NCBI GenBank assembly: GCA_027018875.1
Contig: JALUYA010000036.1
Location: 1 to 45,754, forward strand
Source: Gammaproteobacteria bacterium
GTDB taxonomy: Bacteria > Pseudomonadota > Gammaproteobacteria > JAKDMP01
Reading direction: 5' to 3'
Length of the DNA stretch: 45,754 bases
The notes beneath the pieces were generated by a model, which was not told the origin of the DNA, made no database searches, and worked only from the letters and a program-made list of their open reading frames with translations. Numbering within the stretch: position 1 is the first letter of the stretch; each line of letters starts with the position of its first letter. This document shows positions 1 through 45,754 of the stretch, piece by piece. The position numbers were made by a program, and so were the translations under genes.

Positions 1-2
1 GC

Positions 3-345
3 ACGGAGCAGTCCTATGTGCACTGGATCAAGCGTTTTATCCTGTTTCATGAGAAACGGCATCCGCGCGAGATGGGTGCTGCCGAGATCGAGGCGTTTTT
101 GAGTGACTTGGCGGTGGCCCGGAATGTGGCCGCAAGTACTCAGAACCTGGCCCTGTCGGCCATTCTCTATCGCTAGGTGTTCGGCATCAAGCTGCCGCGG
201 CTGGGGAGGGTATCACCTGGGCGAGCAGCAGGTTCAGCGCGCGGCACGGAGCGCGGCGGGGCGGGCGGGACTGTCCAAGCCCGTTTCGTCACATGTGCTG
301 CGGCACTTGTTCGCGACGCATCTACTCGAGTCCGAATGGGTGACG
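3..345 (+). pseudogene. Remnant of an integron-type tyrosine recombinase
   Basis: Frame 3 from the window edge reads like the N-terminal SAM-like core-binding domain of integron integrases (YVHWIKRFILFHEKRHPREM, then AAEIEAFLSDLAV). It reaches an in-frame TAG after SAILYR near 174 and continues to GIKLPRLGRV. Frame 1 then resumes at about 220 with VQRAARSAAGRAGL and VSSHVLRHLFATHLLES, the C-terminal HxLRHxFATHLLE block holding a catalytic His and Arg. The stop, the frame change, loss of roughly 100 residues of the catalytic domain between the two blocks, and absence of the terminal Tyr region show that it is dead. The gene begins outside the window. Seen: the two motif blocks and the lesions. 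Inferred: IntI-like ancestry rather than XerC/D. Confidence 0.8.
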
Positions 346-368
346 GCGGGGATCGAGCCGGGGGGCTG

Positions 369-3056
369 TCAGCCGGTTGTTTGCAGGCCCCGGGCGATCC
401 CGTTCACGCCGGCTACCAGGGCCCGGAACAGCGGGCCGTTGGGCCGGCCTGCGTGACGCCAGCGTTTGAGTAGGTCGGCCTGGATCAGGCTCATGGGATC
501 GATATAGGGGTTGCGCAGGCGGATGGACAGGGCCAGGCGGGGATCGGCGGCCAGCAATTCGGAATGGCCGCTGAGGCGCAATACCCACTCGATACAGCGG
601 TCATGCTCCGCGACCAGCCGGGGAAAGAAGCGTTCGTGGAGCGGCCCGGCAAGCCGGGAGAAGCGTGCGGCGATCTCCATGTCGGTTTTTGCAAGCAGGG
701 TCTCCAGGTCTTCGAGCAGGGTGCGGAAGAACGGCCAGTCTCGCGCCATCTCCTCGATCTGCCCGATATCGCCGTTCGCGGCGGCCTGATCGAAGGCGCC
801 GGCGACGCCATACCAGCCCGGCAGACCCGAGCGGCATTGGGTCCAGGAAAACACCCAGGGGATGGCGCGCAGGCTCGCGATCCCCGCGTTTCTATTGCGC
901 CTCGGGGGGCGGGAGCCCAGGGACATTTTTTCGATCACGTCGATCGGGGTGGCGGCCCGGAAATAGGCGATGAAGTCGGGATCGGCGACTACCAGCGCCC
1001 GGTAGTGTTCCCGTCCGGCCCGGGCCAGGCGCCGCATCACCGGGCGCCACCGGGCCTCACGGGGTTCCGCGGGGCGCGGACACAGGCTGGCCTGAAGCAC
1101 CGCCCCGAGCGTCTGTTCCAGGGTGCGCAGGGCGATGGCGCGGATGCCGTATTTGCGGTGAATCATTTCGCCCTGCTCGGTGAAGCGCAGCCGCCCGTTG
1201 ACCGATCCGCGGGGGGCGGCGATGATCGCCCGCGAGGTTTTTCCGCCGCCGCGGCTGATCGATCCGCCGCGGCCGTGGAAGAAGGTCAATTCCACGCCAT
1301 GAGCCCGGGCCACCTCAAGCAGTTCCACCTGGGCGCGCTGCAAGGCCCAGCGCGAGGCCAGGTACCCCGCTTCCTTGCCGCTGTCGGAATAACCGAGCAT
1401 GATGATCTGGCGTTGGCCGCGCCCGGCCAGGTGACGGCGATACACGGGGTCGGTAAATAGGGCCTCGAACATGTCCGGCCCCCGCTGCAGGGCTTCCACG
1501 GTTTCCAGCAGCGGGGCGATGTCGAGCGGAACCCGGCCGCTGCCGTCCACCATCGCCCCGGCGCGTGCCAGGGCCAGTACGGTGAGAGGATCGGACGGCT
1601 TTTCCGCCATGCTGATGATGCAGGGGCCGAGCGCGGCGTCGCCGTAGGTTTTCCGGGCCGCGGCGAGTGCGGCGAATACCGCGATCATGGGATCGGCGGC
1701 GGCGCCCCGCAAAGGCGCGGCCGGCGCCGTGCCCGCGGCGAGGGCGCGGAGTCTAGGCAAGTCGGGGACCGAACCGCCACATAGTGTTGCCAGTGATTCG
1801 GTGAATACCCGCGCATGCTGGCGGGTATCGAGCCGGGCGAGGTGAAACCCGAAGCTGTGGATACGCCGGAGCAGTCGGCGCACCAGGAACAGTCCCGCGT
1901 GGACGCCTTGGTGCGCGCGCAGACTGGAGAGGATCAAACCGATATCCGCGGCGAATTCCCCGGGCTTGCCGTAGCCGCCCCGGCGGTTATTGCGGGTGGC
2001 TTCGAGCCGGGCCCGGATCAGGATCAGCAGGCAGCGGTAAGGCATGTTGCGGTGCCGCGGGCGGATGCCGGCGGCCGCCTCGGGAAGCCGGCGACGGTAG
2101 GCGGCAAGACGTGCCCGCACCGCCGGGCTTACTCCGACCCGATCGAGGGTCTGGCTCAGGGTTCGGGCGAGGCGGGCGCATTCCTGTTCGTAGCGTTCCA
2201 GGATCAGGCCTCGCTGGGCCCGCAAGGTTGCGCCGATGGTCGCGGCGTCGACATGGGGATTTCCATCCATGTCTCCGCCTACCCAGGTGCCGAAACCCAA
2301 AATCGGCAGGGCTTCGGGAGCCTGCCCGAAAACTTTTTCCATGGCGGCGGCGAGCGCCTCGTAGAATCGCGGCAAGATTCGATAGAGCGGGCCGGAAAGG
2401 TAGTAGCTCACATGCTCGAACTCGTCCTGTACTCCGGGCTTGATGGCGCTGGATTCGGCGGTTTGCCAACCGGCGCTCAGGGCCAGGCGGATTTGGGCCA
2501 TGTCGGCGGCGATCTCATCCGGGGTGCGGGGGCCGGTGAGGCCGTTGATCAGCCGCGCCGTGATTGTGCCGTCTTTTTCTAGCAACGAGTGACGAATCGC
2601 CTCGGTCGGGTGCGCGGTCAGTACCGGTTCGACGTCGAGGCGGGACAGGAGTTCAAGCACCTGCGCGGACGAAACCCCGGCCGCGGCCAGGCGGGTAAGC
2701 ACATCGGTGAGCCCCTCGGGTTGAGACCCCGCGCCTGCCAGCTGGTATTCGCGCCGGCGGCGGATGCGGTGTACCTGCTCGGCAATATTGGTGGTCTCGA
2801 AGTAGGTCGAGAAGGCGCGGCAGATCGCCTCGGCCTCCGCGGCGTGGATGCCCGCCAGGAGCCGGGCAAGAGAAGCAAGATCCAGGCCGGCTTCGCGGCG
2901 GGCTATGGCCGTTTGGCGTAGGGTTTCGATGCGCTCGTAGAAGGGCCGCCCAAGCTGCTCGACGAGCAGCTCGCCGACGAGATGCCCGAGGCGCCCGACA
3001 TCCTCTCGTAGCGGCTCATCGACGGGGCGGAATGCGACTTGCCTGATCGGGTCCAT
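369..3056 (-). CDS. ppc: Phosphoenolpyruvate carboxylase
   Basis: Carboxylates PEP with bicarbonate to oxaloacetate, the cytoplasmic anaplerotic step feeding the TCA cycle. The 895-residue length fits the family (E. coli 883). Visible motifs are VLTAHPTE at 145-152 with the catalytic His, GYSDSGKEAG near 553, the FHGRGGSISRGGG loop near 595, and FSWTQCRSGLPGWYG near 736. The allosteric-site regions LLAKTD and IRLRNPY are also present. The protein ends LQTTG where most bacterial enzymes end RNTG or QNTG, so the Asn that binds inhibitory aspartate in E. coli (N881) appears to be Thr. fumC lies 100 bp upstream on the same strand, and both act around oxaloacetate/malate. The 3' end stops about 25 bp from the dead recombinase. 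Confidence 0.98.
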   Translation of the reverse strand: MDPIRQVAFRPVDEPLREDVGRLGHLVGELLVEQLGRPFYERIETLRQTAIARREAGLDLASLARLLAGIHAAEAEAICRAFSTYFETTNIAEQVHRIRRRREYQLAGAGSQPEGLTDVLTRLAAAGVSSAQVLELLSRLDVEPVLTAHPTEAIRHSLLEKDGTITARLINGLTGPRTPDEIAADMAQIRLALSAGWQTAESSAIKPGVQDEFEHVSYYLSGPLYRILPRFYEALAAAMEKVFGQAPEALPILGFGTWVGGDMDGNPHVDAATIGATLRAQRGLILERYEQECARLARTLSQTLDRVGVSPAVRARLAAYRRRLPEAAAGIRPRHRNMPYRCLLILIRARLEATRNNRRGGYGKPGEFAADIGLILSSLRAHQGVHAGLFLVRRLLRRIHSFGFHLARLDTRQHARVFTESLATLCGGSVPDLPRLRALAAGTAPAAPLRGAAADPMIAVFAALAAARKTYGDAALGPCIISMAEKPSDPLTVLALARAGAMVDGSGRVPLDIAPLLETVEALQRGPDMFEALFTDPVYRRHLAGRGQRQIIMLGYSDSGKEAGYLASRWALQRAQVELLEVARAHGVELTFFHGRGGSISRGGGKTSRAIIAAPRGSVNGRLRFTEQGEMIHRKYGIRAIALRTLEQTLGAVLQASLCPRPAEPREARWRPVMRRLARAGREHYRALVVADPDFIAYFRAATPIDVIEKMSLGSRPPRRNRNAGIASLRAIPWVFSWTQCRSGLPGWYGVAGAFDQAAANGDIGQIEEMARDWPFFRTLLEDLETLLAKTDMEIAARFSRLAGPLHERFFPRLVAEHDRCIEWVLRLSGHSELLAADPRLALSIRLRNPYIDPMSLIQADLLKRWRHAGRPNGPLFRALVAGVNGIARGLQTTG

Positions 3057-3156
3057 GGGAAATTCTCCGTGCCGGAATGCCGGGTAGCAAGGGATCTTGG
3101 CCGGTTATCCCTCCGTCTGCATCGGGTTCGACCGCATGCCCGTGTCCCCGGATGGT

Positions 3157-4548
3157 TCAGGAGGGCCCGACCATTTTCGCGGGATCCATGATTCGATCGA
3201 ACTCCGCGGCCGTGACGTAGCCGAGTTTCAGGGCGGCCTGCTTGAGGGTGGTGTCATGCTCCATTGCATAATGGGCGATCCGCGCGGCCTTGTCGTAGCC
3301 GATCACGGGCGAAAGCGCCGTTACCAGCATCAGGGAGCGCTCGACATACTCGCGTATCTTCACCAGGTTGGGCCGGGTGCCGCGGACCAGGAAGCGGTTG
3401 AAGTTATGGCATCCATCACTCAGCAGGACCAGCGACTGCAACAAGTTATGAATTATGAGCGGCTTGTACACGTTCATGTCGAGCATCCCGCCGGCTCCAC
3501 CCAGGCCGATGGCTACGTCGTTGGCCATGACCTGGCTGCAGAGCATCGTCATGGCCTCGGTCTGGGTGGGGTTGACCTTGCCCGGCATGATCGACGAGCC
3601 GGGCTCGTTCTCGGGGATCAGCAGTTCGTAAAGGCCGGCCCGCGGACCGCAGCTGAGCAGGCGGATGTCGTTGGCGATCTTGTACAGCGCGACCGCCAGC
3701 AGGCGCAGGCTGCCGGACAGATAAACCAGGGCGTCGTGCGCGCCTTGCACGGTGAATTTGTTGGGGGCGCTCACGAAGGGCAACCCGGTGAGTTTGGCGA
3801 TCTCGGCGGCTCCGGCCGCGGCAAAGCCAGGCGGTGCATTGATGCCGGTGCCCACGGCGGTGCCGCCCAGGGCCAGCCGGTAGGTGCCGGGCAAGGCGTT
3901 GTCGATCGCCTCGATGGCGTCGCCCAGCTGACCGGCATAGCCCGACCATTCCTGGCCCAGGGTGAGCGGAGTTGCATCCTGCATGTGAGTGCGCCCGATT
4001 TTCACGATCTCCCGCCATTGCCCGGACTTTTCCAGGATTGCGGCGTGCAACTCGTGCACCGGCGGCAACAGGCGCTTGACGGTGGTGACGGCCGCGGCGA
4101 TATACATGGCCGTGGGGAAGGTATCGTTCGAGGACTGCGACATGTTGACGTGGTCGTTGGGGTGTACCGGGCGCTTGGAGCCCAGCGGCGTGCCGGCCAA
4201 TTGGCAGCAGCGGTTGGAGATTACCTCGTTCAGGTTCATGTTGAACTGGGTGCCGCTACCCGTCATCCAGACATGCAGCGGGAACATGTCGCGGTGCCGG
4301 CCCGCAAGGATCTCGTCGCAGACGCGGACGATCAATTCGTGGCGTTGGTCGTCGAGCCGACCCAGGGTGTGGTTGACGTTTGCGGATGCCTTTTTAAGAA
4401 TGGCATAGGCGTCGATCATCTCCACGGGGATCAGTTCGCGGCCGATGCTGAAGTGTTCCAGGGAGCGGGCGGTCTGGGCTCCCCAAAGCTTGTCGGCCGG
4501 AACCCGGACCGTCCCCAGGCTGTCGGTTTCTTCGCGAAAATCGGTCAT
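3157..4548 (-). CDS. fumC: Class II fumarate hydratase
   Basis: Interconverts fumarate and L-malate in the TCA cycle as an oxygen-stable, iron-independent homotetramer. The 463 residues match the family length. It carries the superfamily signature [11 protein letters not shown] (about 316-326), whose flexible serine loop contains the catalytic base. [16 protein letters not shown] (about 184-199) holds the active-site His, and [10 protein letters not shown] (about 137) forms the substrate pocket. The ATG start gives the expected N-terminus ending in [13 protein letters not shown]. It is transcribed toward ppc and diverges from the DedA gene across 174 bp. The main alternative, aspartate ammonia-lyase, is less likely given the full FumC motif set. 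Confidence 0.97.
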
Positions 4549-4722
4549 GGGCGGTTACCTGTTGGTGAAATGGGGCGATGTCGCTTTAACCCGGTGATAT
4601 TTCCCCGGATTTCCTACCATCTAGTTTACACAGATTGCAAAATCCGGCTGGTTCCGGTGAGCGGGTGCGCCGCGGCTGAAGCGGGGCTGATAGGATAGGC
4701 GGCATTACATCGGAACCCGGCG

Positions 4723-5370
4723 ATGACGGCAATAATCGCGGCAATTCAACCTTATCTCGAACGTTTTGGTTATCCGGTGTTGTTCCTGGTGATTTTTATC
4801 GAGAGCTTTGGCGTTCCGGCTCCCGGGCAAACCCTGCTCATCGCCGCGGCGCTGCTCGCCGCGGGCGGCAACCTCCATATCGCCGGCGTGCTCGTAACGG
4901 CCTATCTGGCCGCGGTAATCGGCGATGCCATCGGCTGGGTCATCGGGGCGCGGGGCGGGCGCCGCTTGATTCTTCGCTACGGCAAGCGCTTCGGCCTGAC
5001 CCGCCGGCGCTACCGCCTGCTGCATCTGCGCTTTAATCGCCACGGCGCCTGGTTTGTCACCTTCGCGCGGTTCTTCGATCTCTTGCGCCAGATCAACGGA
5101 TTACTTGCCGGTTCGGCGGATATGCCCTTTCTACGGTTTTTGCTCTACAACAATCTCGGGGCGGCGTTGTGGGTGGGCTTGTGGGGGCTGGGAGCCTATT
5201 TTCTCGGGCGCGGCATGAAGGAGGTTGTCGGGCACTACGAGGTGGTGGTGACCTGGATCATGCTGGTCGTGGCCGGCATCGGCCTGGTAACGGGCCTGGT
5301 CTGGCTGGCGCGCCGGCTGTATCGGCGCCGGCGTGGCGCGGTGAAAGAGCCGACTTCAGGGCCGAACTGA
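4723..5370 (+). CDS. DedA-family inner-membrane protein
   Basis: A 215-residue polytopic protein of the DedA/SNARE-associated (VTT) family. Members support envelope integrity and are implicated in lipid-carrier flipping and proton-motive-force homeostasis. The signature stretches are FIESFGVPAPGQTLL (residues about 26-40), the reentrant-loop segment with conserved acidic Glu and Pro-Gly, and FARFFDLLRQINGLLAG (about 112-128), which holds the two conserved arginines. NNLGAALW and two or more C-terminal hydrophobic helices follow, then a basic tail RRLYRRRRG. It diverges from fumC, and its last 15 bp overlap the convergent end of the DUF2891 gene. Its substrate cannot be read from the sequence. 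Confidence 0.9.
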   Translation: MTAIIAAIQPYLERFGYPVLFLVIFIESFGVPAPGQTLLIAAALLAAGGNLHIAGVLVTAYLAAVIGDAIGWVIGARGGRRLILRYGKRFGLTRRRYRLLHLRFNRHGAWFVTFARFFDLLRQINGLLAGSADMPFLRFLLYNNLGAALWVGLWGLGAYFLGRGMKEVVGHYEVVVTWIMLVVAGIGLVTGLVWLARRLYRRRRGAVKEPTSGPN

Positions 5371-6405
5371 TTCATCGTGAGGTTGGGGCACCGGGATATG
5401 GCGCCAGGAGGGATGCTCCAGGCAATCCAGGGCAAAGGTGGGCAACCAGTGGCTGGCCGCGTAATCGGGGCGTAACGCTGCGGCGAGCCCGGCCCTGCGA
5501 TGTTCCCAGGCGGTGGCGGCCAGCGTCCGGCACAGGCGCCGTTCCGCCGTCGTGGCCGCGGCCAACGCGGCCAGCATCCAGGCGCGGCTCAGGTTGAGCC
5601 CCGTGAGGTGGGCCAATTTGTAGTCCACGGATTCGGGCATGACCACGGGGGAGAATGCCCGCTTGCCGTCGCGGGGTAGATCAGGCAGAAAGGCTTGCAA
5701 CCAGGGAAGGAATTCCACGGGTGGCAATACCCGGCGCATCAGGTCGGCTTCGGCCAGTGCGGGGGAAATGAAATCGTGCCCCGAGGGTTCCCACGCGAGG
5801 GAAGCCGCGTGGTCGGGCACATAGAACCGCAGTGCCGCCGAGCGGATCGCCGCGGTGATGGCCGTTTGACCCCGGGCGCGGGCCCAATCAAGCAACCAGC
5901 CGAGGCTCAAGGCGGTATTGGTGTGTTCGCCGCTGCGCACGGCATAGGGTAGCTGCATCAGCCAGGGCTCGATCCTTTGGCCGACCAGGGCAACGAGCGG
6001 CTGGAGCGCGGTGCGCTGCTCGGGAAGATCATCGAGTGCGAGTTCGAGCCGGACCAGCCAGCCCCAGCCATAGGGGCGCTCGAAGCCCCGGCGTCCCGGC
6101 GCCTGGAAGTAAGCCAGTTCGGCGGCGATCTTTTCCGGAGTCAGGTTTTGCTTCAAGCGCATCGCCGCCCGGGCGACGAACCGGGCATCGGGGAAGCGGT
6201 GTATCAATCGCGCCAGCAGCCAATGGTTATGCACCGCCGAGTGCCAGTCCAGCGAACCGTAAAAGGCGGGATGCAGTTTGCGGGGGATGGCCGCATCGGC
6301 GGCGCTGTTCAGGAAGTGGGTCAGGTGATTCGGGTACTCGCGCCGGCTTGCATCGAGCGCCATATCGGCCAGGCGTGCCGCCAGTTCCGGGGTGAGGGAA
6401 TCCAC
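5356..6405 (-). CDS. DUF2891 family protein
   Basis: A soluble protein of 349 residues recognised from the DUF2891 core: HPAFYGSLDWHSAVHNHWLL (about residues 45-64), followed by an all-helical repeat-like body. Family members are about 330-350 residues and their biochemistry is not established. The His-rich DWHSAVHNHW segment looks like an active or metal site, which is inference. The start at 6405 is GTG, with an in-frame ATG 16 codons in as an alternative. It lies downstream of the MBL–AcuI pair with a 53-bp gap and may share their transcript. The 3' end overlaps the DedA gene by 15 bp in convergent orientation. Confidence 0.82.
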   Translation of the reverse strand: MDSLTPELAARLADMALDASRREYPNHLTHFLNSAADAAIPRKLHPAFYGSLDWHSAVHNHWLLARLIHRFPDARFVARAAMRLKQNLTPEKIAAELAYFQAPGRRGFERPYGWGWLVRLELALDDLPEQRTALQPLVALVGQRIEPWLMQLPYAVRSGEHTNTALSLGWLLDWARARGQTAITAAIRSAALRFYVPDHAASLAWEPSGHDFISPALAEADLMRRVLPPVEFLPWLQAFLPDLPRDGKRAFSPVVMPESVDYKLAHLTGLNLSRAWMLAALAAATTAERRLCRTLAATAWEHRRAGLAAALRPDYAASHWLPTFALDCLEHPSWRHIPVPQPHDESVRP

Positions 6406-6458
6406 CTAACGGAAAATTTTGCGCCTGTTGGGGCACAAGGGATGGGGACGCGGCGGGA

Positions 6459-7463
6459 TCATGGTTTGCCTATACGCACAACGGTTCGCCCGGGCTGCGC
6501 CCGGCCGGCGAGCATCGGTTCGATCGAGTCCATGATGTCGGCGAGGGCGATTTCCCGGCCGGCAATGCGGTCGAGCAGATCCCGATCGAGGGTGCGAGCC
6601 AGGTTTTCCCAGGTTTTTATCCGTAGCGGGCGGGGCGTGGCCATCGAGTTGATGCCGAGTAGGCTGACCCCGCGCAGAATGAACGGGTAGACGCTGGCGG
6701 TAAAGGTATCGCCGCCCGCATTGCCGATTGCCGCGATATTGCCCCACCAGTCGGTTACCGCCAGGAGCCGCGGCAGCAACTCTCCCCCGACGGTGTCGAC
6801 CGCACCCGCATAGTGCGCACTTTCCAGGGGGCGCGCTCCCATGTCCGAATCCCCGGGAGCAATCACTTCCCGGGCCCCGAGTCCGCGCAGCCAGTCATGG
6901 GCCGAGGGTTTGGAGCTGAAGGCCACTACCCGGTAACCGCGGCGGGAAAAATAGGCCACGGCCAGGCTGCCCGCACCGCCGCTGGCACCGGTCACCGCAA
7001 TCGGTCCGGCCGTTGGCTGTTGGCCGTTGGTTTCCATGCGGTAGCAGGCCAGGGCGGCGGTGAATCCGGCGGTACCGATCTGCATTGCCGAACGGGTGTC
7101 GAGTCCGTTGGGAAGGGGAATCACGTATTCTCCGGCGATGCGGACAAAGGCGGAAAATCCGCCGTCGGTCTCTTCGCCGAGGCCGCAACCGGTAACCAGC
7201 ACGTGATCTCCCGGTTTGAAGCGGGGATCGGTACTGGATTCGATTCGACCGGCGACGTCGATACCGGCAATCAGCGGGAAGTGACGCAGGATTTTACCCC
7301 GGCCCGAAAGTGCCAGCGCGTCCTTGTAGTTGAGGCTCGAGTACTCGGCGCGGATGAGGACCTCGCCGGGCCCGAGATCGTGCAGGGACAGCAGTTCGTA
7401 GCGCGGCTCGATCCGACCCGCGTTACGATGAACCCGCCAGGCGTGGAAAGGGGTTGAACTCAT
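6459..7463 (-). CDS. acuI: YhdH/YhfP-type quinone oxidoreductase (acrylyl-CoA reductase AcuI-like)
   Basis: An MDR-superfamily NADPH-dependent reductase of 334 residues. AcuI/YhdH members reduce acryloyl-CoA to propionyl-CoA, a detoxifying step in 3-hydroxypropionate, DMSP and acrylate metabolism. Motifs are SSLNYKDALALSG (about 42-54), the GroES-fold Gly-Asp segment PLIAGIDVAGRI, GDHVLVTGCGLG, and the Rossmann loop VTGASGGAGSLAV (about 157-169). The C-terminal NSMATP and GRTVVRI are typical of this subfamily. No zinc-ligand cysteine set is seen, as expected for the family. Its ATG overlaps the stop of the upstream MBL gene by 4 bp (ATGA at 7460-7463), indicating translational coupling. The exact in vivo substrate is inferred from family only. 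Confidence 0.88.
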   Translation of the reverse strand: MSSTPFHAWRVHRNAGRIEPRYELLSLHDLGPGEVLIRAEYSSLNYKDALALSGRGKILRHFPLIAGIDVAGRIESSTDPRFKPGDHVLVTGCGLGEETDGGFSAFVRIAGEYVIPLPNGLDTRSAMQIGTAGFTAALACYRMETNGQQPTAGPIAVTGASGGAGSLAVAYFSRRGYRVVAFSSKPSAHDWLRGLGAREVIAPGDSDMGARPLESAHYAGAVDTVGGELLPRLLAVTDWWGNIAAIGNAGGDTFTASVYPFILRGVSLLGINSMATPRPLRIKTWENLARTLDRDLLDRIAGREIALADIMDSIEPMLAGRAQPGRTVVRIGKP

Positions 7464-8428
7464 GACCGGCTCGGCAAATGCATACGGCGATGATACCAGG
7501 CAAGCAGGCCCGACGCATTCAATTTCATATCCGCCGCCAGCCAGGTTTCGCGGATCTCGGGAGTTGCCGCCGAGCCGTGGGCCTTGAGCCGCGCGGTGAG
7601 ATAGTCGCGCAGGGCGTGGTAGGTGCTTTCCCCGGGGGATTCGGATTTCGCCTCGGCCTCGGTAACGGCCACGTAGTGGGCGATATCATGCTGCAGATCT
7701 CCGGCGAGGCGGGCGATGTCGCGTACCTCGCTGTAGTGGGTCAGGTAGATCGCCTGGGGTTCGAGAGCCACGATCCGGTCAATCGAGGCGCGCATTTGGT
7801 CCGGATCGAACTGGGTCGGCGTGGTGGTGGGGAAGATAAACGGTTTGCCCGCGGGGTCGTCGAAAACCCGGTAGGAGATGCCGAAAGCGTCTCCGGAGAA
7901 GACCGAGTTTGCTGCCTGATCGTAGATGGCAAGATGATGCAGCGCATGGCCCGGGGTATACAGGAATTCGAAATGCGAGCCGCCGAGGGTTATCCGCTCT
8001 CCATCGCTCACGCTTAGCACCCGCTCGGCGGGGATGGGTATCAGTTTCCCGTAGTGGGCATCATAGGCCGAGTCACCATAAACGGCGCGGGTGCCGGCCT
8101 CGAGTCTGGATGGATCGATCAGGTGTGGGGCGCCCCGGGGGTGGGTCAGCACGCGCGCATTAGGCAGGGCTTGCAGCAGTTTTCCTGCCCCGCCGGCATG
8201 GTCCAGATGGACGTGGGTAATAAATACGTAGTCGATATCTTCGCGTGCCAGGCCCAATGTTTCCAGGGCGGCCAGCAAACGGGGGACACTGGAGTTGGCG
8301 CCCACATCGACGAAGGCCGCGCGCGCGTTACGCACGATCAGGTGGCTGGCAGCGACACCCGAACGGACGTAATGGGTGTCGATGGCATGAATACCGTGAG
8401 GAAATTTGCGGATTGATGGGGTTGTCAA
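7460..8428 (-). CDS. MBL-fold metallohydrolase
   Basis: A metallo-beta-lactamase-fold hydrolase of 322 residues. The zinc motif HVHLDHAGG (HxHxDH, about 72-80) is followed by a downstream His in YTPGHALHHL and the bridging Asp in FSGDAFG. A further metal-ligand His candidate lies in YLTHYSEV. The N-terminus (GIHAID…YVR…ASHLIV) matches the general hydrolase group that includes glyoxalase-II-like enzymes, but the substrate is unknown. The likely start is TTG at 8428, preceded by the purine-rich GGGGAAGAGC. No ATG lies near the conserved N-terminus. It is coupled to acuI by ATGA, so a thioester or small-metabolite detoxification role beside AcuI is a reasonable inference. Confidence 0.85.
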   Translation of the reverse strand: MTTPSIRKFPHGIHAIDTHYVRSGVAASHLIVRNARAAFVDVGANSSVPRLLAALETLGLAREDIDYVFITHVHLDHAGGAGKLLQALPNARVLTHPRGAPHLIDPSRLEAGTRAVYGDSAYDAHYGKLIPIPAERVLSVSDGERITLGGSHFEFLYTPGHALHHLAIYDQAANSVFSGDAFGISYRVFDDPAGKPFIFPTTTPTQFDPDQMRASIDRIVALEPQAIYLTHYSEVRDIARLAGDLQHDIAHYVAVTEAEAKSESPGESTYHALRDYLTARLKAHGSAATPEIRETWLAADMKLNASGLLAWYHRRMHLPSRS

Positions 8429-8620
8429 AGCTCTTCCCCGAATGATGTGATCCTTCGATTCTACACAAGATGCTTACATTGCGGCCGCGGGCCGGGTATA
8501 GTCGCACCCATGACGGTAATGCCCGGCGATTGAAAACGCCGCCGCAGGGGCGGAGATTTATCCGCCGGACTGATATGCGGACCGGGGTCCGGTCACCGGG
8601 AGTCGTTTTGGCGGGTTGCA

Positions 8621-8649
8621 CTTGCCTTTTGGAATATCCGCCCTCACAT
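8621..8649 (+). promoter_or_regulatory. Possible heat-shock-type promoter upstream of lon
   Basis: In the 294-bp gap 8429-8722 before lon, CTTGCCT (8621-8627) is followed 14 bp later by CCTCACAT (8642-8649). This partly matches the sigma-32 pattern CTTGAAA-N11-16-CCCCATNT (4/7 and 5/7). E. coli lon is sigma-32 dependent, which is why this weak match is noted. The rest of the gap shows no gene that I can support. Confidence 0.25.
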
Positions 8650-8722
8650 CATTAGCCAGTTCTCGGTAGAGGACGGCCTTGGGACAGCGGATACATGTTT
8701 TAATTAGCCAAGTAGTCAAGCC

Positions 8723-11134
8723 ATGAGTACAGCGGAAGATTCCGGCCATAAGGCCGAAGCAGAGGCAGGATTCAAATCCGGGGCGATCAGCACGGCCGAG
8801 GTGGTGCCGGTGGTGCCGGTGCGCGATGTCGTCTTGTTTCCCGGCATGGTGTTGCCGCTTACCATCGGTCGGCCGGCCTCCGTAGCCGCCGTAGAAGCGG
8901 CACTGAAGCAGGAACGTCCCGTGGGGCTGTTACTGCAGCGCGATCCCGGGATCGATGATCCCGAACCCGAGAATCTGTATTCCATTGGAACCTTGGTGAA
9001 TGTGCTGCGTTTCATCACCGCACCCGATAATTCCCATCACCTCATCTGCCAGGGGATCGTCCGGTTTCGTGCCGAGACCCTGAAAAAAGGAGAGTATCTC
9101 GAAGCGTTTGCCGCCCGGCTAGATAATCCCTCGGGATCCATCGGGCCCCAGCTCGAGGCGCAGATGCTGTACCTGCGCCAGCAGGCCCTGGAGGCGCTGC
9201 AGCTTCTCCCGCAGACGCCCGAGGAGCTGGTGCGCACCGTGCAGCAGATCAAGCGGCCGGGTGAGTTGGCCGACCTGGTAACGGGGTATCTGGATCTCGA
9301 GCCGGCGGAGAAACAGCGCATTCTCGAGATGATTGACCTGGTCGAGCGCCTGGGTGAAATCAGTCGCCAACTGGAACGCCGGCTCGAGGTTTTACGTATC
9401 TCCAACCGCATTCAGCAGGAAACCCAGGAGGCGATGGACAAGCACAAGCATGAGTTCATCCTGCGGGAGCAGATGCGCCAAATACAGAAGGAGTTGGGAG
9501 AGGAGGATGCCCGGGTGGAGGAGCAGCGGGGCTTGGCCGAGGCGATAGCCGCCGCGCAAATGCCAGCGGCGGTAAAGGGGCAGGCCGAACGCGAACTGAA
9601 GCGACTCGAGCGCATGCCCGAGACCTCGCCCGAGTATTCCATGCTGCGAACCTATCTCGACTGGCTGATCGAGTTGCCGTGGAGCAAGGAGACCGAAGAC
9701 AACCTTGATCTGGAGGCTGCGCGCACCATTCTCGACGAGGACCATTTCGATCTGGACAAGATCAAGCGGCGCATCGTCGAGTTTTTGGCGGTACGTAAGC
9801 GTAACCCTGAAGGCCGCGCACCGATCCTCTGTTTTGTCGGCCCTCCCGGGGTCGGTAAGACCTCTCTCGGACGCTCCATCGCCCGTGCCATGGGACGCAA
9901 ATTCGAGCGCCTCAGCTTGGGTGGAGTTCACGACGAGGCCGAAATCCGGGGGCATCGTCGCACCTATATCGGTGCCATGCCGGGAAATATCGTGCGGGCG
10001 CTTAAAAAGGCGAAAACCCGCAATCCCGTGTTTATGCTCGATGAACTCGATAAGCTGGGGACGGGATTCCAGGGGGATCCCGCGGCCGCGCTGCTCGAGG
10101 TGCTTGACCCGGTGCAGAATACCTGTTTCCGCGATGCCTATCTCGATGTGGAGGTGGATCTTTCGCCGGTTATTTTCATCGGCACGGCAAACATACTCGA
10201 TCAGATTCCAGGCCCGTTACGGGATCGGCTGGAAGTCATCGAGATGCCCGGCTATACCCGTGCGGATAAACTCGGGATCGCGCGCCGCTATCTGCTGCCG
10301 CGCCAGCGGCGCAACAATGGGTTGACGGAGGAGGAGATCGCATTCCCGGACGCGGCCTTGACCGCGATCATCGAACGCTATACCCGCGAGGCGGGTGTGC
10401 GCCAGCTGGAGCGGGAGATCGGGGCCGTATGCAGGCGCATTACCACGCGTATCGCCCAGGGCGAGACGGGGCCTTTCACGATTGGCGCCGAGGATCTGCA
10501 CGAGATACTCGGTCCGGCCCGTTTCGAGGATGAAGCGGCGCTGCGTACCAGCGTGGCGGGCGTGGCAACGGGGCTTGCCTGGACGCCGGCCGGGGGACAG
10601 ATTTTATTTATCGAGGCGAGCGCGACACCGGGGGCGGGAAAACTGCGGTTGACCGGTCAGCTCGGGGACGTTATGAAGGAGAGTGCCGAGATTGCACTGT
10701 CGCTGATCAAGGCGCGCGCGCCGGAGTTGGGCATCGATCTGAAGTGGTTGCGGGAACAGGATATTCATATTCACGTGCCCTCGGGAGCCATTCCCAAGGA
10801 CGGGCCGAGCGCCGGGCTCACCATGACGATCGCACTGATATCGTTATTCACCGGAAAACGCGTGCGGCCGGATCTTGCCATGACCGGAGAGATTACCCTG
10901 CGCGGGCTGGTGCTGCCGGTGGGAGGCATCAAGGAGAAGGTGCTTGCCGCGCATACCGCCGGGATCCGGCGCCTGATTCTGCCGACGCGAAATCGCAAGG
11001 ACTACGAAGAGATTCCAGCGACGGCCCGTGAGGCGATCCGGTTCATCTGGGCCGAAAAACTGGACGATGTGCTCCGGGCGGCGTTTTCCGGGTGGAAGCC
11101 GAGCTCGCAAACCAGGCACCGGAAGGAGAAATAG
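8723..11134 (+). CDS. lon: ATP-dependent protease Lon (endopeptidase La)
   Basis: A cytoplasmic AAA+ protease for misfolded and regulatory proteins, 803 residues (E. coli 784). The N-terminal LAN domain begins near [17 protein letters not shown] (about 28-44). A long helical/coiled segment about 190-270 ([11 protein letters not shown]) follows. The AAA module has Walker A GPPGVGKT (373-380) and Walker [10 protein letters not shown]. The C-terminal peptidase domain carries PKDGPSAG with catalytic Ser696 and GGIKEK with catalytic Lys739, spaced 43 residues as in LonA. It is not next to clpX/clpP as in E. coli; here a hydrolase gene abuts its stop (TAGATG at 11132). The N-terminus has about 27 extra, poorly conserved residues before the LAN domain. 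Confidence 0.98.
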
Positions 11135-11971
11135 ATGCACTTAGCAATGAGCCGTGATGGCAAGGCGTTGCGGGTCGATGGCCAGCGTGTCGTGGCCTTG
11201 GGGGACCTGGGTTTTACGGCGGATTTAATGGCGCTGATCCAGGCCGGCCCCGCGGTTTGGCGGCGTCTTGAGACCGCCGCGGGAACCACCCGGGAAACTT
11301 CGCCCAACGAGCCGTTCGGGCCGCCTCTGAGCCGCCCGGGAAAAATCGTTGCCATTGGCCGCAACTACCGTGCCCATGCCGCGGAACTACACTCGGATTT
11401 ACCCACCGAGCCGTTGGTATTCGCCAAGTTTCCCACCGCCGTCATCGGTCCCGGTGACCCGATTCGGGTGCCGCGAACCCTCACCCGGGAGCCGGACTAC
11501 GAGGCCGAACTGGGTGTGGTTATCGGCCGGCGGGCACGTAATGTAAACCGCGAAGAAGCGTTGGAATATGTCTTCGGCTACACCGTGCTCAACGATGTGA
11601 CCGCCCGTGATTTGCAGTACGGCGATAAACAGTGGGTGCGCGGCAAGTCGCTCGACAGCTTCTGTCCGCTAGGCCCGGTGATCGTTACCGCCGCCGAAAT
11701 TCCCGATCCGCAGACGCTTGGAATCGGTTGCCGGGTCAATGGCGAAACGCGCCAGAAGGCCAGTACCTCCGAGATGATTTTTCCGGTAGCGGATCTGATC
11801 ACGCATCTTTCGCGCGCCTTTACCCTGGAGCCCGGTGACCTGATCGCTACCGGCACGCCGGCGGGTGTCGGCAAGGGTCGTAAGCCGCCGGTATTTCTCC
11901 GCGACGGTGATGTGGTCGAATGCTGGGTGGAGGGTATCGGTATTCTGAGCAATCCCGTCCGCGACGAGTAG
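11135..11971 (+). CDS. Fumarylacetoacetate-hydrolase-family protein
   Basis: A hydrolase or decarboxylase of the FAH superfamily, 278 residues. Members cleave C-C bonds in acylpyruvates or act on oxaloacetate and related 2-oxo acids. An N-terminal small domain is followed by the catalytic core, GKIVAIGRNYRAHAAEL (about 69-85). The metal-binding DYEAELGVVIG (Glu-x-Glu-type site) and NDVTARDLQ come next, and the family end motif is DLIATGTPAGVGKG. The start is fixed by AAGGAG 5 bp ahead and by direct abutment to the lon stop (TAG-ATG), so the gene is translated from the lon transcript. The specific substrate is unresolved. Acylpyruvase (YcgM-like) is the closest common assignment. Confidence 0.9.
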   Translation: MHLAMSRDGKALRVDGQRVVALGDLGFTADLMALIQAGPAVWRRLETAAGTTRETSPNEPFGPPLSRPGKIVAIGRNYRAHAAELHSDLPTEPLVFAKFPTAVIGPGDPIRVPRTLTREPDYEAELGVVIGRRARNVNREEALEYVFGYTVLNDVTARDLQYGDKQWVRGKSLDSFCPLGPVIVTAAEIPDPQTLGIGCRVNGETRQKASTSEMIFPVADLITHLSRAFTLEPGDLIATGTPAGVGKGRKPPVFLRDGDVVECWVEGIGILSNPVRDE

Positions 11972-12072
11972 CGCGTGGCAACCATGGCCTTCGCTTGAGG
12001 AGATGGCCACGGCTGAAAACCTGGGAAATTCATAGCAGCCGTGATCGACGGGAGGGGATGTGGCGGCGGGGA

Positions 12073-13029
12073 TCAGGCGCCGGTGCCGGTCTTGGTGAGC
12101 GGTGCCCGCGGAGGGTGGCCACGGCGGCGTAATCCGGCCAGAATCACGCCTATGAGCATAATTCCGATCCCCCAGAGGGCAATCGGGGGAAGTATCTCGC
12201 CGAGAACCGCCCAGCCGAGAAACAGGGCAATGGCCGGGTTCACATAGGCGATTGTACCCAGTTGAGCGGGCCGGGCGCGGTGGATCAGCCAGTTGTAGGT
12301 TGTGTAGGTGAGCGCCGATCCGAAAATAGTGAGGTAGGCAAGTGCGCCGATCCCCGACGCGTTCCAGTGGGCGCGCGCAAAGGCACCGGTACCGATGGCC
12401 ACGAAGCTGAGTACCAGCCCGCCGGCCAGCATCTCCAGCCCGGAGAAGAGCAGCGGCGCGGTGTGGATACCGACCGAACGGGCATACATGGCCGCGGCCG
12501 ACCAGCTGCAGGCGGCGCCGAGCAGTGCCAAGGCCGGCCCGAGCGGGCCATGATGCCCATGGGCCCGCGACAGCAGCATGAGGCCGGTACCGAGAAAGCC
12601 GAGGGCCAGCCCGAGCAGGGTAAGCCGGGTGAGGCGGTCACCGCGGGGGCCGAAACTACCGAAAAGGGGGGTGAAAAGCGCCGAACTCGAAACAATGAAG
12701 GCCGTCTCGCCCGAGGGAACCCATTGCTCGGCCCAGGTCACCACGCCGTTGCCGATGACCACCAGTCCGAGGGCCAGTACCCCGAGGGTCAACCAGTCCC
12801 GCCCGCGCGGCAGCCGCCCGCCGCGTGCGAGCCCGATTGCGCTTAGAACGCTGCCGGCGATGACGAACCGGAGTCCGGCCAGAACCGCCGGCGGCAGGGT
12901 TTCGACCCCGATACGGATCGCCAGGTAGGTCGAACCCCAAACCAGGTACACTACCGCGAAGGCGGCGATGAGTCCCAGGCGGGTTTGCCGCCTGTGCTTA
13001 GCTTGCGTTGCCGCGGTGTCCGACGACAT
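12073..13029 (-). CDS. EamA/DMT-superfamily transporter
   Basis: A membrane exporter-like protein with about ten hydrophobic helices arranged as two EamA repeats. The first repeat starts at AAFAVVYLVWGSTYLAIRIGVETLPP, within about residues 22-50; the motif WGSTYLAI and PPAVLAGLRF are typical of YedA/RhaT-like DMT permeases. The second half has NWLIHRARPAQLGTIAYVNPAIALF and GEILPPIALWGIGIMLIG. A plus-inside C-terminal tail RRRGHPPR follows. I place the start at ATG 13029; a longer TTG start at 13044 is possible. Both overlap the end of the OPT gene (12998), so the two are probably cotranscribed. The substrate (metabolite or amino-acid efflux) cannot be inferred. Confidence 0.88.
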   Translation of the reverse strand: MSSDTAATQAKHRRQTRLGLIAAFAVVYLVWGSTYLAIRIGVETLPPAVLAGLRFVIAGSVLSAIGLARGGRLPRGRDWLTLGVLALGLVVIGNGVVTWAEQWVPSGETAFIVSSSALFTPLFGSFGPRGDRLTRLTLLGLALGFLGTGLMLLSRAHGHHGPLGPALALLGAACSWSAAAMYARSVGIHTAPLLFSGLEMLAGGLVLSFVAIGTGAFARAHWNASGIGALAYLTIFGSALTYTTYNWLIHRARPAQLGTIAYVNPAIALFLGWAVLGEILPPIALWGIGIMLIGVILAGLRRRGHPPRAPLTKTGTGA

Positions 13030-14890
13030 ATAACCAGGCCGCAAGTGCGATCATAACCACGACCCCGAGCCATTCGCCGGGGCGCAGCCAGGCCGGAACG
13101 GCCAGCACATTGGCGTCGTGGCTGATGACGATGGGTATGGCAAGCAGGATTCCTACCAGGGATTCCCCGGTAATGAGCCCGGCGGCCGCAAGTACGCCTC
13201 GGGAACTCATCAACTCGGCCAGTCCCTTGGAGCCCGGATGGTGCCGTTCCACCAGCCAGGCTACTACTCCGCCGGCAAGGATTGGAGTCGAAAGTTCCAA
13301 GGGCAGGTAAATTCCGATCGCTACCGCCAGCACCGGGGCGCGAAACGCCGAGCCGCGCGCCTTGAGCCATTCGTCGAAGGCGATGATGACTCCCCCGATC
13401 ACCGCCCCGATGCCGACCATGAGCCAGGGCAAGCCCCCTTCGAATACCCCTCTGGCGACCGAGGCCATGAGAACCGCTTGCGGAGCCGGCAGTTGTGCCG
13501 AGCCGATTCCATAGGCCTTGGCGAGCAGGTTCAGTATCGGCGCCATCACCAGGGCGGCGATGAGAACGCCGAGCACCAGCATGGTCTGCTGTTTCCAGGG
13601 GGTGGTGCCGATGAGATACCCGGCCTTGAGGTCATGCAGGTTGTCGCCCGCGATGGCCGCCGCGGAACAGACGACGCCACCGATCAGGATCGCGGCGGCG
13701 GCGCCGATACTCGACCCGCGGCCGACCAGGGCCGACAGGGTCAGCGCGGCGAATAGCACCGTGGCAATGGTAACGCCGGAAACCGGGTTGTTTGACGAGC
13801 CAACCAGTCCGGTCATGTAACCGGCAACCGCGCTGAACACGAAGGCGGCAAGGCCCATGATAAGGGTCATCGGCACCGAGACCTGAAGCATGCCGGTGAT
13901 GATCTGGTAGACGATAAAAAGTGGAATGATCGACAGCGCCACGGAAATGAGCACCCAGCGCATCGGGATGTCGCGCTGCTCGCGGGCGATGTCGCCGAAG
14001 GAGGCCGCCTCGCGATACTGGGCCAGGCCGGTGGTAATACCCGAAAAAATTGATTTGCGGATTGCCAGCAGCGACCACAGGCCGCCGACCACCATGGCTC
14101 CAACACCCATATAGCGGATGCGGCTATCCCAGATATGGCTCGCCCAGGTCGCGGGATTCGTGTGAGCCGGGGCGGGGGCGAACCCGGCGACATAGATCGG
14201 GATGGCGATATACCAGGCAATGGCGCCGCCGGCAAACACCAGCACGGCAATATTCAAACGTACGATATAGCCGACGCCCAGCAGCGCGGGGGATAGATCG
14301 GCGCCAATATAGGCAATACTGCGTCCAACCCAGGCGGCCGCAATGGCACTTTCGCTCCACAGGTGCAACCCCGTCGCCGCGAATTTGGCCAAGCCGCCGG
14401 CCAGCGTGGCCCAGACGATGACTCCCAGGCCGCGGGCGGGATTGGTGCCGACCTTGAGAACCTCGGCGGTGGCGACCCCCTCGGGGAAGGTCAACTGTTG
14501 TTCGATAATGAGCGAGCGGCGCAGGGGCACGGTGAACAGCACGCCGAGGATGCCGCCGAGGGCGGCGATCATGAATACCCAGACGTAGTGAAAGTCCTTC
14601 CAGAATCCAAGCAGGATCAGCGCCGGCAAGGTGAAGATGACCCCGGCGGCAAGGGACTCGCCCGCCGAGGCACCGGTCTGGACGATATTGGCCTCTTGAA
14701 TATCGGCGCCGCCGAGCATGGCCAGCACCGCCATGGCGATCACCGAGGCCGGAATGGAAGCCGAAACGGTCATGCCGGCGAAAAGCCCGAGGTAGGCGTT
14801 TGCCGCGCCCATGATTACGGCCAGCACGAGCCCGAGTACGATGGCGCGTGGGGTCAGTTCACGTACAATAGGAGGTGAAGCTGTGGCCAT
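12998..14890 (-). CDS. OPT-family oligopeptide/metal-chelate transporter
   Basis: A large polytopic carrier of 630 residues, recognised as the bacterial OPT (oligopeptide transporter) family. It has a first helix pair LGLVLAVIMGAANAYLGLFAGM, within about residues 17-40, and SIPASVIAMAVL. The conserved polar loop IVQTGASAGESLAAGVIFT is followed by FPEGVATAEVLKVG (about 135-148). A later NNPVSGVTIATVLF precedes GDNLHDLKAGYLIGTTPWKQ. Multiple hydrophobic segments run to the C-terminus, which ends in WLYVVGH. Bacterial members are presumed secondary importers of peptides or peptide-like siderophores, but few are characterised. ATG start at 14890. The downstream EamA gene overlaps its stop by about 30 bp. 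Confidence 0.92.
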   Translation of the reverse strand: MATASPPIVRELTPRAIVLGLVLAVIMGAANAYLGLFAGMTVSASIPASVIAMAVLAMLGGADIQEANIVQTGASAGESLAAGVIFTLPALILLGFWKDFHYVWVFMIAALGGILGVLFTVPLRRSLIIEQQLTFPEGVATAEVLKVGTNPARGLGVIVWATLAGGLAKFAATGLHLWSESAIAAAWVGRSIAYIGADLSPALLGVGYIVRLNIAVLVFAGGAIAWYIAIPIYVAGFAPAPAHTNPATWASHIWDSRIRYMGVGAMVVGGLWSLLAIRKSIFSGITTGLAQYREAASFGDIAREQRDIPMRWVLISVALSIIPLFIVYQIITGMLQVSVPMTLIMGLAAFVFSAVAGYMTGLVGSSNNPVSGVTIATVLFAALTLSALVGRGSSIGAAAAILIGGVVCSAAAIAGDNLHDLKAGYLIGTTPWKQQTMLVLGVLIAALVMAPILNLLAKAYGIGSAQLPAPQAVLMASVARGVFEGGLPWLMVGIGAVIGGVIIAFDEWLKARGSAFRAPVLAVAIGIYLPLELSTPILAGGVVAWLVERHHPGSKGLAELMSSRGVLAAAGLITGESLVGILLAIPIVISHDANVLAVPAWLRPGEWLGVVVMIALAAWLYVVGHRGNAS

Positions 14891-14989
14891 ATCAAACTTG
14901 CCCGATGATGGAACCGAGCGAGTCTAACAGAGCCCGGAGATATACCGCCCGCGACTGGTACCATAACGCTTTTTGCCGGACAATTCTCC

Positions 14990-16072
14990 ATGAGCATGAA
15001 ACGGGTGCTTTTTGCTATTCACGACTGGGGGCTGGGCCATGCTTCACGCAGCCTGGTGTTGATTCGTGCCCTGGTCGAGCGCGGGAACCAGGTAACCATC
15101 CTGATGGCACCCAGCGCGGGCCTGGAACTGCTGCGCTCGGAATTGGGCGATGCCTGCGAGTTTTATCCTTATGCGGATATTCCCAAGCCGTTCAGCCGGT
15201 TTGCTCCACTGTTCTATGTCCGTATGAGCCTTTCCATGCCGGTGGTATGGACCCGGTTCAAGCTTGAACACCGTTTGACCGAGCGGCTGGTCCGCGCCCG
15301 GCACATTGACCTGGTGGTTTCCGACAGCCGCTTTGGGGTGTGGTCGCACGAGGTGCCGAGTTACTGCATTTTTCACTCTTTGCGCCAGATCATCCCGGGT
15401 CGCCTGGGGTGGATGGAACGGATGGTCGAGTGGGGCCAGCGTGGGTTGCTCAAGGGGTTTCGCAAGGTGCTGATTCCGGATGTGCGGGAAAACGGCGGTT
15501 TATCCGGTGACCTGGGGCATGATCCGGCGCTTGACTGGGGGAAGGGGCGGCTGGTTTATCTCGGGCCGTTAGCCGATGTTTACCGACCAGGTTTTGACCG
15601 AGATATCGATTATTTTTTCTCGGTTTCGGGGATCGAGCCGCAACGGGGGATTCTTGCCAAGCGGGTCATGGCCGCGCTGCCCAAGCTGTCCGGGCGGATC
15701 GTGGTGACCTTGGGGCGGCCCGAATCCGCGGGGGAGCAACGCCGGATCCACGGCGCTACCGTTTATGGGTACCTGAACCGGGAACAACAGGCGCAGATTC
15801 TGACCCGCTCGCGCATTATTATCAGCCGCTCGGGATACACAACCTTGATGGAACTGTCCGAGCTGGGTAAGCAGGCCCTGTTCATTCCCACCCCGGCGCA
15901 AAGCGAACAGGAGTACCTGGCTCGTTTTCATCGCCAGCAGGGTCATGTGTGGAGCACGACGCAGAGAGCGTTGGACATTCCTCGCGACCTCCAGCGAGCA
16001 GAACAGGCGCGGGGCTTGCCGAAAATATCGAGTGCTGAATCAGTGCGGCATTTCCTCGAGATCGTCGGGTGA
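14990..16072 (+). CDS. GT-B-fold glycosyltransferase (MurG/GT28-like)
   Basis: A 360-residue protein with the two-lobe GT-B plan. The N-terminal lobe begins RVLFAIHDWGLGHASRSL (about residues 4-21), the Gly-rich donor-lobe entry typical of GT28-like and UPF0104-neighbour glycosyltransferases. The C-terminal lobe contains RIVVTLGRPES and YGYLNREQQAQILTRSRIII. These are followed by SRSGYTTLMELSELGKQALFIPTP and SEQEYLA, which form the nucleotide-sugar site that in MurG reads GxxTxxE. No signal peptide or helix anchor is visible. It is the only plus-strand gene here and ends inside the 3' end of the convergent flippase-like gene (33-bp overlap). Acceptor and sugar are unknown; a lipid acceptor is plausible from the neighbours. 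Confidence 0.82.
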   Translation: MSMKRVLFAIHDWGLGHASRSLVLIRALVERGNQVTILMAPSAGLELLRSELGDACEFYPYADIPKPFSRFAPLFYVRMSLSMPVVWTRFKLEHRLTERLVRARHIDLVVSDSRFGVWSHEVPSYCIFHSLRQIIPGRLGWMERMVEWGQRGLLKGFRKVLIPDVRENGGLSGDLGHDPALDWGKGRLVYLGPLADVYRPGFDRDIDYFFSVSGIEPQRGILAKRVMAALPKLSGRIVVTLGRPESAGEQRRIHGATVYGYLNREQQAQILTRSRIIISRSGYTTLMELSELGKQALFIPTPAQSEQEYLARFHRQQGHVWSTTQRALDIPRDLQRAEQARGLPKISSAESVRHFLEIVG

Positions 16073-17065
16073 GGTTTCTGTGGGGGTGCCGGGTTTGTCC
16101 CGGGAGCGCATGGAGCGCCACAGCAGGGCCACGATAGGCAAATTAAGCAGCCACATCGCCCCCGTCCATACCAGCCGGAAACCCAGCATCAGGGTCAGAC
16201 CGTCGGTAAAATTGATTCCCCAGGCTTGGGCCGCGGTCATGCCGAGGATCTCCATCGTCCCGATCTGGCTGATCAGCCCGCCGAACAGCAGGACCACCGC
16301 CAAGGAAAAGGCATAGATGCTGGCCGCGGCCAGGTAGCCGAGATGGCTTACCCCGATGCTGTTACCTACCGCCTGAAAGGCGAAGGCGAGGGCGCCGAGG
16401 TAGAGCGCCGCGAGTACCATGTTGATTCCCAGCGCGCGCGCATTCGATAGTTGGCGCAACCCCCGGAGCAGGCCGATGGATTCGATTAGGGTGCGATGAA
16501 CCCAAGGCTGGTTGAGCTTGTGGGCGAGGCGCACCGCCAAGTGCTCAAACCGGAGTACGCCAAAGATCAATAAACCCAATCCGAGCAGAAATACCAGAGC
16601 GATCGGGCGCAATTCGGGCCAGCGCGGGATGCCGACTGTCACCAGGAATAACAATATGACCGCGGTTTCAGTCAGCAGCATGACCACGGTCGCGGCGGAG
16701 CTGCGCCCAAAATGCGTATCGCCCGTGACACTGAGCACCCAATTTTGGGAAAAAATCCCGAACGGGAGAGTGACTGCCAGTTCTCCGACCGAAAAAGCGA
16801 GTAAAAAGCGTTTCCAGTCGGGGCGTACGCCCAGGTTGGCGAGCAGGAGATGCAATTGCCAGGCCTTGAGTACAAGGTAGGAGATGACCATGGCCAGCGC
16901 GAATATCATGACCCAGATCGGCATGGACTGTACCCGGGAGAGAACCTGGGCGAGATCGCCGAGCTTGAATGCCAGGGTGAGAAGTGCCGCGGTCAATATC
17001 AGTGGCAGGAGTACGGCGGGTTGCAGCAGTTTGTGCAGATGCCGCAGTGGGTTGCGGGAATTCAT
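16040..17065 (-). CDS. UPF0104 / lysylphosphatidylglycerol-synthase TM-domain (flippase-like) protein
   Basis: An integral membrane protein of 341 residues with about eight hydrophobic helices. It resembles the AglD/MprF N-terminal flippase-like family, to which HpnL (hopanoid-associated) also belongs. Visible features are KAWQLHLLLANLGV with a conserved basic/aromatic pair, FSVGELAVTLPFGIFSQNW (about 90-110), and a late AASIYAFSLAVVLLFGGLISQIG near 235-257. The ATG overlaps the upstream acyltransferase stop (ATGA at 17062-17065), so it is translated as the last gene of a three-gene operon. A role in moving the lipid product of this operon across the inner membrane is inference. The family link to HpnL is by type, not demonstrated orthology. 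Confidence 0.82.
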   Translation of the reverse strand: MNSRNPLRHLHKLLQPAVLLPLILTAALLTLAFKLGDLAQVLSRVQSMPIWVMIFALAMVISYLVLKAWQLHLLLANLGVRPDWKRFLLAFSVGELAVTLPFGIFSQNWVLSVTGDTHFGRSSAATVVMLLTETAVILLFLVTVGIPRWPELRPIALVFLLGLGLLIFGVLRFEHLAVRLAHKLNQPWVHRTLIESIGLLRGLRQLSNARALGINMVLAALYLGALAFAFQAVGNSIGVSHLGYLAAASIYAFSLAVVLLFGGLISQIGTMEILGMTAAQAWGINFTDGLTLMLGFRLVWTGAMWLLNLPIVALLWRSMRSRDKPGTPTETSPDDLEEMPH

Positions 17066-18354
17066 GGATCGAGTGCCGCCGCAAGCCCCGGCTCAAGATC
17101 GGTGATGTCGCTCAGCGCATTATCCAGATAGGTCACGGTTGCCGCCGGCCTGCGCCACCCCGGCAGGGTAGCGACAGGGTAGCGATTGATCCAGGCGGAG
17201 CCATCGGGTTCGATTAAACCATGGCGGGCGAGCCAGGCCAGGCGGGAGCCGGTCAGTTTGGCCTGTGGGGCCCGGTTTAGGAGCGGGTCGAGGGTTAGCC
17301 TGGTTGTCCGGATTACCCGGGTAGCCCGTTCGATCCAGGAGCGGAACTCCACCGTGGTAAAGCGCCGGGGACCCGCCCGGAGAAAACGGCTGATCAGGTG
17401 GCTGGGCGTGATGGGGTGAAGTTTTAGAATGGCCGTCTTCAGCATGGAGTCGAATGCTGCGCGGGTAGCGGGATAGGGGGGATTTTTCACGGTTCCAATT
17501 CTCACCACGATGCGCAGGCGCCCCGGACCCAGGGGATCATAACCGAGTGCCAGGGGCAAGAGGTTCGGCGGGTGAGCGGTAATTTGGCAGATTTGCCAGG
17601 CGCCGGCACGGATACGCCGGAAATAACCCTCTTCGGATATGGTGCCCTCCGGGGCCAGAAAAACAATCCGGCCGGCATCGAGCAGGTGGGCGAAGTCTTT
17701 TAACTGGGCGGCCGTTTGGGAGCGGAAAACAGGGGATATTTTCCTGATTGTCGAACGATTCAAGCGGCGTAATCCCCAGAAGTTGCGCCCGATCTCCCCC
17801 AGGCAATGGGGGTCGAGCTGCTGTAGTTTGACCGGCATGGAGCCGAGGCAATCAAGAATTTCCCGGGTGCCGCGGGCACTGAACAGGTTCCCGGGGTTGG
17901 TGTCGGGGGGAAGCGTCTCGAGCAGCAGGCGCAGGGTTTCGTCGGTGGTGAATTCACGCACCCGCCGCAGCGGCCGGGCGCGTGTAATCCGCAGCAGCCA
18001 CCCCAGGGGGATGCTCCCCAGCCAGGAAGCCAGAAGGCGGTTCCAGCCCAAATCGAGCAGACGGTTGCGCAAAAATTCGGGATGAAAAATATCTTCCCGG
18101 GTGGCATAGAAAGGTAGCGGCCAGCGGATATGCAGCCCTTCGCGGCGGCAGAGTACGGTCGTTAAAATGGGTATATCCGCATCACGTTGATGGTTCGAGA
18201 CGACCAGTGTCCCCGGCTCCAGCCGATAGTCGGGCGGGAGGATCTCTTCCTTGTTATACAGAACGCGCACCGTGAAATCGAAGCCACACTCGACCAGCCA
18301 GGTCAGGCGGGGATGCGGGTCGAGTGTGGCATCGGGGAGCCAGGAAAAACTCAT
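17062..18354 (-). CDS. PlsC-type lipid acyltransferase-like protein
   Basis: A 430-residue protein with the lysophosphatidate-acyltransferase catalytic pair. SNHQRDADIP (about residues 52-61) corresponds to the NHxxxxD box, and IVFLAPEGTISEEG (about 231-244) to the xPEGT acceptor box. A C-terminal extension of about 150 residues has basic segments and no clear domain. The open frame continues upstream to 18657, but that part is low-complexity and overlaps hpnB; ATG 18354 (MSFSWLPD) leaves 67 bp to the hpnB stop. No signal peptide is seen. It lies between an HpnB-like glycosyltransferase and a flippase-like protein, implying lipid acylation in the same pathway. The substrate is unknown. Confidence 0.8.
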   Translation of the reverse strand: MSFSWLPDATLDPHPRLTWLVECGFDFTVRVLYNKEEILPPDYRLEPGTLVVSNHQRDADIPILTTVLCRREGLHIRWPLPFYATREDIFHPEFLRNRLLDLGWNRLLASWLGSIPLGWLLRITRARPLRRVREFTTDETLRLLLETLPPDTNPGNLFSARGTREILDCLGSMPVKLQQLDPHCLGEIGRNFWGLRRLNRSTIRKISPVFRSQTAAQLKDFAHLLDAGRIVFLAPEGTISEEGYFRRIRAGAWQICQITAHPPNLLPLALGYDPLGPGRLRIVVRIGTVKNPPYPATRAAFDSMLKTAILKLHPITPSHLISRFLRAGPRRFTTVEFRSWIERATRVIRTTRLTLDPLLNRAPQAKLTGSRLAWLARHGLIEPDGSAWINRYPVATLPGWRRPAATVTYLDNALSDITDLEPGLAAALDP

Positions 18355-18421
18355 TGTAAGGTTGCTTGGCGCATTCGCCCCGCACCCCGCAGCGGATTTT
18401 TCTGCTTCGCCATGAGTGCTC

Positions 18422-19534
18422 TTAGTCCTCTTCGCGGCGGTAATATCGGCCTTTCCAACTTGATCGGGTCCCACTCCAGGCCCGCAGGGCCGAATACCAG
18501 GTGAATACAAGATAGATGCTGGCGACGGCCGGCAGCAGGCCGGCGCCAAGTATCCGGCGATGATAATAGCGTAGAGTCGGTAAATAGCCGAGACCCATGG
18601 CCGCGAGCGCGGCCACGCCCATCCAGCGGGTCGGCCCCTGCCAGGTGAGCGCCACAAGCGGAATCCAGAAGGCGAATAGCATCAGGAGAGTTGTGGCGAA
18701 CAACAGCAGCGCAGATTCATGGAGCTGTACATAGGCGCTTCGGGCGACCATCGAGGCAATCGCGGCAAACCCCTGTCTGCGCAGGCTGTGAGCACCCCGG
18801 GTCAGCCCCAGCCAAATCGGTTCGCCGTGGCGCTTGATTCTTGCGGCGAGGGTGCAGTCATCGATCAGGGCATCGCGCCAAGCACTAAAGCCTCCCGCCG
18901 CCGCCAGGGTTTCGCATCGGAGCAGGACGACACCGCCCGCCGCCGCGGCAATGGATCCTCGGGGACGGTTGGACAGGGCAAAGGGATAAACGAGCTTGAA
19001 GAAAAAAACGTAGGCCGGTAATAGCAGGCGGGCCCAGAAGCCTTCAAAACGGGGGTGGGCCAACACCGATACCAGGCTGTAGCCTTCTTCGGCCTTGCGT
19101 CGCAGCGCCCGGATCATTCCCGGGGCGAGGCGGATATCGGCATCGAGTAACAGTACCCAGGGGGTGGTGATCCGTGCCATGCCCTGTTCGAGGGCCCAGA
19201 GCTTGCCCGCCCAACCGGGCGGAGTCGGTGTGCCCTGGATCAGCTGAAGCCGGGAGCCCCCGATTTTTCGCGCTATTCTTGTGGTATCGTCCGTGGATTC
19301 ATCGTCGACCAATACCAGGGGGATGCCGGGAGCGTCTATGGCCAGCGCAGTGAGGGTGGCGCCTATTACCCGGGCTTCATTACGTGCCGGGATCAAGATG
19401 GTGAGATCATTGTCGGGTGCCGGCTGAGAGCCGCCCGGTTCCGGTTCCAGGTGCTCGCGACAGCGCCAGGCTTGCCAAGGGGCCAGGAGCAGGCTGGCCC
19501 ACAAGCCCAGCGCTACCAGTACGGCGTAGATCAT
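18422..19534 (-). CDS. hpnB: Hopanoid-associated family 2 glycosyltransferase HpnB
   Basis: A membrane-anchored GT-A-fold glycosyltransferase, 370 residues. One N-terminal helix precedes ILIPARNEARVIG (about 49-61). VLVDDESTDDTT, then PTPPGWAGKLWALEQGM and LLLDADIRLAPG (metal-binding DxD-like site, about 130), follow. PAYVFFFKLVYPFALSN, AAAAGGVVLLR and ALIDDCTLAARIKRHGE, then WLGLTRGAHSLR and three or four C-terminal helices, complete the HpnB pattern. HpnB proteins travel with hopanoid genes, but no reaction has been firmly assigned. It is first in the minus-strand operon with the acyltransferase and flippase-like genes, and lies 185 bp downstream of hpnH. That gap (19535-19719) contains a C9 run (19676-19684) and no gene I can support. 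Confidence 0.9.
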   Translation of the reverse strand: MIYAVLVALGLWASLLLAPWQAWRCREHLEPEPGGSQPAPDNDLTILIPARNEARVIGATLTALAIDAPGIPLVLVDDESTDDTTRIARKIGGSRLQLIQGTPTPPGWAGKLWALEQGMARITTPWVLLLDADIRLAPGMIRALRRKAEEGYSLVSVLAHPRFEGFWARLLLPAYVFFFKLVYPFALSNRPRGSIAAAAGGVVLLRCETLAAAGGFSAWRDALIDDCTLAARIKRHGEPIWLGLTRGAHSLRRQGFAAIASMVARSAYVQLHESALLLFATTLLMLFAFWIPLVALTWQGPTRWMGVAALAAMGLGYLPTLRYYHRRILGAGLLPAVASIYLVFTWYSALRAWSGTRSSWKGRYYRREED

Positions 19535-19719
19535 GATAATCCGGAAAATGGCCTAGGAACCCGTCGGGGCTGGAAACGAGCTACCGCGGTGGCACGATAG
19601 CGGTCGGAATATCTCCGATTTCCCGTTGCGCGGACTCGCCATGCACCGCAAAACCGGAAATATTTTGACTCCCTTCCCCCCCCCATACTCGCTTCGCTTT
19701 TCCAAGCCCAGGCAGGCCC

Positions 19720-20847
19720 CTAGCGGGAATGCCCCGCCTCGGCCTTTTCGGAATGGACTTCCAGCGTAATATCCGCGGGCTTGCCTTCATTGCGATGATA
19801 AAGAATCGGCAGGTCGGGGGCCATGGGTCCTTTTATCTTCGGCCCCCGTAGACTGACCCACAACGTCTTGAGCGGATGGCTGAAGGCATCGTTTGCCGCG
19901 GTGCCTTCATAGCCGCAGTGGGCCATGCAGTTGTCGCACTTGGGATTGCGCCCAACGCCGTATTTATCCCATGGCGTGGTTTCCATCATTTCCCGGAAGC
20001 TGCCGGCATGGCCTTCGTCGGCAAGCAGGTAACAGGGTTTTTGCCAGCCGAAGATATTTCGGGTTGGGTTACTCCAGGGGGTGCACTGATAGGACTGGTT
20101 GCCGCAAAGAAAGTCGAGAAACAGGCCCGAATGTGATAAGGGCCACTTGACGTTCTGCTTGTGCCGGAAGATTCCACGGAACAGTTTTTTCGATTGGTTC
20201 CGGCCTATGAATACATCCTGACGCGATGCATGCTCGTAGCTGTAGCCCGGTGAGACGGTGATTCCGTCGATTCCGAGTTCGGTGGTGACGTAATCGAAAA
20301 ATCGGGCGACCTGTTCGGGATCTTCGCCAGCGAACAGGGTGGTATTGATGTTGACTCGAAAGCCTCGAGCCTTGGCTTTCTTGATTGCCGAGGTGGCTTT
20401 TTCGAACACCCCTTCACGGTTGACGCTGGCGTCGTGACGCTGTTTGAGACCATCGAGATGAATCGAGAAGATCAGGTAGGGCGATGGCTGGAACAGGTCG
20501 AGTTTTTGCTCCAGCAGGATCGCGTTGCTGCACAAATAGACATATTTCTTGCGCGCGATAATGCCGGCGACGATCTCTCCGATCTCCTTGTGAATCAAGG
20601 GCTCGCCGCCGGGTATGGAAACCACCGGAGCCCCGCATTCATCGACGGCCCGCAGGCATTCTTCGGGGGACAAGCGTTGTCTTAGGATATTGGCCGGGTA
20701 ATCAATCTTGCCGCAACCCGGGCAGGCAAGATTGCACTGGAACAGGGGTTCGAGCATCAATACCAACGGAAAACGTTTCTCACCCTTTAGTTTTTTGCCA
20801 ATGATATAGCCGGCGATTTTCGCCTGTTGGCGGATGGGTACTGCCAT
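19720..20847 (-). CDS. hpnH: Radical SAM adenosyl-hopene synthase HpnH
   Basis: Adds a 5'-deoxyadenosyl radical to hopene, giving adenosylhopane, the first committed step to C35 extended hopanoids. The 375 residues include the radical-SAM cluster motif Cx3Cx2C as CNLACPGC (C38, C42, C45). The SAM-binding VSIPGGEPLIH (GGEP) comes next, followed by CSNAILL and IFSIHLDG. A C-terminal Cys set around CDNCMAHCGYEG (about 312-323) is typical of HpnH. ATG 20847 lies 13 bp after the ispH stop, with GAGGAGACG-type purines in front. The operon order ispH–hpnH pairs isoprenoid precursor supply with hopanoid extension. Confidence 0.96.
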   Translation of the reverse strand: MAVPIRQQAKIAGYIIGKKLKGEKRFPLVLMLEPLFQCNLACPGCGKIDYPANILRQRLSPEECLRAVDECGAPVVSIPGGEPLIHKEIGEIVAGIIARKKYVYLCSNAILLEQKLDLFQPSPYLIFSIHLDGLKQRHDASVNREGVFEKATSAIKKAKARGFRVNINTTLFAGEDPEQVARFFDYVTTELGIDGITVSPGYSYEHASRQDVFIGRNQSKKLFRGIFRHKQNVKWPLSHSGLFLDFLCGNQSYQCTPWSNPTRNIFGWQKPCYLLADEGHAGSFREMMETTPWDKYGVGRNPKCDNCMAHCGYEGTAANDAFSHPLKTLWVSLRGPKIKGPMAPDLPILYHRNEGKPADITLEVHSEKAEAGHSR

Positions 20848-20860
20848 GGTTATCGTCTCC

Positions 20861-21805
20861 TCAGGATTTTGGTGTTGCCAGGTGCGCGCGGAGTTCGTTG
20901 GGAACCCGGAAGGTAACCCGTTCGTCCGGGCCCGGAATTTCTCTTACCTGGGTGCGTCCCCAGGCGGCCAGTTGCTCGATCACGGCGGTGACCAATGCCT
21001 CCGGCGTGGAGGCCCCCGCCGTGACTCCGATGCGGTCATCGGGGCTGAACCACTGCGCTTCGAGTTCGTTGGCATCCTGCACCAGGTAGGCACGTATGGC
21101 TTCCTGTTCGCCGACCTCCCGCAGGCGATTGGAATTGGAACTGTTGCGGGCGCCGACGACGATGATCACATCGGTTTCGTGGGCAAGCTCGCGCACGGCA
21201 TTCTGCCGATTCTGGGTGGCGTAGCAGATGTCTTTGGTTTCCGGTCCGACGATCGAGGGAAAACGTTTTTTCAGAGCCCCGATAACCGCGCGGGTATCGT
21301 CGACCGACAGGGTTGTTTGGGTTACGTAGGCCACCTTCTCGGGAGTTTCCACCCGTAGGGTTTCGACCTCTTCGGGTTCCGAAATAACATGCACTGGCCC
21401 GGCGACGCGGCCACTGGTGCCGACTACCTCGGGGTGCCCGCGGTGGCCGACAATAATTAGTTCATAGCCGCGACGATGATATTTTTGGGCCTGCATGTGG
21501 ACTTTGGCTACCAGTGGACAGGTCGCATCGATGATGCGCAGGCCGCGTTTTTCGGCTTCATTCACCCGGGCATCGGAGACCCCGTGAGCGCTGAAAATAG
21601 TGACTGCACCGGCAGGGACGTCATTCAGCTCTTCGGTAAATATCGCGCCTTTTCCCCGCAGACTGTTGACCACATGCTGGTTATGGACGATCTCATGCAA
21701 GACGTAAACCGGTGGGCCGAAAACCTCCAGCGCCTGTTCGACCACATCGATTGCCCGCACGACTCCAGCACAGAAACCGCGCGGTTTGGCAAGCACTACC
21801 TCCAT
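20861..21805 (-). CDS. ispH: 4-hydroxy-3-methylbut-2-enyl diphosphate reductase
   Basis: The last MEP-pathway enzyme, producing IPP and DMAPP from HMBPP with a [4Fe-4S] cluster. In 314 residues the three cluster cysteines are at 12 (KPRGFCAGV), 96 (DATCPLV) and 194 (KDICYATQNRQ). Catalytic Glu126 lies in HRGHPEVVGT, and the substrate His/Ser-Asn motifs FSAHGV and NSSNSNRL are present. The start ATG gives the canonical N-terminus. In many gammaproteobacteria ispH sits with lspA/fkpB; here it is tied to hpnH and faces hpnA across a 136-bp divergent control region. Confidence 0.97.
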   Translation of the reverse strand: MEVVLAKPRGFCAGVVRAIDVVEQALEVFGPPVYVLHEIVHNQHVVNSLRGKGAIFTEELNDVPAGAVTIFSAHGVSDARVNEAEKRGLRIIDATCPLVAKVHMQAQKYHRRGYELIIVGHRGHPEVVGTSGRVAGPVHVISEPEEVETLRVETPEKVAYVTQTTLSVDDTRAVIGALKKRFPSIVGPETKDICYATQNRQNAVRELAHETDVIIVVGARNSSNSNRLREVGEQEAIRAYLVQDANELEAQWFSPDDRIGVTAGASTPEALVTAVIEQLAAWGRTQVREIPGPDERVTFRVPNELRAHLATPKS

Positions 21806-21941
21806 CGTGAAGTCTCCCCGAGAATAGTGTGGAACAAGCCCGAAAATTTATTCGCTTATTATATGAGTTTTTAATTGGTGTATATCATGTGAAGCCTCTG
21901 GGATACACTGCCCGTGCCTGGCCTGCACTTGGGGGAATTCG
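21806..21941. promoter_or_regulatory. Divergent control region between ispH–hpnH and hpnA–shc operons
   Basis: This AT-richer 136-bp gap is the only spacer between the two hopanoid transcription units. On the minus strand a perfect -10 hexamer TATAAT (21858-21863) has a poor -35 (GATATA, 21881-21886) at 17-bp spacing, reading to ispH. On the plus strand TACACT (21904-21909) is a weak -10 candidate for hpnA. hpnA is preceded by GGGGGA about 7 bp before its ATG. The assignment rests on composition and one strong hexamer only. Confidence 0.45.
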
Positions 21942-22985
21942 ATGCCCGAGCGTGTACTGATCACCGGGGCCACGGGATTTGTCGGCTCCGCGGTGGCGCG
22001 AGCATTCTGCGAAGCGGGCTACCGGGTTCGCGTATTGGTTCGTGAGAGTTCACCGCAAACCAATCTTGCCGGGTTGGCTGTCGAGGCCGTGTTCGGGGAT
22101 TTGACCCGGGCGGAGAGTTTCACTCCGGCGCTGGCCGGGTGCCAGGGATTGGTTCATGTGGCGGCGGATTATCGTTTCTTCGTTCCCGATCCGAAACGGA
22201 TGTACCAGGTCAATGTGACGGGTACCGAGCGCTTGTTTCGCGAAGCGGCTCGTGCCGGAGTGCGGCGCATGGTCTATACCTCGAGTGTCGCCACTCTGGG
22301 GCATCGCCGCGACGATGCCCCCGCGGATGAAACCAATATAGCCGGCGAGAAGGACATGATCGGCCATTACAAGCGTTCGAAATTGATTGCCGAAGACCGG
22401 GTCAGGCGCCTTGCCGTGGGGGAAGATCTCGATATCGTAATTGTCAATCCCTCGGCACCGGTAGGCCCGCGCGACATCAAGCCGACCCCGACCGGGCGCA
22501 TGGTTTATGAGGCGGCCCGGGGACATATGCCCGCTTATGTCGATACCGGGCTCAATATCGTGCATGTGGATGATGTCGGGCACGGGCATCGGTTGGCCTA
22601 TGAGCGCGGGCAACGTGGCGAACGCTATATTCTTGGTGGCGATAACCTGACCCTGGCCCGGATACTGGCTATTATCGCCCGGTTCAGCGCCCGGCGGGCG
22701 CCGCGGATTCGGCTTGCCCCCGCGGTGGTGGTACCCGTGGCCTGGTTGGCCGAAGGCTGGGCCAGGATGACCCACACGCAACCGTTCGTGACGCGTGATG
22801 AACTGGCGATGGCCCGTCGGCCCATGTATTTCACCTCGGCCAAGGCCGAGCGGGAACTGGGCTATACTCATCGCCCGGCCGATTTAGCCTTTGAGGATGC
22901 GCTTACCTGGGCCGCGGCGCAAGGGAGACTGGGGCGTAATTTCCGGCTACACTGTCCCCCGTCCCAGCGAGGACCGGCGGCATGA
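21942..22985 (+). CDS. hpnA: Hopanoid-associated NAD-dependent epimerase/dehydratase HpnA
   Basis: An extended SDR (sugar-epimerase-like) protein of 347 residues. It has the Rossmann motif VLITGATGFVGSAVA (about 5-19), VHVAADYRFF, TSSVATLGH, and the catalytic Tyr-x3-Lys as HYKRSK. The strongly HpnA-specific run NPSAPVGPRDIKPTPTGR is followed by MPAYVDTGLNIVHVDDVG and GERYILGGDN. HpnA proteins are encoded with hopanoid genes, but their substrate is not settled. It is the first gene of the plus-strand hopanoid operon. Its TGA overlaps the ATG of the squalene synthase gene (ATGA at 22982-22985), indicating translational coupling. Confidence 0.95.
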   Translation: MPERVLITGATGFVGSAVARAFCEAGYRVRVLVRESSPQTNLAGLAVEAVFGDLTRAESFTPALAGCQGLVHVAADYRFFVPDPKRMYQVNVTGTERLFREAARAGVRRMVYTSSVATLGHRRDDAPADETNIAGEKDMIGHYKRSKLIAEDRVRRLAVGEDLDIVIVNPSAPVGPRDIKPTPTGRMVYEAARGHMPAYVDTGLNIVHVDDVGHGHRLAYERGQRGERYILGGDNLTLARILAIIARFSARRAPRIRLAPAVVVPVAWLAEGWARMTHTQPFVTRDELAMARRPMYFTSAKAERELGYTHRPADLAFEDALTWAAAQGRLGRNFRLHCPPSQRGPAA

Positions 22986-24061
22986 GTGGCAAGACAACCT
23001 CGGATTTTTTGTTGCAGCGGGAACTTCTCGATGGAGTTTCACGCACATTCGCATTAACCATACCGGCCTTGCCCGATCGGCTCGAGCGCGTGGTCGGCAA
23101 CGCCTACCTGTTGTGCCGCATTGCCGACACCATTGAAGATGCGGCAAACCTGACTCCGGACGGGGTGCGGGTGTATTCGCAACGTTTCATCGCCGTGGTT
23201 GCCGGACGCGCGGATCCGGGGGCCTTTGCGCGCGAGTTCGCGCCACACCTTTCTCCCGCTGCCAGTGCCGAGGAGAAGCGCCTGATTATCGAGACCGAAC
23301 GGGTGCTCGGCATCACCGCAACCTTCGATACCGGGACCCACGCCGCCGTGGCCGAGTGCGTGGCGGTGATGGCGCAAGGCATGGCGGATTTTCAGTGCCG
23401 GAAAGGTATCGATGGCCTGGCCGATCTGGACGAGCATGCGCGTTACTGTTACGTGGTCGCCGGGTGTGTCGGCGAGATGCTTACCCGGTTGTTCATTGCC
23501 TATTTGCCGGAACTCGAGCCCCGGCGGGAGGAACTGATGCGCCTTTCCCTATCTTTCGGGCAGGCCTTGCAAATGACTAATATTCTCAAGGATTTCTGGG
23601 AGGATCGAAGCCATGGTGTCTGTTGGTTACCCCGGGATATTTTTCTCCAAGAGGGGCTTGATCTGGCCGAGGTTTCTCCTGGAGACCCGCGGTTCATGCT
23701 CGGTTATCGGCGTTTGATCGGATTGGCCCGGGCTCACGCCGAGCGGGCGCTGCGCTATGTTTTGCTGCTTCCCCGACGTGAGGCGGGAATCCGTAATTTT
23801 TGCCTGTGGGCCTTGTTCATGTCCCTGCTTACCCTGCGCAAGCTTCAGGCCCACCCGGGGTTTGCCGATGGGAATGAGGTTAAAATTACCCGTCGTAGTG
23901 TTCACAATACCGTGCTTTGGTGTCGTATGGCGGCGCGGGAAAATCTGCTTATCAAATCGAGTTTTGAGGTGCTTGCGAGGAGCTTGCCGTCTCCTCGGCC
24001 GGGAGATTTCGGGTCTTCCGGGCAGTTCCTGGCAAAATCCGGCCGGGTGGATCCGTTGTGA
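22982..24061 (+). CDS. sqs: Squalene synthase (trans-isoprenyl diphosphate synthase family)
   Basis: Condenses two farnesyl diphosphates head-to-head; 359 residues. The first Asp-rich motif is DTIED (in CRIADTIEDAANL, about residues 48-52), and the second is NILKDFWEDR (about 200-209), which together bind Mg-diphosphate. SRTFALTIPALP near residues 20-31 and CWLPRDIF near 213-220 are typical. Only one such gene is present and no HpnE-like amine oxidoreductase follows. This suggests the one-enzyme, NADPH-using squalene synthase type known from methanotrophs rather than the HpnC/D/E three-protein route. It is coupled to hpnA by ATGA and to shc by GTGA (24058-24061). A dehydrosqualene/phytoene product is less likely given the adjacent shc. 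Confidence 0.9.
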   Translation: MSGKTTSDFLLQRELLDGVSRTFALTIPALPDRLERVVGNAYLLCRIADTIEDAANLTPDGVRVYSQRFIAVVAGRADPGAFAREFAPHLSPAASAEEKRLIIETERVLGITATFDTGTHAAVAECVAVMAQGMADFQCRKGIDGLADLDEHARYCYVVAGCVGEMLTRLFIAYLPELEPRREELMRLSLSFGQALQMTNILKDFWEDRSHGVCWLPRDIFLQEGLDLAEVSPGDPRFMLGYRRLIGLARAHAERALRYVLLLPRREAGIRNFCLWALFMSLLTLRKLQAHPGFADGNEVKITRRSVHNTVLWCRMAARENLLIKSSFEVLARSLPSPRPGDFGSSGQFLAKSGRVDPL

Positions 24062-25968
24062 TAAGACGGCTGGAGGAACCCCCCGAGGTGCAAAACTCGA
24101 ATTCACGACTGGAGCAATCACTGGCCCGTGCGCGGCGGGGCCTTCTCGCCCGTCAACGCGAGGACGGACATTGGGGTTTCGAACTCGAAGCCGATTGCAC
24201 GATTCCGGCCGAATATATCCTCATGATGCACTACATGGACGAGATCGACATCGATCTGGAAAAGCGTTTGGCGCGTTATTTACGCTCCCGGCAGCAGGCC
24301 GAGGGCGGCTGGGCGCTCTATCCCGGTGGAGACATGGACATCTCCTGTACCGTCAAGTGCTATTACGCGCTCAAACTTGCCGGCGATAGCCCCGACAGTG
24401 AGCACATGCAACGGGCGCGGGGACAAATTCTGGCTGCCGGTGGGGCGGCCAAGGCGAATGTATTTACTCGCATCATGCTTGCCCAGTTCAAGCAGATTCC
24501 CTGGCGCGGCGTGCCCTTTATTCCGGTGGAGCTGATGCTTGCGCCGCGCTGGATGTTCATTCATATCTACAAGGTCTCCTACTGGTCACGTACCGTGATG
24601 GTGCCGTTGTTCATTCTTGTGAGTCTCAGGCGCCAGGCGCGCAACCCGACCGGAATCGGTATCGAGGAGCTTTTTGTGACGCCACCCGCGCGCGAAAGGC
24701 ACTGGTTCCCGGTGCGCTCATTCCTGAATTGGGTTTTTCTTGCCGCCGAGCGGACCGTGCGCCGCCTCGAACCCCTGATTCCCTGGGGGATGCGCTGGGT
24801 GTCGATTCGCCGGGCCGAACGCTGGATGTTGGCACGGCTTAATGGGGAAGGCGGCTTGGGGGCGATTTTCCCGGCCATGGTCAATGCCTACGAGGCTCTC
24901 GATGCCCTCGGCTATGGCCCTGGGCATCCGTGTCGACGCACGGCGAAACGAGCCCTGGAATTGCTGTTGGTCGAGCGCGGGGATATGACTTATTGCCAAC
25001 CTTGCGTGTCTCCCGTATGGGATACCGGGTTGGCCGCGCTGGCGCTGGAAGAGGCGGGCGGGGCCGCCGAGGCGGTGACCCGTGCCCTCGACTGGTTGGC
25101 ACCGAGGCAACTGTTTGATGAACCTGCGGACTGGAGGGAATATCGTCCCGGGTTGTCCGGAGGCGGCTGGGCCTTTCAGTACCGTAATGGTTATTATCCC
25201 GATCTCGACGATACGAGTGTGGTGGCCTGGGCGATGCACCGCGCCGACCCCGAAGGCTTCGGCCGGAACATTTGGCGGGCCGCCGACTGGCTTGTGGGGA
25301 TGCAGTCAAAAAATGGCGGATTTGCTTCTTTCGATGCCAACAACACGCATTACTACTTGAATGAAATCCCGTTTGCCGACCATGGCGCCCTGCTCGATCC
25401 ACCAACCGAAGATGTTACCGCCCGCTGCGTTACCCTGCTTTCCCGCCTGGGTGAGCGCTACCGGAAACCCCGGGACCGGGCGCTTGAATACCTCACCCGC
25501 ATGCAGCGGCCCGAAGGATGCTGGTGGGGCCGCTGGGGCACGAACTACATTTATGGCACCTGGTCGGTTCTGATGGCTTTGGAGGCGGCTGGAATTCCAG
25601 GTTCCGATCCCCGCATCCTCCGGGCCGTGAACTGGCTTAAATCGATTCAGAACGAAGACGGTGGCTTTGGCGAATCCAACGATACCTACCGCAGTGGCAC
25701 TTGCCCGGTCAGACCCGGAACCGCTCCGTCCACGCCCGAGCAAACCGCCTGGGCGCTACTTGCCCTGATGGCGGCGGGGGAAGCGGCAAGCGAGGCCGTA
25801 CGTTGTGGCATCGAATGGTTGCTGGCCACGCAAGGAGAAGGGGGGTTGTGGCACAGCGAGCGGTTTAATGCTCCGGGGTTTCCCCGGGTTTTCTATTTGC
25901 GGTATCACGGCTACAGCACCTATTTTCCTCTCTGGGCGGTAGCCCGGTACCGCAACCTGGTTTGCTGA
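24058..25968 (+). CDS. shc: Squalene–hopene cyclase
   Basis: Cyclises squalene to hopene/hopanol as a monotopic membrane enzyme. The 636 residues match the family. The catalytic DxDDT motif is PDLDDT at 381-386. QW-type repeats are seen as QSKNGGFASFD (about 423-433), the segment near MQRPEGCWWGRWG, and QNEDGGFGES. The ending LRYHGYSTYFPLWAVARY is characteristic of bacterial SHC. The start is a GTG overlapping the previous stop (GTGA). The next GTG at 24088 is a possible shorter start. It is third in the hpnA–sqs–shc–hpnG operon and supplies hopene to HpnH, encoded across the divergent promoter. Confidence 0.97.
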   Translation: MIRRLEEPPEVQNSNSRLEQSLARARRGLLARQREDGHWGFELEADCTIPAEYILMMHYMDEIDIDLEKRLARYLRSRQQAEGGWALYPGGDMDISCTVKCYYALKLAGDSPDSEHMQRARGQILAAGGAAKANVFTRIMLAQFKQIPWRGVPFIPVELMLAPRWMFIHIYKVSYWSRTVMVPLFILVSLRRQARNPTGIGIEELFVTPPARERHWFPVRSFLNWVFLAAERTVRRLEPLIPWGMRWVSIRRAERWMLARLNGEGGLGAIFPAMVNAYEALDALGYGPGHPCRRTAKRALELLLVERGDMTYCQPCVSPVWDTGLAALALEEAGGAAEAVTRALDWLAPRQLFDEPADWREYRPGLSGGGWAFQYRNGYYPDLDDTSVVAWAMHRADPEGFGRNIWRAADWLVGMQSKNGGFASFDANNTHYYLNEIPFADHGALLDPPTEDVTARCVTLLSRLGERYRKPRDRALEYLTRMQRPEGCWWGRWGTNYIYGTWSVLMALEAAGIPGSDPRILRAVNWLKSIQNEDGGFGESNDTYRSGTCPVRPGTAPSTPEQTAWALLALMAAGEAASEAVRCGIEWLLATQGEGGLWHSERFNAPGFPRVFYLRYHGYSTYFPLWAVARYRNLVC

Positions 25969-26639
25969 CCGGAATCGTTGCCCCGCTGGGTATGGAAGCC
26001 CGGGCGGCCCGAGCGCTGGCCCGCGGTGGCGGGCGTGTTTACCGCACCGGATACGGGGCCGAGCGCGCCCGAGCAGCGGGTGAAGCCCTAGTGGCTATGG
26101 GGGTGCACCGCATTCTGGTGTGGGGAATGGCGGGCGGGCTCAACTCGGGCCTGGCCAGCGGGGCGGTGCTGTTGCCCGCCGAGGTTCGAGATGAGGCAGG
26201 TACCGCCTGGCGGATGACCTCCCACTTTCATGCCGTGCTATTACGCGCTCTGTCCGGAGTCACACGGATTTCGACGGCGCCGCTGGTCACCACGGCTCAC
26301 CCGGTGGCAACACCCGCGGATAAGGCGGCGCTCGCCCACCGCAGTGGGGCCGCGGCGGTGGATATGGAAGCCGCCGTGGTCGCCTCCATTGCCGCCGCCG
26401 CGGGGGTGGATTGCGCGGTGTTGCGCGTGGTGGCCGATACGGCTCACGATACCCTGCCCGGTGTCGTTCTCGCCGCAAGGAGTCAACGCTTTCTTGCCGC
26501 CGAAGTCGCCCTGCGGTTGCTCTTCAGGCCCCGGGATCTGGGTTCGGTACGACGCCTGGCGCGGGCGGCGGGGGTGGCATGTGAGACGTTGACCGCATGT
26601 GCGCAGGCGCTGGCCGATACGAAGACCTTGCAGAAATGA
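25962..26639 (+). CDS. hpnG: Hopanoid-associated nucleoside phosphorylase HpnG
   Basis: A PNP/UDP-phosphorylase-fold protein of about 225 residues that removes adenine from adenosylhopane toward ribosylhopane. N-terminal TGIVAPLGMEARAARAL corresponds to the family's opening strand. WGMAGGLNSGLASGAVLLP and the ribose-binding AAVDMEAAVVA (D-M-E, about 136-141) are characteristic of this fold, and RVVADTAHD follows. The start is probably TTG 25962, overlapping the shc stop by 7 bp; the first ATG (25992) would remove the conserved opening strand. It is last in the operon. The pathway step is established for HpnG family members; the assignment here is by motif and context. Confidence 0.9.
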   Translation: MLTGIVAPLGMEARAARALARGGGRVYRTGYGAERARAAGEALVAMGVHRILVWGMAGGLNSGLASGAVLLPAEVRDEAGTAWRMTSHFHAVLLRALSGVTRISTAPLVTTAHPVATPADKAALAHRSGAAAVDMEAAVVASIAAAAGVDCAVLRVVADTAHDTLPGVVLAARSQRFLAAEVALRLLFRPRDLGSVRRLARAAGVACETLTACAQALADTKTLQK

Positions 26640-26667
26640 GCGTAAATTACTCTTGGGAGAAATCGTG

Positions 26668-26712
26668 ATGGGCCGGCTATGGCTGATCTCCCTGCTGTTA
26701 TTGGCTTCTTAG
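26668..26712 (+). CDS. Possible 14-codon hydrophobic micro-ORF
   Basis: Between hpnG and the aldehyde dehydrogenase, an ATG preceded by GGGAGAAAT (about 7 bp) opens MGRLWLISLLLLAS and then TAG. It looks like a signal-peptide or single-helix start cut short. It could be a leader peptide, a tiny membrane peptide, or the stub of a deleted gene. The flanking GGGAGA (26655) and TCTCCC (about 26687) can pair weakly. There is no evidence of conservation. Confidence 0.25.
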   Translation: MGRLWLISLLLLAS

Positions 26713-26742
26713 TATTCTTGGATTGGCGCCGAAGGAGACAGG

Positions 26743-28110
26743 ATGAATTCGATTGCAACCATCAATCCCGCCACGGGTGAACCGATTGCCCGGTATGACT
26801 GTGCCGACGACGCCCAAATCGGCGCCACCCTCGAGCGCATGAGACGCGCCCAGCGCGAGTGGGCGGCGAGGCCGGTGGGCGAACGTCTAGAGCCGCTCAC
26901 CCGGCTGGCCAATCTGTTTTTGGCCCGGCGGGATGAACTCGCCCGGCTGATGACCCGCGAGATGGGCAAACCCATCACCCAGGCGCGTGCCGAGGTGGAG
27001 AAATGTGCCGGGGCGTTTCGGTATTATGCCGAGCAGGCCCCGGTGCTGCTTGCCGATAAGCCGGTGCAGACCAACGCCGCCTGGAGCGGGGTGGTGTATC
27101 AGCCGCTCGGGATCGTGTTTGCCATCATGCCCTGGAACTTTCCTTTCTGGCAGGCCGCCCGATTCGCCGCCCCGGCGCTGGCCGCCGGAAATGCCGGGCT
27201 GCTGAAACCGGCTCCAAGTACCACCGGTTGCGGGCTGGCCCTCGTCCGGTTGGCGCAAGAGGCGGGGATACCCCCCGGCGTATTGACGACCCTGGTGCTC
27301 GATAATGACTACGCAGCCCGGGTTATTGCCGATTCGCGCATAGCCGCTATTACGCTGACCGGCAGCGAGCGTGCCGGGCGCGCAGTGGCCCGGGTGGCGG
27401 GCGAGAATCTAAAAAAATGCGTGCTTGAGCTGGGAGGCTCCGATCCCTTTGTGGTGCTGGCCGATGCCGATTTGGAGCGGGCGGTTCAAGTTGCCGTTAG
27501 CGCCCGGTTTCAGAATACCGGTCAGAGTTGTATCGCGGCCAAGCGATTCATCATCGAGGCTCCGGTCTATGAGGAATTCGTGGCCCGGTTTGTTGCTGCC
27601 AGCAAGGCCTTGGAACTGGGCGATCCAGCGGCTGAAGCGACCGATCTCGGGCCACTCGCCCGGGATGATTTGCGCCTGACGCTTGCCCGCCAGGTGCAGT
27701 CCAGCCTCGATGCGGGAGCGCGGCTGGTAACCGGGGGGGGCATCCCCGCGAGACCGGGCTACTACTATGAGCCTACCGTGCTCGATGGAGTTCGTTCGGG
27801 AATGGCCGTAGCCACGGAAGAGGTGTTCGGCCCGGTGGCGGCCATCTTTCGGGCCACGGATCGTGCCGCCGCTCTGGCACTGGCGAACTCGACTTCCTAT
27901 GGCTTGGGCGGCAGCGTCTGGACCGCCGACCGGGAGGCGGGAGAGCGGTTCGCGCGGGGTCTTGCCTCGGGCCTCGCCTTCGTCAACGAGATGGTGCAAA
28001 GCGATCCACGGCTGCCCTTTGGCGGCATCAAGCATTCGGGGTTCGGCCGTGAGCTTGCCACCGAAGGCTTGCGCGAATTTCTCAATCTGAAAACTTTATG
28101 GATAAGTTGA
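26743..28110 (+). CDS. NAD(P)-dependent aldehyde dehydrogenase (succinate/sulfoacetaldehyde-semialdehyde type)
   Basis: An ALDH-superfamily enzyme of 455 residues. PWNFPFWQAARF (about 127-138) and LKPAPSTTG form the cofactor region. ITLTGSERAGRAVA precedes LELGGSDPFVV, which contains the general-base Glu. The catalytic Cys is in FQNTGQSCIAAKRF (about residue 262), and EEVFGPVAAIF and PFGGIKHSGFGREL complete the family. By sequence style it resembles short succinate-semialdehyde dehydrogenases. AAGGAGACAG precedes ATG 26743. The TauE/SafE exporter gene follows after 4 bp, a pairing reminiscent of safD–safE, so sulfoacetaldehyde is an alternative substrate. A G8 run lies at 27733-27740. Confidence 0.88.
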   Translation: MNSIATINPATGEPIARYDCADDAQIGATLERMRRAQREWAARPVGERLEPLTRLANLFLARRDELARLMTREMGKPITQARAEVEKCAGAFRYYAEQAPVLLADKPVQTNAAWSGVVYQPLGIVFAIMPWNFPFWQAARFAAPALAAGNAGLLKPAPSTTGCGLALVRLAQEAGIPPGVLTTLVLDNDYAARVIADSRIAAITLTGSERAGRAVARVAGENLKKCVLELGGSDPFVVLADADLERAVQVAVSARFQNTGQSCIAAKRFIIEAPVYEEFVARFVAASKALELGDPAAEATDLGPLARDDLRLTLARQVQSSLDAGARLVTGGGIPARPGYYYEPTVLDGVRSGMAVATEEVFGPVAAIFRATDRAAALALANSTSYGLGGSVWTADREAGERFARGLASGLAFVNEMVQSDPRLPFGGIKHSGFGRELATEGLREFLNLKTLWIS

Positions 28111-28114
28111 GTCC

Positions 28115-28912
28115 ATGGTGATTGAACTCGGGCTATTTCTGGCCCTGGGTATGGTGGTGGGACTGGTCGCGCCTGCCGCCGGTATCGGCGGTGGCGTGCT
28201 GATGGTACCCGCCTTTCTGGTTATTTTTCCGGCCTTCGGGATCGCTCCGGACATGGCCGCGCATATGGCTGTTGGTTCTTCGGTGGGAGCGGCGGCGCTG
28301 ATGAGTCTTAGTGCAGTCCATGCCCATGCGCGCAATGGTGCCGTGGATTGGCGCGTTTTCAAGGCCCTGGCCCCGGGGCTGATTGTCGGGGCCGTCATCG
28401 GCGGGGTAATCGCTCACGGGTTGCCGGATGATATTTTGCGCCGGGTCTTTGGTGCCCTGATGCTGCTATTGGCAATTTACCTGGTTTGGGGCCGCCAACC
28501 CCATGAGTGGCGGCACTCGGCAGGGCCCTCACCGCGAACCGCTTTATCCGCCGGGTTCGTTATTGGCGAGGTCGGCTCCATGGTAGGCGTGGGAGGGGGT
28601 TCGATGATCGTGCCCTTCCTGCTGTTCCAAGGCCTGCATTCCCAACGCGTAGCGGGTACTTCCAGTGCCGGGGTGCTGGTTGCGGCCTTGACGGCCGCGA
28701 TCACCTATATCCTGGTTGGAAGAGAATCTCCCGGGCTGCCGGCCTATTCGCTCGGGTATCTTTATGGGCCCGCGGTGACGGCTACCGCGATTACCGCAAT
28801 GTTGTTGGCGCCACTAGGAGCAAAAATCGCCCAGCATCTGCCGCGTAAGCGGTTTCAACGCCTGTTTGCGATATTGTTACTGATTATTGCGGTGCGGATG
28901 CTGGTGTTTTGA
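28115..28912 (+). CDS. TSUP (TauE/SafE) family anion exporter
   Basis: A polytopic membrane protein of 265 residues with two homologous halves. Each half is marked by a Gly-rich re-entrant motif: PAAGIGGGVLMVPA near residues 19-32 and VGGGSMIVPFLLFQG near 155-169. The motif SVGAAALMSLSAV and the paired SSAGVLVAALTAAI are the corresponding helix starts. TSUP members move sulfite, sulfoacetate or other organosulfur anions, or related organic anions. It starts 4 bp after the aldehyde dehydrogenase stop and is almost certainly in the same operon. The hairpin at 28943-28965 lies just downstream. Confidence 0.9.
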   Translation: MVIELGLFLALGMVVGLVAPAAGIGGGVLMVPAFLVIFPAFGIAPDMAAHMAVGSSVGAAALMSLSAVHAHARNGAVDWRVFKALAPGLIVGAVIGGVIAHGLPDDILRRVFGALMLLLAIYLVWGRQPHEWRHSAGPSPRTALSAGFVIGEVGSMVGVGGGSMIVPFLLFQGLHSQRVAGTSSAGVLVAALTAAITYILVGRESPGLPAYSLGYLYGPAVTATAITAMLLAPLGAKIAQHLPRKRFQRLFAILLLIIAVRMLVF

Positions 28913-28942
28913 AACCGGATAACCGGGGAAGCATGGAAAAAC

Positions 28943-28965
28943 CATGGCCCGCTTGGCGGGCCATG
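28943..28965. terminator. Perfect 10-bp hairpin, likely convergent terminator
   Basis: A stem of CATGGCCCGC (28943-28952) and its exact complement (28956-28965) has a 3-nt loop. Five A residues sit just left of it, so on the minus strand the stem is followed by GTTTTTCC, the form of an intrinsic terminator for the lipoprotein gene at 29153-29386. On the plus strand it is followed only by ATTTGG, so termination of the TauE/SafE transcript would be weaker. Confidence 0.65.
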
Positions 28966-29152
28966 ATTTGGATGGAATAAATCTTGTGGACAGACACCTG
29001 TCGGGATTGGTCAATCGGAGCGGACACCGTGGAAAGGCGAATTAAAATATCTCTGACTTCAGGGCGCATAGTGAGCTTGCGCAATGAAGAACCGGAGATA
29101 TTCGGCCGTTATTCCACCACCGCGGTAGATTGTCCCCAACTCCGGCAGATTC

Positions 29153-29386
29153 CTAGCCGCCGGTTGCCGGTGTTGGCGCGGTATGCGGAGTTGGCGTTGT
29201 CTCCGGAGCCTTCGCCGGCATCGGTGCCGCGGCGCTTGAAGAGCTGGTACCAGCCGAAGGCGCGGCATGACGCGTTGTGGTTACGGCCGGTGCCGCCGGG
29301 GCGGGGCCTTGGGACCGAGGTTTGGAGCAGGCGCCGAGGGCAAGTAACCCGAGCGCAACGGCTCCGATAGCAAGTATACGTTTCAT
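29153..29386 (-). CDS. Small Ala/Pro/Thr-rich lipoprotein
   Basis: A 77-residue secreted lipoprotein. MKRILAIGAVALGLLALGAC is an n-region of two basic residues, a hydrophobic core and a lipobox LGAC, with the predicted lipidated Cys at residue 20. The remainder is low-complexity: runs of Ala, Pro, Ser and Thr ending in TPTPHTAPTPATGG. ATG 29386 is chosen over an upstream in-frame codon because GGAGGAAG lies 7-8 bp before it. It is a lone gene on the minus strand with a hairpin terminator about 190 bp downstream. No known family is recognised. The remaining spacer 28966-29152 shows no other gene. Confidence 0.7.
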   Translation of the reverse strand: MKRILAIGAVALGLLALGACSKPRSQGPAPAAPAVTTTRHAAPSAGTSSSSAAAPMPAKAPETTPTPHTAPTPATGG

Positions 29387-29447
29387 AAACGATCTTCCTC
29401 CAGACAATTATCCTATTCAATCTTAGCTCCGATGCCCGATTATTACA

Positions 29448-30215
29448 ATGTCTCGACAAAATAGTTCTCGGGGGCAGGTGGTCCCCGCAGGCCTGGTTCT
29501 ATCGCTGCGCAGCGGCTGGGCGGGGTTGGTCTTGTCACTGTTGGCGGTCTATATTCAGAAAGATCCGCGTGCGGATTTCATGACGGCGACGGCAATCTTT
29601 CCGGCACTGGGTTGGTATGTTCTGGACCTGATCGGGGCTTCGATCTTGTTGGCTCCGGTGATTGCGATGATGGGCGAATGCATTGTCGACGGGCGGCGCC
29701 CGCGCCGAATCCCTTGGCGGGCCTTGGCGGCGGGGTGGCGACTGGGGCTTGCCGCCCTGATTTACAACATCGGGGTTGGGCTTGGATTGCTGCTGTTTCT
29801 CGTTCCGGGGGTGCTGCTCAGCCTTGCCTGGGTGCTCTATGGCCCGGCCGTAGTGTGGGCAGAGGCCGGACCGGTATCCGCACTCGGTCTGGCTTATGCC
29901 CGGGCCCGGCGTGACTGGGCAGGGCTCTTACGCCGCATTGCCGGTCCCTATGCATTCTATGGCGTGGTTTATGTCATCGGGGCGCTGCCGGTGGTGTGGA
30001 GCTTATTCAGGAGCCTGTCTGGCGGTGGAGTTGCCGCCATGGCGGCAAGACCGGATGTGTTGGTTCATCTGGCGAGTCCGCCGGCCGAGCCCGCCTGGTT
30101 TGCCTGGGGGCTTATGCCGTTACTCCTGGCGCTCGCGCAATGGTATTTACTTGCCGGGGTGACCGGCGCCTGGTTTGCCCTGGAACCGGCAGAGGCGGGT
30201 TCAGTCCTCGGGTGA
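29448..30215 (+). CDS. Polytopic membrane protein of unknown function (YciC-like topology)
   Basis: A membrane protein of 255 residues with about six hydrophobic segments. The most telling segment is LLLFLVPGVLLSLAWVLYGP followed by AVVWAEAGPVSALGLAYARA and RRDW. That is the PGxxLxxxWxxxxPxxxxE-GPxxAL pattern shared by YciC/UPF0259-like and related membrane-domain proteins. No catalytic motif is visible. The ATG at 29448 lacks a strong ribosome-binding site. The 3' end overlaps the end of prfA by 15 bp in convergent orientation. The function is not inferable. Confidence 0.75.
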   Translation: MSRQNSSRGQVVPAGLVLSLRSGWAGLVLSLLAVYIQKDPRADFMTATAIFPALGWYVLDLIGASILLAPVIAMMGECIVDGRRPRRIPWRALAAGWRLGLAALIYNIGVGLGLLLFLVPGVLLSLAWVLYGPAVVWAEAGPVSALGLAYARARRDWAGLLRRIAGPYAFYGVVYVIGALPVVWSLFRSLSGGGVAAMAARPDVLVHLASPPAEPAWFAWGLMPLLLALAQWYLLAGVTGAWFALEPAEAGSVLG

Positions 30216-31298
30216 GTCCGCGGCCAGCGCGGCGATCGCGCGTTCGCGTTCGGCGCGGATCAGCGGCTCGATAACCAGGTCGAGAGCCCCCGCGAGCACC
30301 GAATCCAACTGGTACAGCGTGATTCCGATCCGGTGATCGGTTACCCGGCCCTGGGGGTAGTTGTAGGTGCGAATGCGTTCGGAACGATCCCCGCTTCCCA
30401 CCTGGGCCTTGCGTTCCGCGCTCTGCTCCCGGGACTGACGTTCGCGTTCGGCGGCGAGTAACCGGGCGCTGAGAAGCGCCATCGCCCGGGCCCGGTTCTG
30501 GTGCTGGGAGCGTTCATCCTGGCACTCGACCACTAGTCCCGAAGGTCGATGGGTAATCCGCACGGCCGAGTCGGTGCGGTTGACATGTTGCCCGCCCGCC
30601 CCGCTGGCGCGGTAGGTGTCTACCCGCAGGTCTGAGGTCTTGATCTCGATCTGATCCATAGCCTGCATCTCGGGCAGAACCGCGACGGTGCAGGCGGAGG
30701 TATGAATGCGGCCTTGGGACTCGGTTCGCGGCACCCGCTGGACGCGATGCGTACCGGATTCGAAGCGTAGTCGGGCATAAGCATCCGCTCCGGCGAGGCG
30801 CAGCACGGCTTCTTTAATTCCCCCCAGCTCGGATTCACGCAGGGTTACGATTTCCAGCTGCCAGCCGCGGGTTTCGGCGTAGCGGCTGTACATGCGCAGC
30901 AGATCCCCGGCAAACAATCCGGCTTCATCACCGCCCGTGCCGGCGCGAATTTCCAGAAACAGGTTGCGCCCCTCGTCCGGATCGGGAGGGATCAGTGCAT
31001 CGAGCAGCGTGGACTCCAGGGCCAGTTGCCGTGCGGTGATGCGTTTGAGTTCATCGGTGGCAAGGCGGGCAAGTTTACGATCCGAATTGCCGGTCAACGC
31101 TTCGACCTCGGCCCGCTCTATATCCAGTTGTCGATACTGGGAGAAGGTTTGAACCGCCGGGGTAAGACGCGAATGTTCCCGGGCTAGTTTGGCCAAACGC
31201 TGGGGATCTTTTGAAGTTTCGGGCTGTTCCAGTTCATGCTCGATTACGGCAAGGCGTTCACCGAGCGCGGTCAGCCGGGCGAGGAGTGACGGATTCAT
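30201..31298 (-). CDS. prfA: Peptide chain release factor 1
   Basis: Terminates translation at UAA and UAG. The 365 residues (E. coli 360) contain the universal GGQ in GAGGQHVNRTDSAVRI (about 230-236), which triggers peptidyl-tRNA hydrolysis. Stop-codon recognition is in VPRTESQGRIHTS, where the PxT tripeptide is PRT (PAT in E. coli). YNYPQGRVTDHRIG is also typical. The ATG overlaps the hemA stop (ATGA at 31295-31298), the conserved hemA–prfA coupling. The GGQ methyltransferase gene prmC, often next, is not here; prfA ends against a convergent membrane-protein gene. Confidence 0.98.
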   Translation of the reverse strand: MNPSLLARLTALGERLAVIEHELEQPETSKDPQRLAKLAREHSRLTPAVQTFSQYRQLDIERAEVEALTGNSDRKLARLATDELKRITARQLALESTLLDALIPPDPDEGRNLFLEIRAGTGGDEAGLFAGDLLRMYSRYAETRGWQLEIVTLRESELGGIKEAVLRLAGADAYARLRFESGTHRVQRVPRTESQGRIHTSACTVAVLPEMQAMDQIEIKTSDLRVDTYRASGAGGQHVNRTDSAVRITHRPSGLVVECQDERSQHQNRARAMALLSARLLAAERERQSREQSAERKAQVGSGDRSERIRTYNYPQGRVTDHRIGITLYQLDSVLAGALDLVIEPLIRAERERAIAALAADSPED

Positions 31299-32584
31299 GC
31301 CGCCTGGTGGTCTTGATCCTGCTGGTCACGGTACTCATCGGTAAGTGCGAATAGCTCTCGTGCGGCATCAACCAACGCCGTTTGTTCACTCGCCGCGGCG
31401 TTTCGCAGGCGTACCGTGGGAGTATGTATCAGCCGATTGGTCAGAGTTCGGGCGAGGTATTCGAGCGCGGCATCGCTGCCCCGGGCGGTGGCAATGCGCC
31501 TGGCTTCGGCGAGGGTGCGCCGCCGGGCTTGTGCCGCCGCGGCCCGCAGTGCGCAGATCGTCGGCACTACGGTGCGAATCCGCCCGGCCTGGTGCCAGGT
31601 GGCGACCGATTGCATTACCGTGTGTTCGGCTTCCACCGCTGCGGCATAGCGCATTTCTTTGCTGGTGGCGATGATTTCACCCAGGTCATCGAGGCTTAAG
31701 AGTGCGATTCCGGGCAAGTTGGCCATTGCGGGATCCATGTCACGGGGCAGGCCCAGGTCAAGCAGTAACAGGGGGTGTTCGGGCTGGTGCAAGGCGAGCA
31801 GGTCAGGTGTAATCAGCGTGGTTGAACTCCCGGTGGCACTGGCCAGTAAATCGGCATCGGCAAGCAGGTCTTTCAGCGCGGACAGCGGATGGGCTTCCCC
31901 TTGATACCGATCGGCCAGGGCCTGTGAACCCTCCAGGGTGCGATTGGCGCAATGCAGTTCGCCGATGCCCTGGGCGCGCAAATGGAAGGCGAGCAACTCC
32001 ATGGTTTCTCCCGCGCCTACCAGAACGGCCTTGCGGCCCTTCAGGTTACCCATGTGCTGTTGTGCCAGTTTGACGGCCGCATAGGGCAGGGAGCGTACGG
32101 CGTCGAGAGTGGTATCGCCCCGGATGGCTTTGGCCGTGTTGAATGCAAACTGAAATAATTGATGCAATTGTGGGCCCACCGCCGAGGACGCATGCGCATC
32201 CAGGTAGGCCTGTTTGACCTGGCCCAGAACCTGGGATTCGCCAAGAACCATGCTGTCCAGGCCGGCGGTTACCCGAAACAGGTGGCGGGCGGCTGCGGTG
32301 CCCCGGTGGGTATAACGATAAGGTTCCAGATCACCCGCGAGGGGGTGGATTTGGTGTATCCAGTCACGCACCAGGGGTTGGGCTGCGGCATTCGCCAAGG
32401 CATAAAGTTCAGTTCGATTGCAGGTCGACAGCAGGATAGCTTCATCGAGACCCTCGTGTTCCAGGAGTTGATCCAGAACCTCGGGTATCCGTTCCTGGGG
32501 TACGGCTACGCGTTCACGTACCTCGATCGGGGCGCTTTTGTGGCTTATGCCGACGACGAGCAAGTTGTCGGTAATTGATTCCAT
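31295..32584 (-). CDS. hemA: Glutamyl-tRNA reductase
   Basis: The first enzyme of C5-pathway tetrapyrrole synthesis, reducing Glu-tRNA to glutamate-1-semialdehyde with NADPH. The 429 residues open with VVGISHKSAPIEVRE. The catalytic Cys55 is in LLSTCNRTELYAL, and RHLFRVTAGLDSMVLGESQV follows (about 100-119). A Rossmann segment VLVGAGETMELLAFHL lies near 186. A C-terminal helical dimerisation region contains RLIHTPTVRLR. It diverges from the TPR–lolB operon across 70 bp, where TAGAAT (minus strand) and TATAGT (32623-32628, plus strand) are candidate -10 boxes with poor -35 partners. Confidence 0.98.
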   Translation of the reverse strand: MESITDNLLVVGISHKSAPIEVRERVAVPQERIPEVLDQLLEHEGLDEAILLSTCNRTELYALANAAAQPLVRDWIHQIHPLAGDLEPYRYTHRGTAAARHLFRVTAGLDSMVLGESQVLGQVKQAYLDAHASSAVGPQLHQLFQFAFNTAKAIRGDTTLDAVRSLPYAAVKLAQQHMGNLKGRKAVLVGAGETMELLAFHLRAQGIGELHCANRTLEGSQALADRYQGEAHPLSALKDLLADADLLASATGSSTTLITPDLLALHQPEHPLLLLDLGLPRDMDPAMANLPGIALLSLDDLGEIIATSKEMRYAAAVEAEHTVMQSVATWHQAGRIRTVVPTICALRAAAAQARRRTLAEARRIATARGSDAALEYLARTLTNRLIHTPTVRLRNAAASEQTALVDAARELFALTDEYRDQQDQDHQAA

Positions 32585-32654
32585 AATGAGTCTATTCTAG
32601 CGCAGCGCTCGGCGACTGCTGGTATAGTTTTGACTTTTCCGGCCCCGACTGTCC

Positions 32655-34313
32655 ATGCGGCATCCTATTTTATTCATTTCGTGGCTGCTCCTGCTGCTAT
32701 CGTTTTCCGGCTGTGCCAGTCATTTTTCGCCAGCCCGGCCCGCGCAGGGCGGGCTGACGCCGGTCGATGTCGAAAATTTTACGGCCATGGCCCGGCAACT
32801 GCATTCTCCACGCCTGATGGCGAGGGTATTGCTCCAGCAGGCGAGGCAGAAAAAAAGTGTGGAGCGGGCGTTATTGGCCTCGCTGGTCGCCTTGGAAGGC
32901 AATGATTCCGAGTTGGGCGCCCAGGCGGCGGGCTACGCCCGTAAGTTGAATCCCGCCAACCCCGATCCTTATGTGCTGCTTGCCCGCAGCGCACTTTTGG
33001 AGGGGAAAATGGATCGAGCCTTTCGCTATGCGCGCCTTGCCTACCGCAAAGGCGGGGCGGCGGTGATATCGTTGGTATTCCGGGGCCGGGTGGATCCGTG
33101 GCTGAACTATACCCTGGCCCGGAAGTTATCGCGGGAATACCCGCGCGATACCCACCTGCGGTTGAGCTATGCGCGCGCCGCGCTGGAAGTCGGCGATAAT
33201 GCAGTGGCGTTGGCTATGGCCCGCAAGAGCCTGGCGGCCTTGCCCGGGGCGAGGCGTTCTGCCGGGATAATCGAAGCCCAGGCGCTATGGGGGATGGGGC
33301 ATAAGAAACCGGCGCTTTTAGTGGCGGAAAAATTATCGGCCGGTGACCCCGGTGATTCGATGTTGCGCGCTTTTTATGCCGGATTGTTGGCGCGTGACTC
33401 TCGGTTCAAGCAGGCACGCGCAGCCCTGTCGGCTGGCCGGACGGCTGCTCCGCAACAGGTGCATATCGTACTCGTCCGGGCGCTGATCGATATCGCCGAG
33501 GGGCAGACCGGGGCGGCCCGGGACCGCTTGACCCGGCTGCTTGAAGCGGGCGGCCATACAATGGAGGCATATAATTTGCTTGGCGGGATTGCCGCCGCAA
33601 AGGGGCAATGGGGCGAAGCCTTTGGCTGGTATCGGAGAGTTCGCGAGGGCAGCCTTGTTGGCCCCGCACAGCGGGGCGCCGTGTATGCGCTGGCGGACTG
33701 GCGAGGTTCCGAGGCGGCGCGAAATTATCTGCGGATGCTGGAGAAGGTGCTTCCCGGCTATGCGCCTACCTGGGCTGGGGTGGAGGCGAACCTGGATGAA
33801 CATGCAGGGCATTTGAGCGCGGCCTATGAATTGCTCGGCCGGGCCGTGCGGCGGTATCCGTGGGTTCGGCCGCTTCGGTATCAGCGTGCGGTACTGGCGG
33901 ATCGGTTGCACCAGGGGCGCCAGGCGCTGGAGTTGCTGCGTCAACTGGTGGTGCAGGAGCCGGGAAACCCTGTTTACATGAATGCCTACGGCTATACGCT
34001 CACCGAACATACGCGCCGCTTGCGGGTGGCACAAACTTACATCGTCCGGGCTCTGGCGATTGATCCGGGTAATGGCGCCTACCTGGACAGCATGGGATGG
34101 GTGCTATACCGGATGGGACGGCCCGCCAAGGCGTTGCCCTACCTGCGCCGTGCCTGGGCCAGGACGGGGGCGGTGGATGTGGCAGTGCATCTGGCGCGAG
34201 CGTATCTGGCGCTCGGAAATGTCTCGAAAGCGCGGCAAGTGGTGCATTATGCCCTCAAAAAATCGCCGAAGAACTCTCGGCTCTTAAAGCTCCTGGAGCG
34301 TATTCCGCGGTGA
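32655..34313 (+). CDS. TPR-repeat lipoprotein
   Basis: A 552-residue protein with an N-terminal lipoprotein signal (LLLLLSFSGCASHF; lipidated Cys near residue 21) followed almost entirely by helical TPR-like repeats. Recognisable units include NPDPYVLLARSALLEGKMDRAF (about 99-120), AYNLLGGIAAAKGQWGEAFG (about 305) and the C-terminal NGAYLDSMGWVLYRMGRPAKAL with its following pair. Such a TPR protein upstream of lolB is common in gammaproteobacteria, and an envelope-assembly scaffold role is presumed. Its TGA overlaps the GTG start of lolB (34310-34313), so the two are coupled. It diverges from hemA. Confidence 0.88.
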   Translation: MRHPILFISWLLLLLSFSGCASHFSPARPAQGGLTPVDVENFTAMARQLHSPRLMARVLLQQARQKKSVERALLASLVALEGNDSELGAQAAGYARKLNPANPDPYVLLARSALLEGKMDRAFRYARLAYRKGGAAVISLVFRGRVDPWLNYTLARKLSREYPRDTHLRLSYARAALEVGDNAVALAMARKSLAALPGARRSAGIIEAQALWGMGHKKPALLVAEKLSAGDPGDSMLRAFYAGLLARDSRFKQARAALSAGRTAAPQQVHIVLVRALIDIAEGQTGAARDRLTRLLEAGGHTMEAYNLLGGIAAAKGQWGEAFGWYRRVREGSLVGPAQRGAVYALADWRGSEAARNYLRMLEKVLPGYAPTWAGVEANLDEHAGHLSAAYELLGRAVRRYPWVRPLRYQRAVLADRLHQGRQALELLRQLVVQEPGNPVYMNAYGYTLTEHTRRLRVAQTYIVRALAIDPGNGAYLDSMGWVLYRMGRPAKALPYLRRAWARTGAVDVAVHLARAYLALGNVSKARQVVHYALKKSPKNSRLLKLLERIPR

Positions 34314-34909
34314 AACGAAGCCTGGCTCTATTGCTGCTTGTGCTAAGCGCCGGCTGTACAACGTTGGTCCAACCCAGCGGGCCGCCGAACCGGGTTGCCT
34401 GGCGGATTCACCTTGCCCGCCTGGAAAAATTGCAAAATTGGAGACTGGAAGGGCGTATCGGGGTTGTCGCCCCAAGCCGGGGGGGGGCGGCCAATGTGAA
34501 CTGGCGCCAGCAGGGGGCGCGGTGGAGTTTAATCTTTGCGGGGCCATTCGGCCTGGGAGCGGTGCGTTTGTGGGGTGATTCGAGCGTACTGCATATTCGC
34601 GATTCCCGGGGCCGGGAATGGTTGACCGAACACCCCGAGGCGGCCCTGGAACGTAGCTTGGGGTGGCCCGTGCCGGTTTCCAGTCTGCGGTACTGGATAA
34701 TCGGACGGCCGGCACCGGGCGGTGCGCGCGAAATTCAGTTGGGGGCACGGGGACTGCTCAGGTGGATTGAGCAAGGTGGATGGACGGTCCGTTACGGCGG
34801 CTATGGCCGGGTTCGGGGAGTGTTTTTGCCCGACTCCATTACCGCCACCCGTGCGGGTGTGCGGATCAAGTTGATTGTCAGCCGCTGGCGACTGGAGTCC
34901 GGTGCATGA
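34310..34909 (+). CDS. lolB: Outer-membrane lipoprotein receptor LolB
   Basis: Accepts lipoproteins from LolA and inserts them into the outer membrane. It is 199 residues from GTG 34310, which overlaps the preceding stop; GGAG lies about 12 bp upstream. The signal and lipobox LLLLVLSAGC (Cys near 16) are followed by the LolB opening WRIHLARLEKLQNWRLEGRI, then WRQQGARWSLIFAGPFGLGA and WIEQGGWTVRYGGY. The position between a TPR lipoprotein and ispE is the standard arrangement. A run of nine G (34479-34487) lies in codons for SRGGAA and is a potential slippage point. ATGA at 34906-34909 couples it to ispE. Confidence 0.92.
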   Translation: MKRSLALLLLVLSAGCTTLVQPSGPPNRVAWRIHLARLEKLQNWRLEGRIGVVAPSRGGAANVNWRQQGARWSLIFAGPFGLGAVRLWGDSSVLHIRDSRGREWLTEHPEAALERSLGWPVPVSSLRYWIIGRPAPGGAREIQLGARGLLRWIEQGGWTVRYGGYGRVRGVFLPDSITATRAGVRIKLIVSRWRLESGA

Positions 34910-35754
34910 ACATCTGGCCGGCACCCGCTAAGCTGAATTTGTTTCTACATGTCACGGGGCGACGGGGCGACGGCTACCACGAGCTATCGACCGCTTTTCA
35001 GTTTATCGATCTGTGCGACCGGTTAAGATTCAGCCCCCGGGAAGACCGGGAGGTTCGGCTTCTGAATGGGGTTGCCGGGGTTCGGGAGGAGCAGAACCTG
35101 GTCGTGCGCGCGATCCATGCGCTGCGCAAGTCCGCGGCGCTTGACCGGGGTGTTGATGTCCGGCTCGACAAGCGCATTCCCCAGGGAGCGGGCCTCGGGG
35201 GAGGCAGTTCCGATGCAGCGACGACCCTGGTGGCGTTGAACGCGATCTGGGGATTGGGCCTTAGGCCGCGGGCATTGATGACTCTCGGGCTTACCTTGGG
35301 GGCGGATGTGCCGGTATTCATCGGGGGCCTGGCAGCTTATGCCGAAGGGGTGGGCGAACAACTGGTCCCGATGGACTTTCCCGAGTTCTGGTACGTGGTC
35401 ATAAACCCGGGGGTGGAGGTGGCGACCGAGGTGATTTTTCAGGCACCGGAATTGACACGCGATTCACTACCCGCGAAAATATACAATTCTCCGTTCGATG
35501 GAACACGCAATGATTGCGAGCCGGTGGTTGTGCGGCTCTACCCGGAGGTAGCCAAGGCGCTTGACTGGTTGCGGGCGCGCGGAGAAGCTCGGCTCACAGG
35601 TACCGGTGCCTGTATCTTTACTTGGCGGACGAGTCGGAGGCAGGCCGTTGACCTCGCCGCGTCCGTGCCTTCACCCTGGAGCGCCTGGGTAGCGCGAGGG
35701 TGCAACCGCTCGCCGCTGATAAGCCGGCTGCGGGATAAGGCTATATATGCATAA
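34906..35754 (+). CDS. ispE: 4-diphosphocytidyl-2-C-methyl-D-erythritol kinase
   Basis: A GHMP kinase phosphorylating CDP-ME in the MEP pathway. It has 282 residues from ATG 34906. The N-terminus WPAPAKLNLFLHVTGRRGDGYHEL is typical (residues about 3-26). The ATP-binding glycine loop IPQGAGLGGGSSDAATTLVAL lies at about 87-107, and the catalytic Asp region LGADVPVFIGG at about 132-142. The C-terminal LTGTGACIFT is the third GHMP motif. The upstream open frame from 34780 overlaps lolB and is not part of the protein. With ispH, two MEP-pathway genes lie in this window. Confidence 0.96.
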   Translation: MNIWPAPAKLNLFLHVTGRRGDGYHELSTAFQFIDLCDRLRFSPREDREVRLLNGVAGVREEQNLVVRAIHALRKSAALDRGVDVRLDKRIPQGAGLGGGSSDAATTLVALNAIWGLGLRPRALMTLGLTLGADVPVFIGGLAAYAEGVGEQLVPMDFPEFWYVVINPGVEVATEVIFQAPELTRDSLPAKIYNSPFDGTRNDCEPVVVRLYPEVAKALDWLRARGEARLTGTGACIFTWRTSRRQAVDLAASVPSPWSAWVARGCNRSPLISRLRDKAIYA

Positions 35755-35837
35755 GCGCAGGGAGTTATCCAGACAGGTGAAGCGGAATGCCAGAGGTTGG
35801 GAGTCATCCCAGTGTCATGGGATGCCGGGAATAAAAA

Positions 35838-35912
35838 TGGGGCGTAGCCAAGCGGTAAGGCACGGGGTTTTGATCCCCGCATTCCCAGGTTCGAATCCTG
35901 GCGCCCCAACCA
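35838..35912 (+). tRNA. tRNA-Gln (UUG)
   Basis: A complete 75-nt cloverleaf with encoded CCA. Acceptor TGGGGCG pairs with CGCCCCA, discriminator A. The anticodon loop TTTTGAT inside CGGGG/CCCCG gives anticodon UUG. The T arm is CCAGG TTCGAAT CCTGG. Its position between ispE and prs is conserved in gammaproteobacteria. The spacer 35755-35837 contains a 7-bp inverted repeat (35805-35824) without a T run, and 35913-36141 shows no gene. Confidence 0.98.
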
Positions 35913-36141
35913 CTGTTGATTGGGTGTAGTTGGTATGTATCGCCGGTTATGCCGAAATAAACGGACGGTTCCGATGCTCGGGCTGCATCGGTGCGGGCGG
36001 TTTCGAGCCCCCGGCCGGGAGTACCGGGATCGTATGAGGAATACCACCCGGTAAGAGGTTGGCGGCAGGTAATTGGGAGCTGGTACTGTGATGATGGATG
36101 GGAATCGCCAGGGTGGGGAACGGGGGAGGCCGATTAGCGAC

Positions 36142-37080
36142 ATGATGGTTTTTGCGGGTAATGCGAATCCACGCTTGGCGTCCGATATAGTCGCTTCACT
36201 GGGCTCGTCGCTCGGCAAGATCAACGTGGGTCGTTTCAGCGACGGCGAGATCATGGTCGAAGTACTGGAAAATGTACGCGGTCGAGATGCGTTTGTATTG
36301 CAGCCGACCTGCCCGCCGACCAATGAAAATCTGATGGAACTCCTGGTCATTGTTGATACCCTACGCCGGGCTTCGGCGGCACGCATCACAACGGTGATCC
36401 CTTATTTCGGTTACTCTCGCCAAGATCGCAGGCCGCGTTCGCTGCGGGTGCCCATCACGGCGAAACTGGTGGCCAACCTGCTTACGCACTCGGGGGTGGA
36501 CCGGGTGCTGACCGTGGATATTCATGCCGACCAGATCCAGGGGTTTTTCGATATTCCCTTTGACAACGTCCATGCTTCACCGATTCTATTGTCGGATCTG
36601 TGGAAGCGGGACTATCCGGATTTGATCGTGGTCTCACCAGACGTGGGCGGTGTGGCGCGGGCCCGGGCATTGGCCAAGCGGCTGGATGATGCCGATCTTG
36701 CGATTATCGACAAGCGTCGTCCCCGGCCGAATGAATCGCGGGTGATGAACATCATCGGCGAGGTGAGCGGGCGCACCTGTGTGATTGTCGACGACATGGT
36801 TGACACGGCGGGTACGCTGTGCCAGGCGGCGAAGGCATTAAAGGATAACGGTGCGGTGCGCGTAGTGGCCTACATTACCCACCCGGTACTGTCGGGGAAC
36901 GCCGTGGAGCGCATCGGCGCGTCCGCACTCGATGAATTGGTCGTAACCGATACCATATCCCTGCGGCAGGATGCGGTAGCCTGTGGCAAGATTCGCCAAT
37001 TGTCGATTGCCGAAATTATGGCCGAGACCATGCGCAGGATCAGTGACGAGGAATCGGTTTCCTCGCTATACGTGGATTAA
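36142..37080 (+). CDS. prs: Ribose-phosphate pyrophosphokinase
   Basis: Makes PRPP from ribose-5-phosphate and ATP for nucleotide, His and Trp synthesis. It is 312 residues from ATG 36142 (E. coli 315). The N-terminal [13 protein letters not shown] and [12 protein letters not shown] are conserved. [20 protein letters not shown] (about 96-115) is the ATP flexible loop, [15 protein letters not shown] the effector region, and [13 protein letters not shown] (about 213-225) the PRPP-binding Asp-Asp motif. The frame stays open upstream to TTG 36073, with an ATG at 36091 and the stronger-looking GGGAG before it. An extended start (17-23 residues) is therefore possible but unlike the family. A weak GGGGGAGG precedes 36142. 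Confidence 0.94.
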
Positions 37081-37174
37081 TCGTCTGGAGATATCGAATT
37101 TTATGGCTTTGATCTGGTCGCGGATCGAGCCGAAGCGAACGCGAAAGCGTTCATTGCCAAGGAGGTATGATTAA

Positions 37175-37867
37175 ATGACTAACGAGTTTATGCTCAAGGC
37201 CGAGCCGAGAACCGATGCAGGGAAAGGTGCGAGCCGCCGCCTGCGCCGGCAAGGGCGAGTACCCGCGATTCTTTACGGGGGGGGAGGCAAGGTGCTGGCG
37301 CTTAGCCTGAACCAGAGTGACCTGGCCCACAATTTGCATAACGAGGCCTTCCACTCGCACATTCTGACGATCAAAATCGGCAGAAAATCGGAGAAGGTGA
37401 TTCTCAAGGACGTGCAGGCGCATCCCTTCAAACCCGATGTTTTGCATGTCGATCTGATGCGTGTCGTTGCCAACAAGGAAATCACCATGATCGTGCCCCT
37501 GCATTTTGTGGGGGTGGAGTCGTCGCCGGGCGTCAGGCAGGGCGGCGTGTTCTCCCGTAATGTCGTGGAAGTCGAAATTCAGTGTCTGCCGAAAAATTTA
37601 CCGGAGTTTCTCGAGGTCGACGTTTCGGGGCTCGATATCGGCGATGCCCTGCATTTGTCGGATATTCCCTTGCCCCCGGGCGTGGTATTGGCGGCACCGG
37701 TAAGCGATGGGGATAGTGAACGCAATGTAACCGTAGCCGCAATCCATCACGCGCGGGTAACGAGCGAGGAAGAGCCGGCGGCCGGAACCGCCGAAGCCAC
37801 GGCCGAGGAGGTTGCTGCAGGAGTAACGAAGGAGCCCGGGGACAAGGCGAGTGAGCCGGCGGCCTGA
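37175..37867 (+). CDS. rplY: 50S ribosomal protein L25 / Ctc (long form)
   Basis: Binds 5S rRNA on the large subunit. The long form has two domains: an N-terminal L25 barrel (EPRTDAGKGASRRLRRQGRV, within residues 9-28) and a C-terminal TL5/Ctc beta domain (VGVESSPGVRQGGVFSR, then EVDVSGLDIGDALHLSDI). It ends in an acidic Ala/Glu-rich tail, residues about 193-230. The long Ctc form is typical outside enterics. AAGGAGG sits 9-10 bp before ATG 37175. It is followed by pth after 35 bp, the usual order. A G8 run is at 37277-37284 within the codons for YGGGGK. Confidence 0.97.
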   Translation: MTNEFMLKAEPRTDAGKGASRRLRRQGRVPAILYGGGGKVLALSLNQSDLAHNLHNEAFHSHILTIKIGRKSEKVILKDVQAHPFKPDVLHVDLMRVVANKEITMIVPLHFVGVESSPGVRQGGVFSRNVVEVEIQCLPKNLPEFLEVDVSGLDIGDALHLSDIPLPPGVVLAAPVSDGDSERNVTVAAIHHARVTSEEEPAAGTAEATAEEVAAGVTKEPGDKASEPAA

Positions 37868-37902
37868 AACGGCTTGCCGGGTGGTGATCGGTTAGTCGGC
37901 TC

Positions 37903-38493
37903 GTGGTGGAAGTTCGTATTCGTGCCATTGTCGGGCTGGGCAATCCGGGTGCGGAATATCTGCGGACCCGGCATAACCTGGGTTTCTGGTTTGTCGATAT
38001 TCTGGCTGCCGAGCGGCGTGCCGATTTTCGTTCGGCGCGGCGTCTCCATGGCGTTACCGCCAAGGTGACGATCGATGGGCATGATGTGCTGCTGGTGAAA
38101 CCCGATACCTACATGAATCGCAGTGGAATCGCACTGCGAGCGCTGGCGGATTACTTTAAGTACAGCCCCCGAGAAATTCTGGTGGTCCACGATGATCTGG
38201 ATTTGCCGGTGGGCACGGTGCGTTGTAAGCGTGATGGGGGGCATGGTGGGCACAACGGATTGCGCGATATTATCCGTCATCTCGGCGCGGAATTTCCCCG
38301 CCTGCGGATCGGTATCGGGCATCCTGAGGAGCAGCGCCCGGTGCTGGACTATGTGTTGGGGATACCCTCGCGGGAGGAGGAAGAATTGCTCATGAACGGT
38401 ATCGCTGCGGCGCATGCCGAACTGCCGCATCTCCTTGCGGGGGATTACGCGGCGGCTATGCGGATGCTGCATCGCCGTGAAGCGGGCACCTGA
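37903..38493 (+). CDS. pth: Peptidyl-tRNA hydrolase
   Basis: Recycles peptidyl-tRNA dropped from ribosomes. The 196 residues contain GLGNPGAEYLRTRHNLGF with the binding Asn14 and catalytic His24, and LVKPDTYMNRSG. VVHDDLDLPVG (catalytic Asp) and GGHGGHNGLRDI (about 109-120) complete the active site. The start is GTG 37903 or the GTG at 37906; no ATG lies near the conserved beginning. It is followed after 3 bp by ychF, the standard rplY–pth–ychF cluster. Confidence 0.97.
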   Translation: MVEVRIRAIVGLGNPGAEYLRTRHNLGFWFVDILAAERRADFRSARRLHGVTAKVTIDGHDVLLVKPDTYMNRSGIALRALADYFKYSPREILVVHDDLDLPVGTVRCKRDGGHGGHNGLRDIIRHLGAEFPRLRIGIGHPEEQRPVLDYVLGIPSREEEELLMNGIAAAHAELPHLLAGDYAAAMRMLHRREAGT

Positions 38494-38496
38494 ACG

Positions 38497-39591
38497 GTGG
38501 CGCTGCGCATCGGCATCGTCGGCTTGCCCAATGTCGGGAAATCGACACTATTCAATGCCCTGACCCGGGCGGAGATCGCGGCGGAGAATTATCCTTTCTG
38601 CACCATTGATCCGAATGTGGGCGTGGTTCCCGTGCCCGACCCGCGCCTCGACGCTCTCGCCGAGATTGTCCATCCCGCAAAGATCGTTCCTACCACGATC
38701 GAGTTTGTCGATATCGCAGGCCTGGTCTCGGGAGCGGCCCAGGGTGAGGGCCTTGGCAATCAGTTCCTTGGGCATATCCGCGAGACCCACGCCATTGCGC
38801 ATGTGGTACGTGCATTCTCGGATGACGAGGTGGTTCATGTTGCCGGGCGGGTTGACCCCGTTGCCGATATCGAGACGATCGATACCGAGCTTGCGTTGGC
38901 CGATCTTGAAACGGTCGAACGGGCGTTGAATCGGGCCGAAAAGTTGGTCCGATCCGGCGATAAATCCGCGCGAGCGAGGCACGAAGCCTTAGGCAAGATC
39001 TCGATGGCGCTCGAAGCCGGGCATGCGGCGCGCACGGCCGTACTCGATGTGGATGAACGGGCGCTGGTGCGGGATCTGAACCTATTGACATTCAAACCGG
39101 TGTTGTTTATTGCCAACGTGGATGAGGCCGGGGCCGAGGACGAGAATTCATTACTGGGGCAGGTGCGCGCCCATGCCGAACGCGAAGGAGCCCAGGTGGT
39201 CGCGGTTTCAGCTCGGCTCGAAGCCGAGTTGGGAGAACTGGAAGAGGCCGAGCGGCAGGAGTTTCTAGCCGCAGTTGGACTTACCGAGCCGGGCCTGGAT
39301 CGGGTGGTTCGGGCCGCCTATCGACTTCTGGATCTGGAGACGTTTTTTACCGCCGGACCAAAGGAGGTACGGGCCTGGACCGTGTGCCGCGGAGCTACCG
39401 CCCCCGAAGCGGCGGGGGCGATTCATACCGATTTTGAAAAGGGATTCATCCGTGCCGAGGTTATTTCCTACCAGGACTATGTTGCCTTTCGAGGCGAAGC
39501 GGGCGTACGCGAAGCGGGACACTGGCGGCTGGAAGGTAGGGACTATGTCGTTGCCGAAGGCGACGTGATGCATTTTCGATTCAATATTTAA
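38497..39591 (+). CDS. ychF: Redox-regulated ATPase YchF (OLA1 family)
   Basis: A 364-residue Obg-like P-loop protein that binds ATP and the ribosome. G1 motif GLPNVGKST (about 8-16), and FVDIAGLVSGAAQGEGLGN, which includes the G3 motif (about 69-87), are conserved. The altered G4 FIANVDE (NVDE instead of NKxD) explains ATP preference. A coiled-coil arm spans about 120-180. A C-terminal TGS domain (ETFFTAGPKEVRAWTVCRG) ends FRFNI. The GTG 38497 start lies 3 bp after pth. The following 194 bp up to tRNA-Met has no gene. Confidence 0.97.
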   Translation: MALRIGIVGLPNVGKSTLFNALTRAEIAAENYPFCTIDPNVGVVPVPDPRLDALAEIVHPAKIVPTTIEFVDIAGLVSGAAQGEGLGNQFLGHIRETHAIAHVVRAFSDDEVVHVAGRVDPVADIETIDTELALADLETVERALNRAEKLVRSGDKSARARHEALGKISMALEAGHAARTAVLDVDERALVRDLNLLTFKPVLFIANVDEAGAEDENSLLGQVRAHAEREGAQVVAVSARLEAELGELEEAERQEFLAAVGLTEPGLDRVVRAAYRLLDLETFFTAGPKEVRAWTVCRGATAPEAAGAIHTDFEKGFIRAEVISYQDYVAFRGEAGVREAGHWRLEGRDYVVAEGDVMHFRFNI

Positions 39592-39785
39592 GTCTCGGTG
39601 GGATGCGGGGCTCTCCGGTACTGCCCTGGGCTGAGAATCCCGAAGCACGGATACGGCGTTCATTCCGGTTTATCGACCGTGGTAAATAATCGGGGTGTTT
39701 CCCGGTGCCGGTCGGGAGAGAGAAACGCCTCGGTCGGGCCAGGTTGACGTATCCCCGAAGAATCGCGGAAAATATATAGCCTTAC

Positions 39786-39862
39786 GGCTACGTAGCTCAG
39801 CCGGTTAGAGCGCGGCACTCATAATGCTGAGGTCGGTGGTTCGAGTCCACCCGTAGCCACCA
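39786..39862 (+). tRNA. tRNA-Met (CAU, elongator)
   Basis: A 77-nt cloverleaf with encoded CCA, very close to E. coli elongator tRNA-Met. Acceptor GGCTACG pairs with CGTAGCC. The anticodon loop CTCATAA sits on stem CGGCA/TGCTG. The T arm is GGTGG TTCGAGT CCACC. A TTGACG hexamer (39744-39749) is a candidate -35, but no well-spaced -10 is clear. Its 3' end from 39848 onward is duplicated at 45573, so it is the attachment site of the element that follows and is regenerated intact by the integration. Confidence 0.98.
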
Positions 39863-39886
39863 TTAACCCTTCCAAGCGCTTCCAGA
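39848..39886 (+). repeat. attL: left 39-bp direct repeat in the tRNA-Met 3' end
   Basis: Identical over 39 bp to 45573-45611 (offset 5725 bp). It covers the last 15 nt of tRNA-Met, including the CCA, and 24 bp beyond. It contains the small palindrome AAGCGCTT. A tRNA-3'-end direct repeat bounding a tyrosine integrase is the classic signature of site-specific integration. Confidence 0.93.
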
Positions 39887-39975
39887 GACTTCCAGCAAAA
39901 CGGCCTGCAAGCCCGATATATCAACGAAAACCGTACCTAGGCGTTCCACACGATACCGCTTGAAGCTAGCGTCAT

Positions 39976-40052
39976 TTGTGAGTAAACTTGTGAGTAAGAT
40001 GCCTTGCGGTTCCCGATTGAGCCGCACTTTACTCACACGGGGTTACTCACAT
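39976..40052. repeat. Candidate integrase arm-type sites, left end
   Basis: TTGTGAGTAA occurs at 39976-39985 and 39988-39997 (12-bp period). Inverted copies with 9 of 10 matches, TTACTCACAC (40029-40038) and TTACTCACAT (40043-40052), follow. The last covers the integrase ATG. The same pair with the same 12-bp period recurs at the right end, so these are likely arm-binding sites, and the inner ones may also repress int. Confidence 0.7.
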
Positions 40053-41262
40053 GCTGACAAACAGGAAGCTGCAAAGCCTGAAACCGCGCAAGGCGGTGTA
40101 TCGCGTAGCCGATGCAAGAGGTTTGTGTATCGAGGTGCGGCCTACGGGAGCGCTGTACTGGCGCTATCGCTATCGCTGCGCCGGGAAGGCCAAAATGCTG
40201 AGCCTGGGCACTTATCCGGCGGTCTCGCTGGCCGAGGCCCGCCTGAAACGCGACAAGGCCCACAAACAGCTTGCCCAAGGCAAAGACCCCGCCACAGTGC
40301 GCAAGGCTGCCGAGGCGGAGCGTGCCAAGGCGGCGCGTGACAGCTTCGAGGCCGTGGCCCGCGAGTGGTACGCCATGCAGCGCGAGGCATGGGCTGAAAA
40401 CTACCGCGACAAGGTGCTGGCACGGCTGGAAAACGACCTGTTGCCTTACCTTGGGAGTCGCCCCGTGGCTGAGATAAAAGCGCCCGAGTTGTTGCAGGTA
40501 CTTCGGCGGGTGGAGTCGCGCGGGGCGGTTGAGACGGCCTACAGGGAGCTGCGTATTGCCGGGCAGGTATTCCGCTATGCCGTGGCGACAGGCAGGGCCG
40601 AGCGCGATCCTTCGGGCGATCTGAAAGGAGCGCTCAAGCCGCACACGTCGAAACACATGGCGAGCGTGACCGATCCCGTGCAGGTGGGCGAGGTGCTGCG
40701 CATGATCTGGCCTTACGACAGCCCCATTGTGGGCGCTGCGCTGAAACTCGGAGCCTATACCTTCGTGCGCCCCGGCGAGTTGCGCATGGCCGAATGGGCC
40801 GATATTGACCTTGACGCCGCCGAGTGGCGTTTTACCACCAGCAAGACAAAGACCGAGCATGTTGTGCCGCTCAGTCGGCAAGCCTTGGCGATACTGCGCG
40901 ACCTGCACCCGCTGACCGGTGCCGGGCGCTATGTGTTCCCAAGTGCTCGCGGTTCCAACCGGCCTATGTCCAACATGGCCGTGAATGCCGCGCTGCGCCG
41001 GGTGGGTATCGACAAGGACACGTTCACCGGCCACGGCTGGCGGGCAGCGGCACGGACGATGCTGGATGAAGTGCTGGGGTTTCGCCCGGACTGGATCGAA
41101 CACCAACTGGCGCATGCGGTACGCGACCCGAACGGACGCGCCTACAACCGAACGGCCTTCCTGCCTGAGCGGCACAAGATGATGCAGGCCTGGGCGGACT
41201 ATCTGGACAGCCTGCGCACCGGCGGCAACGTGGTCGCGTTGCGCGACAAGCGGGGCGCATGA
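40051..41262 (+). CDS. int: P4-type tyrosine integrase of the tRNA-Met element
   Basis: Catalyses site-specific recombination at the tRNA-Met attachment site. The 403 residues have an N-terminal DUF4102 arm-binding domain (about 5-80, including DARGLCIEVRPTGALYWRYR and the LSLGTYPAVSLAEAR motif). A SAM-like core-binding domain (about 98-180) and the catalytic domain follow. Catalytic residues visible are Arg240 in FVRPGELR, Lys265/267 in SKTKTEHVVPLS, His328 and Arg331 in GHGWRAAARTML, His355 and nucleophile Tyr365 in AYNRTAFL. The ending ERHKMMQAWADYLD is typical. All residues are intact, so it should be active. It lies 164 bp from attL and points into the element. Confidence 0.97.
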   Translation: MLTNRKLQSLKPRKAVYRVADARGLCIEVRPTGALYWRYRYRCAGKAKMLSLGTYPAVSLAEARLKRDKAHKQLAQGKDPATVRKAAEAERAKAARDSFEAVAREWYAMQREAWAENYRDKVLARLENDLLPYLGSRPVAEIKAPELLQVLRRVESRGAVETAYRELRIAGQVFRYAVATGRAERDPSGDLKGALKPHTSKHMASVTDPVQVGEVLRMIWPYDSPIVGAALKLGAYTFVRPGELRMAEWADIDLDAAEWRFTTSKTKTEHVVPLSRQALAILRDLHPLTGAGRYVFPSARGSNRPMSNMAVNAALRRVGIDKDTFTGHGWRAAARTMLDEVLGFRPDWIEHQLAHAVRDPNGRAYNRTAFLPERHKMMQAWADYLDSLRTGGNVVALRDKRGA

Positions 41263-41264
41263 GC

Positions 41265-41311
41265 TTGTCCGTAGCCTTCCTATACGTTACAATGTATTCC
41301 TAGTAGTTACA
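41265..41311 (+). promoter_or_regulatory. Promoter and possible operator of higBA
   Basis: TTGTCC (41265-41270) and TACAAT (41288-41293) are separated by 17 bp, a good sigma-70 match, 18 bp before the higB ATG. GTTACA occurs twice, at 41286-41291 (over the -10) and 41306-41311 (up to the start codon), exactly 20 bp apart. These could be HigA half-sites for autoregulation. Confidence 0.6.
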
Positions 41312-41589
41312 TGATCCGATCATTCCGGCACCGTGGACTTGAGCGTTTCTTTACCCGCGATGATGCGCGCGGCATTCCGGCCCGCCACCTGTCGCGCCTT
41401 GAGCGGATGCTGGATCGGCTGGACGCGGCAACGAGGCCCGGCGACATGAACCTGCCGGGTTACCGTTTCCACCTGCTGAAGGGCAAACGCAAAGGCACCT
41501 GTGCCGTGAGTGTATCGGGCAACTGGCGGCTGACCTTCCGCTTCGAGGGCGAAGACGCCGCCGACGTGAACCTTGAGGATTACCACTAA
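41311..41589 (+). CDS. higB: HigB-type toxin (RelE/ParE superfamily)
   Basis: A ribosome-dependent mRNA interferase toxin of a type II module, 92 residues. It starts IRSFRHRGLERFF (about residues 2-14). The conserved HLSRLERMLDRLDAA precedes LPGYRFHLLKGKRKGTCAVSV. It ends with NWRLTFRFEGEDAADVNLEDYH, the standard HigB sequence with the catalytic-side basic residues. Toxin-first order followed by the antitoxin with a 1-bp overlap (TAATG at 41587) is characteristic of higBA. The module probably stabilises the integrated element. Confidence 0.93.
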   Translation: MIRSFRHRGLERFFTRDDARGIPARHLSRLERMLDRLDAATRPGDMNLPGYRFHLLKGKRKGTCAVSVSGNWRLTFRFEGEDAADVNLEDYH

Positions 41590-41900
41590 TGGCAAAGAGT
41601 ATGAGAGACCCGAGGCGCAAGCCGACCCATCCGGGCGCGATCCTGCGTGAAGACGTACTGCCCGCGTTGGGCATGACGCAAGCGGAGTTTGCCCAGCGGT
41701 TGGGCGTCTCGCGTCTCAGCGTAAGCCAGCTATTGCATGAGAAGCGCGCCTGCACCCCGGAGATGGCTGCACGGCTGGCAAGGCTGCTCGGCACCAGCGC
41801 CGAATCGTGGCTTGCCATGCAGGCCGCTGTTGACCTGTGGCAGGTAAGGCAGGATGCGGGGCGCTTCAACCGGATAGCGCCGATCCGCGCGAGCGCATGA
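41589..41900 (+). CDS. higA: HigA-type antitoxin (XRE helix-turn-helix)
   Basis: The cognate antitoxin and autorepressor, 103 residues. PTHPGAILREDVLPALGMTQ (about 12-31) leads into an XRE-type helix-turn-helix, EFAQRLGVSRLSVSQLLHEK. The family hallmark SAESWLAMQAAVDLWQ (about 70-85) follows. The start overlaps the higB stop. The extra C-terminal tail RFNRIAPIRASA is longer than in some HigA proteins but ordinary. It should bind the operator region 41265-41311. The 92-bp spacer after it has no clear gene. Confidence 0.94.
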   Translation: MAKSMRDPRRKPTHPGAILREDVLPALGMTQAEFAQRLGVSRLSVSQLLHEKRACTPEMAARLARLLGTSAESWLAMQAAVDLWQVRQDAGRFNRIAPIRASA

Positions 41901-41992
41901 GTAACCGCCGCGCCTAGGGTAGCTCCCGAAAAGCCGGACATTCCCTGCCGGCCTGGCGCGGCACCTTTCAGGGAGCACGGAGGGAACGTGCA

Positions 41993-42490
41993 ATGCCAAG
42001 ACGCAAGCTGCGACTGGAACCGAACGAGCAGGAGCGAAAGGCACTCGCAGAGATCAAGCGTATTCACAAAGCAGGCGGGCGCGAGCTGAGCAAAGATGAG
42101 GCGCGCGAGCTACTCGAACGCACGCGCCACGTGCCGAGGCTGCCCGGCTACAAGGCGCGAATCAGGAATGGCAAGCCACAATACAAGCCGATGGGTTTCG
42201 GTCAATGGCGTGAGTATTCGCCGGTTGCGTATTGGCTCGCGAAGCAGGAAGCCGCTTATTTGACCGCTATCGAAAAAGCCAAGATCAAGCGCGTCGTGGG
42301 CGGCACCGAAGCAAGGCGAAGGCAAGGTGAGGAAACAAGGCAGCGGATCATCGCAGCATGGAACAACAGCACGCTGCCAGAGCACAACCGTGCGTCCGTG
42401 ATCGCGCGCAAGCTCGGCGTGTCTGCAAGGCGCGTCAGGCAAGTCATACAAAGCTCGAAAAAGCAGCACGCGGAAGAAAAACGGAAATAA
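41993..42490 (+). CDS. Unknown basic protein with C-terminal helix-turn-helix
   Basis: 165 residues, strongly basic. The start is supported by GGAGG 9-10 bp ahead of ATG 41993. The N-terminal half has an alternating charged helix (ALAEIKRIHKAGGRELSKDE) and a Pro/Arg-rich linker. The C-terminal part has a resolvase-like or sigma-like HTH: NRASVIARKLGVSARRVRQV (about 131-150), followed by a Lys-rich tail. It is not one I recognise. Located between higBA and alpA, it may regulate the element or contact its DNA, but that is inference. Confidence 0.65.
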   Translation: MPRRKLRLEPNEQERKALAEIKRIHKAGGRELSKDEARELLERTRHVPRLPGYKARIRNGKPQYKPMGFGQWREYSPVAYWLAKQEAAYLTAIEKAKIKRVVGGTEARRRQGEETRQRIIAAWNNSTLPEHNRASVIARKLGVSARRVRQVIQSSKKQHAEEKRK

Positions 42491-42562
42491 CCGGCGGTAC
42501 ACAATGGCGCCTATTCCGGATGGCGCCTAACTTGTTCCCAAGCTTACAAAACGAGGTTTGCA

Positions 42563-42757
42563 ATGGAGACCGAGGATCGCCTGCTTCGAAGGAAAGACGT
42601 CGAAAAAATCGTCGGCGTCTCGCGCAGTTGGATTTACAGCCGAATGCTCGAAGGCGGTTTCCCGAGGCCGGTTCGGATCGGTCGGCAGTCCGTGCGTTGG
42701 CGCGAGTCCGAAGTGCGCGGCTGGATCGCCGAGCGCGCCGAAGGGTCGCAACGATGA
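42563..42757 (+). CDS. alpA: AlpA-family regulator (excisionase-like)
   Basis: A 64-residue winged-helix protein: LLRRKDVEKIVGVSRSWIYS (about 7-26), then GFPRPVRIGRQSVRWRESEV, then a short tail GWIAERA. This is the AlpA/MerR-like phage-regulator pattern, found beside P4-type integrases, where it activates or directs excision. ATG 42563 is preceded by weak purines (AACGAGGTTTGCA). Its stop overlaps the ATG of the next gene (ATGA, 42754-42757). The ORF is an intact length for the family. Confidence 0.92.
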   Translation: METEDRLLRRKDVEKIVGVSRSWIYSRMLEGGFPRPVRIGRQSVRWRESEVRGWIAERAEGSQR

Positions 42758-43131
42758 GCGCGCGCCGACTGCCGCCGTACGGGCGCGAGTTGCGGGAATG
42801 GCTAGCTGCCGATCCGCGTCCCTGGCGCTGGGGCTGCAACGGTAAAACCGCGTGCATTTCGATCGGAATTGGCTCGCGCGCATGGGAGTGGGCGCGCGCG
42901 TGGCATGAACGGCGTCTGGTGTTGATTGTGCCGAACGGCGTAGCCCCGAGCACCTTCGATTGGAGATTGTGCGCCGGCTGCGGTCCCATCCTTATCGCTC
43001 GTTGCGGCGAGGTGGCCGAGGGCGAGATTGACCGTGTTGCCCGCGCGATGATGCGAGATGGCGTGCGCCGCGTGCTCGAACTCGGAACGATGGATGAGTT
43101 TTTTGCCGAGGAGGTGCCCCGTGCCGCGTGA
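42754..43131 (+). CDS. Conserved-looking protein of unknown function upstream of the RepA-like ATPase
   Basis: 125 residues from ATG 42754, coupled to alpA by ATGA and overlapping the next gene's GTG start by 11 bp. It opens LPPYGRELREWLAADPRPWR and has a paired Cys segment WRLCAGCGPILIARCGE (about 70-87). It then runs RVARAMMRDGVRRVLEL. I recall proteins of this type preceding RepA-like helicases in small integrative elements, but no function is assigned. The CxxC plus a third Cys could bind metal; this is inference. Confidence 0.7.
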   Translation: MSARRLPPYGRELREWLAADPRPWRWGCNGKTACISIGIGSRAWEWARAWHERRLVLIVPNGVAPSTFDWRLCAGCGPILIARCGEVAEGEIDRVARAMMRDGVRRVLELGTMDEFFAEEVPRAA

Positions 43132-44152
43132 CGTTGTAATCCCCTATTCGGCGTACGCCGAAGGCGGCGCCGCTGCGCGCACTTCCCCGGCGAGACCGAA
43201 CTCGACCGGCGCGGCGACAGTAGTGGCACTCTCCGCGCAAGAGCTGATAGCCCGCGAGTTTCCACCGCGTGAGGATTACTTCGGAGGCTGGCTTACCAGT
43301 CAATCGCTGGGAATGATCCACGCTTGGCGCGGGATTGGCAAGACGCATTTTTCCCTTGAGGTGGGCTACGCTGTCGCGAGCGGGGGCAGTTACTTGAAGT
43401 GGCAGGCGCCAGAAGCGAGGCGCGTCCTCTACATTGATGGCGAAATGTCTGGCTGCGTACTTCAAGAGCGTGTCGCACGAATTGCCGCGAGCGCCGAGAA
43501 GGAGCCGCCGGACGGATTCCTGAAATTCGTCACACCCGACGCGCAGTCGGGGCCATTGCCAGACCTGGCGACGCTTGAAGGGCAAGAGAGATACGAGAGC
43601 GCGTTGGAAGCCGTCAATTTAGTTGTTGTCGATAACCTGTCCTGTCTCGCCCGCCGTGGCGGGAAGGAAAACGAGGGCGAAAGCTGGCTGCCGGTGGCCG
43701 ATTGGGCGCTTCGCCAGCGTGCGGCAGGGCGCGCGGTGTTGTTTGTGCACCACTCCGGCAAGGGCGGCCTGCAGCGCGGGACGAGCCGCCGAGAAGACCT
43801 GCTCGACTGGGTAATAACGCTGCGCCGCCCCATCGACTACCTGCCGGAAGAGGGCGCGCGCTTCACTGTCGAGTTCGAGAAAGCCCGCGGGCTGGTGGGC
43901 GATGCTGTAGCCGGGTTCGAGGCTGCCTTGGGAACCGACGAACACGGTAGACGTAGCTGGACTATGGCCAACGTCGAAGATGTCAAGTTGCAGCGTGTGG
44001 CCGAGCTGGTCAAAGCGGGGGCCACGCAAAAGGATATAGCAGATGAGTTAAACCTGTCGCGCTTCCAAGCCGGACGCCGAATTAAGACGGCAATCGAGGC
44101 CGGGCTGATCACTCATTCCGACTTGAACGACGGACGTGGAGGGCGGCGATGA
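43121..44152 (+). CDS. RepA/DnaB-like AAA (RecA-fold) ATPase
   Basis: A replication-helicase-like P-loop protein of 343 residues from GTG 43121. GAGGAGG sits 6 bp before this start, and it is the first plausible start after the previous gene. Walker A is AWRGIGKT (about 68-75), the RepA/KaiC-like variant lacking the first Gly. RRVLYIDGEM and Walker B NLVVVDN (about 166-172) follow, then VLFVHHSGKGG with the sensor-like His pair. The C-terminus carries an HTH-like KAGATQKDIADELNLSRFQA (about 300-320). Family members such as RSF1010 RepA unwind origins. The cluster of 9-bp repeats immediately downstream supports a role in replicating the element. Confidence 0.85.
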   Translation: MPRDVVIPYSAYAEGGAAARTSPARPNSTGAATVVALSAQELIAREFPPREDYFGGWLTSQSLGMIHAWRGIGKTHFSLEVGYAVASGGSYLKWQAPEARRVLYIDGEMSGCVLQERVARIAASAEKEPPDGFLKFVTPDAQSGPLPDLATLEGQERYESALEAVNLVVVDNLSCLARRGGKENEGESWLPVADWALRQRAAGRAVLFVHHSGKGGLQRGTSRREDLLDWVITLRRPIDYLPEEGARFTVEFEKARGLVGDAVAGFEAALGTDEHGRRSWTMANVEDVKLQRVAELVKAGATQKDIADELNLSRFQAGRRIKTAIEAGLITHSDLNDGRGGRR

Positions 44153-44250
44153 ACGGACCGATGAACGGACCGACTTCGAGCAAACGTGCAAACGTGCAAC
44201 CCCTAGTGCGCGCACCTTTGCACCTTTGCCCCTTGGAGGCGCACCTATGA
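44149..44250 (+). CDS. Possible 33-codon micro-ORF over the repeat cluster
   Basis: ATG 44149 overlaps the ATPase stop (ATGA), and its TGA at 44248-44250 overlaps the next ATG (ATGA). It encodes MNGPMNGPTSSKRANV and then a Leu/Pro-rich end. A 12-bp tandem duplication, GATGAACGGACC at 44148-44159 and 44160-44171, creates two start ATGs. Two iteron-like copies in reverse orientation and two in direct orientation lie inside. It may be a real coupling peptide or a by-product of origin sequence. Confidence 0.35.
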   Translation: MNGPMNGPTSSKRANVQPLVRAPLHLCPLEAHL

Positions 44251-44374
44251 ACGCACCTTTGAAAAAGGGCGAAAGCCTGAAAGCCGCGGCACAGCAGCGT
44301 TTGGAGCAAATGAGCGGGCGCACCTTTGCCCGCACCTTTGCCCGCACGTTTGATAAAAACAGACCGCACCTTTG
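44181..44374. repeat. Iteron-like cluster of a 9-bp motif: candidate replication origin
   Basis: GCACCTTTG occurs at 44212, 44220, 44253, 44320, 44332 and 44366. GCACGTTTG occurs at 44344, and GCACCTATG at 44241. The inverse CAAACGTGC occurs at 44181 and 44189. Copies are spaced 8 bp (44181/44189 and 44212/44220) or 12 bp (44320/44332/44344). The direct copies fall in all three codon phases, so amino-acid repetition alone does not explain them. An A-rich stretch (44352-44361) lies next to the last copies. It sits immediately after the RepA-like gene. Confidence 0.7.
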
Positions 44375-44816
44375 CTCAGAAAATGCGGGCGCAACCGTGC
44401 AACCGACCGACGCACGCCTGCTCGAACGCTGCAAAACGGCCTGCCGGGGCCTGTCTCTGTGGCCTCAAGAATTGGCGGCTGCGTTGGACGAAGGCGACCG
44501 CGAGGCCATTCTGAGCGGCGACCCTGCTGAACTCGCGGCATTGCGAACCTTTGCCGAGGGCTTGGCCGCACGCCTGCGCACGGGGAAGCTGCCGCCGGGC
44601 ATTCCCGAGGCTTACGACCGCCTGCGCGCAGAACTCAAGCGGCGCCCCGAGATTCGAACGGCGGTCGAAGTTTTGACGCCTGACAGCGATCCGGTTTTGC
44701 TGGCCGTGGCTATTCGCGGAATTGGCTGCGCGACGCTGCGGATTGCGCGCGAGCGTTACGACGCGGGCAAACTGATCGAAATCATCGACCGCACCACGAA
44801 GGAGGGAAAGGCATGA
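44247..44816 (+). CDS. Unknown protein with RTF-type N-terminal repeats
   Basis: 189 residues from ATG 44247, with GGAGG 8 bp upstream. A longer GTG start at 44136 is open but would overlap the ATPase. The N-terminal 60 residues are encoded by the repeat cluster and include RTFARTFARTF. The remaining part is a helical, acidic/basic domain: SLWPQELAAALDEGDREAI, then GKLPPGIPEAYDRLRAELKR and VLLAVAIRGIGCATLRIARE. I do not recognise a family. The stop overlaps the next ATG (ATGA at 44813-44816). A role in replication or copy control is suggested only by location. Confidence 0.65.
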   Translation: MNAPLKKGESLKAAAQQRLEQMSGRTFARTFARTFDKNRPHLCSENAGATVQPTDARLLERCKTACRGLSLWPQELAAALDEGDREAILSGDPAELAALRTFAEGLAARLRTGKLPPGIPEAYDRLRAELKRRPEIRTAVEVLTPDSDPVLLAVAIRGIGCATLRIARERYDAGKLIEIIDRTTKEGKA

Positions 44817-44923
44817 GGAGACTTAAGACTTGCGTGCTGTACACGGCCATATCCACGGCTGCACTGGCGCTGTTTGTTGGGTTGATGGCAGCGGCCTATG
44901 CGCTGGGCACGGGGATGCTGTAG
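44813..44923 (+). CDS. 36-residue single-pass membrane peptide
   Basis: ATG 44813 overlaps the upstream stop and has GGAGG 7 bp ahead. It encodes MRRLKTCVLYTAI followed by a hydrophobic stretch (about residues 13-34) rich in Ala, Leu and Gly, ending GTGML. Two N-terminal Arg and a Lys would keep the N-terminus inside. It resembles holin-like or toxin-like small membrane peptides only in general build. Its TAG shares a G with the GTG start of the next gene. Confidence 0.6.
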   Translation: MRRLKTCVLYTAISTAALALFVGLMAAAYALGTGML

Positions 44924-45231
44924 TGGCGCGTAAGCCGCCCTTAACCCCCACGAAACGGACGTCTGACCGCCCGCTAGCCCTTGTGCCGAGCGGGAAGAGC
45001 AAAGACCCCACCCCCCGGCGGTTTTCGCTCAATACGCTGAGGGGTATCAGGCGTGAGCTGGGGCAGGTATATCGGTTGGCGAGGGAGGGCGAGTTGGACC
45101 TAGCTGCCGCCTGCAAGCTGGGCTATCTGCTGAGCACGTTGGCGAAGGTGAGCGAGTCGGAACTGTTGGAGGATCGCCTTTCGCGGCTTGAGCGAGCTGT
45201 TAGCGAGGGGCAGCAGAATGGCAACGATTGA
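44923..45231 (+). CDS. Unknown small phage-like protein
   Basis: 102 residues from GTG 44923, which overlaps the TAG of the preceding peptide. The N-terminus is Pro/Lys/Arg-rich (ARKPPLTPTKRTSDRPL). The C-terminal helical part is NTLRGIRRELGQVYRLAREG followed by LLEDRLSRLERAVSE. Helical proteins of this style occur in phages and integrative elements next to terminase or packaging genes, but no such gene is here and I cannot name it. The open frame extends upstream to 44830, but the GTG start fits the gene packing. Confidence 0.6.
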   Translation: MARKPPLTPTKRTSDRPLALVPSGKSKDPTPRRFSLNTLRGIRRELGQVYRLAREGELDLAAACKLGYLLSTLAKVSESELLEDRLSRLERAVSEGQQNGND

Positions 45232-45478
45232 ACGCCGCTTGGAGCGCCTGGAGCAACGCCTGGCCGCACGTGATACGCGGCCCATGATTGGCTTCCTGGT
45301 GGGTGTTGAGGCAGACGGCGCGCGCTGTGACCCTGTACGCGGGGGCACATTGTCCGGTCATATGATCGAACGCGAGCCGGGCGAGCCGCTGGAGGCATTC
45401 GTGAGGCGCGTTGTGGAGGCATTTCCGCCTGCACGCGGCGCAGCCCTTGCGGTTTACATGCTCGCTGGGCCCGTTTGA
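45218..45478 (+). CDS. Unknown small protein, last gene of the element
   Basis: 86 residues from ATG 45218, preceded by GAGGGG 7 bp upstream and overlapping the previous stop by 14 bp. A short coiled-coil-like start, TIERRLERLEQRLAARD, echoes the LERAV end of the preceding protein. The rest (MIGFLVGVEADGARCDPV, PPARGAALAVYMLAGP) is a compact domain of unknown type. It is followed by the right-end arm sites, so no further gene fits before attR. Confidence 0.6.
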   Translation: MATIERRLERLEQRLAARDTRPMIGFLVGVEADGARCDPVRGGTLSGHMIEREPGEPLEAFVRRVVEAFPPARGAALAVYMLAGPV

Positions 45479-45489
45479 ACTTCGTGCAC

Positions 45490-45511
45490 TTGTGAGTAAG
45501 ATTGTGAGTAA
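45490..45511 (+). repeat. Candidate integrase arm-type sites, right end
   Basis: Two perfect TTGTGAGTAA copies, at 45490-45499 and 45502-45511, have the same 12-bp period as the pair at 39976 and 39988. They lie 62 bp inside attR and directly after the last gene of the element. Confidence 0.7.
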
Positions 45512-45572
45512 GATTCAGCCAGCGATTCTGAAAAGCCAGTAATAATGCGGCCTGTAGGCTGCTATTGGATGG

Positions 45573-45611
45573 CACCCGTAGCCACCATTAACCCTTCCAA
45601 GCGCTTCCAGA
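45573..45611 (+). repeat. attR: right 39-bp direct repeat
   Basis: A perfect copy of 39848-39886, starting with the CCCGTAGCCACCA end of tRNA-Met but without the rest of the tRNA. It marks the right border of the 5.7-kb element. Confidence 0.93.
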
Positions 45612-45754
45612 CGATTCTAAAAACCAAGAAAAGGGGACACCATTTCGCCGCTCCTGTCAATTGGGTATAGATATCCGTCTCCCCATTTTCGGGGAGTTGC
45701 GTGCCACGCAGCCTTCGTTCCGACTCCCGTTGTGTTTTCACGCGGTGCGAGGAT
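45612..45754 (+). other. Chromosomal flank right of the element, no gene recognised
   Basis: 143 bp to the window edge. It contains AAAAGGGGACACCATTT, wording often met next to REP-associated transposase remnants, and an inverted CCCC/GGGG pair around CTCCCCATTTTCGGGGAG (45679-45696). No open frame here is long enough to call. Confidence 0.3.

Follow-up and report, generated by a model that had tools for sequence, protein, structure and literature searches.

Which of the genes beside a gammaproteobacterial hopanoid locus form a unit, and what might that unit make? Hopanoids are cholesterol-like lipids of bacteria that serve as biomarkers and are discussed for their part in acid and salt tolerance. 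The window, the whole stretch of 45,754 nucleotides analysed here, contains a hopanoid locus (19720-25968) in which three proteins score above their family cut-offs: the adenosyl-hopene transferase HpnH (19720-20847, minus strand; TIGR03470, 535.1 bits, cut-off 225.05), HpnA (21942-22985, plus strand; TIGR03466, 457.2 bits, cut-off 367.65) and the squalene-hopene cyclase, SHC (24058-25968, plus strand; TIGR01507, 783.3 bits, cut-off 431.1). The locus also encodes IspH (20861-21805, minus strand; TIGR00216, 335.2 bits, cut-off 187.85) and a squalene-synthase-like protein (22982-24061, plus strand; PF00494, 163.7 bits), which is TIGR01559-like (91.4 bits) rather than HpnD (47.5 bits) or HpnC (30.1 bits), each of these three scores lying below its cut-off. 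An HpnG-like phosphorylase follows (25962-26639, plus strand; TIGR03468, 131.5 bits, cut-off 187.1), and an aldehyde dehydrogenase gene lies 3' of hpnG.

On the other side of hpnH, the minus strand carries hpnB (18422-19534), a gene for a PlsC-superfamily acyltransferase (AT, 17062-18354) and a gene for a PF03706 membrane protein (FLIP, 16040-17065). A plus-strand gene for a GT-B glycosyltransferase (GTB, 14990-16072) converges on them, its final 33 bp overlapping the FLIP 3' end. In the list of reading frames AT spans 17062-18657 and begins at a TTG; starting instead from the ATG at 18354 gives a protein of 430 aa and leaves a gap of 67 bp to hpnB, while FLIP and AT share a four-base ATGA. 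hpnH ends at 19720, 185 bp from hpnB. The original prediction had placed hpnB, the acyltransferase and the membrane protein in one minus-strand run with a 67-bp gap and then ATGA, which is exact to the base, and its coordinates for the 185-bp spacing and the convergent glycosyltransferase agree as well. The GC content of AT, FLIP and GTB is close to that of their surroundings, and a promoter and terminator scan found nothing clearly above shuffled sequences.

We assigned the 370-aa GT2-family transferase to HpnB, although its TIGR03469 score of 343.9 bits lies below the curated cut-off of 379.25. TIGR03469 is its best family, the next scoring 86.8 bits; the gene adjoins hpnH, and the GT2 motifs LLLDAD and DDCTL are intact. 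Among the 42 genomes of the class with TIGR03469 matches above 300 bits, 17 likewise fall under the cut-off. These 42 remain of 329 genomes in which a GT2 protein matched TIGR03469, after 287 below 300 bits were dropped, the next genome scoring 199.2; the match of one counted genome (G279) is in two pieces. hpnH lies upstream of hpnB in 27 of the 42 loci, the window included. Downstream, 23 of the 42 hpnB loci carry MlaC and 24 carry MlaA, whereas in the window hpnB is followed by AT and FLIP.

The acyltransferase passes the PF01553 gathering score (38.6 bits, cut-off 23) and has the HX4D motif of PlsC-type acyltransferases; HX4D and PEG motifs are present in all 13 aligned relatives. Its best match in a PDB profile search was PlsC (5kym, E 8.2e-6), while a single-sequence PDB search returned two matches only, at E 0.3, which we take as chance. 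FLIP, 341 aa, scores 51.5 bits against PF03706 (LPG_synthase_TM; cut-off 33.4), and a search of solved structures gave no match. GTB, 360 aa, scores 36.4 bits against PF04101 (Glyco_tran_28_C; cut-off 22). Like MurG, it is a GT-B enzyme with a C-terminal sugar-nucleotide region, and MurG (1f0k, E 1.6e-4) was its best PDB profile match. Its identification as MurG was nevertheless rejected, at 32.7 bits against the TIGR01133 cut-off of 250.25. It also falls below the MJ1255/VC2487 glycosyltransferase model TIGR00661 (28.5 bits, cut-off 195.9), and all seven members of the GTB family show weak matches to both models. Structure models of AT and GTB were too poor for use (mean pLDDT 50.0 and 44.2).

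We compared the arrangement of these genes across genomes. AT and FLIP with a convergent GTB occur in six genomes (the window, L090, L114, L115, L116 and L117), and a seventh (L111) has AT and FLIP with no GTB alongside; the ATGA overlap is also kept in the window, L090, L111 and L117. The conserved unit is thus AT-FLIP-GTB, with hpnB only a frequent neighbour. The operon as originally drawn around hpnB has to be redrawn, since hpnB lies outside the conserved unit in two of four families and GTB lies inside it. The cassette is found in or beside hopanoid loci in three of the four families that carry it. In L090 and L111, AT and FLIP stand at the end of a codirectional run of SHC, hpnG, hpnA, MlaE, MlaF, MlaD and a PF03886 auxiliary lipoprotein, and in L116 and L117 the cassette adjoins SHC. 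In one family the genes on either side of it are those for chorismate synthase and SHC. A congener lacks the cassette at an otherwise matching locus: at this position it is present or absent as a block. Trees of AT and GTB both pair families f156 and f122, a pairing that the FLIP tree leaves open. That the three genes are chance neighbours without a common function is scarcely credible: convergence alone does not imply a shared role and hpnB is unlinked in two families, but all three genes occur in the same seven genomes, the arrangement recurs in six, and the block comes and goes at one locus.

HpnB and GTB stand in tandem in L074 and L090. A fused GT-B/GT2 protein is encoded in three genomes (G334, G357 and G151; frames of 617 to 648 aa) and at first sight suggested a Rosetta-stone link to HpnB. 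Against the HpnB profile, however, the GT2 half of the fusion reaches only 47 to 57 bits, and we take the fused protein as no more than a hint.

Co-occurrence of the acyltransferase with hpnB across genomes had been proposed as a test, and the outcome favoured the link: hpnB is present in all eight of the 369 class genomes with a full-length AT, against a base rate of 42/369. AT was counted by profile search, in which 73 genomes matched at E ≤ 1e-3 and 65 were set aside, their best match being no more than 37.1 bits over the PlsC motif. In the eighth AT genome a contig end falls inside AT. The FLIP profile matched in seven genomes, always with AT and GTB, and close GTB homologs (>600 bits) were found in the same seven; the GTB search was cut at E 1e-20, and G334 (212 bits) was assigned to another subfamily. 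The association of AT with hpnB has a hypergeometric probability of 1.5e-8 by genome and 1.7e-4 by family (4 families among 22/182), both optimistic since the genomes and families are related. SHC is present in the retrieved loci of all eight AT genomes. In family f151, two of five genomes have both SHC and AT and three have neither. A phylum-wide sample of 299 genomes contained GTB in the window genome only. The cassette is dispensable for hopanoids, as G332 has SHC and hpnB without it, and its restriction to four families implies few independent events.

These distributions bear on the idea that AT, FLIP and GTB serve an unrelated glycerolipid or glycolipid of the same habitats, linked to hopanoid genes through shared membrane-stress regulation. 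One family (G156 and G266) has its cassette apart from the hopanoid genes, and PlsC is the closest solved structure to AT. Extra AT copies away from FLIP occur in four genomes (the window genome, G001, G151 and G357), so the AT family need not act on hopanoids. However, among the 369 class genomes, those with a full-length AT, a FLIP or a close GTB are all hpnB-positive, and AT and FLIP extend the codirectional run of SHC in L090 and L111. We regard a glycerolipid role as unlikely.

The membrane protein had been described as UPF0104/HpnL-like. It does share PF03706 with HpnL (TIGR03476) over its full length, with six of the seven FLIP proteins above the gathering cut-off of 33.4 and L117 just under it at 33.3, but none of the seven, the window protein included, matched the HpnL model. 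Profiles of FLIP and HpnL also failed to align, and we reject the identification of FLIP as HpnL. MprF is another PF03706 member with a flippase role; FLIP differs from it in having no further Pfam domain. The TIGR03476 model also had no match in the window's own genome, and hpnL was undetected in all six genomes with the cassette in a hopanoid locus, while 26 of 34 cassette-less hpnB genomes have it (Fisher 7.8e-4). This suggests that FLIP, while not HpnL, may stand in for HpnL. Such a replacement is not general, as the cassette coexists with HpnL in G156 and G266.

We favour, with somewhat better than even confidence, AT-FLIP-GTB as a hopanoid-decorating cassette that would make and flip an acyl-glycosyl bacteriohopanepolyol, whose substrate, sugar and acylation site we infer. 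GTB would transfer a sugar from a nucleotide-sugar to bacteriohopanepolyol at the cytoplasmic face, with HpnB perhaps acting ahead of it or alongside. AT would then add a fatty acyl chain to that sugar or to the side chain. FLIP would move the product, an acyl-glycosyl hopanoid, to the outer leaflet of the inner membrane, a place that HpnL may hold elsewhere, and the Mla-type transporter encoded in the same gene run in one family could carry it toward the outer membrane. The original interpretation is partly supported: the position of the cassette in or next to hopanoid loci in three of the four families supports a modified hopanoid, but an HpnL-type membrane protein and a unit built on hpnB are not borne out.

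Chemically described examples of such lipids include N-acylglucosaminyl-bacteriohopanetetrol and N-acylaminotriol. Acylated and glycosylated hopanoids are also known lipids in the available portions of PMC8537080. No hopanoid acylation gene and no published gene set of the AT-FLIP-GTB kind turned up in our literature searches. According to excerpts of a 2025 survey (PMC12583986), hpnA, hpnB and hpnL are still without established function, and HpnI-HpnK-HpnJ of the bacteriohopanetetrol cyclitol ether pathway also glycosylate bacteriohopanepolyol; that set comprises a glycosyltransferase, a deacetylase and a radical SAM enzyme, with no acyltransferase or GT-B enzyme. Hopanoid-lipid A conjugates exist, as in Bradyrhizobium (PMC5613085, in part), and AT and GTB could instead modify lipid A, or some other glycan of the envelope, to which the hopanoid would be attached covalently. 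We consider this highly improbable, as no lipid A genes are among the annotated genes around the cassette.

A precedent, by its description in the sections of PMC10448405 available to us, is META1p3663-META1p3664 of Methylobacterium extorquens AM1, where deletions showed that a C30 lipid derived from squalene is completed by a glycosyltransferase together with a lysophospholipid-type acyltransferase encoded next to it. Its substrate is a carotenoid, and those sections mention no flippase gene. The cassette could likewise make an acyl-glycosyl C30 carotenoid from squalene and lie near hopanoid genes since squalene is common to both pathways. Glycosylation followed by PlsC-type acylation is genetically established there. 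The window HpnB has a secondary similarity, at 86.8 bits, to the carotenoid transferase CruG, and next after hpnG in the window comes an aldehyde dehydrogenase gene. Yet AT tracks SHC and not squalene: the three SHC-negative f151 genomes lack AT, and hpnCDE are reported in all genomes of a study of Acidihalobacter (PMC9062700), the genus to which we infer f151 belongs. A crude motif scan of the window and 51 retrieved loci, weak as evidence, turned up no CrtN-like desaturase, and PF03706 and Mla genes point to a membrane lipid more readily than to a pigment. A carotenoid product is distinctly unlikely.

A bolder form of the hopanoid reading, which is doubtful although we grant it some credence, would make AT-FLIP-GTB a mobile, self-contained acyl-glycosyl hopanoid pathway that displaces hpnL, with FLIP and HpnL as interchangeable flippases from two distant PF03706 branches and HpnB adding the first sugar. 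If so, HpnL would gain a function as a hopanoid flippase. The cassette offers three testable genes and a natural pair with and without them in one genus, and it links an HpnL-like role to a defined gene swap. If the hopanoid-decorating reading is true, genes would be tied to a class of hopanoids.

In the window, hpnH (19720-20847), hpnB (18422-19534), the PlsC-type acyltransferase AT (17062-18354) and the membrane protein FLIP (16040-17065) lie on the minus strand. The GT-B glycosyltransferase GTB (14990-16072, plus strand) converges with FLIP, the two overlapping by 33 bp. The order and spacings originally predicted are correct: 185 bp separate hpnH from hpnB, 67 bp separate hpnB from AT, and AT and FLIP share an ATGA. 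Past hpnH comes ispH, followed on the plus strand by hpnA, a gene resembling squalene synthase, the squalene-hopene cyclase gene SHC and hpnG. A promoter and terminator scan of this locus returned nothing for or against hpnB-AT-FLIP being an operon. The hpnH-hpnB gap contains a run of C residues (19670-19690). The squalene synthase (22982-24061) is nearer to single-enzyme squalene synthases (TIGR01559) than to HpnC/HpnD. Next after hpnG are genes for an aldehyde dehydrogenase and for a protein of 265 aa without an NCBIfam match (26743-28912), and relatives of both are also close to hpnG in genome G001 (locus L005).

The window HpnB scored 343.9 bits on TIGR03469, below the cut-off of 379.25, with the second-best family at 86.8. 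Its LLLDAD and DDCTL motifs, which we take to be GT2 motifs, are intact. AT is a PF01553 acyltransferase; the PF01553 match, HX4D and PEG were found in 13 of 13 aligned relatives, and its profile matched PlsC 5kym best among solved structures (E 8.2e-6). FLIP matched PF03706 at 51.5 bits (cut-off 33.4). It had been called HpnL-like, and PF03706 is indeed common to FLIP and HpnL proteins, but FLIP is not HpnL: the HpnL model matched none of seven FLIP proteins, and the two profiles did not align with each other. The glycosyltransferase predicted to be MurG-like is a GT-B enzyme with only weak kinship to MurG and TIGR00661.

We searched 369 genomes of the class with profiles of AT (four rows), FLIP (seven rows) and GTB (seven rows). 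The AT profile hit 73 genomes at E up to 1e-3, full-length in eight (at least 186 bits); the remaining 65 matched only at the PlsC motif (at most 37.1 bits). FLIP was found in seven genomes (E 1e-10) and GTB in eight (E 1e-20), seven of them above 600 bits. These seven close-GTB genomes are the seven FLIP genomes, and all are among the eight AT genomes. In the eighth, G001, AT directly follows hpnB and the contig stops within AT. Since the profiles were made from the same genomes that were later counted, the informative point is that no other sampled genome scored close. Six genomes share the order AT, FLIP, convergent GTB (the window and loci L090, L114, L115, L116 and L117). In G357, AT-FLIP is found at L111, while GTB lies elsewhere, after hpnB at L074. 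The AT/FLIP ATGA overlap recurs in L090, L111 and L117. In a phylum sample of 299 genomes, GTB was present in the window genome alone. A second close copy of GTB (L135:6050-7447, 564 bits) is present in G236, apart from AT and FLIP, and a distant GTB relative (~200 bits) is fused with a general-type GT2 domain in G334, G357 and G151 (L136:6240-8138, L137:5887-7719, L138:4042-5904).

The proposed co-occurrence of AT with hpnB was borne out. TIGR03469 exceeded 300 bits in 42 of the 369 genomes (next-best genome, 199.2), and all eight AT genomes are among these 42 (hypergeometric 1.5e-8, a figure that, like the next, takes genomes as independent, though they are not). By genome family, four of four AT families fall within the 22 of 182 with hpnB (1.7e-4, presuming that family labels extend to f182). 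SHC was present in the fetched loci of all eight AT genomes. Within family f151, SHC occurs in two of five genomes, both with cassette genes, and the three SHC-negative genomes lack AT; FLIP and GTB were not found in G262, the one of these three checked for both.

AT copies apart from FLIP occur in four genomes (the window genome, G001, G151 and G357, which has two), and we counted these as contrary evidence. In the AT tree, four of these copies form a clade of their own, distinct from the ATs of the cassette, and the remaining one (L112) clusters with the f151 cassette AT; within the sample, the unlinked copies too are confined to hpnB genomes. A second AT-family gene with 32-33% identity to the window AT is present at L002 (G000:C37, the window genome) and L004 (G001:C184), the former adjoining a gene that, judged by eye, resembles the ATP synthase a subunit. 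Families f156 and f122 paired in the AT and GTB trees, while the FLIP tree was undecided on this pairing.

Placement differs among families. The cassette genes follow hpnH-hpnB in f1 (window and G001). In f122 (G122, G236) they lie between chorismate synthase and SHC, beyond which hpnG, ispH, hpnH and hpnA come next at L116. In f156 (G156, G266) they share one neighbourhood distant from the hopanoid genes. G332, of the same genus as G122 and G236, has the f122 neighbourhood with no cassette in between, SHC adjoining the chorismate-synthase-side gene; no close AT or GTB was found in the rest of this genome (82% complete; locus on a single contig). The simple reading is that the cassette was gained or lost as a block.

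We searched for HpnL (TIGR03476) in 45 genomes, comprising the 42 hpnB genomes and the three SHC-negative f151 genomes, and 28 matched. HpnL was absent from all six genomes whose cassette lies within or next to the hopanoid locus and present in 26 of 34 cassette-less hpnB genomes (Fisher 7.8e-4), a division of six versus two cassette genomes chosen after the data were seen. Both f156 genomes have HpnL; pooling all cassette genomes gives two of eight (Fisher 0.010). Within the single genus, G332 has HpnL without the cassette, whereas G122 and G236 have the cassette without HpnL. This mutual pattern, including the within-genus contrast, suggests, short of proof, that FLIP is able to take HpnL's place. 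Downstream of hpnB, MlaC was found in 23 and MlaA in 24 of 42 loci, and neither in the six locus-borne cassette genomes; these counts cover the fetched loci, several contigs are short, and a missing gene may be elsewhere.

In f151 (G151, G357), SHC, hpnG, hpnA, the MlaE permease, MlaF ATPase, MlaD/MCE, a PF03886 auxiliary lipoprotein, AT and FLIP form a single codirectional series in this order; hpnB and GTB lie in tandem, with spacings of 134 and 58 bp in the two genomes. The Mla-type set fills the hpnA-to-AT interval (L090:2796-6282, L111:10076-12936) and is likely a hopanoid export system.

No published cassette of the AT-FLIP-GTB kind was found in the titles and abstract openings of the open-licence hopanoid papers retrieved, or in passages of PMC12583986, PMC9062700, PMC8537080 and PMC10448405. 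PMC12583986 describes the functions of hpnA, hpnB and hpnL as not established, and PMC9062700 places hpnCDE in all Acidihalobacter genomes and hpnFHG in A. ferrooxydans only. A close working analogue is a Methylobacterium (M. extorquens AM1) gene pair: in passages of PMC10448405, deletions, and for the glycosyltransferase also complementation, show that a glycosyltransferase and a neighbouring lysophospholipid-type acyltransferase complete a squalene-derived C30 carotenoid. Since the analogue ends in a carotenoid, a carotenoid product is the sharpest rival to a hopanoid one; the cassette's association with SHC and not with squalene genes speaks against that rival. What we observed directly is the association, the arrangement and the intact AT and HpnB motifs. 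With a hopanoid as substrate, GTB, and perhaps HpnB too, would glycosylate, AT would acylate, FLIP would flip the lipid, and Mla-type transport may then deliver the product.
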